This document shows positions 1 to 43,614 of a stretch of 43,614 nucleotides of DNA, in pieces. Positions within the stretch are counted from its first letter, which is position 1. Each line of letters opens with the position of its first letter. The stretch is from NCBI GenBank assembly GCA_017439555.1, contig JAFSIZ010000118.1, positions 1 through 43,614 on the forward strand. Reading direction: 5' to 3'. The position numbers and the translations under genes were made by a program. A model generated the notes under the pieces. That model did not search any database. It was not told the origin of the DNA and was given only the letters and a program-made list of their open reading frames with translations. This stretch comes from Oscillospiraceae bacterium. GTDB lineage: Bacteria; Bacillota; Clostridia; Oscillospirales; JAAYXM01.

Positions 1-41
1 AGCAGTTTTGGGGGAGGAATTTCGTCGTGAATAGAAGCAAC

Positions 42-78
42 AAAATCTTGCAATACTGACGTATTGCGGGATTTTTTT
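42..78 (+). terminator. Intrinsic terminator at left edge
   Basis: A ten-base stem (47-56 with 61-70, two G-T pairs) around a TGAC loop is followed by a run of seven T. It would end a rightward transcript entering from outside the window. Bases 1-34 hold a possible C-terminal coding tail in either of two frames (stops at 28-30 or 32-34), and I cannot tell which is real. Bases 80-180 show nothing recognisable. Confidence 0.65.
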
Positions 79-183
79 GTGAGCTATTCGCGGTAAATTA
101 CCGACCAAAACCGTTTTCTCCCTATGTAAAGACGCCTAAAGTGCGAGGATTTTTTCTTTTGCAACCGAACTTCAAAAAACAAG

Positions 184-214
184 AAAAAGGGATTGCCCGA
201 AGGCAATCCCTTTT
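184..214 (-). terminator. Terminator of the SLH protein gene
   Basis: A GC-rich stem (about 186-197 with 202-213) with a CGAA loop lies ten bases past the stop codon of the leftward SLH gene. On the minus strand it is followed by a T-rich tract. Confidence 0.8.
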
Positions 215-223
215 GTCACTTTA

Positions 224-1927
224 TTATTTGTTTTCCATTCTATAGAGCATTGTTGCACATTCTGCACGTGTTGCAGTCTTTCTCGGCGCAAGCTTTGTTT
301 CGGAAACTCCGTTGATTACCTTCTGCCCTACAGCCCAGTTGAGCGCTGTGATTGCATACTCACTGATGTCTCCGGCATCCTCGAATGCCGCAAGGTTTTC
401 TTCGAGTGTCACAGCTTCCATACCCTTACGGACTTCGTTTCTGAAGATGATTGCCGCAAGCTGTTCGCGTGTTATAAGATCGTCAGGCTTGAAGATTGTG
501 TCGCTATGACCTGTTACAACGCCGTTTTCCTGTGCCCAGGTGATTGCGTCTCTGTAATAGGAATTCGGCTTAACATCAACAAACGGACACTCACCGGAAG
601 GTGTGGGGCTTCCTGCCATACGCCAGAGAACTGTAACTATCATTCCGCGTGTTGTGTTGAGATCCGGGGAGAAGATTCGCGGTGCTGTGCCGCTCATATA
701 TCCCTTCTTTCCCATCCATTCTGCCGCTTCTGCATACCATATTCCTGCAGGCACGTCATCAAAGAGCTTATCTGATTCGAGCTTTCCGCCCTTATCATCT
801 TCAGGCTTTGGAGCTTCTTCCTTTTCTGTGACAGTCGGCGTTGTATTTCCTCTTCCTGCGCCTGTTGCCGGAAGGCCACCGCCACCGGAGGGACGATAGG
901 TCGGAGCGCTCGGCTTTTCCCATATAAAGCTGTCACTTGTGAGGATTGTGCCGTCTTTATATTCAACCTCTGCGTAGTATTCTTTTCCGTTTCGCTCTAC
1001 TCCGCTGAAGGTTTCTTCATCTGCACCGTCCACAAGGACATCATCGATTTCGCCAACCTCGAACCATCTGTATTCCGCGATATCCGCATCGCAGTTTGTT
1101 TCGACAAAGGGTTCATCGTCTGTCGGCTGATGGGTGATTGCATAATCTGTAAGAACGGGAGCAAGCGCACCCCATGCATCATAAAACTCTTCCATATCCG
1201 AAGCTGTTATTTCACCGTCAGTATCATATTCGGCTACCGGTTCATCACCATAAAGTTGGATATATCCTCCGGATGAAGAGAAGCCCCAGAGCTGCCAGCC
1301 ATCAAGAAATTTGCCCTTTGGTGCCTCACCTGCCATAGCTGTTACTTCATCATCGGCAAGAGAAAGTGGAGCTGCCATAAAGTCGCGTTTAATATTATTA
1401 TCTCTGTTAAACCGGTCGAGTTCCATATTGGGAGCATTGAGAATATCATCTTCGCAGGAAAGTACATAGACTCCGCCGGTAAGACCGACTCTCAGGAGCA
1501 TCGGCTCGACAATTCTTGTGTATGTAGTTGTTCCCGTCTGTGTTTCCGGGAAATCCGATGCATCAAATACATGGTCAACCTCAAAATCGTTTACACAAGG
1601 ACCGCAGGTTCCGTCTGTGGTGTCGGTTTCCCAAAGAAGCCAACCGATAATCTTAAAGTCGGGATGAACATCAAGCGAAAGAGAAGAATTCTCATGGTCT
1701 ATAAAATCACTGAGCTTAACCTTACCCTCTGTCAGAGGCAGGGTTTTATAAATGCCCCATACATCTTCGCCTTCCTGGAGATAGTCTCTTTCATCATAAA
1801 AAAATAAGAAACGGATCTCTGTTTTTGCTCCCTCGCCTGCGGCAAAGGCGGTTGTTGCAAATGTGGTTGTTGCAAGCATGAGCACCGCAAGCCACAGAGA
1901 TGCAAGTCTTATAAGTTTTTTCTTCAT
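224..1927 (-). CDS. Secreted protein with three C-terminal SLH domains
   Basis: This 567-residue exported protein probably attaches non-covalently to secondary cell-wall polymer through its SLH repeats. Residues 1-30 form a classical signal peptide (KKK, hydrophobic core, AFA-AG). Residues 30-340 are a unique ectodomain I do not recognise; residues 270-340 may form one Ig-like fold. A Pro/Gly/Thr/Glu-rich linker spans about 345-390. Three SLH repeats follow at about 392-447, 448-513 and 514-567, with recurring F.D and W...G patterns (WMGKKGYMSG, WAQENGVVTG, WAVGQKVING). LPATG occurs at about residue 353, but no hydrophobic tail follows, so it is not a sortase signal. The start has AAGGAGG at 1935-1941. 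The gene stands alone, with its own promoter and terminator. Domain assignment is firm; the biological role is unknown. Confidence 0.9.
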   Translation of the reverse strand: MKKKLIRLASLWLAVLMLATTTFATTAFAAGEGAKTEIRFLFFYDERDYLQEGEDVWGIYKTLPLTEGKVKLSDFIDHENSSLSLDVHPDFKIIGWLLWETDTTDGTCGPCVNDFEVDHVFDASDFPETQTGTTTYTRIVEPMLLRVGLTGGVYVLSCEDDILNAPNMELDRFNRDNNIKRDFMAAPLSLADDEVTAMAGEAPKGKFLDGWQLWGFSSSGGYIQLYGDEPVAEYDTDGEITASDMEEFYDAWGALAPVLTDYAITHQPTDDEPFVETNCDADIAEYRWFEVGEIDDVLVDGADEETFSGVERNGKEYYAEVEYKDGTILTSDSFIWEKPSAPTYRPSGGGGLPATGAGRGNTTPTVTEKEEAPKPEDDKGGKLESDKLFDDVPAGIWYAEAAEWMGKKGYMSGTAPRIFSPDLNTTRGMIVTVLWRMAGSPTPSGECPFVDVKPNSYYRDAITWAQENGVVTGHSDTIFKPDDLITREQLAAIIFRNEVRKGMEAVTLEENLAAFEDAGDISEYAITALNWAVGQKVINGVSETKLAPRKTATRAECATMLYRMENK

Positions 1928-1967
1928 TGTTTTTCCTCCTTATATACATTTCTGTTTTATTGATAAA

Positions 1968-1996
1968 ATAATAACACGCTTTTCCTCATAACACAA
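1968..1996 (-). promoter_or_regulatory. Promoter of the SLH protein gene
   Basis: On the minus strand a -35 TTGTGT (1991-1996) and a -10 TATTAT (1968-1973) are separated by 17 bases. They lie about 40 bases upstream of the start codon. Confidence 0.6.
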
Positions 1997-2012
1997 TATT
2001 TTTCGGAAAATT

Positions 2013-2684
2013 TTACATAGAAATAATATACTTAAGATGCCTCCATCCGTCGCGGAAAGTACGGAGATGTGGCTTATGACCGCGCCTGTCCTTTCGGAGC
2101 GGAGTCGGAATCTCGCATATCGATGCGCCCGACTTTGCAAAGCGGCAGATGATTTCCGTTGCAAACTCCATCCCATCACACGATAGAGAAAGCGAACGCG
2201 CTATGTCCGCATCAAAGCCGCGCAGACCGCAATGGAAATCCCCGACCTTTGCGCCGCATTTCATTCTCGCAAGAAGTGAGAGAACGGGAACTCCGATTTT
2301 GTGAAGAAAAGGCATTGCACCGCGTTCAATTCCGCCCCGGAATCGGTTTCCCATGACGAGCATGTATCCTTCGCGAAGCTTTTCGACAAAGCCGCCGAGA
2401 TTTCCTAAATCATAGCTTCCGTCCGAGTCACCCATAATTATATATTTTCCCTGCGCCTCCGCTATTCCTGCGCGGAGCGCCGCACCATAACCGCGCTTTT
2501 TGACGTATATGACTCTTGCGCCGAGGAGAGCTGCAATTTCTCTTGATTTGTCCTCGCTTCCGTTGTCTGCAATCAGTATCTCCGCATCGATATTCGATTT
2601 TGCTATGTATTTTTTAGCCTCATTTATACAAAACGCAATCGTTTTCTCTTCATTGAGACACGGCATCAGAATTGTCAGTTCCAT
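2013..2684 (-). CDS. GT2 glycosyltransferase, dolichol/undecaprenyl-phosphate mannosyltransferase type
   Basis: This 223-residue cytoplasmic enzyme should move a hexose from a nucleotide sugar to polyprenyl phosphate. The GT-A fold shows MPCLNEE at residues 7-13, the nucleotide-binding ADNGSED near 39-45, the metal-binding DSDGSYD at 86-92 and DFHCGLRGF at 149-157, all typical of the DPM1/GtrB branch. There is no C-terminal membrane segment, so it is the short soluble-type form. It starts 15 bases after the membrane protein gene 2700-3971 ends, on the same strand, so the two are probably cotranscribed. The ribosome site is weak. Family is clear; donor and acceptor are inferred. Confidence 0.85.
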   Translation of the reverse strand: MELTILMPCLNEEKTIAFCINEAKKYIAKSNIDAEILIADNGSEDKSREIAALLGARVIYVKKRGYGAALRAGIAEAQGKYIIMGDSDGSYDLGNLGGFVEKLREGYMLVMGNRFRGGIERGAMPFLHKIGVPVLSLLARMKCGAKVGDFHCGLRGFDADIARSLSLSCDGMEFATEIICRFAKSGASICEIPTPLRKDRRGHKPHLRTFRDGWRHLKYIISM

Positions 2685-2699
2685 AAAAGCACATCACTT

Positions 2700-3971
2700 T
2701 CAAAGTTTTTTCTTTCTTTTAACGCCGCAGGAGGAAAGCACAACCGCGGCAAAGAGAGAAAACACCGTAGCCGCAAGAGCCCGATATGTGAAGAACTCGT
2801 GGAGATACGAATGATTCTGCAAAATCGCATATCGCAGAAAAACAGTTGCACCGATTATAAGAAGCGTTATAATTCCGCCTTTGTCATAGCCATCTTTTTT
2901 CAACAGATAAAACGCCGAGGAAAGGACTGCGGCTGATATTGCAACTCCCAAAATTACCCGAGCCGCTTCAATTCGCTCTCTTCCGCCGAAAAGAACCGTC
3001 AGGTTTGCGGGAATCCCCGAGAGAAAGCCCGCACCTTTCTCGGCACCGAACCTCACACCCGCAGAAGTTGCGGCAAGGATGAACTTATTCTCCCCCGTCG
3101 CAAGGCTTGCAAGAAGCCATTTTGCAAGGAATGCACCCAGATAGGAAACAGCAAAGCATATGCCCGCAAAGAGGAAAAGTTTCAGGTTTGAAGAAAGCTT
3201 TTCACCTCTGCCTTGCTCCGTTCTCACCGCAAACACAAGCGCAAGCGGCAGAAGAAACGGAAGAGTCTCACAGGTTAGAAAATCAAAAAACGCGGTAAGA
3301 ACACCCCCTATGACGGAAAGTGTGCAGAGCGCAAAGCTTCCGCGCCGCTCGAGCAATATGAACAATATACACATAAATAGCGCGATGACAAACACAGGCT
3401 GATATTCAAGCGAGAGTCTCACATTCCAGATATGAACAGAAAGAAGCGACAAAATAAAACAAACACAGCTCTTCGGGCATTTTTTCCAAAGAAGAAGCGA
3501 TGCGCAGAATGCCGCGAGCACAAGTATTTTCAAAAACTCAGTGAGCTTCATTCCTTCAACATCGAGATAAAGATGCTTGACTCTTGCGATTCCCGCATTG
3601 CCGTGCCAATATCGGCTGTAGTCAGTGTCGGGGGATATTTCTTCATCAACAAGCGACAGATATAAGCCCGCATTCTCGCCATAGTCGCCGCCGCTGTAAT
3701 ATTTCGTGTCAAGAGCGCCGCTCTCTCCCATATTCAGGGCAACTCCGAGAAGAATTGCATCAGCATAATTATCGGAAATGCCGCAGAGCCTGCCGCTTTC
3801 CGGAATATCAAATGCAGCCTTTTCTTTATAGGACAAAGCGCTCTTCAGCATGTTATCATAGATTGCCTCATCGGGAACGAGCGCGCTCAGCGCGAGAAAT
3901 CCCCAAAGCAGACCGAGGCACAAACAGAATATCAGCAGAAGAAAACCTGCTTTTTTCAATATATGTGGCAT
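2700..3971 (-). CDS. Polytopic membrane protein, possible GT-C-type glycosyltransferase
   Basis: I do not recognise this 423-residue protein as a named family. Residues 7-30 form a membrane anchor. About 110 polar residues follow, probably outside the cell, with PDEAIYDN near residue 33 and a YSRYWHG motif near 119. Roughly nine further hydrophobic segments run from residue 145 to the end, and the tail ends in RKKKK. That plan (early acidic extracellular loop, many membrane spans, linked polyprenyl-phosphate sugar synthase) resembles GT-C enzymes that use lipid-linked sugars, which is an inference. AAGGAAG precedes the start. It is the first gene of a two-gene unit with the GT2 gene. Confidence 0.6.
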   Translation of the reverse strand: MPHILKKAGFLLLIFCLCLGLLWGFLALSALVPDEAIYDNMLKSALSYKEKAAFDIPESGRLCGISDNYADAILLGVALNMGESGALDTKYYSGGDYGENAGLYLSLVDEEISPDTDYSRYWHGNAGIARVKHLYLDVEGMKLTEFLKILVLAAFCASLLLWKKCPKSCVCFILSLLSVHIWNVRLSLEYQPVFVIALFMCILFILLERRGSFALCTLSVIGGVLTAFFDFLTCETLPFLLPLALVFAVRTEQGRGEKLSSNLKLFLFAGICFAVSYLGAFLAKWLLASLATGENKFILAATSAGVRFGAEKGAGFLSGIPANLTVLFGGRERIEAARVILGVAISAAVLSSAFYLLKKDGYDKGGIITLLIIGATVFLRYAILQNHSYLHEFFTYRALAATVFSLFAAVVLSSCGVKRKKKL

Positions 3972-4117
3972 ATTCTCACTTCCTTCTATTATGGATTATA
4001 TCACATTCTCTCCTTTTCTTTCAATATCAGTTTCTCAAAACGCATTTTGCTATTGCTTTTTTCCGTGTTTTGCATTATCATTATATATGTAAAAATTTTG
4101 GAAATAAGGTGATTTTT

Positions 4118-5296
4118 ATGGTACATAAGTTTTATAACGGCAAAGTCATTCTCGGAAACACGATTGCTCCCGAGGGTACAGCAGTCTACACAGATGGCGA
4201 CAGAATCGTTGCTGTAACAAAGGAAGAGCGCCCCTTTGATGTCGGCCACGATGCAGGCGGCAAATATATCTCTCCGGGATTTATTGATATCCACGTTCAC
4301 GGCGGCGGTGGCGGCGACTTTATGGACTGCACGGTTGATGCATTCCTCGCAGCTGCAGAGCTCCACGCAAAGTTCGGAACAACAGTTCTTCTCCCGACGG
4401 CTTCAAGCGGCGTTATCGAAGAATATATCGGTATGTTTGAAGTTCTTGATGAAGCAAACGCAAAGAACACAAAGGGCGCATATATGCCGGGCATCCATCT
4501 CGAAGGCCCGTATTTCGCACTCGCTCAGGCAGGTGCACAGAACCCCGAATACATCACACCTCCGAAGCCCGAGGACTATAACCTTCTTCTCGAAAAATAC
4601 GGCGACAAGCTCGCACGCTGGAGCTCTGCTCCCGAGCTTCCCGGCAGCAAGGAATTTGCAAGAGCCTGCATTGATAACAACGTTGTTGTTGCAGTAGGTC
4701 ACTCCGATGCTGATTATGACACAGTTATGGAGGCATATGACTGGGGCTATCAGCTCATCACCCACCTCTATTCCGGCTGCAGCACAGTTCACAGAAAGAA
4801 TGCATATCGCATCTCAGGCGTTGTCGAGGCTGCATATATGATTGACGGAATGGACGTTGAGATTATCGCAGACGGCTGCCACCTTCCGGCAAGCCTTCTC
4901 AAATATATCGTGAAGTTCAAGGGTGTTGACCGCATCTCTCTCATCACGGATGCTCTCCGCGGTGCAGGCGGCGCAGATGGCGGCACATTCATCGCAGGAA
5001 GCCTCAAGAACGGATATGAAGTCGTTATTGAAAACGGCGTTGCAAAGCTTATGGACGGAACTGCTTTCGCAGGAAGCATCTCGACAACAAACCGCCTTGT
5101 ACGCAATATGATGCAGATGGCAGACTGCACACTTCTCGAATCCGTCAGAATGATGACTGCAAACCCGGCAAGAATGGCAAACCTCAAGGATCGCGGTGCT
5201 ATCCGTGAGGGCAACTTTGCAGATATCATAATCTTTGACGACAATATCGACGTATCTCTCACAATGGTAAACGGTAACGTGGTATTTGAAGGTTAA
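4118..5296 (+). CDS. nagA: NagA-like N-acetylglucosamine-6-phosphate deacetylase, copy 1
   Basis: This 392-residue amidohydrolase resembles NagA, which removes acetate from GlcNAc-6-phosphate in amino-sugar catabolism. The start is MVHKFYNG, with AAGGTG just upstream; a much longer upstream extension of the frame has no coding character. Metal and substrate motifs are present: IDIHVHGG near residue 61, HLEGPYF near 127, VGHSDADY near 194, ITHLY near 215 and LITDA near 280. The usual NagA THLFNAM stretch is replaced by THLYSGCSTVHRKNAYR, so the substrate may differ from GlcNAc-6-P. A close paralogue starts 13 bases downstream. No nagB, PTS or kinase gene lies nearby. Confidence 0.82.
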   Translation: MVHKFYNGKVILGNTIAPEGTAVYTDGDRIVAVTKEERPFDVGHDAGGKYISPGFIDIHVHGGGGGDFMDCTVDAFLAAAELHAKFGTTVLLPTASSGVIEEYIGMFEVLDEANAKNTKGAYMPGIHLEGPYFALAQAGAQNPEYITPPKPEDYNLLLEKYGDKLARWSSAPELPGSKEFARACIDNNVVVAVGHSDADYDTVMEAYDWGYQLITHLYSGCSTVHRKNAYRISGVVEAAYMIDGMDVEIIADGCHLPASLLKYIVKFKGVDRISLITDALRGAGGADGGTFIAGSLKNGYEVVIENGVAKLMDGTAFAGSISTTNRLVRNMMQMADCTLLESVRMMTANPARMANLKDRGAIREGNFADIIIFDDNIDVSLTMVNGNVVFEG

Positions 5297-5308
5297 GGGT
5301 GATTTATT

Positions 5309-6475
5309 ATGGTACATAAGTTTTATAACGGAAAAATAATTCTCGGAAAAAGCTTTGCTCCCGAGGGCACAGCTCTTTACACGAAGGATGACAGAATCCT
5401 TGCAATAACGAAGGAAGAGCTTCCCTTTGACGTCGGCCACGACGCAGGCGGCAAGTATATCTCTCCGGGCTTTATCGATATCCATGTCCACGGCGGTTTC
5501 CTTATGCGCTTTGAGGAATGCTCTGTAGAAGAGATGTTTGACCTTGCAACAAAACACGCAGAATTCGGTACAACAACCATTCTCCCGACAGCATCTGCCG
5601 CTCCGACAGAGCAGTATGTGAAGATGTTTGAGACCTTCAGGGAAGTAAAGAATCACCCGAACCCCCGCGGTGCATATATGCCGGGCATCCATATGGAGGC
5701 TCCCTATTTCTCGGGTGCGCAGGTCGGTGCGCAGGGCTCATCCATCCGCCCCTATGACAAAGAAGAATATACAATGCTCATCGAGCGTTACGGCGATCTC
5801 ATAAACCGTTGGAGTGCCGCTCCCGAAATGGAAGGCGCAGAAGATTTTGCACGCGCTTGCCGCGATGCAGGAATTCAGCTCTCAATCGGACATTCCGATG
5901 CAGATTATGAGTGCATTGAAAAGATGTTTGACCAGGGATTCAACTGCGTAACCCACCTCTATTCCTGCACGAGCACGGTGCATCGAAAGAATGCATACCG
6001 CTATGCCGGTATTGTTGAGGCTGCTTATATGTTTGACGATATGGATGTCGAAATCATTGCTGACGGAAAGCACTTACCTGCTGTCCTTCTCAAATTCGTA
6101 TGCAAGCACAAGGGGCTTGACCGCATCTCAATAATCACCGATGCAACCCGTTTTGCAGGTCTTCCGGACGGCTCGGAAAAGATTTACGGTTTTACCGATG
6201 TAATTATTGAGGACGGTGTTGCAAAAGTTCCGGACCGCAGCTGCTTCTCAGGAAGCTGCGCGACAACTGACAAGCTCGTCCGCAATATGATAAACCTTGC
6301 TGAGCTTCCGCTTCTCGATGCAGTCCGCCTTGCAACGGTCAACCCGGCAAGAATGGCAGGACTCCGCGACCGCGGCACACTCCGTGAAGGCGCATATGCA
6401 GACATCATCATCTTTGATGATGACATCAACGTGTCTTTCACAATGGTCAACGGCAACGTTGTCTGCGAAAAGTAG
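5309..6475 (+). CDS. nagA: NagA-like deacetylase, copy 2 (tandem paralogue)
   Basis: This 388-residue protein follows copy 1 with a 12-base gap and is clearly its tandem duplicate. The first 60 residues are nearly the same, including MVHKFYNGK, PFDVGHDAGGKYISPG and DIHVHGG. The core motifs persist: HMEAPYF in place of HLEGPYF, IGHSDADY, VTHLY and IITDA, and the C-terminal NPARMAGLRDRG is shared. The Gly to Ala change beside the catalytic/metal Glu and a differing loop after DIHVHGG (FLMRFEE instead of GGGDFMD) suggest altered specificity. The GGGTGA ribosome site abuts the stop of copy 1. The two are surely one operon. Confidence 0.82.
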   Translation: MVHKFYNGKIILGKSFAPEGTALYTKDDRILAITKEELPFDVGHDAGGKYISPGFIDIHVHGGFLMRFEECSVEEMFDLATKHAEFGTTTILPTASAAPTEQYVKMFETFREVKNHPNPRGAYMPGIHMEAPYFSGAQVGAQGSSIRPYDKEEYTMLIERYGDLINRWSAAPEMEGAEDFARACRDAGIQLSIGHSDADYECIEKMFDQGFNCVTHLYSCTSTVHRKNAYRYAGIVEAAYMFDDMDVEIIADGKHLPAVLLKFVCKHKGLDRISIITDATRFAGLPDGSEKIYGFTDVIIEDGVAKVPDRSCFSGSCATTDKLVRNMINLAELPLLDAVRLATVNPARMAGLRDRGTLREGAYADIIIFDDDINVSFTMVNGNVVCEK

Positions 6476-6497
6476 CTTAATATAAAAAGTCAGAAAA

Positions 6498-6560
6498 CCC
6501 GCAGGCTTTCGGCGCTGCTCTTTAATGAGAAGCCACCGTTTGCCTGCGGGCTCTTTTTTT
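6498..6560 (+). terminator. Terminator of the tandem nagA operon
   Basis: A nine-base GC-rich stem (6498-6506 with 6542-6550) encloses a 35-base loop that can itself fold, and is followed by CTCTTTTTTT. It ends the rightward nagA pair. Confidence 0.7.
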
Positions 6561-6567
6561 ACAGTTT

Positions 6568-6596
6568 AAAAGGACACCGCTGTGCAGTGTCCTTTT
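6568..6596 (-). terminator. Terminator hairpin of pnp
   Basis: A perfect ten-base stem (6568-6577 with 6587-6596) lies seven bases past the pnp stop. The minus-strand T tract is short, and it may work in both directions. Confidence 0.6.
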
Positions 6597-6603
6597 GTTA
6601 TCA

Positions 6604-8742
6604 TTATTCTTCGTCTTTCTTCTCTTCAGCCTCGCGCTTTGCAAGCTCTGCATATGCATCCTTACGTGAGAAGTTCGTTCTGCCCTTATCGTCAATACCC
6701 ATAAACTTGACCCATGTCATATCACCGACGCTGAGGATATCCTCAACCTTTTCGACTCTGCGGTTTTCAAGCTTTGAGATGTGAACCATACCATCCTTGC
6801 CCGGAGCGATTTCAACGAATGCACCGATCGGGATGATGCGGACAACCTTTCCATAATAGAGCTCACCGACAACCGGGTCGAGAACGATTGTCTCGATGAC
6901 CTTCTTAGCGGCCTTGCAGGCTTCGCCATCGATAGCGGAGATATAGACGTTTCCATCGTCTTCGATATCAATCTTTGCGCCTGTGTCAGCAACGATCTTC
7001 TGGATAACGCTTCCGCCCTTGCCGATAACATCGCGGATCTTCTCCGGATCGATTGTCATGTGGAGCATCTTCGGAGCATATTTTGAAAGCTCGTCACGCG
7101 GTGTCGGGATGCACGGGAGCATAATCTCATCGAGGATGCGATATCTTGCATCACGTGTTATTGTGAGAGCACTGCGGATGATTTCAGGTGTGAGGCCGTC
7201 AATCTTGAGGTCCATCTGGATAGCTGTGATACCTGTCTTTGTACCTGCTACCTTGAAGTCCATATCGCCGTAGAAATCTTCTACGCCCTGGATATCGATG
7301 AATGTGAGCCATTTGTCCTCGTCTGTTACGAGACCGCAGGAGATACCTGCAACAGGTGCCTTTATCGGAACGCCTGCATCCATAAGTGCAAGAGTCGATC
7401 CGCAGATGGAGCCCTGAGATGTTGAGCCGTTGGAGCTCAGAACCTCGGAAACGAGGCGGATGCTATAGGGGAACTCTTCCTCGCTCGGGATAACCGGCTC
7501 AAGTGCGCGCTCTGCAAGAGCACCGTGGCCGATTTCACGTCTGCCCGGGCCGCGGCTCGGACGTGCCTCACCGACGGAATAGGACGGGAAGTTGTAGTGG
7601 TGGATATATCTCTTGAACTCTTCCTCATAGATTGTGTCGAGCTTCTGCTGATCAGCGATTGTGCCGAGAGTTGCAACTGTGAGAACCTGTGTCTGTCCAC
7701 GTGTGAACATACCGCTTCCGTGTGTTCTCGGGAGAACACCGACCTCTGCTGCGAGCGGACGGACTTCATCGAGCGCACGGCCGTCAACACGCTTGCCTTC
7801 GAGGAGCCACTGACGGACAACTATCTTCTGAAGCTTATAGATGCACTCGCCGAGGAACTGCTCGATATCCGGATATTTCTCTGAATATTCTGCAATGAGC
7901 TCATCAGAAAGCACCTTGAAGCGCTTGTCGCGGACTGTCTTGTCGTCTGTATCCATACCTGCACGCACGCGATCGAGGATGTTGGCCTTGAGCTCTTTGA
8001 AAAGCTCATCATTAAACGGAACGTGCTCATATTCAAACTTCGGAAGGCCGATTTCAGCCTGAATGCCGCTGATGAACTCGACAACCTTCTTGATCTCCTC
8101 GTGTGCGAGCATGATAGCATCAAACATAGCATCGTCTGCAATCTGATCTGCACCTGCTTCGATCATAACAACCTTCTGAGCGCTGCCTGCAACTGTGAGG
8201 TTGAGTGTGCTCTTCTCGCGCTCTGCGCTTGTCGGGTTGACAACAAACTTGCCGTCAACACAGCCGATGGAAACGCCTGCAATCGGGCCGTTCCACGGAA
8301 TGTCGGAAATTGAGAGAGCAATTGATGTGCCGATCATACCTGCGATTTCCGGTGCACAATCGTTATCAACAGAAAGGACTGTGATGGAAACTGCAACATC
8401 GTTGCGGAGATCCTTCGGGAAAAGCGGACGGATCGGGCGGTCGATAAGGCGTGATGTGAGGATTGCGCGCTCACTTGGGCGGCCCTCACGGCGCATAAAG
8501 CTGCCGGGGATGCGGCCTACTGCATAGAGACGCTCTTCGAAATCAACTGCAAGCGGGAAGAAATCGATGCCTGCACGCGGCTTTTCGGAAGCTGTTGCTG
8601 TAACGAGAACAGCTGTTTCACCATAGCGGACAAGGCATGATCCGTTTGCGAGGCCGGCCATCTTACCGGTTTCAACAACAAGCTTACGGCCTGCAAACTC
8701 TGTTTCGTACACTTTGTACTTTGAGAAAACCATTTCTTTCAT
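6604..8742 (-). CDS. pnp: Polyribonucleotide nucleotidyltransferase (PNPase)
   Basis: This 712-residue enzyme degrades RNA 3' to 5' by phosphorolysis and acts as a trimer, often within the degradosome. Two RNase PH cores are visible. The first contains RREGRPSERAILTSRLIDRP (about residues 84-103). The second contains FTRGQTQ near 348, NGSTSQGSICG near 438 and GDMDFKVAGT near 492. A KH domain with VIGKGGSVIQKI lies near 563-574 and an S1 domain from about 625, followed by an acidic Lys/Glu tail. Length is standard. The start MKEMVF is chosen because AAGGAGC lies eight bases upstream; the internal MVF start lacks this. It lies just downstream of rpsO, the widespread rpsO-pnp order, with a long hairpin between them. 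Confidence 0.97.
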   Translation of the reverse strand: MKEMVFSKYKVYETEFAGRKLVVETGKMAGLANGSCLVRYGETAVLVTATASEKPRAGIDFFPLAVDFEERLYAVGRIPGSFMRREGRPSERAILTSRLIDRPIRPLFPKDLRNDVAVSITVLSVDNDCAPEIAGMIGTSIALSISDIPWNGPIAGVSIGCVDGKFVVNPTSAEREKSTLNLTVAGSAQKVVMIEAGADQIADDAMFDAIMLAHEEIKKVVEFISGIQAEIGLPKFEYEHVPFNDELFKELKANILDRVRAGMDTDDKTVRDKRFKVLSDELIAEYSEKYPDIEQFLGECIYKLQKIVVRQWLLEGKRVDGRALDEVRPLAAEVGVLPRTHGSGMFTRGQTQVLTVATLGTIADQQKLDTIYEEEFKRYIHHYNFPSYSVGEARPSRGPGRREIGHGALAERALEPVIPSEEEFPYSIRLVSEVLSSNGSTSQGSICGSTLALMDAGVPIKAPVAGISCGLVTDEDKWLTFIDIQGVEDFYGDMDFKVAGTKTGITAIQMDLKIDGLTPEIIRSALTITRDARYRILDEIMLPCIPTPRDELSKYAPKMLHMTIDPEKIRDVIGKGGSVIQKIVADTGAKIDIEDDGNVYISAIDGEACKAAKKVIETIVLDPVVGELYYGKVVRIIPIGAFVEIAPGKDGMVHISKLENRRVEKVEDILSVGDMTWVKFMGIDDKGRTNFSRKDAYAELAKREAEEKKDEE

Positions 8743-8794
8743 TTTCTTTCGCTCCTTCTTTTATTTTTTCTTTTCCGGAGCTTTCCCGCGGTGG

Positions 8795-8852
8795 GTTTAG
8801 CACTTGGAGCCGCTGCCAAAGCTATATTCAGCCGTGTCTCCAATTGCTAAAC
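8795..8852 (-). promoter_or_regulatory. Long hairpin in the pnp leader
   Basis: A 15-base stem with one A-G mismatch pairs 8838-8852 with 8795-8809, around a 28-base loop. It lies about 50 bases upstream of the pnp start in the rpsO-pnp intergenic RNA. In Escherichia coli a comparable pnp leader stem is cut by RNase III and mediates PNPase autoregulation. The same role here is inferred from position and shape. Confidence 0.5.
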
Positions 8853-8897
8853 AAAACCATACACAGGGAAAGCTTCGCATTTTCGGGGTAATGCTCG

Positions 8898-8927
8898 AAA
8901 CCCCCCGGGCGACCTCGCCCGAGGGAT
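8898..8927 (-). terminator. rpsO terminator or attenuator hairpin
   Basis: A very GC-rich stem (minus strand CCCTCGGGCG / CGCCCGGGGG) starts about ten bases past the rpsO stop and is followed by only three T. Some transcripts may stop here while others read into pnp. Confidence 0.5.
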
Positions 8928-8936
8928 TTGACAGAC

Positions 8937-9203
8937 TTACTTACGGAGTCCGAGCTTCGCGACGATTGCGCGATAACGCTCAATGTCCTTCTTCTGAAGG
9001 TAGTTGAGCAGGCTGCGGCGCTTACCGACCATCTTGAGAAGACCACGGCGGGAATGATTGTCCTTGTGGTGTACCTTGAGATGCTCAGTGAGCTCAGAGA
9101 TGCGCTGTGTGAGGATAGCGATCTGTACCTCCGGCGAACCTGTGTCGGTGTCGTGGAGGCGGTTGTTCGTGATAACCTCAGTCTTTTTCTCTTTGAGAAT
9201 CAT
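8937..9203 (-). CDS. rpsO: 30S ribosomal protein S15
   Basis: This 88-residue primary-binding protein of the 30S subunit contacts the 16S rRNA central domain. The start MILKEKK gives the family's usual length; a 23-residue upstream extension of the frame lies in the structured leader and is not coding. Recognisable S15 blocks are [28 protein letters not shown], the MVGKRR loop and the final [19 protein letters not shown] and AGGTG precede the start. It is preceded by its own promoter and a folded leader, and followed by pnp. Confidence 0.98.
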
Positions 9204-9250
9204 GTCTTTCACCTTTCTCCTTTTTAGATTTTTCGCCTCAGATCGAAGTA

Positions 9251-9331
9251 TCCGGTGGGTGAAGCCCTGCATGGAGCAGGCATTTCTCCGGAAACTGCGA
9301 CTTGGGCCTTCGTAGCATCAGACGAAACTAC
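9251..9331 (-). promoter_or_regulatory. Candidate S15 autoregulatory leader RNA
   Basis: The 140-base rpsO leader can fold into a hairpin closed by CGTAG/CTACG, a hairpin CCTGC-TCCAT-GCAGG (9266-9280) and an enclosing TCCGG/CCGGA helix (9288-9292 with 9251-9255). S15 leaders that mimic its 16S site are known in Firmicutes. That this one binds S15 is inferred from position and structure. Confidence 0.45.
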
Positions 9332-9352
9332 GGCACATTAGCATGCTTAAAT

Positions 9353-9381
9353 ATTCTAACACATATTTTTTCAAATGTAAA
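9353..9381 (-). promoter_or_regulatory. rpsO: rpsO promoter
   Basis: On the minus strand a -35 TTTACA (9376-9381) and a -10 TAGAAT (9353-9358) are 17 bases apart, about 150 bases upstream of the rpsO start. Confidence 0.65.
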
Positions 9382-9401
9382 TACCTTTATGCAAATTATT
9401 T

Positions 9402-10208
9402 TTACAAAAGCAATCCGACAATCTTTTCGACCTGCGCCGGTGTGAGAGTTTGCTTTTTATGATTTGCGATATATTTTAGGATGTTTGTTTCTCCCAGATA
9501 TTCCGCAGGCGTGCCGATATTGACACGGAAATCGTCTGTGCTGCTGCCTCTGTTGATAACAAGCTCGTTTCTTATGCTGAAAACAGGGGTCTTGACCTCG
9601 CCGCCCTTTGCGGTTATATCCACAATTCCCTCTGCACTCGAGAAGAAGACCATTCCCTGCACCCATGTATGCACCCCGTTTTGCTTCAAAAAGCCGGAAA
9701 GGCGGTATACATGTGTCGCGACCTGCTTTGCCGGGTTGTAGAATTCATCGGTATAGACATTTCCGCCGCGTGAGGTTTTCTCCTGCGTCCAATCGTGCTC
9801 GTCAAGCACACCGTAGATTCTGCCGACCTTGTTTTTTGTTTCGACGATAAACACGCCGTTGTTGCCGACTATTACCGAGTCCATCTCGCTGTGTTTCCCT
9901 TCATAGACCACCTCTGCATTCGGTATGACGTGGTATGTATCGGGGAGAACGGAGAGGAGCTTACGCGTGTTAGCCTCGCCCTCTATGCCCTGAGCCAGAA
10001 CATTCGCCTTCGACATAATCGAACCGCTTTTGACAAAGCAGAGCGCCACGCCGACAAAGCCCAGAAAGGCAAGCGGCGAATTGAGCAGGATAAGCGCCAC
10101 AGCAACTACGATGCATATGATTGAATACTTTGAATATTTTTTCGATTTTCTGACAAGCTCTTCATATTCACTCTCAAGATTATTTTTTCTGTCATGGTAT
10201 ATTGCCAT
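9402..10208 (-). CDS. NERD-domain membrane-anchored protein
   Basis: This is a 268-residue protein. Residues 1-27 are charged and contain an ESEYEELVRKSKKYSKY helix. Two adjacent membrane segments span about 29-65. A NERD (nuclease-related) domain follows at about 80-190, with the GxxGE-like GIEGEANTRKLL, the acidic EMDSVIVGNNGVFIVETKN core (D-x7-9-ExK catalytic pattern) and a conserved NP..Q block. NERD domains belong to the restriction-endonuclease-like superfamily; the cellular substrate of such small membrane forms is unknown. The start MAIYHDRK is chosen for AAGGAG six bases upstream. A promoter and a terminator-like hairpin precede it, hinting at attenuation. Confidence 0.82.
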   Translation of the reverse strand: MAIYHDRKNNLESEYEELVRKSKKYSKYSIICIVVAVALILLNSPLAFLGFVGVALCFVKSGSIMSKANVLAQGIEGEANTRKLLSVLPDTYHVIPNAEVVYEGKHSEMDSVIVGNNGVFIVETKNKVGRIYGVLDEHDWTQEKTSRGGNVYTDEFYNPAKQVATHVYRLSGFLKQNGVHTWVQGMVFFSSAEGIVDITAKGGEVKTPVFSIRNELVINRGSSTDDFRVNIGTPAEYLGETNILKYIANHKKQTLTPAQVEKIVGLLL

Positions 10209-10233
10209 AAAAACACTCCTTTTCAGTTTAATA

Positions 10234-10274
10234 TAAAAAAACACCGATTCCGGAGAAAGCCTCCGGATCAGGTG
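10234..10274 (-). terminator. Strong hairpin with T run just upstream of the NERD gene
   Basis: A near-perfect 14-base stem (10241-10255 with 10261-10274) is followed on the minus strand by seven T, forming a textbook intrinsic terminator. It sits between the promoter at 10315-10343 and the NERD start at 10208, so it either ends a ~75-base RNA or attenuates the NERD gene. Confidence 0.7.
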
Positions 10275-10314
10275 CTTTCTTGTTTATACCGTTTGACTTG
10301 CTGTCTTTCATAAA

Positions 10315-10343
10315 ATTATAACACGCCGGACCTATCTCGTCAA
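10315..10343 (-). promoter_or_regulatory. Strong leftward promoter
   Basis: On the minus strand a -35 TTGACG (10338-10343) and a perfect -10 TATAAT (10315-10320) are separated by 17 bases. Predicted transcripts start near 10308 and meet the terminator hairpin after about 35-75 bases. Confidence 0.75.
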
Positions 10344-10378
10344 CCGATTAACTTTTCATTATTTTTTCACAAAAGCTT

Positions 10379-10407
10379 TTTACATTTCATATATAATATG
10401 TTACAAT
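10379..10407 (+). promoter_or_regulatory. Promoter of the SLOG-nnrD-alr run
   Basis: A -35 TTTACA (10379-10384), a 17-base spacer and a -10 TACAAT (10402-10407) lie 30 bases upstream of the first start codon of the rightward gene run. It diverges from the promoter at 10315-10343. Confidence 0.6.
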
Positions 10408-10437
10408 AGATTATATAACATACAGAAGAGGTTTTCG

Positions 10438-10914
10438 ATGGACATTACAACCTGCTCCTTCTCGGGGCACAGAGAAATTTTCAGAATACACGCAGAGTCG
10501 CTTCCGCGCCTTCTTTCAGACATTGTGGACACGCTGATTGAATCCGGCGTAAGCCGTTTCTGCAGCGGAGGGGCTGTCGGCTTTGATTTGCTCGCTGCCG
10601 GTGTCGTGCTTGAAAAAAAAGCACAGGGTGCCGATGTTTCGCTTTCAATGATTCTGCCCTGCCCCGAACAGGCCAAAAGCTGGCCTACCGAAGAAAAGGC
10701 GCTTTACGATAAAACCCTGTCTCTCGCCGATGAGGTAATCTATACATCCGAGCACTATCACCGTTTCTGTATGCACATCCGCAACCAGCGCCTTGTTGAC
10801 GAATCTGATATTCTGCTCTGCTATCTCGAAAAGGAAAGCGGAGGCACGGCAAACACGGCGAGATATGCCGCCAGAAAAAAGAAAAAAATAATCAACCTTG
10901 CAGATCTTCTCTGA
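10438..10914 (+). CDS. SLOG-family protein (DUF1273/YpsA-like)
   Basis: This 158-residue cytoplasmic Rossmann-like protein opens with CSFSGHRE (residues 6-13) and has the nucleotide-site signature FCSGGAVGFD near 41-50. A GGTANTARYA block near 136 completes the SLOG/DUF1273 pattern. SLOG proteins are thought to bind or cut nucleotide-type ligands; YpsA homologues are linked to cell division in Bacillus, but the role here is not known. AGAGG precedes the start. It is the first of a tightly packed rightward series, with 15 bases to the next gene. Confidence 0.8.
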   Translation: MDITTCSFSGHREIFRIHAESLPRLLSDIVDTLIESGVSRFCSGGAVGFDLLAAGVVLEKKAQGADVSLSMILPCPEQAKSWPTEEKALYDKTLSLADEVIYTSEHYHRFCMHIRNQRLVDESDILLCYLEKESGGTANTARYAARKKKKIINLADLL

Positions 10915-10929
10915 TAGGAGGTATTCTTT

Positions 10930-11418
10930 ATGGAAACAAATTCATATCCAAGGCAATTCGTTAAAAAGAAATCTTCTTCAAAAGACTTTTTGAAGAAGGC
11001 ATTTCTTCTCGTTCTGCTTGCAATCATCCTCATATTCGTAGCCCTTTCAGAGTTGCCGGAATATGCGGGCCTCGCTGTTGCGATAGGATCAGTTTTCGTG
11101 TTTACCGCGCTGCTGCGCAATGTTGCCGCGGAATATGAATACAGCGTCCGCGACGATTTGTTCTATGTCGATGTTCTCTACGGTGTTTCCAAGAGAAGGA
11201 CGGAATTCTCCATCGATATTTCCCACATAACGGAGGTATTGCGCCCCGACAGCGAACGTTTTGAGTTGCTTTATACGTCCTGCGATACGCTTGATTTTTC
11301 CTCCTGCGAAACCGCAGAAGGACGTATGTGTTTCTATTGTGAAGAGGATAACCTTATTTTTATTATAGAGCCTGACCGCGAGATTGCAGACGCACTGGTG
11401 GAGGCTGTAAAAAAATGA
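10930..11418 (+). CDS. Small two-span membrane protein, unknown function
   Basis: This is a 162-residue protein. A basic N-terminus (RQFVKKKSSSKDFLKK) leads into two membrane segments at about 21-40 and 44-60. A ~100-residue soluble domain rich in beta-strand residues follows, and could be a PH-like or barrel fold. It resembles short Clostridia proteins of unknown function (possibly the DUF6106 type), a low-confidence impression. TAGGAGG lies ahead of the start. The stop overlaps the nnrD start by four bases (ATGA), so translation is coupled. Confidence 0.6.
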   Translation: METNSYPRQFVKKKSSSKDFLKKAFLLVLLAIILIFVALSELPEYAGLAVAIGSVFVFTALLRNVAAEYEYSVRDDLFYVDVLYGVSKRRTEFSIDISHITEVLRPDSERFELLYTSCDTLDFSSCETAEGRMCFYCEEDNLIFIIEPDREIADALVEAVKK

Positions 11419-12230
11419 TTGAGATAAGACGTGAAAGCATCAATCTCCCTGTTCGCGCAAGGGATTCACACAAAGGAAGCTACGGGAGAGTGCTTCTCCT
11501 CTGCGGCAGCGGAAAATACAGCGGTGCAGCTTATTTTTCCGCGCAGGCTGCCGTAAACACAGGAAGCGGACTTGTCTTCCTGTCAACGCCGCGCAGAATA
11601 CGCCCGATACTCGCAGCAAAGCTCAACGAGCCCATACTCATCGGGCGCTCTGTCAAGGATTTCCGCTGTGATGCAGCGCTTATCGGCTGCGGTCTCGGAC
11701 TCTCGCCTTCGTCCGCGCAGCTTGTCAAATCACAGCTTTTTGCAAAAGCCTCACCCCTTGTTGTGGATGCCGATGCAATAACGCTGATTGCAAAGAACAG
11801 GTTGGCGCTTGAAAAATCTCCGCGCAAGCTTGTCCTCACACCACACGAAGGTGAATTTTGCCGCCTCGTCCCGGATTATGACAGCTCACGCCGAGAAGAA
11901 TTTGCGCAAAACTTCGCAAAGCAAAACAAATGTGTTCTTGTGCTCAAAGGTCACCGCACACTCACAGCGACAGAATCCGGAGAGCTTTTTGTGAACACAA
12001 CGGGAAATCCCGGTATGGCAAAGGGCGGAAGCGGAGACGTTCTCGCCGGAATCATCACCTCACTCATAGGTCAGGGCATATCCCCGTCTGTAGCAGCATA
12101 TACTGGAGTGTGGCTGCACGGCGCGGCAGGGGATGTCGCCGCAGAAAAATACGGCGAATATTCAATGACCCCGACCGATATGCTGTGCACGCTTAAAACC
12201 GTTATGAGGCAGGTGCAGCAGTTGGGGTAG
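11415..12230 (+). CDS. nnrD: ADP-dependent NAD(P)H-hydrate dehydratase
   Basis: This 271-residue ribokinase-fold enzyme repairs damaged S-NAD(P)H hydrate back to NAD(P)H using ADP. KGSYGRVLLLCGS at about residues 20-32 and GNPGMAKGGSGDVLAGI at about 196-212 are the two family signatures, and the Asp in GSGD is the catalytic base. LTPHEGEF near 141 is the third typical block. Only the C-terminal half of the fused YjeF/Nnr protein is present; the epimerase half (NnrE) is absent here, as in organisms where it is encoded separately. It overlaps its upstream neighbour by four bases and is followed eight bases later by a lipoprotein gene. Confidence 0.93.
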   Translation: MIEIRRESINLPVRARDSHKGSYGRVLLLCGSGKYSGAAYFSAQAAVNTGSGLVFLSTPRRIRPILAAKLNEPILIGRSVKDFRCDAALIGCGLGLSPSSAQLVKSQLFAKASPLVVDADAITLIAKNRLALEKSPRKLVLTPHEGEFCRLVPDYDSSRREEFAQNFAKQNKCVLVLKGHRTLTATESGELFVNTTGNPGMAKGGSGDVLAGIITSLIGQGISPSVAAYTGVWLHGAAGDVAAEKYGEYSMTPTDMLCTLKTVMRQVQQLG

Positions 12231-12238
12231 GACGCAGA

Positions 12239-12805
12239 TTGATTTTACCTCTGACAACAATTATAATTCTTCTTTCCTCTTGCGCGGCAGGCTCTGATGA
12301 TGCAGAGGCTGTGGCGGCGCACTTCCGCGCGGTTTCAAAAGCGGATTATCTTGTGCATATCACGTCAAGCTTTCCCGGGCGTGAGCTATCCTTCTCCCTC
12401 GATTATTCCTATAATCGTGACGGAGATGATAAGGTCACAGTCGTCGCTCCCGATGAAATTTCAGGGATGAGCTTTTCCGTGAAGGGAGATGCCGCAACGC
12501 TCGAGTTTGAGGGGGCAATCCTCGAAATGGGCAGGCTTTCCGAAAATTTCCCATCGCCGCTTGCCGCGTTGCCGGCTCTTATAAGAACGTGGAACGATGG
12601 CAATTTCTCAGAGCTTGCAATTACGGAAATGCGCGGAAACGCGGCGTATCTTCTCATTTCGCGCACTCAGGAAAACGAAGAGGAAACAGAATACAGGACA
12701 TGGATTGCAAAAGACGATATGACTCCGCTGTATGCCGAGATTTTTTCCTCCGGCGAACGGATTATACAGTGTGATTTTGAAAGGGCTGAGCAAATTTTAC
12801 AATGA
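12239..12805 (+). CDS. Putative lipoprotein, unknown function
   Basis: This protein of about 188 residues has a short hydrophobic leader and lipobox LLSSC (Cys15), then a soluble domain rich in beta-strands. The fold could be LolA/LppX-like, judging by alternating hydrophobic strands (about 45-185), but this is an impression only. The first available start is TTG, six bases after GGGGTAGGA. The usual basic residues of a signal peptide (GRR) lie just upstream of it, so a non-canonical earlier start is possible. It is coupled to alr by a four-base ATGA overlap and probably acts at the cell surface. Confidence 0.6.
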   Translation: MILPLTTIIILLSSCAAGSDDAEAVAAHFRAVSKADYLVHITSSFPGRELSFSLDYSYNRDGDDKVTVVAPDEISGMSFSVKGDAATLEFEGAILEMGRLSENFPSPLAALPALIRTWNDGNFSELAITEMRGNAAYLLISRTQENEEETEYRTWIAKDDMTPLYAEIFSSGERIIQCDFERAEQILQ

Positions 12806-13944
12806 GTATTTTAAACAGAACGGAAGCATCAGTTGACCTTGAATGTATAAAACACAACTTCCTTGAAATAAAGCGATTCACAGGCAACGCAAGGATGATA
12901 TGCGTCATCAAGGCTGACGCATATGGCCACGGCGCTGTTAAAATCGGCAAGCTCTATGAGGAGCTCGGCGCCGATATTCTCGCTGTCGCCTGTCTTGATG
13001 AGGCGCTCGAGCTCAGGAGGAACGGAATAACCTCTCCTGTTATAGTTCTCGGCGCAACACCAATCCCCTTCGCAAGATTTCTCTATGAAAACAATATAAT
13101 CCAATCTGTTCACAGCTTCTTATATGCAAAGGAGCTGAGCGATGCTCTCGCGCCGCTCGGAATGTGCATAAAAGTACATATAAAGCTCGACACCGGTATG
13201 TCGCGTTTCGGCATAAACGCACACCGCGGCAACACAGAGCAGGCAGCGCTCTCCGCAGAAAGCATCACGAAGCTTCCCGGCATCTGCGCTGACGGAATCT
13301 TCACCCATTTTGCAGAAGCCGAAAGTGATGATTCATCGTTTACAGACGAACAGTTTGAAAGCTTTCTCGATGTTGTCGGAAAACTTGAAAATAAGGGAAT
13401 AACATTTAATTTTTGCCATTGCGCAAACAGCGCGGCTGTGGTAAACTATAAGAAGGCACATCTTAATTGCGTGCGCCCCGGGCTTCTTCTCTATGGCTAT
13501 TCCCCACGCGACAATATGCCGGAGGGGCTGTCCCTGCGCCCTGCAATGACACTCAGAAGCCTCATTGCCGACATTCATCACATAATGCCCGGCGACAGCG
13601 TGAGCTACAACCGCACCTTCACGGCAGAGCGCGAAATGAAAATCGCCGTTGTGCTTTGCGGCTATGCTGACGGTATATCGCGCGCATTGTCAAACAAGGG
13701 ATGTTTCCTCATAAACGGAAAACGCGCACCGATTCTCGGCAACGTCTGCATGGACCTGACGCTCGTCGATGTAAGCGATATTCCCGATGTCAGGCCCTTT
13801 GATGAGGTTGTTATCTTCGGCTCGCAAAACGGCGCGGTGCTTTCCCCTGATGAGCTTGCAAAAATATCCGGCACGATATCATATGAGCTCCTGACCTCGG
13901 TTTCAAAGCGCGTTCCGCGAACATACAACCATTCTCCGGCATAA
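12802..13944 (+). CDS. alr: Alanine racemase
   Basis: This 380-residue PLP enzyme makes D-alanine for peptidoglycan. The PLP lysine is K37 in VIKADAYGHG. DTGMSRFG near residue 130, the second catalytic Tyr in SYNRTF near 269, GYADGISR near 288 and the C-terminal GNVCMDLTLVD near 313 are all present. Length is normal. The start overlaps the lipoprotein stop by four bases. mazF follows 130 bases downstream, an order common in Firmicutes. Confidence 0.96.
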   Translation: MSILNRTEASVDLECIKHNFLEIKRFTGNARMICVIKADAYGHGAVKIGKLYEELGADILAVACLDEALELRRNGITSPVIVLGATPIPFARFLYENNIIQSVHSFLYAKELSDALAPLGMCIKVHIKLDTGMSRFGINAHRGNTEQAALSAESITKLPGICADGIFTHFAEAESDDSSFTDEQFESFLDVVGKLENKGITFNFCHCANSAAVVNYKKAHLNCVRPGLLLYGYSPRDNMPEGLSLRPAMTLRSLIADIHHIMPGDSVSYNRTFTAEREMKIAVVLCGYADGISRALSNKGCFLINGKRAPILGNVCMDLTLVDVSDIPDVRPFDEVVIFGSQNGAVLSPDELAKISGTISYELLTSVSKRVPRTYNHSPA

Positions 13945-14074
13945 TATAAAACGGAGAGCAAATAAAAATTTCAAAAAATTTTCGCAAGGCTGATTAAAAT
14001 ATGTGCGCCTGTGGAAAAATATAGTTGCTGAAAGATTTTTCGGCCACTACATTACCTGCGGAGCGTGAATTTAA

Positions 14075-14428
14075 GTGAACTACAGCATTAAACGCGGAGA
14101 TATCTACTACGCTGATTTAAGCCCTGTTGTCGGAAGTGAACAGGGCGGTATGCGCCCCGTTCTCATAATACAGAACGATGTCGGCAACCGCCACAGTCCG
14201 ACGGTTATCGCTGCGGCGATAACCTCTCAGATGAATAAGGCAAAGCTTCCGACACACATCGAGCTCGGCGCAAAGAATTTCGGGCTTTCAAAGGATTCGG
14301 TTGTTCTGCTCGAGCAGATCAGAACAATAGACAAAACACGGCTGAAGGAAAAAATGGGCAGGCTCGATGACAGCCTTATGCACCGTGTTGACAACGCAAT
14401 AGCAGTCAGCTTCGGGCTGATTAACTGA
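14075..14428 (+). CDS. mazF: MazF/PemK-type endoribonuclease toxin without visible antitoxin
   Basis: This 117-residue protein matches the MazF/NdoA fold throughout: [19 protein letters not shown] at residues 7-25, RPVLIIQND, a conserved [10 protein letters not shown] strand, and [10 protein letters not shown] near 79. MazF cuts single-stranded mRNA at short motifs. The start is GTG, with GGAG 12 bases upstream. In Bacillus the antitoxin gene ndoAI lies between alr and ndoA; here the 130-base gap (13945-14074) has no open frame with a start and no CopG/AbrB-like sequence. The antitoxin is elsewhere, lost or replaced. The next gene follows after 27 bases. Confidence 0.92.
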
Positions 14429-14455
14429 TACAGAAGAAACGGGAGGATTTTACAA

Positions 14456-15079
14456 ATGAAACAGAAAAAATGGAAGGCTATAACATCTGCTGTGCTGCTC
14501 GCCGCGCTCGTCGTTGCAGGAGCTCTCGCAATCGCGGCTGAATATGGAACTTCAGAGGACCCTCTGGTCAGCCTGAGTTACATAAACAACGTGCTTGCAC
14601 CTCAGATTTCCGAAAAGGTAGACGAAATCATTGCTGAAAAGACAGGCGCACTTGAGAGTGAGATCGATTCAAAAATCAACTCAATCTCAGGCGAGATTGA
14701 TGACAAGCTTTCCGAATACACTTCAAAGAGCACAGACGAGATAGTCACCGATGCTTTTGTGGAAAGCGTTGCAAACAAGGTTGCGGAAAAGATAGGCTCT
14801 ACGCAGACCTCTTCAAGCTCAACCTTTGCGCTCGTAAAGCTCAACGCAGGCCAGACGCTGACAGCAAAGGTCGGCTGTGAAATCCTTTTGCGCATAGGAA
14901 CTGCAACGTGTGTTTCCTCAGGCACTCCCGGTCTCATCGATATGACGACGGGCGGCGACCTTGCAGGTGGCAAGTCGCTTGAGAAAAACCATCTCTATCT
15001 CTGCACAGTAGACGGAAGGGGCGTCAAGGCAACAAGCAACATCACAGTCCTCGTCCGCGGTCCCTATTCAATATCATAA
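14456..15079 (+). CDS. Secreted or membrane-anchored coiled-coil protein, unknown function
   Basis: This is a 207-residue protein. Residues 1-28 form an export signal or anchor (KQKKWK then a hydrophobic core ending in ALAIAAEYG). Residues 40-110 are polar with heptad-like spacing (ISEKVDEIIAEKTGALESEI) and may form a coiled coil. A Ser/Thr hinge (STQTSSSSTF) leads to a small beta domain at about 122-207 with LNAGQTLTAKVGCEILLRIG. Similar two-part proteins occur next to mazF in Clostridia in my recollection, without a function. GGGAGG precedes the start and a strong terminator follows. Confidence 0.6.
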   Translation: MKQKKWKAITSAVLLAALVVAGALAIAAEYGTSEDPLVSLSYINNVLAPQISEKVDEIIAEKTGALESEIDSKINSISGEIDDKLSEYTSKSTDEIVTDAFVESVANKVAEKIGSTQTSSSSTFALVKLNAGQTLTAKVGCEILLRIGTATCVSSGTPGLIDMTTGGDLAGGKSLEKNHLYLCTVDGRGVKATSNITVLVRGPYSIS

Positions 15080-15095
15080 ACACAAACCAAACGAT

Positions 15096-15137
15096 AAAGC
15101 CGCAAAGCAACGGTAAAACGCTGCTTTGCGGCTTTTT
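15096..15137 (+). terminator. Terminator after the alr-mazF run
   Basis: A 14-base stem (15096-15109 with 15122-15135) around a 12-base loop ends in five T. It closes the rightward unit that starts at 10438. Confidence 0.8.
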
Positions 15138-15164
15138 GCGACCATTTGAAAAGGAGAAGGCAAT

Positions 15165-15713
15165 ATGGAAAAGACACTCCCGCTCTATCTTGGCACATCT
15201 GTAATCGGCTCTGTTGTATGCCGCGAGGAGGATGGGCGCATTCTTCTCCACGCAAAGACCTATGCCACAATCCGCGGAATCTGCCGCGCCTATGTCAAAG
15301 GACGCGACGGCAATCTGCTCATCGGCGTGCTCTCACCTGAGCGCACAAGCTTTTCGGCAAACCGCGCAGTTACCAGAACGGCACTCGCTGATGCCGGTCT
15401 CACATTTGACGGAATCACCTATGCATATGCCCTGTGTCCGGACAAAAAAGCCGGGCTTGATGCCACAGATTGGTCAAAGCTTGAAAACATCCCCGAAATA
15501 CTACATAAGGACAGCGCTGTGCTTTCACTTGCGAAATCGACCGATGTGCTCTGCGACAGCAATTTTTCTCCGACGCGCATCGCCATACCGCTCATAACAG
15601 GCAAGCCGTTTCCACGCCCCGACCTTCTCTGCCTTCTCACACCGAGTGAGATAGACGGCGTGCTCTATGGAGTGCTTGGCATATCAAAAAACGGAACGCC
15701 ACGAAAAATCTGA
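15165..15713 (+). CDS. Hypothetical protein of a Clostridia-specific type
   Basis: This 182-residue protein is one I cannot name. It lacks a signal peptide and membrane segments. Residues 6-75 (LYLGTSVIGSVVCREEDGRI ... LLIGVLSPERTSFSANR) look like a repeated-strand domain seen, in my recollection, at the start of short unnamed Clostridia proteins; the remainder is unlike anything I know. AAGGAG lies eight bases before the start. It lies between the alr-run terminator and the convergent NusG_II gene, ten bases away at its 3' end. Confidence 0.55.
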   Translation: MEKTLPLYLGTSVIGSVVCREEDGRILLHAKTYATIRGICRAYVKGRDGNLLIGVLSPERTSFSANRAVTRTALADAGLTFDGITYAYALCPDKKAGLDATDWSKLENIPEILHKDSAVLSLAKSTDVLCDSNFSPTRIAIPLITGKPFPRPDLLCLLTPSEIDGVLYGVLGISKNGTPRKI

Positions 15714-15722
15714 AGCTCAGCG

Positions 15723-16070
15723 CTATCCGGCGACGGCATCAAATCCGCTCACGCCGGATATTTTTATGCTGACTCTGTTCGGAACACATATGACCGACTC
15801 GCCCGGCCTTGAGATGCGCCCCGTCCTCACGCACACGCTATCCGGGCAATCTGCGCTTTCAACATATATTGAGCCGCCGTCACTTCTGATAACACAGCCT
15901 CCCACCTCAATGCGATGCGTTTCCGAAAGCGGAATATTTGCAACTGTTTTTCCATCGTGGCTGACAATTGCAACACTCCCCTGCCCGGACAGCAGCGGCA
16001 CGAGCCATATCGCGGCGGCGAGAAGCGCAACAAACGCCGCTATTATAAAATCACCTGCGCGCGGTTTCAT
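15723..16070 (-). CDS. NusG domain II-containing exported protein
   Basis: This 115-residue protein has a short N-terminus (MKPRAGD), one membrane segment at about 9-29, then a beta-rich NusG_II domain. The domain shows the family's CPDSVCVRTG.I.RPG.SVICVPN pattern at about 73-95, with two closely spaced cysteines. The start MKPRAGD is chosen because AGGGG lies upstream; the longer frame would overlap apbE further. It overlaps the apbE stop by 20 bases. NusG_II proteins often pair with ApbE and flavin-dependent redox modules in anaerobes, but no Rnf or Nqr genes are in the window. Confidence 0.8.
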   Translation of the reverse strand: MKPRAGDFIIAAFVALLAAAIWLVPLLSGQGSVAIVSHDGKTVANIPLSETHRIEVGGCVIRSDGGSIYVESADCPDSVCVRTGRISRPGESVICVPNRVSIKISGVSGFDAVAG

Positions 16071-17052
16071 AGCTATACCCCTTTCCGCTCTCGGGAGCAA
16101 AGGCATCCGCAACACCTTCGGTCACGGTTACGACACCGTCTCTGCCGACAAGCACAAGCTCAAAACCCTCTCCTTCTCTCCAGAAGCTGAGAGCCTTCTC
16201 TTTACCCATTACATAAAGCGCCGTTGAATATGCATCACCGACAACGCCGCTTTCACATATGACCGCCACCGCCGCAAGATCACTCTGAGCAGGGCTGCCT
16301 GTTTCGGGGTCCATTATATGATGATATCTCACACCGCTCTGCTCAAAATACCTCTCATAATCTCCCGATGATATGACAAACCTGTCGCTCAGCAGAAGCG
16401 TTCCGAGCCAGCTGTTTTCTCCGCCGCGAGGGTCTCTTATCGCAACTCTCCAAAGCTCTCCGTCGGGCTTTTTGCCATGAACATACACGTTTCCTCCGAG
16501 CGATATGACAGCACCTTCAACCTCCTGCTCTTCAAGCACAGATTTTATCACATCCGAAGCATAACCCTTTGCAACAGCACCGAAGCTGAGCCTTGCGCCA
16601 CCTGAAAGCCTTATCACATCCCCCTCGATGGCGACATTGCCAATATCCGATGCCGCAACAGCGTTTTCTTTCTCAGCCTGCGACGGTATGTAATTCTTGC
16701 TTCCGATTCCCCATAGATCAATTACGCTTCCGAGAAGGGGCGAAAAAGCTCCGTTTGTCTTTTCATACAGCTCAAGGGAGCTTCGCAGAAGAGCTTCTGT
16801 ATGCCGGGACGCTTTTCCTTCTCCATTCCGGTTTATATCATACACCTCACCGTCATATGCAGAAAGCACGTTATCCATATCATAAAGCTCTTTGCATATC
16901 AAATCTGCTGCAGCCTCATTTTTCGGAATAAGGCGTATTGACGCGACAGAATCCATCACATATATCTGCCTTACGCTCTCTCCTGCTCCGCACGATGCAA
17001 GCAGGAGCAGCATAGAAAATATACATATTATCGCAATTTCCCGTTTAAACAT
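16051..17052 (-). CDS. apbE: FAD:protein FMN transferase, lipoprotein
   Basis: This 333-residue exported enzyme covalently attaches FMN to Thr or Ser of target flavoproteins. A signal peptide ends in the lipobox LLASC (Cys21). Family blocks are LSFGAVAKGYASD near residue 155, ISLGGNVYVHG near 185, SSGDYERYF near 230, HHIMDPETG near 245 and GDAYSTALYVMG near 272 (flavin and Mg sites). GGAG precedes the start. It is followed by the overlapping NusG_II gene. The target flavoprotein is not encoded here, so the acceptor is unknown. Confidence 0.92.
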   Translation of the reverse strand: MFKREIAIICIFSMLLLLASCGAGESVRQIYVMDSVASIRLIPKNEAAADLICKELYDMDNVLSAYDGEVYDINRNGEGKASRHTEALLRSSLELYEKTNGAFSPLLGSVIDLWGIGSKNYIPSQAEKENAVAASDIGNVAIEGDVIRLSGGARLSFGAVAKGYASDVIKSVLEEQEVEGAVISLGGNVYVHGKKPDGELWRVAIRDPRGGENSWLGTLLLSDRFVISSGDYERYFEQSGVRYHHIMDPETGSPAQSDLAAVAVICESGVVGDAYSTALYVMGKEKALSFWREGEGFELVLVGRDGVVTVTEGVADAFAPESGKGYSYETARR

Positions 17053-17175
17053 AATACTCTCCGTTTATTTTTCATTTTATATAACAGTTTATTTGAGGTT
17101 ATCCTCTTATTTTTTTATCTTATCATATTTTGAAAGCAATATCAAACAGCCCGAACTTTGCCACGAGCATCAGAA

Positions 17176-17273
17176 TTCGTTATATTTTTATCAAAATTTT
17201 GTCTGTTTTTTAACAATAGATGTTTATTTTTTAACAATTATTGTGTTTTTCGTCACTTTATTGTATAATAAAT
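17176..17273 (+). promoter_or_regulatory. hppA: hppA promoter and operator, copy A of a duplicated ~98-base element
   Basis: The element matches 19543-19640 without gaps, with about 15 differences by eye. It holds a 30-base imperfect palindrome (17214-17243; arms CAATAnnTGTT and AACAnnTATTG), a -35 TTGTGT (17241-17246), a 17-base spacer and a perfect -10 TATAAT (17264-17269). The palindrome overlaps the -35, as a repressor operator would. The octamer TTAACAAT also repeats directly at a 21-base distance. The ~105-base leader to hppA contains a small AAGAGC/GCTCTT hairpin near 17310. Confidence 0.7.
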
Positions 17274-17382
17274 TCGGTTTCGAGTTTTTTTACGCAATGA
17301 AAAAAATAAGAGCCCACAGCTCTTGTCCGATTTATCATCAATATCGGCAGAGAGCAAATTCAATTTTCAGGAGGCAAAAGCC

Positions 17383-19485
17383 ATGACCCCCTATTTCATC
17401 GTTCTCGCAGTTATCGTCCTTGCGTTTGCGTATGTTGCGTTCAACTATACACGCATCCGCAAAATGGATGAGGGCACCCCGGAAATGGCAGAAATGGCTG
17501 CGATAATCCGCAGCGGTTCTTCTACTTTTATGAAGACGGAATACAAGACAATCACCGTCGTTGTCATTCTCGTCGCACTCGTCTTTTCACTCTTCATTGA
17601 AAAGACCAGCGGTATAACCTTCATTATGGGCGCCGCAATGAGTAGCATCGTCTGCGTGCTCGGTATGACAAGCGCGACGTATGCAAACGTCCGCACAGCA
17701 AACAAAGCAAGAGAATCCCTCTCAATCGGCGAAACCGTCAAGGTTGCGCTCTGCGGAGGAAGCATCTCCGGCCTCGCTGTTCAGGCCTTCGGTATGTTCG
17801 GCCTTGTCTCGGTTCTTCTTATGTGGGGCGGAATAGACCCTGATGCAGAGGGCACGGGCTTTATTGCAAACCTCGTCTGCAATCCGTCTGTTATGCGAGT
17901 TTCTACATATTCACTCGGTTGCTCGGTTGTTGCAATGTTCAACCGCGTTGCAGGCGGTAACTATACGAAAGCGGCTGATATCTCCGCTGATATCCTCGCA
18001 AAAATCCGCCACGATATGCCCGAGGATGACAGCCGTGTCCCGAACGTCGTTGCCGACTTTATCGGCGATAATGTAAACGATATCGCAGGCAACTGCTCCG
18101 ACCTTCTCGAGAGCTTTGTTGCAACAATGTCTGCAGCTATTATGATCGCAGTTACCAACTTCTCCGGTCTCGGCCCGGAAATCTTCACAGCAACCTCAGT
18201 TTTCCCGATAATTCTTGCAGGTGGTGGCCTTGTCGGCTGTCTTCTCGGCCTCGGCTTTGCAGCTATCCGCAAGATGGGCGACAATCCCTCCCGCGAGCTC
18301 AACCTTGCAACCTGGATTTCTGCCGGTCTCACGCTCGTAATCGGCCTCGTTGCTTCTTATGTAATGTTCAAGGATGTATCTATCGAAAGCTTCCGCCTCG
18401 GCTGGTGGAGCCCGTGGATCGCGAGCGTTCTCGGCATCATCTGCGGAATTGCAATCGGCACAATTACAGAATATTATACAAGCGCAGATTTCAAGCCCAC
18501 AAAGGAGCTTGCTGAAATGGCAAAGGACGGCGAGAGCTTCGTCATCACAAAGGGCGATGCTATCGGCTCAAGAAGCTGCCTTGCACCTATTCTCCTCATC
18601 GGCATTGCTCTCGTTGTTTCCGGTATCATCTGCGGCACCTATGGTATCGCAATCTCCGCGCTCGGTATGCTTGCTTTCGTCGGCGCAACGGTTTCCATCG
18701 ATGCATTCGGCCCGATTGCCGATAACGCAGGTGGCCTTGCAGAATCCTGTCACCTCGCTCCTGAGGTTCGCGTAATCACAGATAAGCTCGATTCCGTCGG
18801 CAACACGACAGCCGCTATCGGTAAGGGTTTTGCAATCGGCTCTGCGGCATTTGCAACAGTTTCGCTTATCACCGCTTATGTCGGCAACTACTCTGCAGGT
18901 GAGCCGATACTCAATATGGCAAGCTTTATCGTCGTTGCAGGCGCAATCATCGGCGGCGCACTTGTCGAATATTTCTCTGCTCTTCTGACAGACAACACAA
19001 TCGAATCCGCACGTCTTATGGCAGAAGAAGGCGACCGCCAGCTTTCTGTTCCCGGCGTTCTCGAAGGCACCGTAAAGCCCGATTACAACAAGTGTGTCGA
19101 GATGGCAGCAAAGCAGGCTCTTAAAAAGATGCTCGTTCCCTCAATGCTCGCGCTCCTTATCCCGATTGTCGGCGGTTTCCTCTTCGGTGTTGAGTTCGTC
19201 GGCGGCATCCTCGTCGGTGCAACTGTCTGCGCTATTCCGCGCGCAATATTTATGGGCAACTCAGGCGGCGCATTCGACAATGCAAAGAAGTGTATTGAAA
19301 GCGGAGCAATCGAAGGCCACGGCAAGGGCTCAGATGCTCACAAAGCAGCTGTTACCGGTGATACAGTCGGCGACACACGTAAGGACGTTGTCGGCGTTGC
19401 GCTTGACATCTTTATCAAGATGATGTCCACTGTCGCAAACACGCTTGTAACCGTTATCCGCAGCTTCACGCTCTTCAGATTCTGA
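17383..19485 (+). CDS. hppA: Membrane-bound ion-translocating pyrophosphatase
   Basis: This 700-residue, about 16-span pump couples PPi hydrolysis to Na+ and/or H+ export. The start MTPYFIV is chosen for CAGGAGG eight bases upstream; an earlier TTG start lacks one. The substrate-site residues of the family are kept in TKAADISAD, MPEDDSR and ADFIGDNVND (four aligned Asp), and in DNAKK and GKGSDAHKAAVTGDTVGD near the C-terminus. GNTTAAIGKG has Ala where K+-independent enzymes have Lys, which suggests K+ dependence. Glu in LLESF fits a Na+ or dual pump. The motifs are divergent: DNVND for DNVGD, ISADILAKIR for VGADLVGK, and DVVGV for DTSGP. It is a single-gene unit with promoter and terminator. 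Confidence 0.92.
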   Translation: MTPYFIVLAVIVLAFAYVAFNYTRIRKMDEGTPEMAEMAAIIRSGSSTFMKTEYKTITVVVILVALVFSLFIEKTSGITFIMGAAMSSIVCVLGMTSATYANVRTANKARESLSIGETVKVALCGGSISGLAVQAFGMFGLVSVLLMWGGIDPDAEGTGFIANLVCNPSVMRVSTYSLGCSVVAMFNRVAGGNYTKAADISADILAKIRHDMPEDDSRVPNVVADFIGDNVNDIAGNCSDLLESFVATMSAAIMIAVTNFSGLGPEIFTATSVFPIILAGGGLVGCLLGLGFAAIRKMGDNPSRELNLATWISAGLTLVIGLVASYVMFKDVSIESFRLGWWSPWIASVLGIICGIAIGTITEYYTSADFKPTKELAEMAKDGESFVITKGDAIGSRSCLAPILLIGIALVVSGIICGTYGIAISALGMLAFVGATVSIDAFGPIADNAGGLAESCHLAPEVRVITDKLDSVGNTTAAIGKGFAIGSAAFATVSLITAYVGNYSAGEPILNMASFIVVAGAIIGGALVEYFSALLTDNTIESARLMAEEGDRQLSVPGVLEGTVKPDYNKCVEMAAKQALKKMLVPSMLALLIPIVGGFLFGVEFVGGILVGATVCAIPRAIFMGNSGGAFDNAKKCIESGAIEGHGKGSDAHKAAVTGDTVGDTRKDVVGVALDIFIKMMSTVANTLVTVIRSFTLFRF

Positions 19486-19507
19486 GCATAACAAACAAAA
19501 ACTGACA

Positions 19508-19556
19508 AAAACTCCGTTTCGGTAACTTTTCCGAAGCGGAGTTTCGTTATATTTTT
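19508..19556 (+). terminator. hppA terminator
   Basis: A 14-base stem (about 19508-19522 with 19531-19544, AAACTCCGTTTCGG paired with CCGAAGCGGAGTTT) is followed by CGTTATATTTTT. The tail overlaps the start of the duplicated promoter element. Confidence 0.75.
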
Positions 19557-19640
19557 GTCGAAATGTCGTCCGCATTTTAACAATAGATGTTTATTTTTTA
19601 ACAACTATTGCATTTTAAATAACTTTATTGTATAATATAT
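19543..19640 (+). promoter_or_regulatory. Promoter and operator, copy B of the duplicated element
   Basis: This is the same element as 17176-17273. The palindrome lies at 19581-19610 with both arms intact, the -35 TTGCAT at 19608-19613, a 17-base spacer, and the -10 TATAAT at 19631-19636. It reads into a region without an ORF that has its own hairpins and terminator. Confidence 0.7.
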
Positions 19641-19643
19641 CCA

Positions 19644-19766
19644 CTAAGGGAAATTCTGTTTTTTTGCGGAAAACAGAACTGTTTGCAGATTAATGCTTCC
19701 CTTACATAAAATACCTCAAAATAAAACCGGGCAGGCGATGCTTTTTGCATCGCCTGTCTGGTTTTT
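19644..19766 (+). ncRNA. Candidate structured small RNA
   Basis: It begins at the predicted start of promoter copy B and has no coding frame. An outer helix TAAGGGAA/TTCCCTTA (19645-19652 with 19697-19704) encloses a nine-pair hairpin TTCTGTTTT/AAAACAGAA (19654-19662 with 19670-19678). A ~20-base single-stranded A-rich linker leads to a strong terminator (19723-19741 with 19747-19765) ending in TTTTT. Length is about 120 bases. The downstream surface-protein gene has its own promoter, so this is not simply its leader. I do not recognise a known RNA family. Confidence 0.55.
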
Positions 19767-19806
19767 ACTCTTTTGTAAACGTTCCTCCGCGTCACACGTT
19801 AAAATA

Positions 19807-19835
19807 TTGACATTGTCATATGGATAATATATACT
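19807..19835 (+). promoter_or_regulatory. Promoter of the BspA-like gene
   Basis: A consensus -35 TTGACA (19807-19812), a 17-base spacer and a -10 TATACT (19830-19835) lie 40 bases upstream of the start codon. Confidence 0.7.
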
Positions 19836-19875
19836 GTAAATAAAGAAGCTGTATGCAGAAGGGAGCAATGACAAT

Positions 19876-22800
19876 ATGAAGAAATTAAAAATTGCATTTT
19901 TTGCTGCCATTGCGCTGTGTGCAATCCTGCTTTATGGTTCGTCCGCAAGTGCCGCAATTGTCGATTCGGGCATGTGTGGTGAGAACGTCTCGTGGGTATT
20001 CGATGACAGCGGATGCCTCACAATTTCGGGAACCGGCGCGATGGAGGATTATGAAAACGAAACGGATCAGCCGTGGTATGATTATAAGTATCCGGGTTTA
20101 AATACCGCGATACAAAAATTAGTCATCGAAGAAGGTATAACGAGAATAGGAAACAATGCTTTCCGCTATTGCGGTCAGATTCTCGATGTGTCTCTTCCAA
20201 ATACTCTTGAAAGAATCGGAGATAGTGCATTTTACGGTGTAAGTCAGCTTTCGGAAATTAAGTTCCCGTCTTCATTGAGAATAATAGGTGCAAATGCCTT
20301 CGAAAAATGCTATGGTTTTACAAAAATTGAAATTCCATATGGCGTTGAAGAAGTCGGAAACGGAGCATTTGCAAGCATTGGCTATGGCTTGAAAGAAGTT
20401 TCTGTGTCGGAAGGCAATATAGGAGCGAGCGCATTTTCAAATAACTACGGGCTTGAAAAGGTTACTCTTGGTGAAGATGTCGTAAGTATTTCGGAAATGG
20501 CATTTTTCGGATGTGAGTCGATAAAAGAAATAACCATACCTGAGTCTGTTGATTATATAGGCGCGGGCGCTTTCAAGGGTTGCTCTGCGCTTGAGAAAAT
20601 TTCTTTTTCGAGCGGCACATATATAGATGAATCGGCATTTGATGTGGGTTCAACCTCCGAAACTCCGACAGGATGCGACGTTTATATACCCGATATGCAG
20701 GTGTGGTATGATATGAGCTTTGCAAATGCAAAAGCTAATCCGCTTTATGCAGGCGGAAAAATCTATGTAGACGGAGCTCTTTTGACCGAGCTTGTTGTGC
20801 CGTCTGATATTTGGGGGATAAATTATTATAGCTTTGCGAATTGTGCGGAACTTAAAATCGTGACGTTGGAAAACGGCGTCGGTAAGATTTGCGACGGTGC
20901 TTTTAGCGGATGCAAGGATTTAGAGAAGATTATAATTCCCGAGACTGTTGCGTGGGTAGGAAACGACGCTTTTGCAAACTGCACAAAGCTGACGGTGTAC
21001 GGAACGCCATATAGTGCAGCAGAGGCATATTGCACTATAAACTCCATCCCGTTTGTCGGGGCTGCAAGTGAAGGAATTGTATCTTCGGGAACCTGTGGTG
21101 ATGGTCTTGCGTGGGCGCTCAATGATGACGGTGTGTTGATAATTTACGGCACAGGAAAAATGTATGATTATAACTTTGCAGATCCTGCGCCTTGGGATTC
21201 GTCAAAAGAAAGTATAAAATCAGTTATAATTAAGTTCGGTGTAACATATATCGGCAAGTGCGCATTTGAAAACTGTGCGAATATTGAAGAGACTACAATT
21301 CCCAAAGGTGTAGCAAGCATCGGAAAAAATGCGTTCCGTGGTTGCACAAATCTCACGATTTACGGTTATTGGCACAGCACGGCGCAAACATATGCAAATG
21401 AAAATTCAATCGCGTTCAGTCTGCTTAGCGAAAATGGGATCATGGCTTCGGGAGCTTGTGGTGATAAGCTTTCATGGATGCTTGATGGAGAAGGCAGACT
21501 GACAGTTTATGGCATGGGTAGGATGACAAATTATACAGCTGAAAATCCTGCGCCATGGCATTCAATCCGTGACAGAATAAAGATAGTCTGGTTGGACAAC
21601 GGAGTAATGAGTATCGGAGATTATGCATTCGATTCTTGCTTGAATCTTACGAGATTGGTTGTGCCGTCAAGCTTATCCAATATCGGTGTGAATGCATTTT
21701 GGGGCTGCGCAGGGCTTGAGGGGCGAGGATTTCTTGAAAGCACGTCTTCATCGGATGAAGAATGGTCGAGAGTTTTTATTGAAAGCGGAAATGAACTGCT
21801 CATAGAAAAAAGTCGGTATAAATTCACACCATACACCGGTTACATTGCATCTTCTGAAAGAGTATATGATGCGGATAAAAATGAATATTATCTGCAAATG
21901 ACACTTATTTGTGCGGATGGAAAATTCGCAGCAAGAACCACCACGGACATCAGGGATTTTGACAGTGAGACTTATGATTTCTCGGGAGCGGTAGGCGCGC
22001 TTGGAAAGAATCAACCTTTTGCGGTGGGAACGTTTGCTGAGTTTACAGTTAACTATGAAGGCGAAGTTGAAAGGCTTGACAATCGCAATACGAAAAGAAT
22101 TTCAAAAAGTGTTGAATTTACTGGGGACACTGCAAACAGGGGATTATACCTTGTAAATGTAACAGCTAATCGCAACGGCGTTCTCTATTTCATCAACGCG
22201 AATGTTGAAATATCGGGGGATGCAACTGCATACGAGAATGCGATAGCAAATGCGTTTTCCTTGAATTTTGGCGAAAACGGCTATGAGATTGTCAGCGTTT
22301 ACGGTAATGGATATGTAGGCAGAACTATTGTAAAACTTCCATCTCGTGGTGATACACTTGTTGATGGAACGGGAAACGCTATCATCAAAGTTGATGAGAA
22401 CGGTGAAGTTGTAAAGGTGTTCTCATTTGTTGACGGATTCACACTTGAAGAACGTGAAGAAGTAATCGAATATTCATTTGCTCAATCCGTGCAGATAGGT
22501 CTTATCGAGCCGTGGTTCTTAAAGGCTAATGCCCGTGTCTACACCGATGAAAATCCGATAAATATTGACTATTCAACGCTCATTGATTATGGCGCATATT
22601 TCATCCGCGCAAGCGAGCTTGAAAACGTGAATGCAACGCCCGAGACCTTGACCGCTGAAGATATCATAAATGACGCGGATTCAATAAAATGCTCAAAGAA
22701 GAGCGGAACGGCGACGGTTGACGGAAGCTATATCACGGCAAGCTACGACAAAGGGCTTTATACATATGAAATGGGAGATTCGATCTTCGTTCTCTTCTAT

Positions 22801-23565
22801 ATTGAGGATGCGAACGGAATTCAATATCTGCCGATTCGTGAGCGCAATATGAAAGAGCTTCTGGAAAAAAGAAAGAACGATACCGAAAACTTTGCCAATG
22901 CTTTAGAGCGAAACGTATATACCGCGATGGATAAGCTTGAGCTTGATATCGGAGCATACAGAGCACAGTTTGCTAAAATTGAAGAACTGCCGAAACAGGC
23001 GGCGCCGATGCTTTCGGAGTATGTTGAGAAAAACGGAGCGTTTGAAGACGAAACGGTAAAGAACTACACATTTAAAAATTCCGTTCAGTTGATTCTTGTC
23101 GAGCCTTGGGGGCTCAAAGTCAATTCAAGAGTTTTTGACGATGCAAATCCGATAAATATCAACTATGACAGTGTCGAGGAATTCGGAGCAATCATATATT
23201 ATGATACCGAAGGAAACGTTGATTCAATGACTGCGGAAGAGCTCAGAACAAAGAGCGATGCATATGTGTTCAGTAGTAAAAACGGAGATGCAGCTGTTGA
23301 CGGAAGCTACATCACGGCGCTTTATAACAAAGATATATTCACTTATCAGCTCGACAGCAACGCCTATGTAATGTTTTATATAAAGGATGCAGACGGCTAT
23401 CACTACGGTGACGTAAAGATCCGCAATGCATATGAGCTTGCAAAGGAAAGAGCGCAGGATACATCGGGCAACTTCGGTGAAAAGGAAAAAACGGTCTATC
23501 AGGATATGGTGGCAATGTACGAGGCTGTCAAGGCATATCGGGACGACTATTTTGGAAATAATTGA
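19876..23565 (+). CDS. Large BspA-like leucine-rich-repeat surface protein
   Basis: This is a 1229-residue secreted protein. A signal peptide spans residues 1-27. Residues 30-620 are LRR_5/BspA repeats (I.NNAF..C, L..I..P.....IG..AF). Three copies of a ~65-residue module beginning SG.CG..(L/V).W.(L/F) start near residues 31, 399 and 521. A beta-rich region follows at about 640-840. A ~170-residue module then occurs twice: about 865-1035 (SVQIGLIEPWFLKANARVY) and about 1063-1225 (SVQLILVEPWGLKVNSRVF). No SLH, LPXTG or choline-binding anchor is seen, so the attachment route is unknown. AGGGAG lies 11 bases before the start. A 43-residue peptide gene follows 25 bases downstream and is probably cotranscribed. 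BspA-type repeats usually mediate adhesion. Confidence 0.88.
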   Translation: MKKLKIAFFAAIALCAILLYGSSASAAIVDSGMCGENVSWVFDDSGCLTISGTGAMEDYENETDQPWYDYKYPGLNTAIQKLVIEEGITRIGNNAFRYCGQILDVSLPNTLERIGDSAFYGVSQLSEIKFPSSLRIIGANAFEKCYGFTKIEIPYGVEEVGNGAFASIGYGLKEVSVSEGNIGASAFSNNYGLEKVTLGEDVVSISEMAFFGCESIKEITIPESVDYIGAGAFKGCSALEKISFSSGTYIDESAFDVGSTSETPTGCDVYIPDMQVWYDMSFANAKANPLYAGGKIYVDGALLTELVVPSDIWGINYYSFANCAELKIVTLENGVGKICDGAFSGCKDLEKIIIPETVAWVGNDAFANCTKLTVYGTPYSAAEAYCTINSIPFVGAASEGIVSSGTCGDGLAWALNDDGVLIIYGTGKMYDYNFADPAPWDSSKESIKSVIIKFGVTYIGKCAFENCANIEETTIPKGVASIGKNAFRGCTNLTIYGYWHSTAQTYANENSIAFSLLSENGIMASGACGDKLSWMLDGEGRLTVYGMGRMTNYTAENPAPWHSIRDRIKIVWLDNGVMSIGDYAFDSCLNLTRLVVPSSLSNIGVNAFWGCAGLEGRGFLESTSSSDEEWSRVFIESGNELLIEKSRYKFTPYTGYIASSERVYDADKNEYYLQMTLICADGKFAARTTTDIRDFDSETYDFSGAVGALGKNQPFAVGTFAEFTVNYEGEVERLDNRNTKRISKSVEFTGDTANRGLYLVNVTANRNGVLYFINANVEISGDATAYENAIANAFSLNFGENGYEIVSVYGNGYVGRTIVKLPSRGDTLVDGTGNAIIKVDENGEVVKVFSFVDGFTLEEREEVIEYSFAQSVQIGLIEPWFLKANARVYTDENPINIDYSTLIDYGAYFIRASELENVNATPETLTAEDIINDADSIKCSKKSGTATVDGSYITASYDKGLYTYEMGDSIFVLFYIEDANGIQYLPIRERNMKELLEKRKNDTENFANALERNVYTAMDKLELDIGAYRAQFAKIEELPKQAAPMLSEYVEKNGAFEDETVKNYTFKNSVQLILVEPWGLKVNSRVFDDANPININYDSVEEFGAIIYYDTEGNVDSMTAEELRTKSDAYVFSSKNGDAAVDGSYITALYNKDIFTYQLDSNAYVMFYIKDADGYHYGDVKIRNAYELAKERAQDTSGNFGEKEKTVYQDMVAMYEAVKAYRDDYFGNN

Positions 23566-23590
23566 AAATGAGGAAAGGAGAAAATAAAAA

Positions 23591-23722
23591 ATGAAGTATG
23601 AAGCACCAAAAATGCAGATGATTGAAATTTCTGCAAACGATGTCATTATGACAAGCGGAATCACCGGCGGCAATGCGACGGGCAATGTCGGCGGAGGCGG
23701 CGCTCTCGAAGATCCGGAATAA
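23591..23722 (+). CDS. 43-residue peptide, MKY..P...I..DVI.TS family, copy 1
   Basis: This small ORF has AAAGGAG ten bases upstream. It opens MKYEAPKMQMIEISANDVIM, then TSG and a Gly-rich tail ending ALEDPE. There is no signal peptide and no Cys. It follows the BspA-like gene by 25 bases and precedes a shared terminator. A sister of 49 residues at 42997-43146 shares the N-terminal block and the same position behind another surface-protein gene. The Tyr-x-x-Pro plus later Thr pattern recalls leader peptides bound by RRE domains (for example lasso precursors), but no maturation enzyme is encoded nearby. Function unknown. Confidence 0.7.
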   Translation: MKYEAPKMQMIEISANDVIMTSGITGGNATGNVGGGGALEDPE

Positions 23723-23731
23723 TGATAAATG

Positions 23732-23771
23732 AAACCGAGCTGCGGCAAATTTTGCCACAGCTCGGTTTTTC
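23732..23771 (+). terminator. Terminator of the BspA-peptide unit
   Basis: An 11-base stem (23732-23742 with 23758-23768) with an inner GGCAAA/TTTGCC extension ends in five T. It lies ten bases past the peptide stop. Confidence 0.8.
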
Positions 23772-23788
23772 TATATATATTATAATTT

Positions 23789-24766
23789 TCAGCAAACGCC
23801 GGTTAAGAGGTGCTTCATCTTCTCGACAACGCCTTCGGGGTTGATGAGAACTGCATCCTCGAGGTTTCCTGCAAACGGCATTGCCGTTCTGAGGTTACCG
23901 TAGACAAGCGGCTCTGCATCGAGATAGTCAAAGCCTTCTTCGACAACGCGGCGGACGATTTCCGAACCGACCGAGAAGCCCGGAGTTGCTTCGTGGACAA
24001 TGAGGAGTCTGCCCGTCTTCTTGACGGAATTGAGAATTGCCTCAAAATCAAGCGGAACGATCGTGCGAAGGTCAATGAGCTCAACGGATGCATTCGGCAT
24101 CTTCTTGATAGCTTCCTGACATACGGGAACACCCATACCGTAGGTGACGATTGTGAGATCATTGCCTTCCTGCATAACGTTTGCTTTGCCGAGCGGAATT
24201 GTATATTCCTCATCGGGAAGCTCGATTACATCATAATAGAGGTTTCTGTTTTCCATAAAGATGCAGGGGGTGTTATCGCGGATTGCGCTCTTTAAAAGTC
24301 CCATTGCATCATATGCGTTTGACGGGATGATAACTTTGAATCCGGGAGTCTGGCAGAACCAACCCTCAAGGCTCTGTGAGTGCTGTGCCGCTTCTCGGGA
24401 GCCTGAGCCATACTGCGCGCGGAGAGTTATCGGAAGCTGCATCTGCCAGCCCGACATAAGGTCAGCCTTTGCCGCCTGGTTTACAAGCTGATCCATGCAA
24501 GCTGTTATAAAGTCCATATACATAATTTCTGTAACAGGGCGGAGACCTGCCATTGCCGCACCTACGCAAAGACCCGTGAAGCCTGCTTCGGAGATAGGCG
24601 TATCCATAGCGCGGATCGCACCGTACTTTTCATAGAGACCGCGTGTTGCGTTCCAGACGCCGCCGTATTCACCGACGTCCTCTGCGATAACGAAAACTTT
24701 GTCATCGCGTGCCATTTCTTCGTGTATTGCAGCATTGACGGCATCAAGCATATGTAATTTTCTCAT
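23789..24766 (-). CDS. 2-oxoacid dehydrogenase-type E1 component, beta subunit
   Basis: This 325-residue partner of the E1 alpha subunit completes the thiamine site in pyruvate/acetoin dehydrogenase-type enzymes. The transketolase pyrimidine-binding domain covers about 1-180, with VIAEDVGEYGG (catalytic Glu region), DTPISEAGF and the GSREAAQHSQS block. The C-terminal transketolase domain has IDLRTIVPLD and VHEATPGFSVGSEI. It overlaps E1 alpha by four bases (ATGA). Neither lipoyl E2 nor E3 is encoded in the window, so the electron or acyl acceptor is not evident. It is the last gene of the LacI-controlled cassette. Confidence 0.9.
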   Translation of the reverse strand: MRKLHMLDAVNAAIHEEMARDDKVFVIAEDVGEYGGVWNATRGLYEKYGAIRAMDTPISEAGFTGLCVGAAMAGLRPVTEIMYMDFITACMDQLVNQAAKADLMSGWQMQLPITLRAQYGSGSREAAQHSQSLEGWFCQTPGFKVIIPSNAYDAMGLLKSAIRDNTPCIFMENRNLYYDVIELPDEEYTIPLGKANVMQEGNDLTIVTYGMGVPVCQEAIKKMPNASVELIDLRTIVPLDFEAILNSVKKTGRLLIVHEATPGFSVGSEIVRRVVEEGFDYLDAEPLVYGNLRTAMPFAGNLEDAVLINPEGVVEKMKHLLTGVC

Positions 24767-25740
24767 ATCGCATACCTCTCACTGATTTTCTTAAGGAATT
24801 CTTCCTTGTCCGGAAGCGGAGCATCCTTACCGAACTGAATTGCTTCGTTGATTTCCTCTTCAACTTCCTTTGCGATTACCGAAAGCTCGTTTTCGTCTAT
24901 GATGCCCTTTTCAATGAGGCGTTCTGAATAAACCTTGATCGGGTCGTGGTCTGCCCACCACTGAACGACATCCTTCGGGCGGAAGATTTCAAGGTCGCGG
25001 ATAACGCGGCAATGACCCTCAACGCGATATGTCTTGAACTCGATAAGAGTCGGCCCCTCTCCCTTTCTTGCGCGGTCAACAGCCTTTTTGACTGTTTTTA
25101 TGCAATCGTCAAGGTCATTTCCGTCACACTTCACACCGACCATATCATATGCCTTTGCACGCTCATAAATATCGGGGTTTGCGAGTGTCTTGTAGGAGGG
25201 AGTTGTTGCCGCAAAGAGGTTATTTTCACAAGCGAAGATTATCGGGAGCTTCCAGAGCGATGCCATATTCATCGCCTCGTGGCACCAGCCTTCGTTTGAT
25301 GCGCCTTCCGAGAAGAAGCATACGGTGACCTTGCCGTCATTTAAGTATTTCGATGCATAAGCCGTGCCGATGGAAACGGGAACGCCGCCGCCGACGATTC
25401 CGTTGCCGCCCATAAATCCGAGCTTCGGATTGAAAAGGTGCATTGAGCCGCCGTAGCCGTTTGAAACACCGCTTGCCTTGCCCATAAGCTCTGCAAAGAT
25501 TTTCTTGAGATCAAGACCCTTTGCGATAGCATGGCCGTGGCCACGGTGCGTGGAAAATACATAATCGTCATCGTTGAGGTTGAGGCAGACGCCGAGAGCG
25601 CAAGCCTCCTCACCCGTGTAGCAATGAACAGCTCCGTCAACGAAGCCTTCATTTGCGAGGTCCTTTATAACGCGCTCAAACTCACGCATTATCATCATGG
25701 TTTTTAAGTTTTGTCTGCACTGTAGTTCTTTCTTACCCAT
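24763..25740 (-). CDS. 2-oxoacid dehydrogenase-type E1 component, alpha subunit
   Basis: This 325-residue thiamine-diphosphate subunit starts at MGKKELQ, behind AAGGAG; a 42-residue upstream extension lies in the intergenic gap. YTGEEACALGV, THRGHGHAIAKG and GYGGSMHLF are standard. The pyrophosphate/Mg motif, normally GDGAxNEG ... ENN, reads SEGASNEG ... ENN, so the Asp is Glu and the Gly is Ser. The later loop is GHCRVIRDLEIFR instead of the usual GHS...YR. These changes suggest a divergent subfamily, possibly working without E2. It lies between the TIM-barrel-like gene and E1 beta, with short or overlapping spacing. Confidence 0.88.
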   Translation of the reverse strand: MGKKELQCRQNLKTMMIMREFERVIKDLANEGFVDGAVHCYTGEEACALGVCLNLNDDDYVFSTHRGHGHAIAKGLDLKKIFAELMGKASGVSNGYGGSMHLFNPKLGFMGGNGIVGGGVPVSIGTAYASKYLNDGKVTVCFFSEGASNEGWCHEAMNMASLWKLPIIFACENNLFAATTPSYKTLANPDIYERAKAYDMVGVKCDGNDLDDCIKTVKKAVDRARKGEGPTLIEFKTYRVEGHCRVIRDLEIFRPKDVVQWWADHDPIKVYSERLIEKGIIDENELSVIAKEVEEEINEAIQFGKDAPLPDKEEFLKKISERYAI

Positions 25741-25756
25741 AATTCTACTCCTTATC

Positions 25757-26578
25757 TTAATCCGGGATTTCCGTATATTTTGCTGTTTCAAGCCATTCGC
25801 GTACCCAAAGTTCACTGGGGAGACGAACACCCATTGTTGTATTTGCTTCAAAGACCATTCCGTCAATCTTCTTTTCTTTGAGAAGCTTGAGCCCTGTTTC
25901 GCACTGATGCTTCATAAGTTCGACAGGGACAGATTTCCTTGAATTGAAATCATAGAAATAGATACCTAAAAGCTTTTTCTTATCGGGAAAGGCTTCTGCA
26001 ATTATATTGAGCCTTTCCTCTAAAAGGGGAAGCTCTTCGCTTTTCCATGTCCAGAGAGTGAGACCGTCAATATACTGCATTATTTCGGGAACGAGCTCAT
26101 CAATATGCTGTGTGTACCAGGTTACATAAATATCCATTCTTCGGGAAGCTGCATCAAGCCTTTCGCGGATTCCTGCAAGGAATTCCGCACATTTTTCGGA
26201 AGCATTTTCCTGACCGTCAAACTGATTATAGAAATCGTCGAGATATGTTCCAATGACATTGGGATAACGCTCTGCAAGCTCGCAGACAAAGGCTTCTTCG
26301 TTTCCGACACGGAATCCGCCGGAGCCTGTTGAGTTCCAGAGCACTTTTTTCATTCTGCAGAAGCTCTCCATATATCCGTATGCATCATCGGAATATGGCG
26401 TGGGAACACCGTCGCAGTTTATCATAAGAACATTTGGAACATCAAGCATAAGTGCTGCTTCTGCAGGCGTTATGCGGGATGTTGGAATGGTCTTTGTATC
26501 AAGACCGTTATAAAGCCATATATCATCCTGATGTGCACGAGCACCGAATATCCACATTTTGTCGCGTGCAATAGCCAC
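25757..26578 (-). CDS. TIM-barrel, glycoside-hydrolase-like protein, unknown
   Basis: This 273-residue cytoplasmic protein is of no family I can name. The alternating strand/helix pattern and short acidic motifs at strand ends (NVLMINCDGVPTP, GTYLDDFYNQFD, LTLWTWKSEEL) resemble a glycosidase-like TIM barrel. DD in GTYLDDFY is the best catalytic candidate. A GTG start nine bases after AGGAGG is preferred; another GTG three codons earlier abuts the ribosome site. The ribosome site overlaps the SDR stop, so translation is coupled. It sits between the dehydrogenase and E1 genes, so it probably acts on the same unknown sugar-derived substrate. Confidence 0.6.
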   Translation of the reverse strand: MAIARDKMWIFGARAHQDDIWLYNGLDTKTIPTSRITPAEAALMLDVPNVLMINCDGVPTPYSDDAYGYMESFCRMKKVLWNSTGSGGFRVGNEEAFVCELAERYPNVIGTYLDDFYNQFDGQENASEKCAEFLAGIRERLDAASRRMDIYVTWYTQHIDELVPEIMQYIDGLTLWTWKSEELPLLEERLNIIAEAFPDKKKLLGIYFYDFNSRKSVPVELMKHQCETGLKLLKEKKIDGMVFEANTTMGVRLPSELWVREWLETAKYTEIPD

Positions 26579-26591
26579 AAATTTCACCCTC

Positions 26592-27362
26592 CTACATTTT
26601 ATTTACTGTTCCGTTTATTGTGATACCGCCATCGCAGGGGATAATGACACCGTTTAAATAGCTTGCATCATCCGATGCGAGAAATGCTGCAAGTGCTGCA
26701 ACATCTTCAGGTTTACCCCAACGCTTGAGAGGAGTAATCTGACGGAGAAAGAAATCATTGTCAAAATTCGGGTCATTGAGGTTGCTTTCCTTCACCATTT
26801 CCGTCTCAATTGCCGCAGGTGCGATGCAGTTTGTGCGGATATTGTATTTGCCATAGTCAACTGCAAGACCGCGTGTGAGAGTTACTGTTGCGCCCTTTGT
26901 CGCAGTGTATGCCGCGCATCCCGGAATACCCACAACACCTGCGCTCGATGCTGTGTTGATTATTGCACCGCCGTTTTCCTTCATAAGGGGAAGGGCAAAC
27001 TTTGTGCAGTGATATGTACCGTCGAGGTTGATGGATAAAACCTTCTTCCATATACATTCCTCAACATCACCGAGGATTCCGTCCCGTCCGCCGAGAAAAA
27101 CAGATGCATTATTATAGAGGACATCAACGCGCCCATATTTTTCCGCGATTGTGTCAAATGCGGATTTGACAGAAGCTTCATCGGAAATGTCTGTTTTGAT
27201 GAAGAGAACATCCGAAAGCTCACGCTCAAGCGCCTTGCCTGCCTCCTCGTTTACATCGAGAATTATGACCTTTGCACCTTCTGCCGCAAAGCGGCGTGTA
27301 CCTGCTTCACCGATACCGGCAGCTCCACCGGTTATAACGGCGATTTTACCTTGCAGTTTCAT
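26592..27362 (-). CDS. Short-chain dehydrogenase/reductase (SDR)
   Basis: This 256-residue NAD(P)-dependent oxidoreductase shows the classical SDR plan: TGGAAGIGEA nucleotide loop near residue 11, D in ILDVN (suggesting NAD preference), YNNAS near 85, catalytic Ser in NTASSAG near 137, YTATK near 152, and CDGGITING at the end. ATG at 27362 is chosen because AAAGGTGG lies eight bases upstream; an in-frame GTG four codons earlier overlaps that site. It is the first structural gene of the cassette and lies 24 bases after a perfect LacI-type operator. The substrate is probably a sugar or polyol. Confidence 0.9.
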   Translation of the reverse strand: MKLQGKIAVITGGAAGIGEAGTRRFAAEGAKVIILDVNEEAGKALERELSDVLFIKTDISDEASVKSAFDTIAEKYGRVDVLYNNASVFLGGRDGILGDVEECIWKKVLSINLDGTYHCTKFALPLMKENGGAIINTASSAGVVGIPGCAAYTATKGATVTLTRGLAVDYGKYNIRTNCIAPAAIETEMVKESNLNDPNFDNDFFLRQITPLKRWGKPEDVAALAAFLASDDASYLNGVIIPCDGGITINGTVNKM

Positions 27363-27385
27363 AAGTTTTTCCACCTTTCATATAA

Positions 27386-27405
27386 TTAGGGAAACGTTTC
27401 CCTAA
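27386..27405. promoter_or_regulatory. LacI-family operator of the SDR-E1 cassette
   Basis: A perfect 20-base palindrome, TTAGGGAAAC/GTTTCCCTAA, has the central CG typical of LacI/GalR sites. It lies between lacI and the SDR gene. An imperfect copy lies at 28518-28535 in the lacI promoter. Confidence 0.85.
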
Positions 27406-27438
27406 AATTGCAAAAAAACACGGAAAAGCCTCTTGCCG

Positions 27439-28479
27439 CTATTCCATATTTGCGCGCAGGAGCAGAGCCGGAGATATGAGAACGTTGCGCTCAGGCTCTT
27501 TTTCACAGCCGACATAGCTGTTTTTCATATAGAGATATTCATAGGCCGCGCGGATTGCATATCTCCCGACCTTTTCCTGATTCTGATAGATCGTTGCTTG
27601 CATCACTCCGCGCTTTATGTTCTCGCGGAGTGTGTCAAAAACATCTGTGCCCACAAGCAAAACCTTGCCTGCAAGCCCATTTTCTTCTATATATCTGCAG
27701 ACCGAAGCCGAGGTTGATGTGCTTATATATATGCAGTTTATATCCGGGTGTTTCTCAAAAAGCTCACACACCGCAGCATATGCAATTTCCTCGTTGTCGT
27801 CTGTTTCACACACAATAACCGGCGCCGCCGCATACAGCCCTATGCGCTCGGAAAAGCTTTCTGTTTTCGCCTTGTGTATTGCGATGTCAAGAAAGCCGGT
27901 AAACACTGCGGCCCGGATTTCTCCGCTCACTGCGCAGGCGAAAAAATCTGCCGCGATGCGCCCCGAAAGCGGCGCATCGACTGTTACATCACAAGCGCTT
28001 CCGGGATTGTCAACGCCTCCACCGACGCGAAATATCGGCAGATTGACGTTTTCAGTAGCGCGAATAACCGTTTTGCTGAGCGCAGAGGAAGATGAACAGA
28101 CAATTATCAGATCTGCGCCTGTTTCCTTTATGCTTTCGCAGAGCTCTTCTGTGCGCGTATCATCCGTTATATATATAAACGAGCCGTTCACGCGGCACTC
28201 TGCAAGCGCTGCAATCTCGCTTTCCATACCTGCTTTGAGCTCCGCGAAATATTCCTGCCATTTCATTGGCATAATTATGGCAAGATTTATATCGTTTCTC
28301 GCAAGTGACTGTGCCGCAGTGTTCACAACATAGCCAAGCTCCTCAGCTACGGCGAGCACTTCGGCGCGCCTTCCTTCGCTTACACCGGGTTTTCCTGTCA
28401 GCGCTTTATGGACAGTCGAAAGTGAAATATTGAGTTTTGCGGCAATATCCTTTACTGATGCGCGCTTTTGCTCTTGCAT
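27439..28479 (-). CDS. LacI-family transcriptional regulator
   Basis: This is a 346-residue protein. The N-terminal helix-turn-helix (VKDIAAKLNISLSTVHKALT, residues 9-28) and hinge helix (AAQSLARN) are intact. The effector domain (about 65-340) is a periplasmic-binding-protein fold with a DTRTEELCESI region and a final QNQEKVGRYAIRAA block as in sugar-binding members. It is transcribed toward the SDR-E1 cassette with a 76-base gap holding the operator. A second operator sits over its own transcription start, so it probably represses both itself and the cassette until a sugar ligand binds. Confidence 0.93.
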   Translation of the reverse strand: MQEQKRASVKDIAAKLNISLSTVHKALTGKPGVSEGRRAEVLAVAEELGYVVNTAAQSLARNDINLAIIMPMKWQEYFAELKAGMESEIAALAECRVNGSFIYITDDTRTEELCESIKETGADLIIVCSSSSALSKTVIRATENVNLPIFRVGGGVDNPGSACDVTVDAPLSGRIAADFFACAVSGEIRAAVFTGFLDIAIHKAKTESFSERIGLYAAAPVIVCETDDNEEIAYAAVCELFEKHPDINCIYISTSTSASVCRYIEENGLAGKVLLVGTDVFDTLRENIKRGVMQATIYQNQEKVGRYAIRAAYEYLYMKNSYVGCEKEPERNVLISPALLLRANME

Positions 28480-28517
28480 ACCGCAATATCCTTTCGTTAA
28501 TACATCATAAATTATAC

Positions 28518-28535
28518 AAGGGAAACGTTTCTCTT
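28518..28535. promoter_or_regulatory. Operator in the lacI promoter
   Basis: The sequence AAGGGAAACGTTTCTCTT shares the GGGAAACGTTTC core with the perfect site at 27386-27405. It lies immediately downstream of the -10 at 28536-28541, covering the start of transcription. Confidence 0.8.
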
Positions 28536-28564
28536 ATTATAAAATATATGCTCTCATTTGTCAA
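28536..28564 (-). promoter_or_regulatory. Consensus promoter of the lacI gene
   Basis: On the minus strand a -35 TTGACA (28559-28564) and a -10 TATAAT (28536-28541) are exactly 17 bases apart, a full consensus, with the operator directly after it. Confidence 0.85.
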
Positions 28565-28568
28565 TATT

Positions 28569-29318
28569 TCATTTTCCGGCGGCAAAAAAGCTTTTTCCGG
28601 CGGCATCAAAGCGCCTTACTCCAAATTCCTTTTCGATGATTTCACAGCGCAGACATTCCTCACGCTTTCCGCCGAAAACAATCTTCCCTCCGCTCATAAC
28701 GATGATTCTGTCGGCAATGTCGGCTGCAAGATTTATGTTGTGCATAACAGCAAGCACCGCTTTGCCTTTTTTCGCAAGGATACGCAACGTATCAGCAAAG
28801 GCCCGCTCGACCCCTATGTCCATATGAGACGTCGGCTCATCGAGCATCAATACATCCGAATCCTGCGCAAGCATCATCGCGAGATATGCCTTCTGGCGCT
28901 CTCCTCCGGATATTTCATCAACAAATTTGTTGTAAACCGCCTCTAATCCAAGCTCTTTTGAAGCCTGCAGGCATTTTTTGCGATCCTCCTCTGTAAGACG
29001 CCCCGACACGCCCACATACGGAGTTCTGCCGAGCGAAACGAGCTCCTCAACCGTTATGTGCGGACATCTCAGCGTTTGCGGAAGATAGGATATATACCGT
29101 GCGCGCTTCCGCGGCGGAAGGAGCGCGGCATCCTCTCCCGAAAAGAGGATTTTGCCGCTATATGATACCGTTGCGTTTATACATTCACACAGGCTCGATT
29201 TTCCGCTTCCGTTTTTGCCTATGATTACAGTGAGCGTTCCGGAAAGCAGCTCAAGATTTATATTTCTGAGCACCTGCTTTTTGCCGCGGCAGGCACTTAA
29301 GTTTTTTACTTCAAGCAT
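28569..29318 (-). CDS. FecE/BtuD-type ABC transporter ATPase
   Basis: This 249-residue ATPase powers metal-chelate or corrinoid uptake. It has Walker A GKNGSGKSS (residues 34-42), Q-loop SYLPQT, signature ISGGERQKA near 138 (Glu in place of the common Gln), Walker B VLMLDEPTSHMD near 156 and switch His in MHNIN. GGGAGG precedes the start, which overlaps the permease stop by eight bases. It is the last gene of a four-gene leftward operon. The substrate (ferric siderophore, heme or cobalamin) cannot be told from the sequence. Confidence 0.92.
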   Translation of the reverse strand: MLEVKNLSACRGKKQVLRNINLELLSGTLTVIIGKNGSGKSSLCECINATVSYSGKILFSGEDAALLPPRKRARYISYLPQTLRCPHITVEELVSLGRTPYVGVSGRLTEEDRKKCLQASKELGLEAVYNKFVDEISGGERQKAYLAMMLAQDSDVLMLDEPTSHMDIGVERAFADTLRILAKKGKAVLAVMHNINLAADIADRIIVMSGGKIVFGGKREECLRCEIIEKEFGVRRFDAAGKSFFAAGK

Positions 29319-30324
29319 CGCCCTTCCTCCCGAGCAAAAGAATTATGAAGAACGGAGCACCGAGCGCCGCCATCACCACGCCTACGGGAATTTCCGTCGG
29401 AGAAAGCAGAATTCTGCCCAGCATATCCGCAAGCACCACAAGCGCCCCTCCGATAAACGGCGCGGAAATAAGACGTCTTGTAACATTTTCACCGACAACA
29501 ACGCGTGCCATATGCGGAGCGATAAGCCCGACAAAGCCGAGAAGCCCTGCAAAAGATACTGCCGCAGCAGCAGAAGCCGCCGCGCATACTATGCATATGG
29601 AGCGCAGCGCCTTTACCCTCACTCCGAGAGAAGCGGCGAGGCTGTCGCCGAGAACAAGCGTCTGTATCTTCGGTGAAAGAAACAGTGCGACAGAATAGGA
29701 TACGGCAATAAACACCGCAGGAACAGCAAGCCGCGCCATTGGTACACCCGAAACTCCCCCGATCGAAAAATAATTGTATGTCGCAACAACATCTGTATCG
29801 ACAAGCGATATGAAGGATATCCCGGCATTGAGCAGCGCCGTGATTGCAACACCCGAAAGCAACAGTGTCGTCGCTGTGCCGTCTATTCGTTTTGCTATTG
29901 CAAGCGTGATAACCGTCGCCGCAAGCGCGCCGATAAACGCGACAAACGGAAGCAGCCCAAACGCCTGAGGAAAGAAGCACAGCACAAGAATGGCCGCAAA
30001 GCCGGCACCCGAATTCACGCCGACTATATTCGGGCTTGCAAGCGCGTTTCCCGTCACGCTCTGAAGCAGAGTTCCCGAAACGGAGAGCCCCCAGCCTGCA
30101 AGAAACGCCGCCAGAAGCCGCGGAAGCCTTATTGCGCGCATTATAACGGCCGCCGCATCATCCGAACCGAAAAACAGCCCGGAAAACACCGTTTTCACAT
30201 CAAGCTCAGCACTTCCGAGAAAAAGCGCTGCGGCGGCGGATACAAAAAGCACCGCCGCCATGGCTATATATTTTATAAGATATTTATTCCTAAGCTTGCT
30301 CATATTCGAAATCCACATAATCAT
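29311..30324 (-). CDS. FecCD/BtuC-family ABC permease
   Basis: This 337-residue protein has about ten membrane spans and is the channel of a metal-chelate importer. RLPRLLAAFLAGWGLSVSG and GNALASPNIVGVNSGAGF are family signatures in the first third. GFVGLIAPHMAR near residue 267 is the cytoplasmic loop that contacts the ATPase. Three in-frame ATGs (30324, 30318, 30303) could start it; GGAAG upstream favours the first, while the shorter form overlaps the binding-protein gene less. It overlaps both neighbours. Confidence 0.92.
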   Translation of the reverse strand: MIMWISNMSKLRNKYLIKYIAMAAVLFVSAAAALFLGSAELDVKTVFSGLFFGSDDAAAVIMRAIRLPRLLAAFLAGWGLSVSGTLLQSVTGNALASPNIVGVNSGAGFAAILVLCFFPQAFGLLPFVAFIGALAATVITLAIAKRIDGTATTLLLSGVAITALLNAGISFISLVDTDVVATYNYFSIGGVSGVPMARLAVPAVFIAVSYSVALFLSPKIQTLVLGDSLAASLGVRVKALRSICIVCAAASAAAAVSFAGLLGFVGLIAPHMARVVVGENVTRRLISAPFIGGALVVLADMLGRILLSPTEIPVGVVMAALGAPFFIILLLGRKGDA

Positions 30325-31267
30325 ATATAACTTCCATCAGAAATCTATACGCCTCGCCCCAACGCGCATTCGGCTTATAATGGAAAAGCTCCTTGGGGAG
30401 AAAAACATATTTTTCGTTCTTCACAGCAGAAAGCGACTTCCATTCGGGCCCGGAGAACATCTCCCGAACATTCTTTTTCGCCGCCTCTTCATCGCCCATC
30501 GTCGATATAAAGATATATTCCGGATCGCGCAGAAGAATTTCCTCCGCACTCAGGCTATCGACCAGCAAAGGCGCATCGTCTGCAATATTCAAAAGCCCCA
30601 GCTCCGTCAGCATCTGCGCTGCAAAATGGTCGCTGCTCTGCTTCGCCTTCACCGATGAAGCGGAAGAGCCTGCGCGGAGAAAGAGCGCAGTTCTTTCCCT
30701 GTCTCCGATAAGTGGATTTGACCGCACTGCGGAAACACGCATCTCTACTTCCAAGCCATATTTTTCATATGCGGTTTTGTTTTCCGTTATATCACAGAAA
30801 AGCGAAAGAACGCGGAGATAGTCCTCAAAGCTCTCTATGCGAAAGCAAGCACTCGGTGTTCCTGTCTCTTCAAGAAGAAGCGCCGCCTCATACTGCGCAG
30901 AAATATCAGCTGAGCAGATGACGAAATCAGGCTTTCCGTTGATGAGAAGCTCTGTATTTATTGTTTTTCCCGCGCCATCATCGACAAGGATGACCGAGCC
31001 GTCAGCAATGCCGCGCTCAACCGTCTCGCCGACGGTTATGTCGATCTTTCCTCCCGAAAGAGCCCACACCTCCGCAAGCGAGGACATAAGCACCGCGACT
31101 CTTTGCGGCTTTGAATACAATGTTACCTCTCTTCCGGCATCATCGGTAAAGCTCTTGTATTCGGGAATTGTAACAAGCCTTGTCGAGCACGAGGAGAGCA
31201 TCATAAAAAGCAATATCAGCGAAAGAATCGCCTTGATTTTATTTTTCGAGAAGCTTATTTTCAACAT
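30290..31267 (-). CDS. FecB/BtuF-type substrate-binding lipoprotein
   Basis: This protein of about 325 residues has a basic N-terminus (KISFSKNKIK), a hydrophobic core and lipobox MLSSC (Cys27), so it is tethered outside the membrane. The opening FTDDAGREVTLYSKPQRVAVL is the typical start of metal-chelate binding proteins. A long helix around the middle (about 165-190) links two lobes. ATG at 31267 is used; the start overlaps the upstream reductase-like gene by 29 bases, a strong sign of cotranslation. It feeds the permease and ATPase downstream. Confidence 0.88.
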   Translation of the reverse strand: MLKISFSKNKIKAILSLILLFMMLSSCSTRLVTIPEYKSFTDDAGREVTLYSKPQRVAVLMSSLAEVWALSGGKIDITVGETVERGIADGSVILVDDGAGKTINTELLINGKPDFVICSADISAQYEAALLLEETGTPSACFRIESFEDYLRVLSLFCDITENKTAYEKYGLEVEMRVSAVRSNPLIGDRERTALFLRAGSSASSVKAKQSSDHFAAQMLTELGLLNIADDAPLLVDSLSAEEILLRDPEYIFISTMGDEEAAKKNVREMFSGPEWKSLSAVKNEKYVFLPKELFHYKPNARWGEAYRFLMEVIYDYVDFEYEQA

Positions 31268-32150
31268 ATTCAAAACCGAGCCTTTCTATTGTATCAGCAA
31301 AGCGCTCGCCTGCAATTCCCTCATCACGGAAGAAGCAGATGCACCTCTCAACGACATCGAGAACCTCCTCGCGCGAGGTGAAAATCTTGCCGAGTGCGCG
31401 GCCGCGCGCAACCTTTTTCCCCCAGCGTCCGCCGATATATATGCGGCAACCGTTTGTATATTCATCAAACGCACCGAACGGACATTTTTTTATGCAGCGT
31501 CCGCAGTTGTTGCAGACGGAATCATCCTTTGTTATCTTTCCGTTTTCAACACGCGCCGTCTTCATCGGGCAGGCGGCTTCAACCGCGCATTTCTTGCATC
31601 CGCGGCATTTGTCATAGTCAATCGCCGGAACTCGCTGACCGATAATCCCGAGATCGTTTATGTCGGGCTTGACGCAGTTGTTCGGACAGCCGCCGACACC
31701 TATCTTGAACTTGTGCGGAAGCTTTACATCGTGGTAGCCCTTATAGAAGCGCTCATGGATTTCCTCCGAGAGCGAAAACGTGTCGATAAGGCCGTATTGG
31801 CAGGTTGTTCCCTTGCAGGACACAACAGGGCGAACCTTCGGGCCCGTTCCGCCGGTTTCAAGGCCGAAGCCTGCGAGGAATTCGCGCATAGGCTCGATAT
31901 TTGCAAACGGAACCGACTGAATCTCAATCGTGAGTCGCGAGGTCATCGCAAGCTCACCGCTTCCGAATTTCTTTGCAGCTTCGGCAATTACACAGGCCTC
32001 CTCAGCCGTGATTTTCCCGTTGCGTGTGAGAACGCGCGCGTTGAAGCAATCCTCAGTTGTCTTATCGCGCAGAAACCCCAACCCCTTGACTCTTGCAACC
32101 TCTTCTGCCGCAACAGTGCATTTTGTATCTCCAATATATTTCGACTCCAT
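31239..32150 (-). CDS. Siroheme/4Fe-4S nitrite-sulfite reductase-like protein with ferredoxin domain
   Basis: This 303-residue protein combines a ferredoxin-like half domain (residues 1-100), a nitrite/sulfite reductase 4Fe-4S-siroheme core (about 105-170) and two 4Fe-4S ferredoxin motifs (CRGCKKCAVEAACP near 182 and CNNCGRCIKKCP near 212). The cluster-siroheme cysteines are in VSCKGTTCQYG and GVGGCPNNC; the first pair is C-x4-C, where the classical motif is C-x5-C. It is much shorter than assimilatory reductases. GGGAGG precedes the start. It is the first gene of the ABC importer operon, an unexpected partner that suggests reduction of the imported ligand or metal. That role is inference. 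Confidence 0.82.
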   Translation of the reverse strand: MESKYIGDTKCTVAAEEVARVKGLGFLRDKTTEDCFNARVLTRNGKITAEEACVIAEAAKKFGSGELAMTSRLTIEIQSVPFANIEPMREFLAGFGLETGGTGPKVRPVVSCKGTTCQYGLIDTFSLSEEIHERFYKGYHDVKLPHKFKIGVGGCPNNCVKPDINDLGIIGQRVPAIDYDKCRGCKKCAVEAACPMKTARVENGKITKDDSVCNNCGRCIKKCPFGAFDEYTNGCRIYIGGRWGKKVARGRALGKIFTSREEVLDVVERCICFFRDEGIAGERFADTIERLGFEYVENKLLEK

Positions 32151-32184
32151 ATTCCGGTAAACCTCCCGATATCTTTATATTAAA

Positions 32185-32213
32185 ATGATAACATTTAAAA
32201 GGTTTTTCGTCAA
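32185..32213 (-). promoter_or_regulatory. Promoter of the reductase-ABC operon
   Basis: On the minus strand a -35 TTGACG (32208-32213), a 17-base spacer and a -10 TATCAT (32185-32190) lie 35 bases upstream of the first start codon. Confidence 0.65.
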
Positions 32214-32214
32214 C

Positions 32215-32253
32215 AAAAAAAGACCTGCAATACAGAATATTGCAGGTCTTTTT
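32215..32253. terminator. Terminator of the NSS symporter gene
   Basis: A 15-base stem with A and T tracts on both sides lies just past the leftward symporter stop and just before the promoter of the next operon. It could work on either strand. Confidence 0.8.
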
Positions 32254-32260
32254 GATGCGT

Positions 32261-33610
32261 TTAAAGTGTGATTATTCCGAATGCGCTGAGGACGGAGGAA
32301 ATGAGAATGAGAACGATGCATATCGGAGCGACATACTTGATGATAGCCGTAAAGAGCTTCTTTCTCTTGAATTCTCCGTTGAGCTCGACCTCCGAGATAA
32401 CTGCCTGCGGCTTGATGATATAGCCGACAAAGATGCAGGTGAGAAGCGCAACAATAGGCATAATGACGCTGTTGCTGATAAAGTCGAAGAAATCAAGGAA
32501 CTGCATTCCGATGACGGTAACTTCTGCAAGCGGGCCATAGCCGAGCGAGGAGAGCGCACCGAGAAGAAGCGAGAAGATGAAAACGATAAGGCAAGCAAGC
32601 TTTCTTCCCATCTTCATCTTGTCGCAGACGATTGAAACAACGGTTTCAAAAAGCGAAATCGAGCTTGTGAGCGCCGCGAAAAGAACGAGAACGAAGAATG
32701 CGATTCCTATGAAGGTGCCCATCGGCATCTGCTTGAAAACCTGCGGAAGAGCAACGAACATAAGGCTCGGCCCCTTGCCGACATCGCCGCCGGAGAAGGC
32801 ATATGCCGCAGGAATAATCATAAGACCCGCGAGGAATGCGATTGCCGTGTCAAAAATCTCAATCTGGGAAACGGAGGATTCGAGGTTTGTATCCTTCTTC
32901 ATATACGAGCCGTAGGTAATCATGATGCCCATAGCAAGCGACATTGAATAGAAGAGCTGACCCATTGCCGCAAGAACCGTCTTTACCGAGAATTTGCTGA
33001 AATCTGGAAGGAGATAATATTTAACACCTTCGAGAGCGCCCGGAAGACAGATTGAGTAAATTGCGATAATAATAGTGAGAACAACGAGAATCGGCATCAT
33101 TATTTTTGATACCTTCTCAATACCCTTTTCAACGCCGAAAAGAACAACGAGCGCGGTTATCGCGATAAAGATAAAGAACCAGAAAAGAGGTTCACCCGTT
33201 GCGCCGATGAAGCCGCCGAAATATCCGTCACCCGCCGTGGCAACGGCATCTCCGCTCATAAACGCCCAGAGATATTTCATAACCCAACCGCCGATAACGG
33301 AATAGTAAGGGAGAATTATCACAGGAACGATTGCGGCAAGCCAACCGACAAAAGTGAATTTCTTATTGAGCGAGTTGAATGCGCCGATTGCTGAAAGACC
33401 TGTTTTTCTTCCGATTGCGATTTCAGCCGTCATAAGGGCGAAACCGAACGTGAGCGCGAGAATTATATAGACAAGAAGAAAAATTCCTCCGCCATATTCC
33501 GCCGCAAGATAGGGAAAGCGCCAGATGTTGCCGAGACCAACCGCAGAACCTGCTGCCGCGAGGACAAAACCAAGCTTTCCGGTAAAACTGCTTCTGTTTT
33601 CGTTTGACAT
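32261..33610 (-). CDS. Neurotransmitter:sodium symporter (NSS/SNF) family transporter
   Basis: This 449-residue protein has about eleven to twelve membrane spans and follows the LeuT fold. GSAVGLGNIWRFPYLAAEYGGG (split around residues 21-42) forms the Na+ and substrate site in TM1. YYSVIGGWVMKYL (TM3) and FYSMSLAMGIMITYGSYM (TM6) are also typical. Bacterial members import amino acids such as leucine, tryptophan or tyrosine with Na+; the substrate here cannot be read. AAAGGTGG precedes the start. It is a single-gene unit with its own promoter and terminator. Confidence 0.93.
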   Translation of the reverse strand: MSNENRSSFTGKLGFVLAAAGSAVGLGNIWRFPYLAAEYGGGIFLLVYIILALTFGFALMTAEIAIGRKTGLSAIGAFNSLNKKFTFVGWLAAIVPVIILPYYSVIGGWVMKYLWAFMSGDAVATAGDGYFGGFIGATGEPLFWFFIFIAITALVVLFGVEKGIEKVSKIMMPILVVLTIIIAIYSICLPGALEGVKYYLLPDFSKFSVKTVLAAMGQLFYSMSLAMGIMITYGSYMKKDTNLESSVSQIEIFDTAIAFLAGLMIIPAAYAFSGGDVGKGPSLMFVALPQVFKQMPMGTFIGIAFFVLVLFAALTSSISLFETVVSIVCDKMKMGRKLACLIVFIFSLLLGALSSLGYGPLAEVTVIGMQFLDFFDFISNSVIMPIVALLTCIFVGYIIKPQAVISEVELNGEFKRKKLFTAIIKYVAPICIVLILISSVLSAFGIITL

Positions 33611-33640
33611 ACTTTATCCACCTTTACTGTTTGATGCTTT

Positions 33641-33669
33641 ATTTTACCACATATTGTGCTATTTCACAA
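33641..33669 (-). promoter_or_regulatory. Promoter of the NSS symporter gene
   Basis: On the minus strand a -35 TTGTGA (33664-33669), a 17-base spacer and a -10 TAAAAT (33641-33646) lie 31 bases upstream of the start codon. Confidence 0.6.
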
Positions 33670-33716
33670 GTGTTTTTTATCTGACTGACAAATTATGCCG
33701 ATTATTTGCGGAACAT

Positions 33717-33746
33717 AAAAGCAGGCTTCTTTCGAAACCTGCTTTC
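33717..33746 (-). terminator. Terminator of uxuA
   Basis: A stem AAAGCAGG/CCTGCTTT with a short loop lies about ten bases past the uxuA stop. The T tract on the minus strand is short. Confidence 0.6.
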
Positions 33747-33759
33747 GGTTTGTCTTATC

Positions 33760-34845
33760 TTATTTAATGCCCTTGATGCGATCAAGAGTATCCCAGATAC
33801 CATGCATATACATAATACCGAGAGCGCGGTCATAGAGTCCGTAGCCCGGGCGGACGTTACCAGGGCCTTCATCCCAGAGATGTCTGCCGTGGTCAGGACG
33901 GATATATCCTTCAAATCCACAATCGTGGTATGCCTTGACGATTTCAAGGATGCCTGTATCACCGTCGCAATCGCGGTGTGATGCTTCAGAGAAGTCGCCG
34001 TTCGGGAAGTTCTTGACGTTTCTGATATGAGCAAATGCGATTCTGTCGCAATGCTTGCGGACGATTGCCGCAACGTCGTTGTCCGGGTTTGCGCCGAGAG
34101 AGCCGGAGCAAAGCGTGAGGCAGTTATAGGGATCGTCAACCATCTTGAGGAAGCGATCGATATTCTCCTCATTGATGAGAAGACGCGGAATACCGAAGAT
34201 ATCCCATGGCGGATCATCCATATGTATAGCCATCTTGACGTCGCACTCGTGGCAGGTCGGCATAATTGCCTCAAGGAAATATTTGAGGTTTGCCCAGAGC
34301 TTTTCGTGTGTTACGCCCTCATAAGCCTTGAAGAGCTCATCGAGCTTTGCCATTCTCTCAGGCTCCCAGCCCGGGAAGGACATATTATATTTCTCTGTAA
34401 AGCCGAGAATATAATCAGCCATAGCCTTATAGTCGTCCTGAATCATGCCCTTTTCATAGAAAAGAGCTGTTGAGCCATCGCCCATCTCATGGAAAAGATT
34501 GCTTCTTGTCCAATCGAATATCGGCATGAAGTTATAGCAGATTACCTTGACGCCAAACTTTGCAACGTTTCTGATGCACTGCTTATAATTTTCGATATAC
34601 TGATCTCTTGTCGGGAGGCCAATCTTGATGTCGTCGTGAACGTTGATGGACTCGATAACATCCATATTGAAGCCATATTCATCGAGCTGACGCTTGACTT
34701 CTGCGATTTCCTCTTCTTCCCAGATTTCACCCGGCATTTTGTGGTGAAGTGCCCAGACGATGCCGTCAACGCCCGGAATCTGCTTGATATCGGAAAGGCT
34801 TATTTTATCGTTGCCTTCGCCGTACCAGCGGAATGTCATTTTCAT
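33760..34845 (-). CDS. uxuA: Mannonate dehydratase
   Basis: This 361-residue TIM-barrel enzyme dehydrates D-mannonate to 2-keto-3-deoxygluconate in glucuronate catabolism. It opens with MTFRWYGEGND, then IPGVDGIVWALH near residue 23. VICYNFMPIFDWTRS near 101, HMDDPPWDIFG near 202, LTLCSGSLGANPDND near 237, FAHIRN near 264 and GYIRPDHGRHLW near 306 carry the metal and substrate residues. Length is slightly below the average. The rest of the pathway (uxaC, uxuB, kdgK) is absent from the window. Confidence 0.96.
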   Translation of the reverse strand: MKMTFRWYGEGNDKISLSDIKQIPGVDGIVWALHHKMPGEIWEEEEIAEVKRQLDEYGFNMDVIESINVHDDIKIGLPTRDQYIENYKQCIRNVAKFGVKVICYNFMPIFDWTRSNLFHEMGDGSTALFYEKGMIQDDYKAMADYILGFTEKYNMSFPGWEPERMAKLDELFKAYEGVTHEKLWANLKYFLEAIMPTCHECDVKMAIHMDDPPWDIFGIPRLLINEENIDRFLKMVDDPYNCLTLCSGSLGANPDNDVAAIVRKHCDRIAFAHIRNVKNFPNGDFSEASHRDCDGDTGILEIVKAYHDCGFEGYIRPDHGRHLWDEGPGNVRPGYGLYDRALGIMYMHGIWDTLDRIKGIK

Positions 34846-35071
34846 AACCGGTTACCTTCCTTTATATAGATTCATTGATTATTATCTCAACTGCTTTTAT
34901 TATGCCATATAACGGCAGATTTTGCAAGGCTTTTGTTGCTCTCTCATTCATTTTCTCCACACTTTCTTTCTCCGCGAATCCATATGCAGTCATAAGATTT
35001 TCTCCGCTGTAATATTACTGTGATGCCTCCTTCGTCAACAGCAACAGTTTGTCGAATAATGACGTTTTATG

Positions 35072-35100
35072 TTGACATCTCTTCGGGTTTGTGTTTAAAT
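35072..35100 (+). promoter_or_regulatory. Promoter of the 201-residue membrane protein gene
   Basis: A -35 TTGACA (35072-35077), a 17-base spacer and TTAAAT (35095-35100) lie 31 bases upstream of the start. The rest of the 34846-35131 gap shows nothing I recognise. Confidence 0.6.
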
Positions 35101-35131
35101 TAAGAAAAACAGTTTGACGGAGAGGTTGTTT

Positions 35132-35737
35132 ATGCAGAATAACAAAAGTATTTATATTACCGTTCTTTCGGTTGCTTTGATTGCCTTTGGTATGTTCGGG
35201 AGTTTGTTGCTGGAGGAAGCGTTAGCGAACAGAATTGTGGGAATCATCACAGCGTGTACCGCGATTGTTGGCGCTGTATCGCTTTTTTATCAGTTCAAAA
35301 GAGACAAAAACCTCAATGAGGCAAGCTTTCTCGTGGATTACAGCCAACAGTTCTATGAGATTTACGATTGTGCGGATCTGATGAACGAGCTTGAAAAATG
35401 TCGGATTGATCCGGATTATGTCCTTGATACAGAAAAATATTACCAGAAAATAGTTGGTTATCTGGAATGGCTGGAAACTCTTGGTGCACTGGTGAATTCA
35501 AACCTGCTTTCCATCTCGAAAATTGATGACGTATTGAGTTACAGATATTTTTTGATTGTAAACAACAAACAGATTCAAGACTGCGAATTGATAACAAATC
35601 GTGAGTTTTACAGAGGAATATACAAAATGTATCCATCCTGGGAAAGGTATAAAAAAGATAGAAAACGCATTGTTGTTCTGGAAGAAACTTCGTTGAGCAA
35701 GACCGAGGGATTTGCTGACATTGCATATCAAAAGTAG
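35132..35737 (+). CDS. Small membrane-anchored protein (DUF4760-like), unknown function
   Basis: This is a 201-residue protein. Two membrane helices at about 8-27 and 34-54 are followed by a ~145-residue cytoplasmic helical domain (FLVDYSQQFYEIYDCADLMNELEKC ... YLEWLETLGALVN, split here). That layout matches DUF4760-type proteins of accessory regions, whose role is not known. The start MQNNKS has GGAGAGG upstream; an extension six codons earlier has no ribosome site. Its AT-rich, low-bias codon use differs from the neighbouring metabolic genes, and it sits beside tRNA-Ser and an ORF remnant, so it may be acquired. Confidence 0.6.
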   Translation: MQNNKSIYITVLSVALIAFGMFGSLLLEEALANRIVGIITACTAIVGAVSLFYQFKRDKNLNEASFLVDYSQQFYEIYDCADLMNELEKCRIDPDYVLDTEKYYQKIVGYLEWLETLGALVNSNLLSISKIDDVLSYRYFLIVNNKQIQDCELITNREFYRGIYKMYPSWERYKKDRKRIVVLEETSLSKTEGFADIAYQK

Positions 35738-35916
35738 AATAAGCATTCGATTTGCAAAACGCAGAAGAATTTTGAAAGCCTTACATTGATCTTAATGTTC
35801 TTGCCAAAGATCTGGTGAAGTATCTCCACCTAACCGTATCCCTTTTCTTATATACTTAAATAAAACAGCAAAAAGATCAGGAAAATTTCAGACTTTTAAG
35901 AAAGCGTCTAAAATCA

Positions 35917-35970
35917 GAATAACAAAAACAAAAAAATCAGAACCTTTCGGCTCTGATTTTTTTGTTATTC
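35917..35970. terminator. Long A/T-flanked inverted repeat, bidirectional terminator
   Basis: GAATAAC...ATCAGA pairs with TCTGAT...GTTATTC around CCTTTCGG, with a six-base bulge on the left side. A and T tracts on both flanks suit a terminator for either strand. It lies between the membrane protein gene and the leftward remnant ORF. The region 35738-35916 shows no other feature. Confidence 0.6.
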
Positions 35971-36281
35971 AATATATTCAAAAAAGATACTATATGTTGG
36001 AGCTGATGATGAAATATCTGGAACTCTATAATCCACATATATATTTTGTTTTCCGGAATTAATAACTAATGTTTCGGTTGTTGTTTTTTGAGATTTAAAT
36101 CTCTTTACAACATTTAAACCATATTCTGATGCTTGTTTATCAGATATTGGGTCTAAAGGATCTGCTAACATTAACTGAGTTCCCGGATGACATTTTTTCC
36201 ATTCTGTGTTAGGATTTACATAAAAAGCTTCCTTCCTGCCATTTCGTTTGAATTGCGATTTTGCTCCGAAAATGACACTTC
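35965..36281 (-). pseudogene. Headless ORF, probable remnant of an acquired gene
   Basis: An open frame of about 105 codons runs leftward from a stop near 36282 to 35965, but its first ATG is at 36171, leaving 68 residues. The upstream part reads plausibly as protein (AFYVNPNTEWKKCHPGTQL) yet has no ATG, GTG or TTG. No convincing ribosome site precedes the ATG. The tail ends in TYSIFFEYIE. It looks like the C-terminal part of a gene cut by rearrangement. It is AT-rich and beside the tRNA-Ser fragment, which fits an integration scar. I do not recognise the family. Confidence 0.4.
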
Positions 36282-36320
36282 ATACAGTGTAATGCATTTA
36301 CTTCATAAAGTCAATAAGCG

Positions 36321-36338
36321 GAGTTCGAATCTCTCCTT
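36321..36338 (+). repeat. Inverted 18-base copy of the tRNA-Ser 3' part
   Basis: GAGTTCGAATCTCTCCTT here is identical to the T-arm/acceptor part of the tRNA-Ser gene, which reads on the opposite strand at 36579-36596. Flanking bases (GCG before, TC after) also partly match. Such fragments usually mark an integrase attachment site or a decayed tRNA copy. Confidence 0.6.
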
Positions 36339-36357
36339 TCATATTTCCCGTACAAAT

Positions 36358-36532
36358 CAAGGCGCAAGCCTTGTATATCATCAATTCCGCAGGAATTGCA
36401 TATCATTAACACGAAGTGTTGTATATCATCAAGCCGACGAAGATACACACCTGCGGTGTGATGATATGCAGCCCGAAGGGCTGATGAGATACACGCTGAC
36501 GCGTGATGATATGCCAAGCCTTGTCGGCTTGG
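36358..36532. repeat. Array of short hairpins with conserved linkers
   Basis: Hairpins: CAAGGC-GCAA-GCCTTG (36358-36373), AATTCC-GCA-GGAATT (36383-36397), AACAC-GAA-GTGTT (36408-36420), CACACC-TGC-GGTGTG (36446-36460), CAGCCC-GAA-GGGCTG (36469-36483), CACGC-TGAC-GCGTG (36492-36505) and CCAAGCC-TTGTC-GGCTTGG (36514-36532). Linkers are TATATCATC or its complement-like ATGATATG. One unit (36431-36445) looks degraded. Stems differ completely in sequence while pairing is kept. No protein-coding frame fits. Confidence 0.8.
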
Positions 36533-36538
36533 ATAAAC

Positions 36539-36568
36539 AAAAAGCACTTGCAAATGCAAGTGCTTTTT
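36539..36568 (-). terminator. Terminator of tRNA-Ser
   Basis: A perfect 14-base stem AAAAAGCACTTGCA/TGCAAGTGCTTTTT lies directly past the tRNA 3' end on the minus strand. Confidence 0.8.
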
Positions 36569-36570
36569 GT

Positions 36571-36662
36571 TGGCGGAGAAGGAGAGATTCGAACTCTCGC
36601 ACCGCTTTCGCGACCTACGCCCTTAGCAGGGGCGCCTCTTCGACCTGCTTGAGTACTTCTCC
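36571..36662 (-). tRNA. tRNA-Ser (GCU anticodon)
   Basis: This is a 92-base class II tRNA. The acceptor GGAGAAG pairs with CTTCTCC, followed by discriminator G and an encoded CCA. The anticodon stem CGCCC/GGGCG encloses the loop CTGCTAA with anticodon GCT. A long variable arm (TAGGTCGCGAAAGCGGTGC) and T-arm GAGAGTTCGAATCTCTC are present. Confidence 0.95.
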
Positions 36663-36766
36663 AAATCGAAAATGACAGTCGGTATTCAGTTGTGATAAGC
36701 CGAACACCGACTTACTTGATATATTATAATAGAAAAATGCTTTTACGTCAAGCCCTTTTTTTGAAA

Positions 36767-38083
36767 TTAGATATCTTTTTCCAGGTAATACTCAATAGTA
36801 AAGGGGTTTTCTCCTGCAGGCTGAATGCGATAGAGCCTGAGCTCACCGGGATTTAAGTGCATCGGGAGATCCTGTGCATCGTCATACTGAAGGTGCTGCT
36901 CGCCGTCCTCCTTGCTTACTTCATATATATTGGAAGGATTTTTCAGAATCAAATCAACGTGCGCCTCTTTGTCATAGTCGCGGTTTAATACCATAAGGTA
37001 TTTGTTTCCATATGCATCCTGATGCTCGGAGACAGATATCCTCGGCAGCAGCTTACCGCCAAGCAGCTCGCTCTCTTCCATTGAAGTGCGGAGCCCTTCC
37101 ATAGCAGGATGCTCCGGCAGGAGTGTGTCATCGTGAATTACGCGCAGACATTCCAGCGCCATAAGCGTATTGCCAAGTGTCATAATTTCTTTATTAAGCT
37201 GCCTCTGAGCTTCGAAAAATACGCCCGGACCGCCTGTGGCAGGGTCTACATATCCGTCAAATTCCGTATAACATTCCAGCGCCTTTGCACCTGAAAGGAT
37301 TCCTGCATAGGCCATTGCTCTTACCATCGGGAAGCGGAATTCATAGTAAACTTCGTGGAAATGGAAACGGTGGCCCTGATATGCAAACCAGAAGGGCACC
37401 TGATGTCTCTCGGCAGCCCTGCGGACGATCTCAAGATCAGACCACATTGTGGAATTATCAAGCTGCAGCTCGGGGCAATATTCCGGCCTTCCTATAGGAT
37501 AATAGTCAAAGCTCATCTGGGCAGGGTCTATAACCTCAAGAAAACGCTCAATATATGGCGCATATTCATTGTCTTCCCATTGATACAATGGGTTATAATC
37601 GGGATTTGATACGGTATAAGGCAATTTATCGGGGCAATTCTTCTCGCAGTATTCTATCATCCGCCGTGTTTCCTGCAGATGTTCATCGAGAAGAGGCTCG
37701 TCCCAAAGGCAATAGCCCTTGATGCATTTCCACATCTTTGTATCTTCGATAGCTCCGGCATAATCATTGGTCTCACACAGGATATTGACGTTTCCCATAC
37801 CGCCGAAGCGATACAGATCCTGGAACAGCACATTTCCGCCAAAGGTTTCGGCAGCACGTACAATATCCATAGCAAGCTCCGAGTCTGCCCAAAGGCAGCC
37901 CATCATATTGAAGCCTGCATCAATGGACGTTTTAACCGCACGGCGGGTCTTGCGCCTTGTCAGTTCCGATTTAGGAAACCGCGTCATAGGTCCGGGGCTC
38001 AGAACATCGAGTATGAAATTATCCTGCTTCCACAAACGGCGAGGATTGCCGATGGGATAGCGGGCAAGTAATTTATGATCCAT
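36767..38083 (-). CDS. Glycoside-hydrolase-like (beta/alpha)8 protein
   Basis: This 438-residue protein has no signal peptide. An N-terminal TIM-barrel-like region (about 40-330) has acidic strand ends in KGYCLWDEPLLDEH near residue 123 and QMSFDYYPIGRPEY near 190, and aromatic sugar-site candidates WFAYQGHRFHFHE near 231. A C-terminal beta-rich domain (about 350-435; YLMVLNRDYDKEAHVDLIL) resembles the small barrel that caps many glycosidases. I cannot assign a GH family. Glu in WDEP is the likely acid catalyst, which is inference. AAAGGAG precedes the start. It stands alone between tRNA-Ser and a membrane protein gene. Confidence 0.7.
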   Translation of the reverse strand: MDHKLLARYPIGNPRRLWKQDNFILDVLSPGPMTRFPKSELTRRKTRRAVKTSIDAGFNMMGCLWADSELAMDIVRAAETFGGNVLFQDLYRFGGMGNVNILCETNDYAGAIEDTKMWKCIKGYCLWDEPLLDEHLQETRRMIEYCEKNCPDKLPYTVSNPDYNPLYQWEDNEYAPYIERFLEVIDPAQMSFDYYPIGRPEYCPELQLDNSTMWSDLEIVRRAAERHQVPFWFAYQGHRFHFHEVYYEFRFPMVRAMAYAGILSGAKALECYTEFDGYVDPATGGPGVFFEAQRQLNKEIMTLGNTLMALECLRVIHDDTLLPEHPAMEGLRTSMEESELLGGKLLPRISVSEHQDAYGNKYLMVLNRDYDKEAHVDLILKNPSNIYEVSKEDGEQHLQYDDAQDLPMHLNPGELRLYRIQPAGENPFTIEYYLEKDI

Positions 38084-38126
38084 GTTGAACTTCTCCTTTG
38101 GAAATATGCTTTTCTTTGAATAAAAA

Positions 38127-38177
38127 ATACCTGCAAATCCAAACTCATTACAGCATAACGATTTTGGGTTTGCAGAT
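38127..38177 (-). terminator. Terminator of the 255-residue membrane protein gene
   Basis: CTGCAAAnCCAAA pairs with TTTGGnTTTGCAG across a 20-base loop, with TTTTTT on the minus strand after it. It lies 15 bases past the stop. Confidence 0.65.
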
Positions 38178-38192
38178 AATAAAAATTGCGTG

Positions 38193-38960
38193 TTATATGA
38201 GCTTTACTGTATAGTATATTCCGGTAATCACGATATACGCAACAAGCCCGAGCGCAAAATATGTCGTGAAATCCGCCACGAGAAGCGCCGCCGCAAGAAG
38301 CGCAAGCACAAGCACGAATGTAAGATATACAAGGCCGTATCTTGCATCGCTCTTAAAAAGCGTAAACTCGTTGCCGAATATTGAAAGCTTGCCCGAGCGA
38401 AGCTGCGCAAGCACTGTTATAACCGCACAAATGCAGACCGCAGCCGCCGAAACTGCAACAACGAGTGTGTCGCTTGAATTTACAAGCTCTGAACCGAGCA
38501 CCCAGATTCCGAGACCGCCAATTGCCGAAGTAAGGGCAATCATAAAGAATTCGCGCTGATAGGAATAGTAGACGATATAGAGAACGACGATAGCCGGAAC
38601 AATAACATACATAAGCATAAGCATCTCAACCGAGAATACCACAGACAGAGCACCTGCGCACAACGCAACAAAGATGGCGCCGATTGTCACGTTCTTTCCC
38701 GAGAAGAGCTTATATTCCGTGTCGATCTTCTTTGCACGTTCAACAAACAGCATCACAATTCCGACAACAGCAACCGCCGCTGCGCAGATTGCGACGACCT
38801 TGACTGTTGTCATCGCGGCAATAAAGGTTGTTGTGCTTTTCATCATTCTGCCGACGTTCATAAGAAGCATAAGCAATGCAAACGCAAGCGTGAACACCAA
38901 AAGCAGCTTATTTGTTATATAATCTTTTTTTCTGTTCATCGCAGTATCTTTTTCTTTCAA
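38193..38960 (-). CDS. Multi-span membrane protein, unknown function
   Basis: This is a 255-residue protein with about eight hydrophobic segments from residue 18 on. Only short loops separate them, and one basic/acidic stretch (ERAKKIDTEYKLFSGKN) lies near residues 73-89. No transporter motif or domain is recognisable. A TTG start at 38960 is preferred because GGGAG lies nine bases upstream; an internal ATG seven codons later lacks a ribosome site. It lies about 100 bases downstream of prmA on the same strand, and could be cotranscribed with it. Confidence 0.6.
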   Translation of the reverse strand: MKEKDTAMNRKKDYITNKLLLVFTLAFALLMLLMNVGRMMKSTTTFIAAMTTVKVVAICAAAVAVVGIVMLFVERAKKIDTEYKLFSGKNVTIGAIFVALCAGALSVVFSVEMLMLMYVIVPAIVVLYIVYYSYQREFFMIALTSAIGGLGIWVLGSELVNSSDTLVVAVSAAAVCICAVITVLAQLRSGKLSIFGNEFTLFKSDARYGLVYLTFVLVLALLAAALLVADFTTYFALGLVAYIVITGIYYTVKLI

Positions 38961-39060
38961 AGTGTTTCACTCCCAATTCAACATCATACACTATATTCTA
39001 CCAAATAATGAGCCATTTGTCCAGTACTGTTTTATTAAGTTTGCCCCAATATATTGTATT

Positions 39061-40029
39061 TTATTTTGCCTTGGGGTGTGCAATCACGGATGCCCAGCCG
39101 TTTTTATCGCAAATTTTAATAATATCAAAACTTTTTTCAAGATCCCCCATAACCTCGTCAAGGCGCTCTGTTATTATGCCGGACGCGATGAATATGCCGC
39201 CCTGCTTCACGAAATCTGCCGCAAACGGCGAGATTCCTATGATGACATCGGCGACTATGTTTGCCGCGACTATATCATATTTTTCCGTCGCAAAGCGCTC
39301 TCTCATATCAGCGCTCTCGAGGATGTTGCCTGCCATCGCCTCATAGACGTCAGCGTGTACACCGTTCATCTCAGCGTTTCTGACCGCGATATCGACCGCA
39401 TTTTTATCTATATCGACTGCAACTGCGCTTTTTGCACCGAGAAGGCACGCCGTTATAGAGAGAATTCCGCTGCCGCAGCCAAGGTCGAGAACTGTGTCAC
39501 CGTCTTTTGTATATTCCTCGATGGCCTCAAGGCAGAGCTGAGTTGTGGCGTGGGAGCCTGTTCCGAAGCTCATTCCCGGGTTTATCGTGAAGACGACTCT
39601 TCCATCGTCGTTTTCGCATTCCTCCCATTCGGGACGCACGAGCACACGCTTGCCTATTTTGAGCGGATGGAAAAACTGTTTCCAGTTTTCAGACCAATCC
39701 TCCTCATTCATCGTTTCAAAAGAAAGCTCGAGGCTTCCGAGCGCTTCATTTCCCTTCAACGAATTCAAAAGCTCGCGGACGGATATGAGCTGTTCATTCC
39801 CTGCATCATTTGCGCTCACATAAATTTTGACCTTTACCGGAGCTGCTTCCTTTTCGCGGATGAGCTCTTCATCCACATAATCGCGATAGGGGAACTCCGC
39901 CTGCATAAATTCCGAAAAATCGTCTGAATCCTCAATTTCAAAGCCGCGTATTCCTATATCTTCAAGCGCAGTTGTAAGCGTTTCAATGCCTTCGTGCGCA
40001 GTTGCTATGCTGACCTGAATCCATTCCAT
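39061..40029 (-). CDS. prmA: Ribosomal protein L11 methyltransferase
   Basis: This 322-residue cytoplasmic SAM-dependent enzyme trimethylates L11. The N-terminal substrate-recognition domain (1-110) begins with WIQVSIATAHEGIE. The linker has WSENWKQFFHPLKIG near 115. The catalytic domain has INPGMSFGTGSHATT near 150, the SAM-binding VLDLGCGSGILSI near 180 and DIVAANIVADVI near 254. AAGGAGG precedes the start. In many Firmicutes prmA sits with dnaK/dnaJ or rsmE; those genes are not here. Confidence 0.95.
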   Translation of the reverse strand: MEWIQVSIATAHEGIETLTTALEDIGIRGFEIEDSDDFSEFMQAEFPYRDYVDEELIREKEAAPVKVKIYVSANDAGNEQLISVRELLNSLKGNEALGSLELSFETMNEEDWSENWKQFFHPLKIGKRVLVRPEWEECENDDGRVVFTINPGMSFGTGSHATTQLCLEAIEEYTKDGDTVLDLGCGSGILSITACLLGAKSAVAVDIDKNAVDIAVRNAEMNGVHADVYEAMAGNILESADMRERFATEKYDIVAANIVADVIIGISPFAADFVKQGGIFIASGIITERLDEVMGDLEKSFDIIKICDKNGWASVIAHPKAK

Positions 40030-40094
40030 ACTTAAACTCCTCCTTGCGGAATTTTATATTTTATTTTACCAAAAACACACAGCTTTTGCAACAT

Positions 40095-40131
40095 AAAATA
40101 TCCGCCCGCAACGCGGACGGATATTTTTTAT
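40095..40131. terminator. Terminator between Gfo/Idh gene and prmA
   Basis: AAATATCCGCCCGC / GCGGACGGATATTT forms a strong stem with AT tracts on both sides, just past the leftward Gfo/Idh stop. Confidence 0.7.
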
Positions 40132-40133
40132 CA

Positions 40134-41156
40134 TTATGCTTTCGGATAGACAATCCCGACAGGTCTTCCGAGCTTTGCCGCCTCGACAGATGCGGCACAT
40201 ACCGCAACGGTTGATGCGCCCTCAACAGAGCTGAGCGGCGACTCCTTTCCGCCTATGAGCGCGTCAAGGAACATCTTTATTTCACTTCCGACATTGTGGT
40301 TGTTGACATCAATCGGAATGATTTCCGCGGTCTTATAGCTATCGGAGTCGACTCCGTCATCAACAAACAGCTGCATCGAATCCGAGGTATTGTCGCAGAT
40401 AATTGTGCCCTTTGTTCCATAGAACACAGAACGCATTGTGTAGTTGCGGCGGCAGCCTATCGAAACAAACACCTTCCCCATAACGTCATTCGGGAATTTA
40501 TAGATAGCGATGGAGGTGTCGTTTACCGGCCAGTCCGGCATAAGCTTGTGGTTAGCATGTGCATATACTTCGCTCGGATTTCCTGCAATCCAGCGAAGAA
40601 GGTCAACCGCATGGCAGCCACCTCCTATAAAGCCGTGGCGATCCGGATCAACGCGCCAATCGTCCCTTCCTCTTGATTTTTCATAACAATGGGCATACTC
40701 ACTCTCGACAAAGCAGAGCTCACCTATCTTCCCTTCCGAAATAAGCTCCTTTGCCTTGCGGAATGCAGGAGTGAAGCGGCAGACCTGACCTATCATGAGA
40801 AATCCGCCGGTTTCCTTTTCAATCCTCATCATCTCTTCACATTCAGCAACCGTGAGCGCCATCGGCTTCTCACAGAGCACTGCCTTTCCTGCCTCAAGGA
40901 ATGCCTTCGTCATCGGAAGGTGAAGCTTGTCGGGTACGACGAGAATCACAGCATCGACATTCGGATCTGCTGCAAGCTCCATATAGTCTGTCGTCCCTTT
41001 CACGGCTCCGAATTCCTTTTTTGCTTCCTCGACAAGCTCTTCATACTTGTCGCAGATAGCATAAAGCGTCGCCCCTTCGTTTTCAACAACACCCTTCATA
41101 TGCCCCTTGGCCATTCCGCTGCAGCCGATGACTGCTATATTGATATTTTTCTTCAT
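40134..41156 (-). CDS. Gfo/Idh/MocA-family sugar dehydrogenase
   Basis: This 340-residue NAD(P)-dependent oxidoreductase acts on sugars, inositols or related polyols. The Rossmann domain begins with AVIGCSGMAKGH near residue 9. LCEKPMALTVAECEEM near 94 holds the conserved EKP lysine. The C-terminal alpha/beta domain has GGGCHAVDLLRWI near 180, carrying the catalytic His and Asp. It is divergently transcribed from an AraC regulator 121 bases away, which probably controls it. The substrate is unknown. Confidence 0.92.
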   Translation of the reverse strand: MKKNINIAVIGCSGMAKGHMKGVVENEGATLYAICDKYEELVEEAKKEFGAVKGTTDYMELAADPNVDAVILVVPDKLHLPMTKAFLEAGKAVLCEKPMALTVAECEEMMRIEKETGGFLMIGQVCRFTPAFRKAKELISEGKIGELCFVESEYAHCYEKSRGRDDWRVDPDRHGFIGGGCHAVDLLRWIAGNPSEVYAHANHKLMPDWPVNDTSIAIYKFPNDVMGKVFVSIGCRRNYTMRSVFYGTKGTIICDNTSDSMQLFVDDGVDSDSYKTAEIIPIDVNNHNVGSEIKMFLDALIGGKESPLSSVEGASTVAVCAASVEAAKLGRPVGIVYPKA

Positions 41157-41187
41157 AATGCTTTCTATCCTCGCTTTATATTTTTTC

Positions 41188-41217
41188 TTGACTTTACCGT
41201 TAGTATAGCATTATACT
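41188..41217 (+). promoter_or_regulatory. Promoter of the AraC regulator
   Basis: A -35 TTGACT (41188-41193), an 18-base spacer and a -10 TATACT (41212-41217) lie 60 bases before the AraC start, in the divergent gap. Confidence 0.55.
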
Positions 41218-41277
41218 TATGCTGTCACAATACATATTTGTTTTATAAAATCTTCATTTTGTTTGGATGTGTTCATT

Positions 41278-42060
41278 ATGAACAGACCTATAACGGATGC
41301 AATCATCTGCTACAGCGGATTTGACCGCAACCTTCCTCCGAACCTCTCCTGGGGTCCGATAACGCGCGATGTATATATTTTTGAATGTAACACCTCGGGC
41401 TTCGGCTCCGTCATTATCAACGGGCGCGAGTTTCCTGTTGCTCCGGGTGATTGTTACATATTGCACCCCGGTAACACCATCATCCATACAACCGCATCAG
41501 ATCCGAGATGCGGTGTCTGGTTTGCTGCAAAAGGCGAGCTGATCGGCGAAATTCTTAAAGCCAACGGAATAACCTCAGATAATCCTTATGCGCCGGCTAA
41601 GCTCTTTGATGCTCTGACAAGCGAAGCGATTGCAATCGTGAATATGCAGAACGACACTGACCCCGGCGCAGAGCTTCGCCGCACAGGGCATCTTTTCTCG
41701 TTCCTCGGAATCCTTCTCGGCGCGTCACATTCCGCAGGTCGCGCCGACTGGCTGACACAGGTCACGGGATATATGGAAATCCATTATAACGAGCCGATAA
41801 GTGTTTCTGAGCTTTCAAGCGTCGCACATCTTGAGCGTAGCTATTTCTCTATCCGTTTCAAAGAAAAAACAGGGCTTTCGCCCCATTCATATCTCAGTGC
41901 CCTGCGTATACGCAAAGCGTGTGAGCTTATGCAGCGAATGCATTGCTCCGTCGCTGAGGCCGCGGAGTTAGTCGGGCTGGATTCACGCAATTTTTCGCGC
42001 ATATTCCGCCGTGAAAAGGGTATGACTCCGACACAATATTTCAAACGCATCAACGAATAG
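41278..42060 (+). CDS. AraC-family transcriptional regulator
   Basis: This is a 260-residue protein. The N-terminal cupin-like sensor domain (about 1-130) has VAPGDCYILHPGN as the usual beta-barrel turn. The C-terminal domain has two helix-turn-helix units: NEPISVSELSSVAHLERSYF near 170 and CSVAEAAELVGLDSRNFSRI near 218, followed by the AraC hallmark FRREKGMTPTQYF. The start ATG lacks a strong ribosome site; an upstream TTG five codons earlier is also possible. It lies head to head with the Gfo/Idh gene, which is its likely target. Confidence 0.88.
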   Translation: MNRPITDAIICYSGFDRNLPPNLSWGPITRDVYIFECNTSGFGSVIINGREFPVAPGDCYILHPGNTIIHTTASDPRCGVWFAAKGELIGEILKANGITSDNPYAPAKLFDALTSEAIAIVNMQNDTDPGAELRRTGHLFSFLGILLGASHSAGRADWLTQVTGYMEIHYNEPISVSELSSVAHLERSYFSIRFKEKTGLSPHSYLSALRIRKACELMQRMHCSVAEAAELVGLDSRNFSRIFRREKGMTPTQYFKRINE

Positions 42061-42108
42061 AACAAAACACCGCCTCATATACATAGTTTGTAAAGGGTGG
42101 TGTTTTTT

Positions 42109-42906
42109 ATGGTTATCAGAATTCACAAACGCACGCTTGCCATATTCTTCGCATCTGTGCTCATTTTCTGCGCGCTCCCGTATCTTTCGGAAATACCCAT
42201 CGCGGAAACCTCCTCAAAGGCAACCGTCACCGATTGGGGACTCAGCTTCCGCGAACCGGGAAAAACTCCGATCACAGACGTAAGCCACGATTACCTCAGG
42301 CAATTTGATGCATATTTCATCGGCGATGAGAGCAAGAAGGAAATTTATCTGACATTTGATGCAGGCTATGAAAACGGATTCACGCCTGAGATTCTCGATG
42401 TGCTCAAAAAGCACAACGCGCCGGCTGCGTTTTTCCTCGTCGGGAATTTCATTGACCGCGAGCCGGAGCTGGTTCGCCGCATGGTCGCAGAGGGACACAC
42501 TGTCGGCAATCACACCTCCACACATCCCGATATGTCAAAAATAGCAAATCCGGAAAGCTTTAAAGCAGAGCTTGATGCGCTCTCGGAGAAATACCGCAAT
42601 GTCACGGGAGAAGATATGAAGCTCTTCTATCGCCCACCGCAGGGGAAATTTTCGGAAGCCAATCTGCAGGCGGCTCAGAAGCTCGGATATAAAACAATAT
42701 TCTGGAGCCTCGCTTATGCAGACTGGGACAACAGCAAACAGCCATCACGGGAATCTGCGCTGAAAACGCTTTGCGAGCGCATACACCCCGGTGCAATCGT
42801 GCTTCTGCACAGCACCTCCGAGACGAACTCGAAGATACTTGATGAGCTTTTGACAAAATGGGAAGATATGGGGTATAGCTTCAAAAGCCTCGACGAGCTT
42901 ACATAG
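42109..42906 (+). CDS. pdaA: PdaA-type polysaccharide deacetylase
   Basis: This 265-residue protein has a membrane anchor or signal segment at about residues 9-27. A NodB domain at about 80-260 has LTFDAGYENGFTPEIL (motif 1), VGNHTSTHPDMSK (metal His pair), YRPPQGKFSE, the PdaA-like IFWSLAYADWD, and VLLHSTS. PdaA de-N-acetylates muramic acid to make muramic-delta-lactam in the spore cortex, so this points to a sporulating lineage if orthologous. The start follows AAAGGGTGG; an earlier GTG overlaps that site. Confidence 0.88.
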   Translation: MVIRIHKRTLAIFFASVLIFCALPYLSEIPIAETSSKATVTDWGLSFREPGKTPITDVSHDYLRQFDAYFIGDESKKEIYLTFDAGYENGFTPEILDVLKKHNAPAAFFLVGNFIDREPELVRRMVAEGHTVGNHTSTHPDMSKIANPESFKAELDALSEKYRNVTGEDMKLFYRPPQGKFSEANLQAAQKLGYKTIFWSLAYADWDNSKQPSRESALKTLCERIHPGAIVLLHSTSETNSKILDELLTKWEDMGYSFKSLDELT

Positions 42907-42944
42907 CTTCTCGTTCATATCATCCAACTAAATAAAAGAGTATA

Positions 42945-42979
42945 GAAAAAGGGCTGGCACAAATGTGTCAGCCCTTTGG
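42945..42979 (-). terminator. Terminator of the second surface-protein/peptide unit
   Basis: AAAGGGCTGNCACA pairs with TGTGTCAGCCCTTT; on the minus strand it is followed by TTTTTC. It lies about 20 bases past the peptide stop. Confidence 0.75.
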
Positions 42980-42996
42980 GGTTTGCTGTTGGTGGA

Positions 42997-43146
42997 TTAG
43001 ATGTCTGCGTTTGTAGTATCGTCAGCGCTTGTTACAATCGGCAATCTATTGTTACCAGGGTCACCCGTGTCACCGCCAGCTGATGTTGTAATAACATCCA
43101 TAGTATTGAGTGTAATTATCTCAATTTCAGGCTTTGCGTATTTCAT
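42997..43146 (-). CDS. 49-residue peptide, MKY..P...I..DVI.TS family, copy 2
   Basis: This small ORF has AAAGGAG about ten bases upstream. It reads MKYAKPEIEIITLNTMDVIT, then TSAGGDTGDPGNN and a hydrophilic Asp/Thr tail. It shares MKY, Pro6, the alternating hydrophobic strand, DVI at positions 17-19 and TS at 21-22 with the peptide at 23591-23722. It lies 35 bases behind a surface-protein gene, the same arrangement as copy 1. There is no signal peptide, Cys or known domain. Confidence 0.7.
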   Translation of the reverse strand: MKYAKPEIEIITLNTMDVITTSAGGDTGDPGNNRLPIVTSADDTTNADI

Positions 43147-43181
43147 CACTATTCTCTCCTTTCATCTTATTTTTTAATTTA

Positions 43182-43614
43182 TCAATGGAAGTAGTTATAT
43201 GCTGATGTTGCAAACTTCGCCAATTCATCTGAAACCTTTGCCTGTGCTGTTCCAACAGTTTGTGCAATGTAACTTTCAATGCTGAAATCCACACTTCCGT
43301 ATTCACTTCCATCTGCATTGTATACAACCAGATTTACCATTTGTCGCATATCCGCAACAACAAGCGAAGTGATATCAACACCGATATGGCCAGACACTTC
43401 AGTGTAGAAATCGGCACCTTCAATTCTTTCTGCTTTTTCTTCTCCATAGTGATCAGTAAACGATGCAATCGCATACATTGAACCTGAATCCACTCCATTA
43501 GCGCTAAAGTATGCTGTTAAGAGGATGTTATTCTCAAGAACCAACTGAGTACCATAGAAGTTTGTGCCTTTCACCGTCTTGTCAACAACAGTAACTTCTG
43601 TTGTGGCAAGCGCT
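43182..43614 (-). CDS. C-terminal part of a second surface protein (5' end outside window)
   Basis: About 143 residues are visible; the frame is open to the window edge, so the start is missing. NGVDSGSMYAIASF and FYTEVSGHIGVDITSLVVAD are beta-rich. The end, LVVYNADGSEYGSVDFSIES then a helical VSDELAKFATSAYNYFH, matches a C-terminal module I know from large Clostridia surface proteins (..YNADG...SIESY...L...A..YF). It is followed by the second MKY..P peptide gene, like the BspA gene at 19876-23565. Confidence 0.7.
   Translation of the reverse strand, partial: ALATTEVTVVDKTVKGTNFYGTQLVLENNILLTAYFSANGVDSGSMYAIASFTDHYGEEKAERIEGADFYTEVSGHIGVDITSLVVADMRQMVNLVVYNADGSEYGSVDFSIESYIAQTVGTAQAKVSDELAKFATSAYNYFH

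Follow-up and report, generated by a model that had tools for sequence, protein, structure and literature searches.

The window analysed here, a 43,614-nt stretch of Oscillospiraceae DNA, contains two short genes for related peptides. The first (P0001, MKYEAPKMQMIEISANDVIMTSGITGGNATGNVGGGGALEDPE, 43 aa) lies at 23591–23722 on the plus strand and comprises a leader (M1–I19), a conserved Ser22 and a Gly/Asp/Glu tail. The second (P0002, MKYAKPEIEIITLNTMDVITTSAGGDTGDPGNNRLPIVTSADDTTNADI, 49 aa), assigned from the sequence and from its genome copies, lies at 42997–43146 and is open only on the minus strand; the initial annotation had placed it correctly and left the strand unstated. As claimed there, M1, K2, Y3, P6, D17-V18-I19 and T21-S22 are common to both peptides. 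Direct sequence inspection also bears out the AAAGGAG Shine-Dalgarno sites, at 23574–23580 (plus) and 43156–43162 (minus), and the terminators, with an intrinsic-terminator-like hairpin and T run 3' of peptide 1 (23733–23770, plus) and a terminator-like hairpin, again followed by T, 3' of peptide 2 (42946–42978, minus).

Each peptide gene closely follows a surface-type gene, with gaps from the upstream stop of 25 nt (P0001) and 35 nt (P0002), in agreement with the proximity first noted. Partner 1 (19876–23565, plus), a secreted protein of 1229 aa, carries LRR_5 repeats of the BspA type along with a signal peptide. Its C-terminal domain is present as an internal copy (22408–22968, plus) and as an extreme C-terminal copy (22963–23562, plus) modelled as a beta-sandwich with a C-terminal helix (mean pLDDT 84). 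A fold search with this domain gave nothing better than E 3e-3, returning generic beta-sandwiches and unrelated proteins. The tandem duplication (22408–23562) recurs in the paralogous partners on contigs C169 and C187. Of partner 2 the window holds the C-terminal 143 aa, with a domain of type B (43182–43614, minus); its signal peptide cannot be seen because the contig ends at 43614 and cuts the gene.

Peptide family and its secreted partners

In the window's genome, which is 84% complete in 200 contigs, seven peptide copies occur, with four close paralogues on C41, C169, C187 and C42 and the remaining copies on C13, the minus strand of C41, and C75. Each of the four paralogues lies 19–25 nt 3' of a secreted protein gene, and the four partners end in a common domain (...AYRDD[YF]F.NN). 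Across 22 leader codons and five homologues, pooled pN/pS is 0.28 rather than near 1, which indicates purifying selection on the leader and hence selection on the encoded protein. The leader pattern matches twice in the window versus 0.035 times expected in first-order Markov windows, a figure that is indicative only, the pattern having been composed after the family was seen. Profile searches recovered the peptide well beyond this genome, in 24 of 59 relatives, 80 of 295 genomes of the order and 46 of 341 genomes of the class; a single genome can hold as many as 21 matches. At just 43 and 49 codons the two genes could be suspected of being chance ORFs with an accidental resemblance; the five further genome copies, the pN/pS value, the matches in the order and the genes' own ribosome sites make this explanation negligible, as the initial annotation had expected, and the tiny peptide gene is a real gene.

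The consensus of 72 distinct peptides reads M-K-x-Y-x-x-P-[E]-[IL]-E-[IV]...D-[IV]-[IV]-T-T-S, after which the sequence varies, with abundant Gly, Asp, Glu, Asn and Pro and few Lys/Arg (mean 0.6 per tail); this fixed leader with its variable tail supports the leader–core layout originally proposed. By an automatic rule, 66/72 peptides have [YFW]xxP and 66/72 carry a Ser three positions beyond D-[IV]-[IV], several of the exceptions being register errors of the rule. Scans of the peptides against Pfam and NCBIfam gave no relevant match, leaving the family without a covering model, and a PDB profile search gave no match. The strings EDIITTS and EDVITTS were absent from the open literature searched, and the precursors of a ruminal lasso survey differ from this family (PMC7533575).

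One subfamily, MKNYTEPKLEIV...IEDGGRASLN.F, was seen at L007/L012 (G000:C75:7943), L013, L014, L015 and L017. It has a TATAAT-like stretch upstream, no directly adjacent partner, and strongly conserved DNA downstream, gtgacgatgcgtctgcgatgcaggcagacacattgtgcata, for which an Rfam search gave no match.

Placement relative to secreted protein genes is not random: a signal-peptide-like start, scored by a simple hydropathy rule, is present in 38 of 44 complete upstream partners versus 51 of 169 background pairs (30%). Conservation outside the genome, the pN/pS value and this placement each run counter to the refuting outcomes that the initial annotation had set. Partners with such a start have no further TM segment, and peptide–partner gaps range from −8 to 48 nt. 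By the calling rule, 19/72 peptides lack a complete gene directly upstream, and a further 6 have a complete upstream gene without a signal peptide, some of these cases being calling errors. The partner association is thus strong, not universal.

The partners' N-terminal parts vary, including LRR_5, Big_2, List_Bact repeats, subtilase, cohesin and GH16. LRR_5 occurs in only 8/48 partners; the description of the partner as BspA-like is accordingly right for partner 1 and does not extend to the family, and we rejected the idea that the coupling is simply one to LRR_5 proteins. What recurs lies at the extreme C-termini of the 48 partners, where group A (18/48) and group B (16/48) end 0–14 residues from the stop. 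A search of 59 genomes for the window-type C-terminal domain found five proteins (four in the window's genome, one in G001), and a peptide gene comes after each of them.

Candidate modification enzymes in the same genomes

Four enzyme families accompany the peptide. Among the 295 genomes of the order, an HprK-like kinase was present in 70 of 80 peptide-positive and 9 of 215 peptide-negative genomes, an odds ratio of 160 that is inflated by the relatedness of the genomes; the association is kept within families (CMH chi2 22.8, with negatives under-listed) and appears in a smaller set as well (43/47 vs 1/28). In peptide-positive versus peptide-negative genomes, a discrete RRE (PqqD, PF05402) occurs in 42/46 vs 6/28, a SipW-like peptidase (SpI) in 39/47 vs 2/28 and an NTP-transferase (NTP_transf_5, PF14907) in 39/47 vs 5/28. 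Ten peptide-positive genomes lack a full-length kinase, and some of the peptide matches there may be false; one of the ten, G110, lacks all enzymes tested. Conversely, G026, G044, G047 and G020 are peptide-negative genomes with an RRE and/or NTP-transferase and with distant or no kinase matches; these may represent true lasso or other phospho-RiPP clusters.

For the kinase model (mean pLDDT 96), HprK/P structures gave the best Foldseek E-value and probability, at low TM-scores (about 0.3), and PEPCK, which has the same fold, ranks next. In the SpI, a Ser and a His 39 residues apart are invariant and a GDN motif offers an Asp; the SpI profile matches signal peptidases in the PDB. Among the RREs, Asn is kept in 37/40 and Asp in 34/40, in columns mapped by an LN...D-x-x-x-F pattern rather than by alignment to LppB, the RRE protein of the system compared below; the RRE of the window's genome has both. 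Together with YxxP in 66/72 peptides, this conservation supports the earlier suggestion of an RRE-recognised YxxP leader.

RRE neighbourhoods recurrently hold an HprK-like kinase, RRE and SpI, often NTP_transf_5 and sometimes an ABC exporter. At six loci from several families (L071, L083, L087, L114, L125 and L127) the peptide gene, as a rule preceded by that of a secreted protein, adjoins kinase, RRE and SpI. A kinase-profile scan of named genome records found, at the 80 best loci and within 3 kb of the kinase on the same strand, an RRE in 55, an SpI in 44 and a peptide in 18. Record titles at such loci include Ruminococcus flavefaciens Y1, Faecalibacterium prausnitzii APC923/51-1 and Blautia. 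An ABC exporter adjoins the kinase/RRE in L071 (Pfam) and, by a motif rule, in 17 of the 80 named loci.

The RREs looked for elsewhere in peptide-carrying genomes are thus commonly present, and the window's own genome encodes one at C108:11968–12159 (E 4.7e-15). An SpI adjoins it (C108:12171–12602), and an HprK-like kinase lies at C98:13784–14470 (E 6.4e-73); an NTP-transferase was not found in this genome, which is 84% complete. Given these positions, the enzymes of the window's genome must work in trans. In the window's genus generally, the kinase and the RRE/SpI pair occupy separate contigs, neither of them shared with the peptides. At L211, L212 and L213 of this genus (kinase L211:6776–7474), the kinase follows genes that resemble larE, larB and larC, as judged by eye from the sequences, away from RRE/SpI.

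Proposed pathway and competing readings

We conclude, with a probability of roughly 0.82, that the peptide is a phospho-RiPP precursor of machinery of the type that makes linear polyphosphorylated peptides (LPPs), acting in trans. The family is widespread and unannotated, and its dispersed precursors, coupled to surface proteins, probably give rise to phospho-RiPPs. Weighing against this reading are the partial match of the leader to the LPP consensus, the unlinked enzymes of this genus, the NTP-transferase not found in the window's genome, the ten peptide-positive genomes without a full-length kinase and the peptides without a secreted partner. From the sequence comparisons we infer the following chemistry, export and function. 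The discrete RRE encoded on C108 would bind the YxxP leader, the HprK-like kinase on C98 would phosphorylate the conserved Ser22, and the SpI next to the RRE would cut, most likely after DVI, and so remove the leader of 19 residues to give MTS*GITGGNATGNVGGGGALEDPE. The acidic core would then leave the cell, with one enzyme set serving all dispersed precursors. In the least certain step, the core might pair with the partner's C-terminal domain or share the partner's anchor. Since the precursor is translated right after a large secreted protein, its core would most likely be an extracellular companion of that partner; we hold the specific proposal, that the mature core is a ligand or anchor-pairing motif for the partner's C-terminal domain, at somewhat under even odds.

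Core-like strings also occur in other proteins. In six genomes, 6–7-residue core strings recur exactly in the C-terminal 70 residues of secreted or membrane-attached proteins of the same genome, whose genes lie near that of the peptide or of the kinase. Matches of 6-mers occurred in 6 of 6159 same-genome pairs versus 19 of 439731 other-genome pairs, and 7-mer matches numbered 4 versus 3; the matches make a strong lead that falls short of proof, because the pairs are not independent and the tails are compositionally biased. The strings include EGDNGTGWG (G093), DNDIADPWG (G007), ELPFVPA (L300) and PYETPED (L252). SLH domains were confirmed in the anchor proteins of G007, G008 and G093; the G008 protein carries two GDNDxxDPWG-type copies, and the G007 protein also has such a motif. 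The window's own genome yielded no anchor with a core string.

Disordered C-termini that echo a same-genome peptide core were noted in proteins at L173:6305–7192, L216:10544–11599, L181:9409–10548 and L087:4330–4959, and in L300 (ending at 6946), L252 (6980) and L250 (6889). All seven proteins have SLH domains or are lipoprotein-like or TM proteins, and all are encoded near kinase/peptide genes.

A tentative extension that draws on these matches, and which we regard as possible and rather doubtful, is RiPP-based surface assembly, where the core would be a short address motif present both on the phospho-RiPP, released next to each secreted C-terminal-domain protein, and on wall or membrane anchors (SLH, lipoprotein-like and TM proteins) from genes near the kinase. 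Phosphorylation would then set how the C-terminal domain and the motif pair, and this pairing would determine the site at which secreted proteins are displayed.

The main competitor within a RiPP framework differs from our preferred explanation on function only. The product would be a phospho-RiPP signal or antimicrobial, with the operon partner as receptor, immunity or delivery protein, a reading suited to tails that differ between copies and to a compound class whose members are commonly signals or toxins. Many precursors per genome (up to 21 matches), large extracellular partners as diverse as LRR, Big_2, subtilase, GH16 and cohesin proteins, linear, acidic, Gly-rich cores unlike most antimicrobials, and core sequences that recur in wall-anchored proteins make it unlikely. 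Improbable to a greater degree is an unmodified cytosolic helper for chaperoning, secretion or translation coupling, with the kinase/RRE/SpI cassette co-occurring separately. Tight coupling to secreted proteins (gaps of −8 to 48 nt) and a peptide without a signal peptide would suit such a helper; against it stand peptide genes inside kinase–RRE–SpI clusters in several families, the kinase odds ratio of 160, and a leader whose RRE-binding motif is matched by RREs that keep the residues reading it. The hypervariable tail behind a fixed leader, typical of RiPP precursors, also speaks against a helper.

The initial annotation leaned towards a lasso-type peptide, and a lasso or other macrocyclic RiPP could explain the YxxP leader, the discrete PqqD-type RRE and the Gly that many members have behind the TS motif. 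Yet the lasso B2 protease (PF13471, Transglut_core3) exceeded the cut-off in 1 of 74 genomes and not in the window's genome, and the leader peptidase adjoining the RRE resembles SpI rather than a cysteine protease. An Asp/Glu at core position 7–9 that could close a ring is inconstant in the 72 peptides and absent from P0001. With the B2 protease essentially absent, the lasso reading is largely refuted and retains a very small probability.

RiPP research usually deals with single clusters, each yielding a secreted natural product. In this family, a shared modification cassette seems to handle many scattered precursors, most tied to different large extracellular proteins, and co-transcription of most peptide copies with a large surface protein suggests a previously unseen way to fit out the cell surface. 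If true, the phospho-RiPP explanation would give the LPP family a testable cell-surface role and would account for a numerous class of small genes that lack annotation in gut Clostridia. The setting includes common gut genera (Ruminococcus flavefaciens, Faecalibacterium prausnitzii and Blautia records), and the finding is weightier than the single-window view implied.

Relation to known systems

The window's partner is one of the BspA-like LRR_5 surface proteins; the commoner element here, however, is the combination of C-terminal domain and peptide gene, not the LRR. Phosphorylated lasso peptides of the paeninodin type share a YxxP/WxxP leader, a discrete RRE, an HprK kinase and a nucleotidyltransferase with the present system, but their B2 protease is essentially absent here, and paeninodin RREs have Gly/Gln where those described here have Asn/Asp.

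The closest likeness is to the LPP RiPPs of the Paenibacillus alginolyticus lppAKBSDN cluster, whose set comprises the RRE LppB, the kinase LppK, the SipW-like leader peptidase LppS, LppN and LppD (PMC13381572, Nat Commun 2026). LppK phosphorylates core Ser3 several times, and the leader motif is YxxPxVLxHQxIxFETxxS (PMC13381572); the report's text contains no occurrence of "clostridi" (PMC13381572). Both systems have a discrete RRE, an HprK-like kinase and a SipW-like SpI, and here an NTP-transferase accompanies them in most peptide-positive genomes and an ABC exporter in some loci. Precursors in both are short, with YxxP in the leader, a core that varies and a Ser near the phosphosite position. 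The initial annotation had pointed to a later Thr; this is not the key residue, and the most conserved one is the nearly invariant Ser after that Thr, near the position that LppK phosphorylates (PMC13381572). The RRE Asn/Asp appear equivalent to LppB N33/D70, which contact the leader Pro and Tyr. The SpI Ser–His spacing of 39 is that of LppS S29/H68, and its His–Asp spacing is shorter than H68–D93, leaving the Asp assignment less sure.

The leaders differ in detail. Only YxxP, a hydrophobic residue two positions after Pro and a spaced Ser are in common; HQxIxFET is absent, the C-terminal leader motif here is D[IV][IV]xxS, not FETxxS, and the distance from Tyr to Ser is one residue longer. With this Ser counted as Ser3, D[IV][IV] closes the leader and the leader Tyr falls at −17 instead of −16. 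We therefore class the system as an LPP-like variant rather than a filed member, because the FET motif is absent and no NTP-transferase turned up in the genome of the window. Genome organization differs as well. LPP precursors number 1–3 per cluster, often in capsule loci, whereas those described here, in a family spread widely through Clostridia in which kinase and RRE/SpI can be unlinked, are dispersed and multi-copy and lie mostly in secreted-protein operons. Dispersed precursors, mostly behind secreted proteins with recurrent C-terminal domains, and core strings that reappear in SLH or lipoprotein tails near the kinase are the new aspects that this family adds.

What the first reader, a model, noticed from the sequence alone, without database searches (positions are those of the whole stretch)
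36358..36532. Array of seven different short hairpins joined by near-constant TATATCATC/ATGATATG linkers
Each unit is a 5-7 base-pair stem with a 3-5 base loop, at 20-28 base spacing, ending near tRNA-Ser. The stem sequences share nothing with one another yet pair almost perfectly, while the linkers are nearly the same. That is the reverse of a CRISPR or ordinary tandem repeat and implies selection or generation at the level of pairing. I recall similar text in other Clostridia intergenic DNA, but know no mechanism. It may be an RNA decoy, a recombination or cruciform substrate, or the product of template-switching replication.
Basis: seen in the sequence. Interest (0 to 1): 0.75.

Follow-up and report, generated by a model that had tools for sequence, protein, structure and literature searches.

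The report
tRNA-flanking hairpin array of four-helix-bundle elements
The string of small DNA hairpins next to a tRNA gene is one copy of a large, apparently undescribed family of repeated DNA elements in gut Clostridia, whose complete copies carry a gene for a small four-helix-bundle protein and whose hairpins keep their pairing while their sequences change.

Summary
In detail: seven near-perfect hairpins at 36358-36532 (shuffles average one), linked by TATATCATC and, after the midpoint, by its reverse complement. It is not unique. More than 120 genome stretches and 41 of 295 genomes of the order match. All follow one plan, read from the tRNA side: terminator, hairpin T, linker/hairpin units, a half-hairpin I complementary to T, then inverted units. 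In 48 aligned elements 22 of 30 stem pairs show compensatory double changes, and T-I also covaries. Linker-linker pairing does not covary.

The elements sit directly behind tRNA genes of 15 isotypes. Some (17 of 113) are followed by a gene for a 23S_rRNA_IVP/four-helix-bundle (FHB, PF05635) protein. FHB genes with other linkers are preceded by arrays of the same plan, and linker type tracks FHB phylogeny. All 13 genomes with the cognate FHB carry this array; one has a single such gene and many solo arrays. Reverse transcriptase and Y1 transposase are not needed.

I conclude that this is a solo copy of a dispersed, probably mobile element family with an FHB partner, working like REPIN-RAYT but not a member. 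G.T and A.C mismatches are equally frequent in the stems, which suggests pairing at DNA level. Mobility and FHB binding are inferred.

The parts
36358..36373 (.). hairpin H1 (CAAGGC GCAA GCCTTG), far end of the element; its flank reads TTGATT on the minus strand
   Evidence: family alignment
36374..36381 (.). linker TATATCAT(C)
   Evidence: invariant columns
36382..36398 (.). hairpin H2 (CAATTCC GCA GGAATTG), the most conserved unit of the family
36399..36407 (.). linker CATATCATT
36408..36420 (.). hairpin H3 (AACAC GAA GTGTT)
36421..36429 (.). linker GTATATCAT(C)
36430..36439 (.). half-hairpin I (CAAGCCGACG); on the minus strand GTCGGCTTG pairs with CAAGCCGAC of hairpin T; covaries with T
   Evidence: 105/113 elements with at most 1 mismatch in 10; 99.7% paired, 62 double-change cells, 0/500 shuffles
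36446..36460 (.). hairpin H4 (CACACC TGC GGTGTG)
36461..36468 (.). inverted linker ATGATATG
36469..36483 (.). hairpin H5 (CAGCCC GAA GGGCTG)
36484..36491 (.). inverted linker ATGAGATA (family variant)
36492..36505 (.). hairpin H6 (CACGC TGAC GCGTG)
36506..36513 (.). inverted linker ATGATATG
36514..36532 (.). terminal hairpin T (CCAAGCC TTGTC GGCTTGG) next to the terminator
36536..36570 (.). perfect-palindrome intrinsic terminator of tRNA-Ser, probably carried by the element
   Evidence: tandem copies with terminator but no gene
36571..36662 (-). tRNA-Ser (GCT), the gene behind which the element sits

Best explanation
The array is the conserved non-coding head of a family of dispersed, probably mobile elements. 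They sit behind tRNA genes (and other terminators), and their complete copies carry a PF05635 four-helix-bundle (FHB, '23S rRNA intervening-sequence protein') gene. The copy in the window is a solo array without the gene. SHOWN: the fixed bipartite plan; pairing kept by compensatory change in the stems and between T and I; near-invariant linkers repeated in inverted orientation in the two arms; placement right behind tRNA genes; an FHB gene behind some copies; parallel arrays with other linkers before other FHB subfamilies, with linker and FHB co-diversifying; many solo arrays against one cognate FHB gene in a genome. INFERRED: the linker is the recognition motif of the FHB oligomer, shown as short single strands between hairpins when the DNA strand folds (lagging strand or cruciform). 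The T-hairpin/T-I alternative acts as a conformational switch. FHB binding lets the element be copied to other tRNA flanks by host replication or recombination functions. The far end supplies a -35 box, so that the FHB or a captured gene is expressed.
For: Family size and phylogenetic spread: (control pattern 0). Covariation: 246 double-change cells, 22/30 pairs, 0/500 shuffles, slid structures 10-63 cells; T-I 99.7% paired. Linkers do not covary with each other, so they act as motif copies, not as a helix. Sense tRNA within 230 nt upstream in 67/108 elements, 15 isotypes, all but one at 30-46 nt, against 10/399 random windows. FHB gene behind 17/113. De novo inverted-linker arrays before 60/153 FHB genes; 0 in shuffles at the stricter score of 5. 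Linker similarity follows FHB identity (Mantel rho 0.41, p 0.001; nearest neighbour shares linker 33/60 versus 9.8 permuted). All 13 genomes with the cognate FHB (at least 80% identity) are among the 41 array-positive of 295 (p 1e-12); G185 has one such gene and many arrays. Same tRNA sites in congeners carry other array families. Tandem copies carry their own terminator. G.T and A.C mismatches equal, 22 vs 21.
Against: No precise empty/filled site pair was found, so insertion itself is not demonstrated. The window's genome has two FHB genes, neither of the cognate subfamily (assembly 84% complete). About two thirds of array-positive genomes show no cognate FHB of at least 80% identity. The linker-FHB correlation could follow from physical linkage alone. 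Only about 40% of FHB genes have a recognised inverted-linker array; another class has simple A/G-rich repeats. FHB has no known catalytic activity, so the enzyme that would move the element is unknown.
Confidence: 0.62

Rival explanations
1. The array is a structured RNA: the tRNA transcript reads through the terminator, and the folded 3' extension acts as a decoy, sponge or stability element; the T/I alternative is an RNA switch.
For: Strong RNA fold; fixed orientation behind tRNA genes; T-I covariation.
Against: It lies beyond a strong terminator; G.U is not favoured over A.C in the stems (22 vs 21), whereas the neighbouring terminators show 13 vs 4; about 98% Watson-Crick pairs is unusually high for an RNA family; no Rfam match.
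Confidence: 0.15
2. The array is an operator: the linkers are duplex binding sites by which FHB represses the promoter at the array's far end, and solo arrays are left where the gene behind was exchanged.
For: A -10 box sits 17 nt beyond the terminal TTGATT in 41/109 elements; FHB genes start right behind; linker and FHB co-diversify.
Against: Does not explain why the spacers between sites must be palindromes, nor the T-I covariation, nor the placement behind tRNA genes. The window copy has no -10 box at that spacing.
Confidence: 0.2
3. Neutral product of replication template switching: quasi-palindromes are made perfect by mutation, no function is needed, and arrays spread by recombination between copies.
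For: Near-perfect stems on both strands and equal G.T/A.C counts; stems vary freely while pairing stays.
Against: Does not explain constant linkers, the conserved H2, the three-way T/T'/I identity across about 80-100 nt, the cognate FHB gene or the tRNA site preference.
Confidence: 0.12
4. Non-autonomous element moved by a reverse transcriptase (DGR-like, since FHB resembles Avd) or by a Y1/RAYT transposase (REPIN-like) in trans.
For: FHB folds like Avd; PF05635 is common beside DGRs (PMC10053308); REPINs also co-evolve with a single-copy partner gene (PMC3116915).
Against: RVT_1 found in only 3 of 27 array-rich genomes and not in the own genome; Y1_Tnp 18/41 array-positive against 92/254 others, p 0.39.
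Confidence: 0.06

Closest known systems
REPIN/REP elements and their RAYT (Y1 transposase) partner
   Same: Many short palindromic, non-coding, dispersed copies; pairing kept by compensatory change; one partner gene beside a copy with which the repeat co-diversifies (PMC3116915).
   Different: Partner is a four-helix-bundle protein, not a Y1 transposase; each element has 6-8 different hairpins with constant linkers in two inverted arms; sits behind tRNA terminators.
23S rRNA intervening sequences (IVS) with their S23p/IVP ORF (PF05635)
   Same: Same protein family; associated with stable RNA genes and bordered by inverted sequence; patchy distribution; a mobile origin has been proposed (PMC4990558).
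   Different: Located behind tRNA genes, not inside 23S rRNA; carries a hairpin array; many solo copies; not known to be excised by RNase III.
Diversity-generating retroelements (Avd)
   Same: FHB folds like Avd (TM about 0.8).
   Different: No reverse transcriptase in most carriers; template/variable repeats not looked for.
CRISPR arrays
   Same: Regular alternation of constant and variable segments.
   Different: The constant part is a 9-nt linker and the variable part is a palindrome; the two halves are inverted.

Membership tests
REP/REPIN-RAYT | cognate Y1/RAYT transposase in the genome | tested here: not met
   Y1_Tnp in 18/41 array-positive vs 92/254 array-negative genomes (p 0.39); none found in array-rich G152, G165, G207, G127; the own genome's single hit has a stop codon inside
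REP/REPIN-RAYT | single 20-40 bp palindrome, GTAG/CGTC-tagged, or an inverted doublet of one conserved palindrome | tested here: not met
   6-8 hairpins of different sequence; the conserved text is the linker
23S rRNA IVS element | insertion inside a 23S rRNA helix | tested here: not met
   67/108 elements lie behind tRNA genes; no rRNA match in the window
23S rRNA IVS element | carries a PF05635 ORF | tested here: inconclusive
   17/113 family-A elements do; the window copy does not
Diversity-generating retroelement | reverse transcriptase | tested here: not met
   RVT_1 in 3/27 array-rich genomes, none in the own genome
Diversity-generating retroelement | template repeat/variable repeat pair with adenine mutagenesis | not tested
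   no such search was made
CRISPR array | identical 23-50 nt repeats separated by unique non-palindromic spacers | tested here: not met
Known Rfam RNA family | match at the gathering score | tested here: not met
   none in the window
Integron attC | IntI integrase and RYYYAAC/GTTRRRY core sites | not tested
   considered because of cassette-like gene order; no integrase search was made
Mobile genetic element in general | demonstrated gain or loss at a site | tested here: inconclusive
   congeners carry different array families or none at the same tRNA; no exact empty site found

The most novel reading that the evidence does not exclude
A new class of bacterial mobile element: a folded-DNA hairpin array whose linkers are read by a cognate four-helix-bundle protein of the IVS/Avd superfamily. 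It spreads behind tRNA terminators without any encoded transposase, recombinase or reverse transcriptase, and carries captured genes behind its promoter. It would give the long-enigmatic PF05635 family its first substrate outside DGRs.
Probability: 0.4. Interest if true: 0.92.

Novelty: categorically new. Interest (0 to 1): 0.8.

Why it matters
PF05635 proteins occur in almost half of the sampled genomes of this order (138/295) and in 23S rRNA intervening sequences of pathogens, yet neither their function nor the way the IVS elements spread is known. A large set of co-diversifying linker/protein pairs makes that directly testable: each FHB comes with its presumed binding site. The arrays also create many spurious annotated proteins beside tRNAs, and they show DNA selected at the level of pairing with variable sequence, a pattern that ordinary repeat finders miss (one search found nothing here).

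Tried and rejected
Tandem Repeats Finder and Rfam: nothing at the array. A ladder made by pairing of left with right linkers looked attractive from the fold, but changes in the linkers are not compensated (25 of 48 rows unpaired at one position). RT and Y1 transposase in trans: not associated. Intragenomic near-identical copies to fix the ends: copies are mostly 70-90% alike, and the few above 95% are short or end at a contig edge, so the ends stay approximate. Empty sites at tRNA-Ser/tRNA-Leu in congeners: terminators and flanks too different. Control ORFs for one search were taken from the same loci, so part of their 12/120 hits are the same FHB arrays seen from the neighbouring gene. Literature searches for the linker text, for tRNA-associated hairpin repeats and for PF05635 found no description; only open-licence papers were searched.

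Full report
OBSERVATION. At 36358-36532 there are seven non-overlapping perfect hairpins with 5-7 bp stems. Dinucleotide shuffles of the same bases give a mean of 0.98 and never more than 5, and other windows of equal size average 1.1. Two things were missed. The linker turns round in the middle (TATATCATC, then GATGATAT). Between the third and fourth hairpins lies a half-hairpin, I (36430-36439), whose only partner is the terminal hairpin T (36514-36532). T abuts a perfect-palindrome terminator that directly follows tRNA-Ser(GCT) on the minus strand. There is no Rfam or tandem-repeat match.

A FAMILY WITH A FIXED PLAN. The same genome has a second copy behind tRNA-Leu(TAG) with the same layout and some of the same hairpins. 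In 295 genomes of the window's order, 41 carry the pattern, in 27 of 148 genera, and the reversed control pattern gives zero. Parsing gave 113 distinct elements, later 122. Read in the tRNA sense they run: terminator T-tract, ATCC-hairpin T, two or more units of linker YATATCATC plus hairpin, half-hairpin I, then three or so units of GATGATATRC plus hairpin, the second to last nearly always AATTYC/GRAATT.

PAIRING IS UNDER CONSTRAINT. I aligned 48 elements. For T and hairpins H5, H3, H2 and H1, 95.8% of cells pair, 22 of 30 pairs show changes on both sides, and 246 cells are double changes. No shuffle of 500 reaches these values, and slid structures give 10-63 such cells. T's 5' half also pairs with I: 99.7% of cells, 62 double-change cells, 0/500. 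T therefore exists in three correlated copies of half a palindrome, so T-T' and T-I are mutually exclusive pairings. Left and right linkers, by contrast, do not covary: a frequent C in the left linker is not matched on the right. Their complementarity is that of one motif in two orientations.

DNA OR RNA? In unique stems, G.T mismatches (22) are no more frequent than A.C (21); the terminators beside them show 13 against 4. An RNA structure should prefer G.U on the transcribed strand. This favours folding of DNA, or perfection by template switching. Split by arm there is a weak asymmetry (left 13:6, right 4:10, p 0.04), as if the strand carrying TATATCATC were the one that folds in each arm. 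The numbers are small and not independent.

WHERE IT SITS. Of 108 elements with enough upstream sequence, 67 have a tRNA gene in the same orientation just upstream. These are 15 isotypes, and all but one lie 30-46 nt away, the length of a terminator, against 10 of 399 random windows. In tandem copies (L044, L062, L115, L257) a second terminator precedes the second array with no gene before it, and in L067 a copy of the tRNA-Arg 3' end precedes it, so the terminator seems to travel with the array. At the same tRNA-Ser and tRNA-Leu in congeners there are arrays of the same plan with other linkers (AATGATG, TGAAAT) or none.

THE PARTNER GENE. Seventeen of 113 elements are followed by an approximately 115-aa gene of PF05635/TIGR02436, the 23S-rRNA-intervening-sequence or four-helix-bundle protein. 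Its model (pLDDT 94) matches 2rld and 2gsc, and Avd of diversity-generating retroelements at TM about 0.8. Looking from the other side, 60 of 153 PF05635 genes in the order have a de novo array of 7-mer linkers followed by their reverse complements upstream (shuffles 0 at the stricter score of 5), with more than a dozen different linkers. Linker type follows protein phylogeny (Mantel rho 0.41, p 0.001; nearest neighbours share the linker in 33/60 against 9.8 expected). Part of this could be simple co-inheritance of neighbours. A test across genomes is stronger: the FHB subfamily of the window's linker (at least 80% identity) occurs in 13 genomes, and all 13 are array-positive (p 1e-12; relatedness of genomes is not corrected for). 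G185 has one such gene and many arrays. The own genome has two FHB genes of other subfamilies, one behind an array with GTGRTAT-like linkers, one followed by ATGATG hairpins, so its two TATATCATC arrays look like orphans.

WHAT DOES NOT MOVE IT. Reverse transcriptase is found in 3 of 27 array-rich genomes and not in the own genome. Y1 transposase is not associated. The DGR and REPIN mechanisms therefore do not apply as such.

FAR END. The last hairpin ends in TTGATT; in 41 of 109 elements a TATAAT-like box (at most one mismatch) follows at exactly 17 nt, against at most 7 at any other spacing. The genes behind differ (FHB, lipoproteins, Nudix, transferases). The window copy lacks a -10 box there.

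INTERPRETATION. The window holds a solo head of an FHB element. The element family, its pairing and its partner are shown. That FHB reads the linkers on folded DNA and that the element thereby spreads are inferences, and mobility lacks an exact empty site. It works like REPIN-RAYT (many palindromic copies, one co-diversifying partner; PMC3116915), but it fails that family's defining feature. It shares its protein family with 23S rRNA IVS elements (PMC4990558) but not their location. I found no description in the searched literature, which covers open-licence papers only.

Noticed in passing
36321-36338: 18-nt inverted copy of the 3' part of tRNA-Ser(GCT) (GAGTTCGAATCTCTCCTT on the + strand) on the far side of the array. 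Inverted tRNA T-arm copies, and repeated tRNA 3' ends plus terminator, also occur behind tRNAs at L160, L178 and L168 and look like another tRNA-flank element family.
   Followed up: partly
L228, L244, L249, L233, L239, L302, L311, L324 upstream of FHB genes: A second class of PF05635 genes is preceded not by hairpin arrays but by A/G-rich simple repeats (GAAAGTGGAAAGTGG, AAATGAGAAATTAG, ATTCATTATTCATT), often with inverted copies around the terminator.
   Followed up: no
L211:380-700 (own genome, contig C126): An FHB gene at a contig start is followed by a run of tandem hairpins GATGACGCTGACGCTGATGATG...GCAAATGATG, all with the ATGATG linker.
   Followed up: no
family-A stems, both arms: G.T exceeds A.C in the left arm and the reverse in the right arm (13:6 and 4:10 in unique stems), as if the TATATCATC strand of each arm were the folded one.
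   Followed up: partly
L010, L019, L052, L258; L018, L053, L060: The same promoter and Shine-Dalgarno text behind the array precedes different genes, as if genes were exchanged at the start codon.
   Followed up: no
L078, after the FHB gene: Behind one FHB gene lies a further array with yet another plan (GATATCCGTTCC...GGAACGGATGATAT), so different array families can nest.
   Followed up: no
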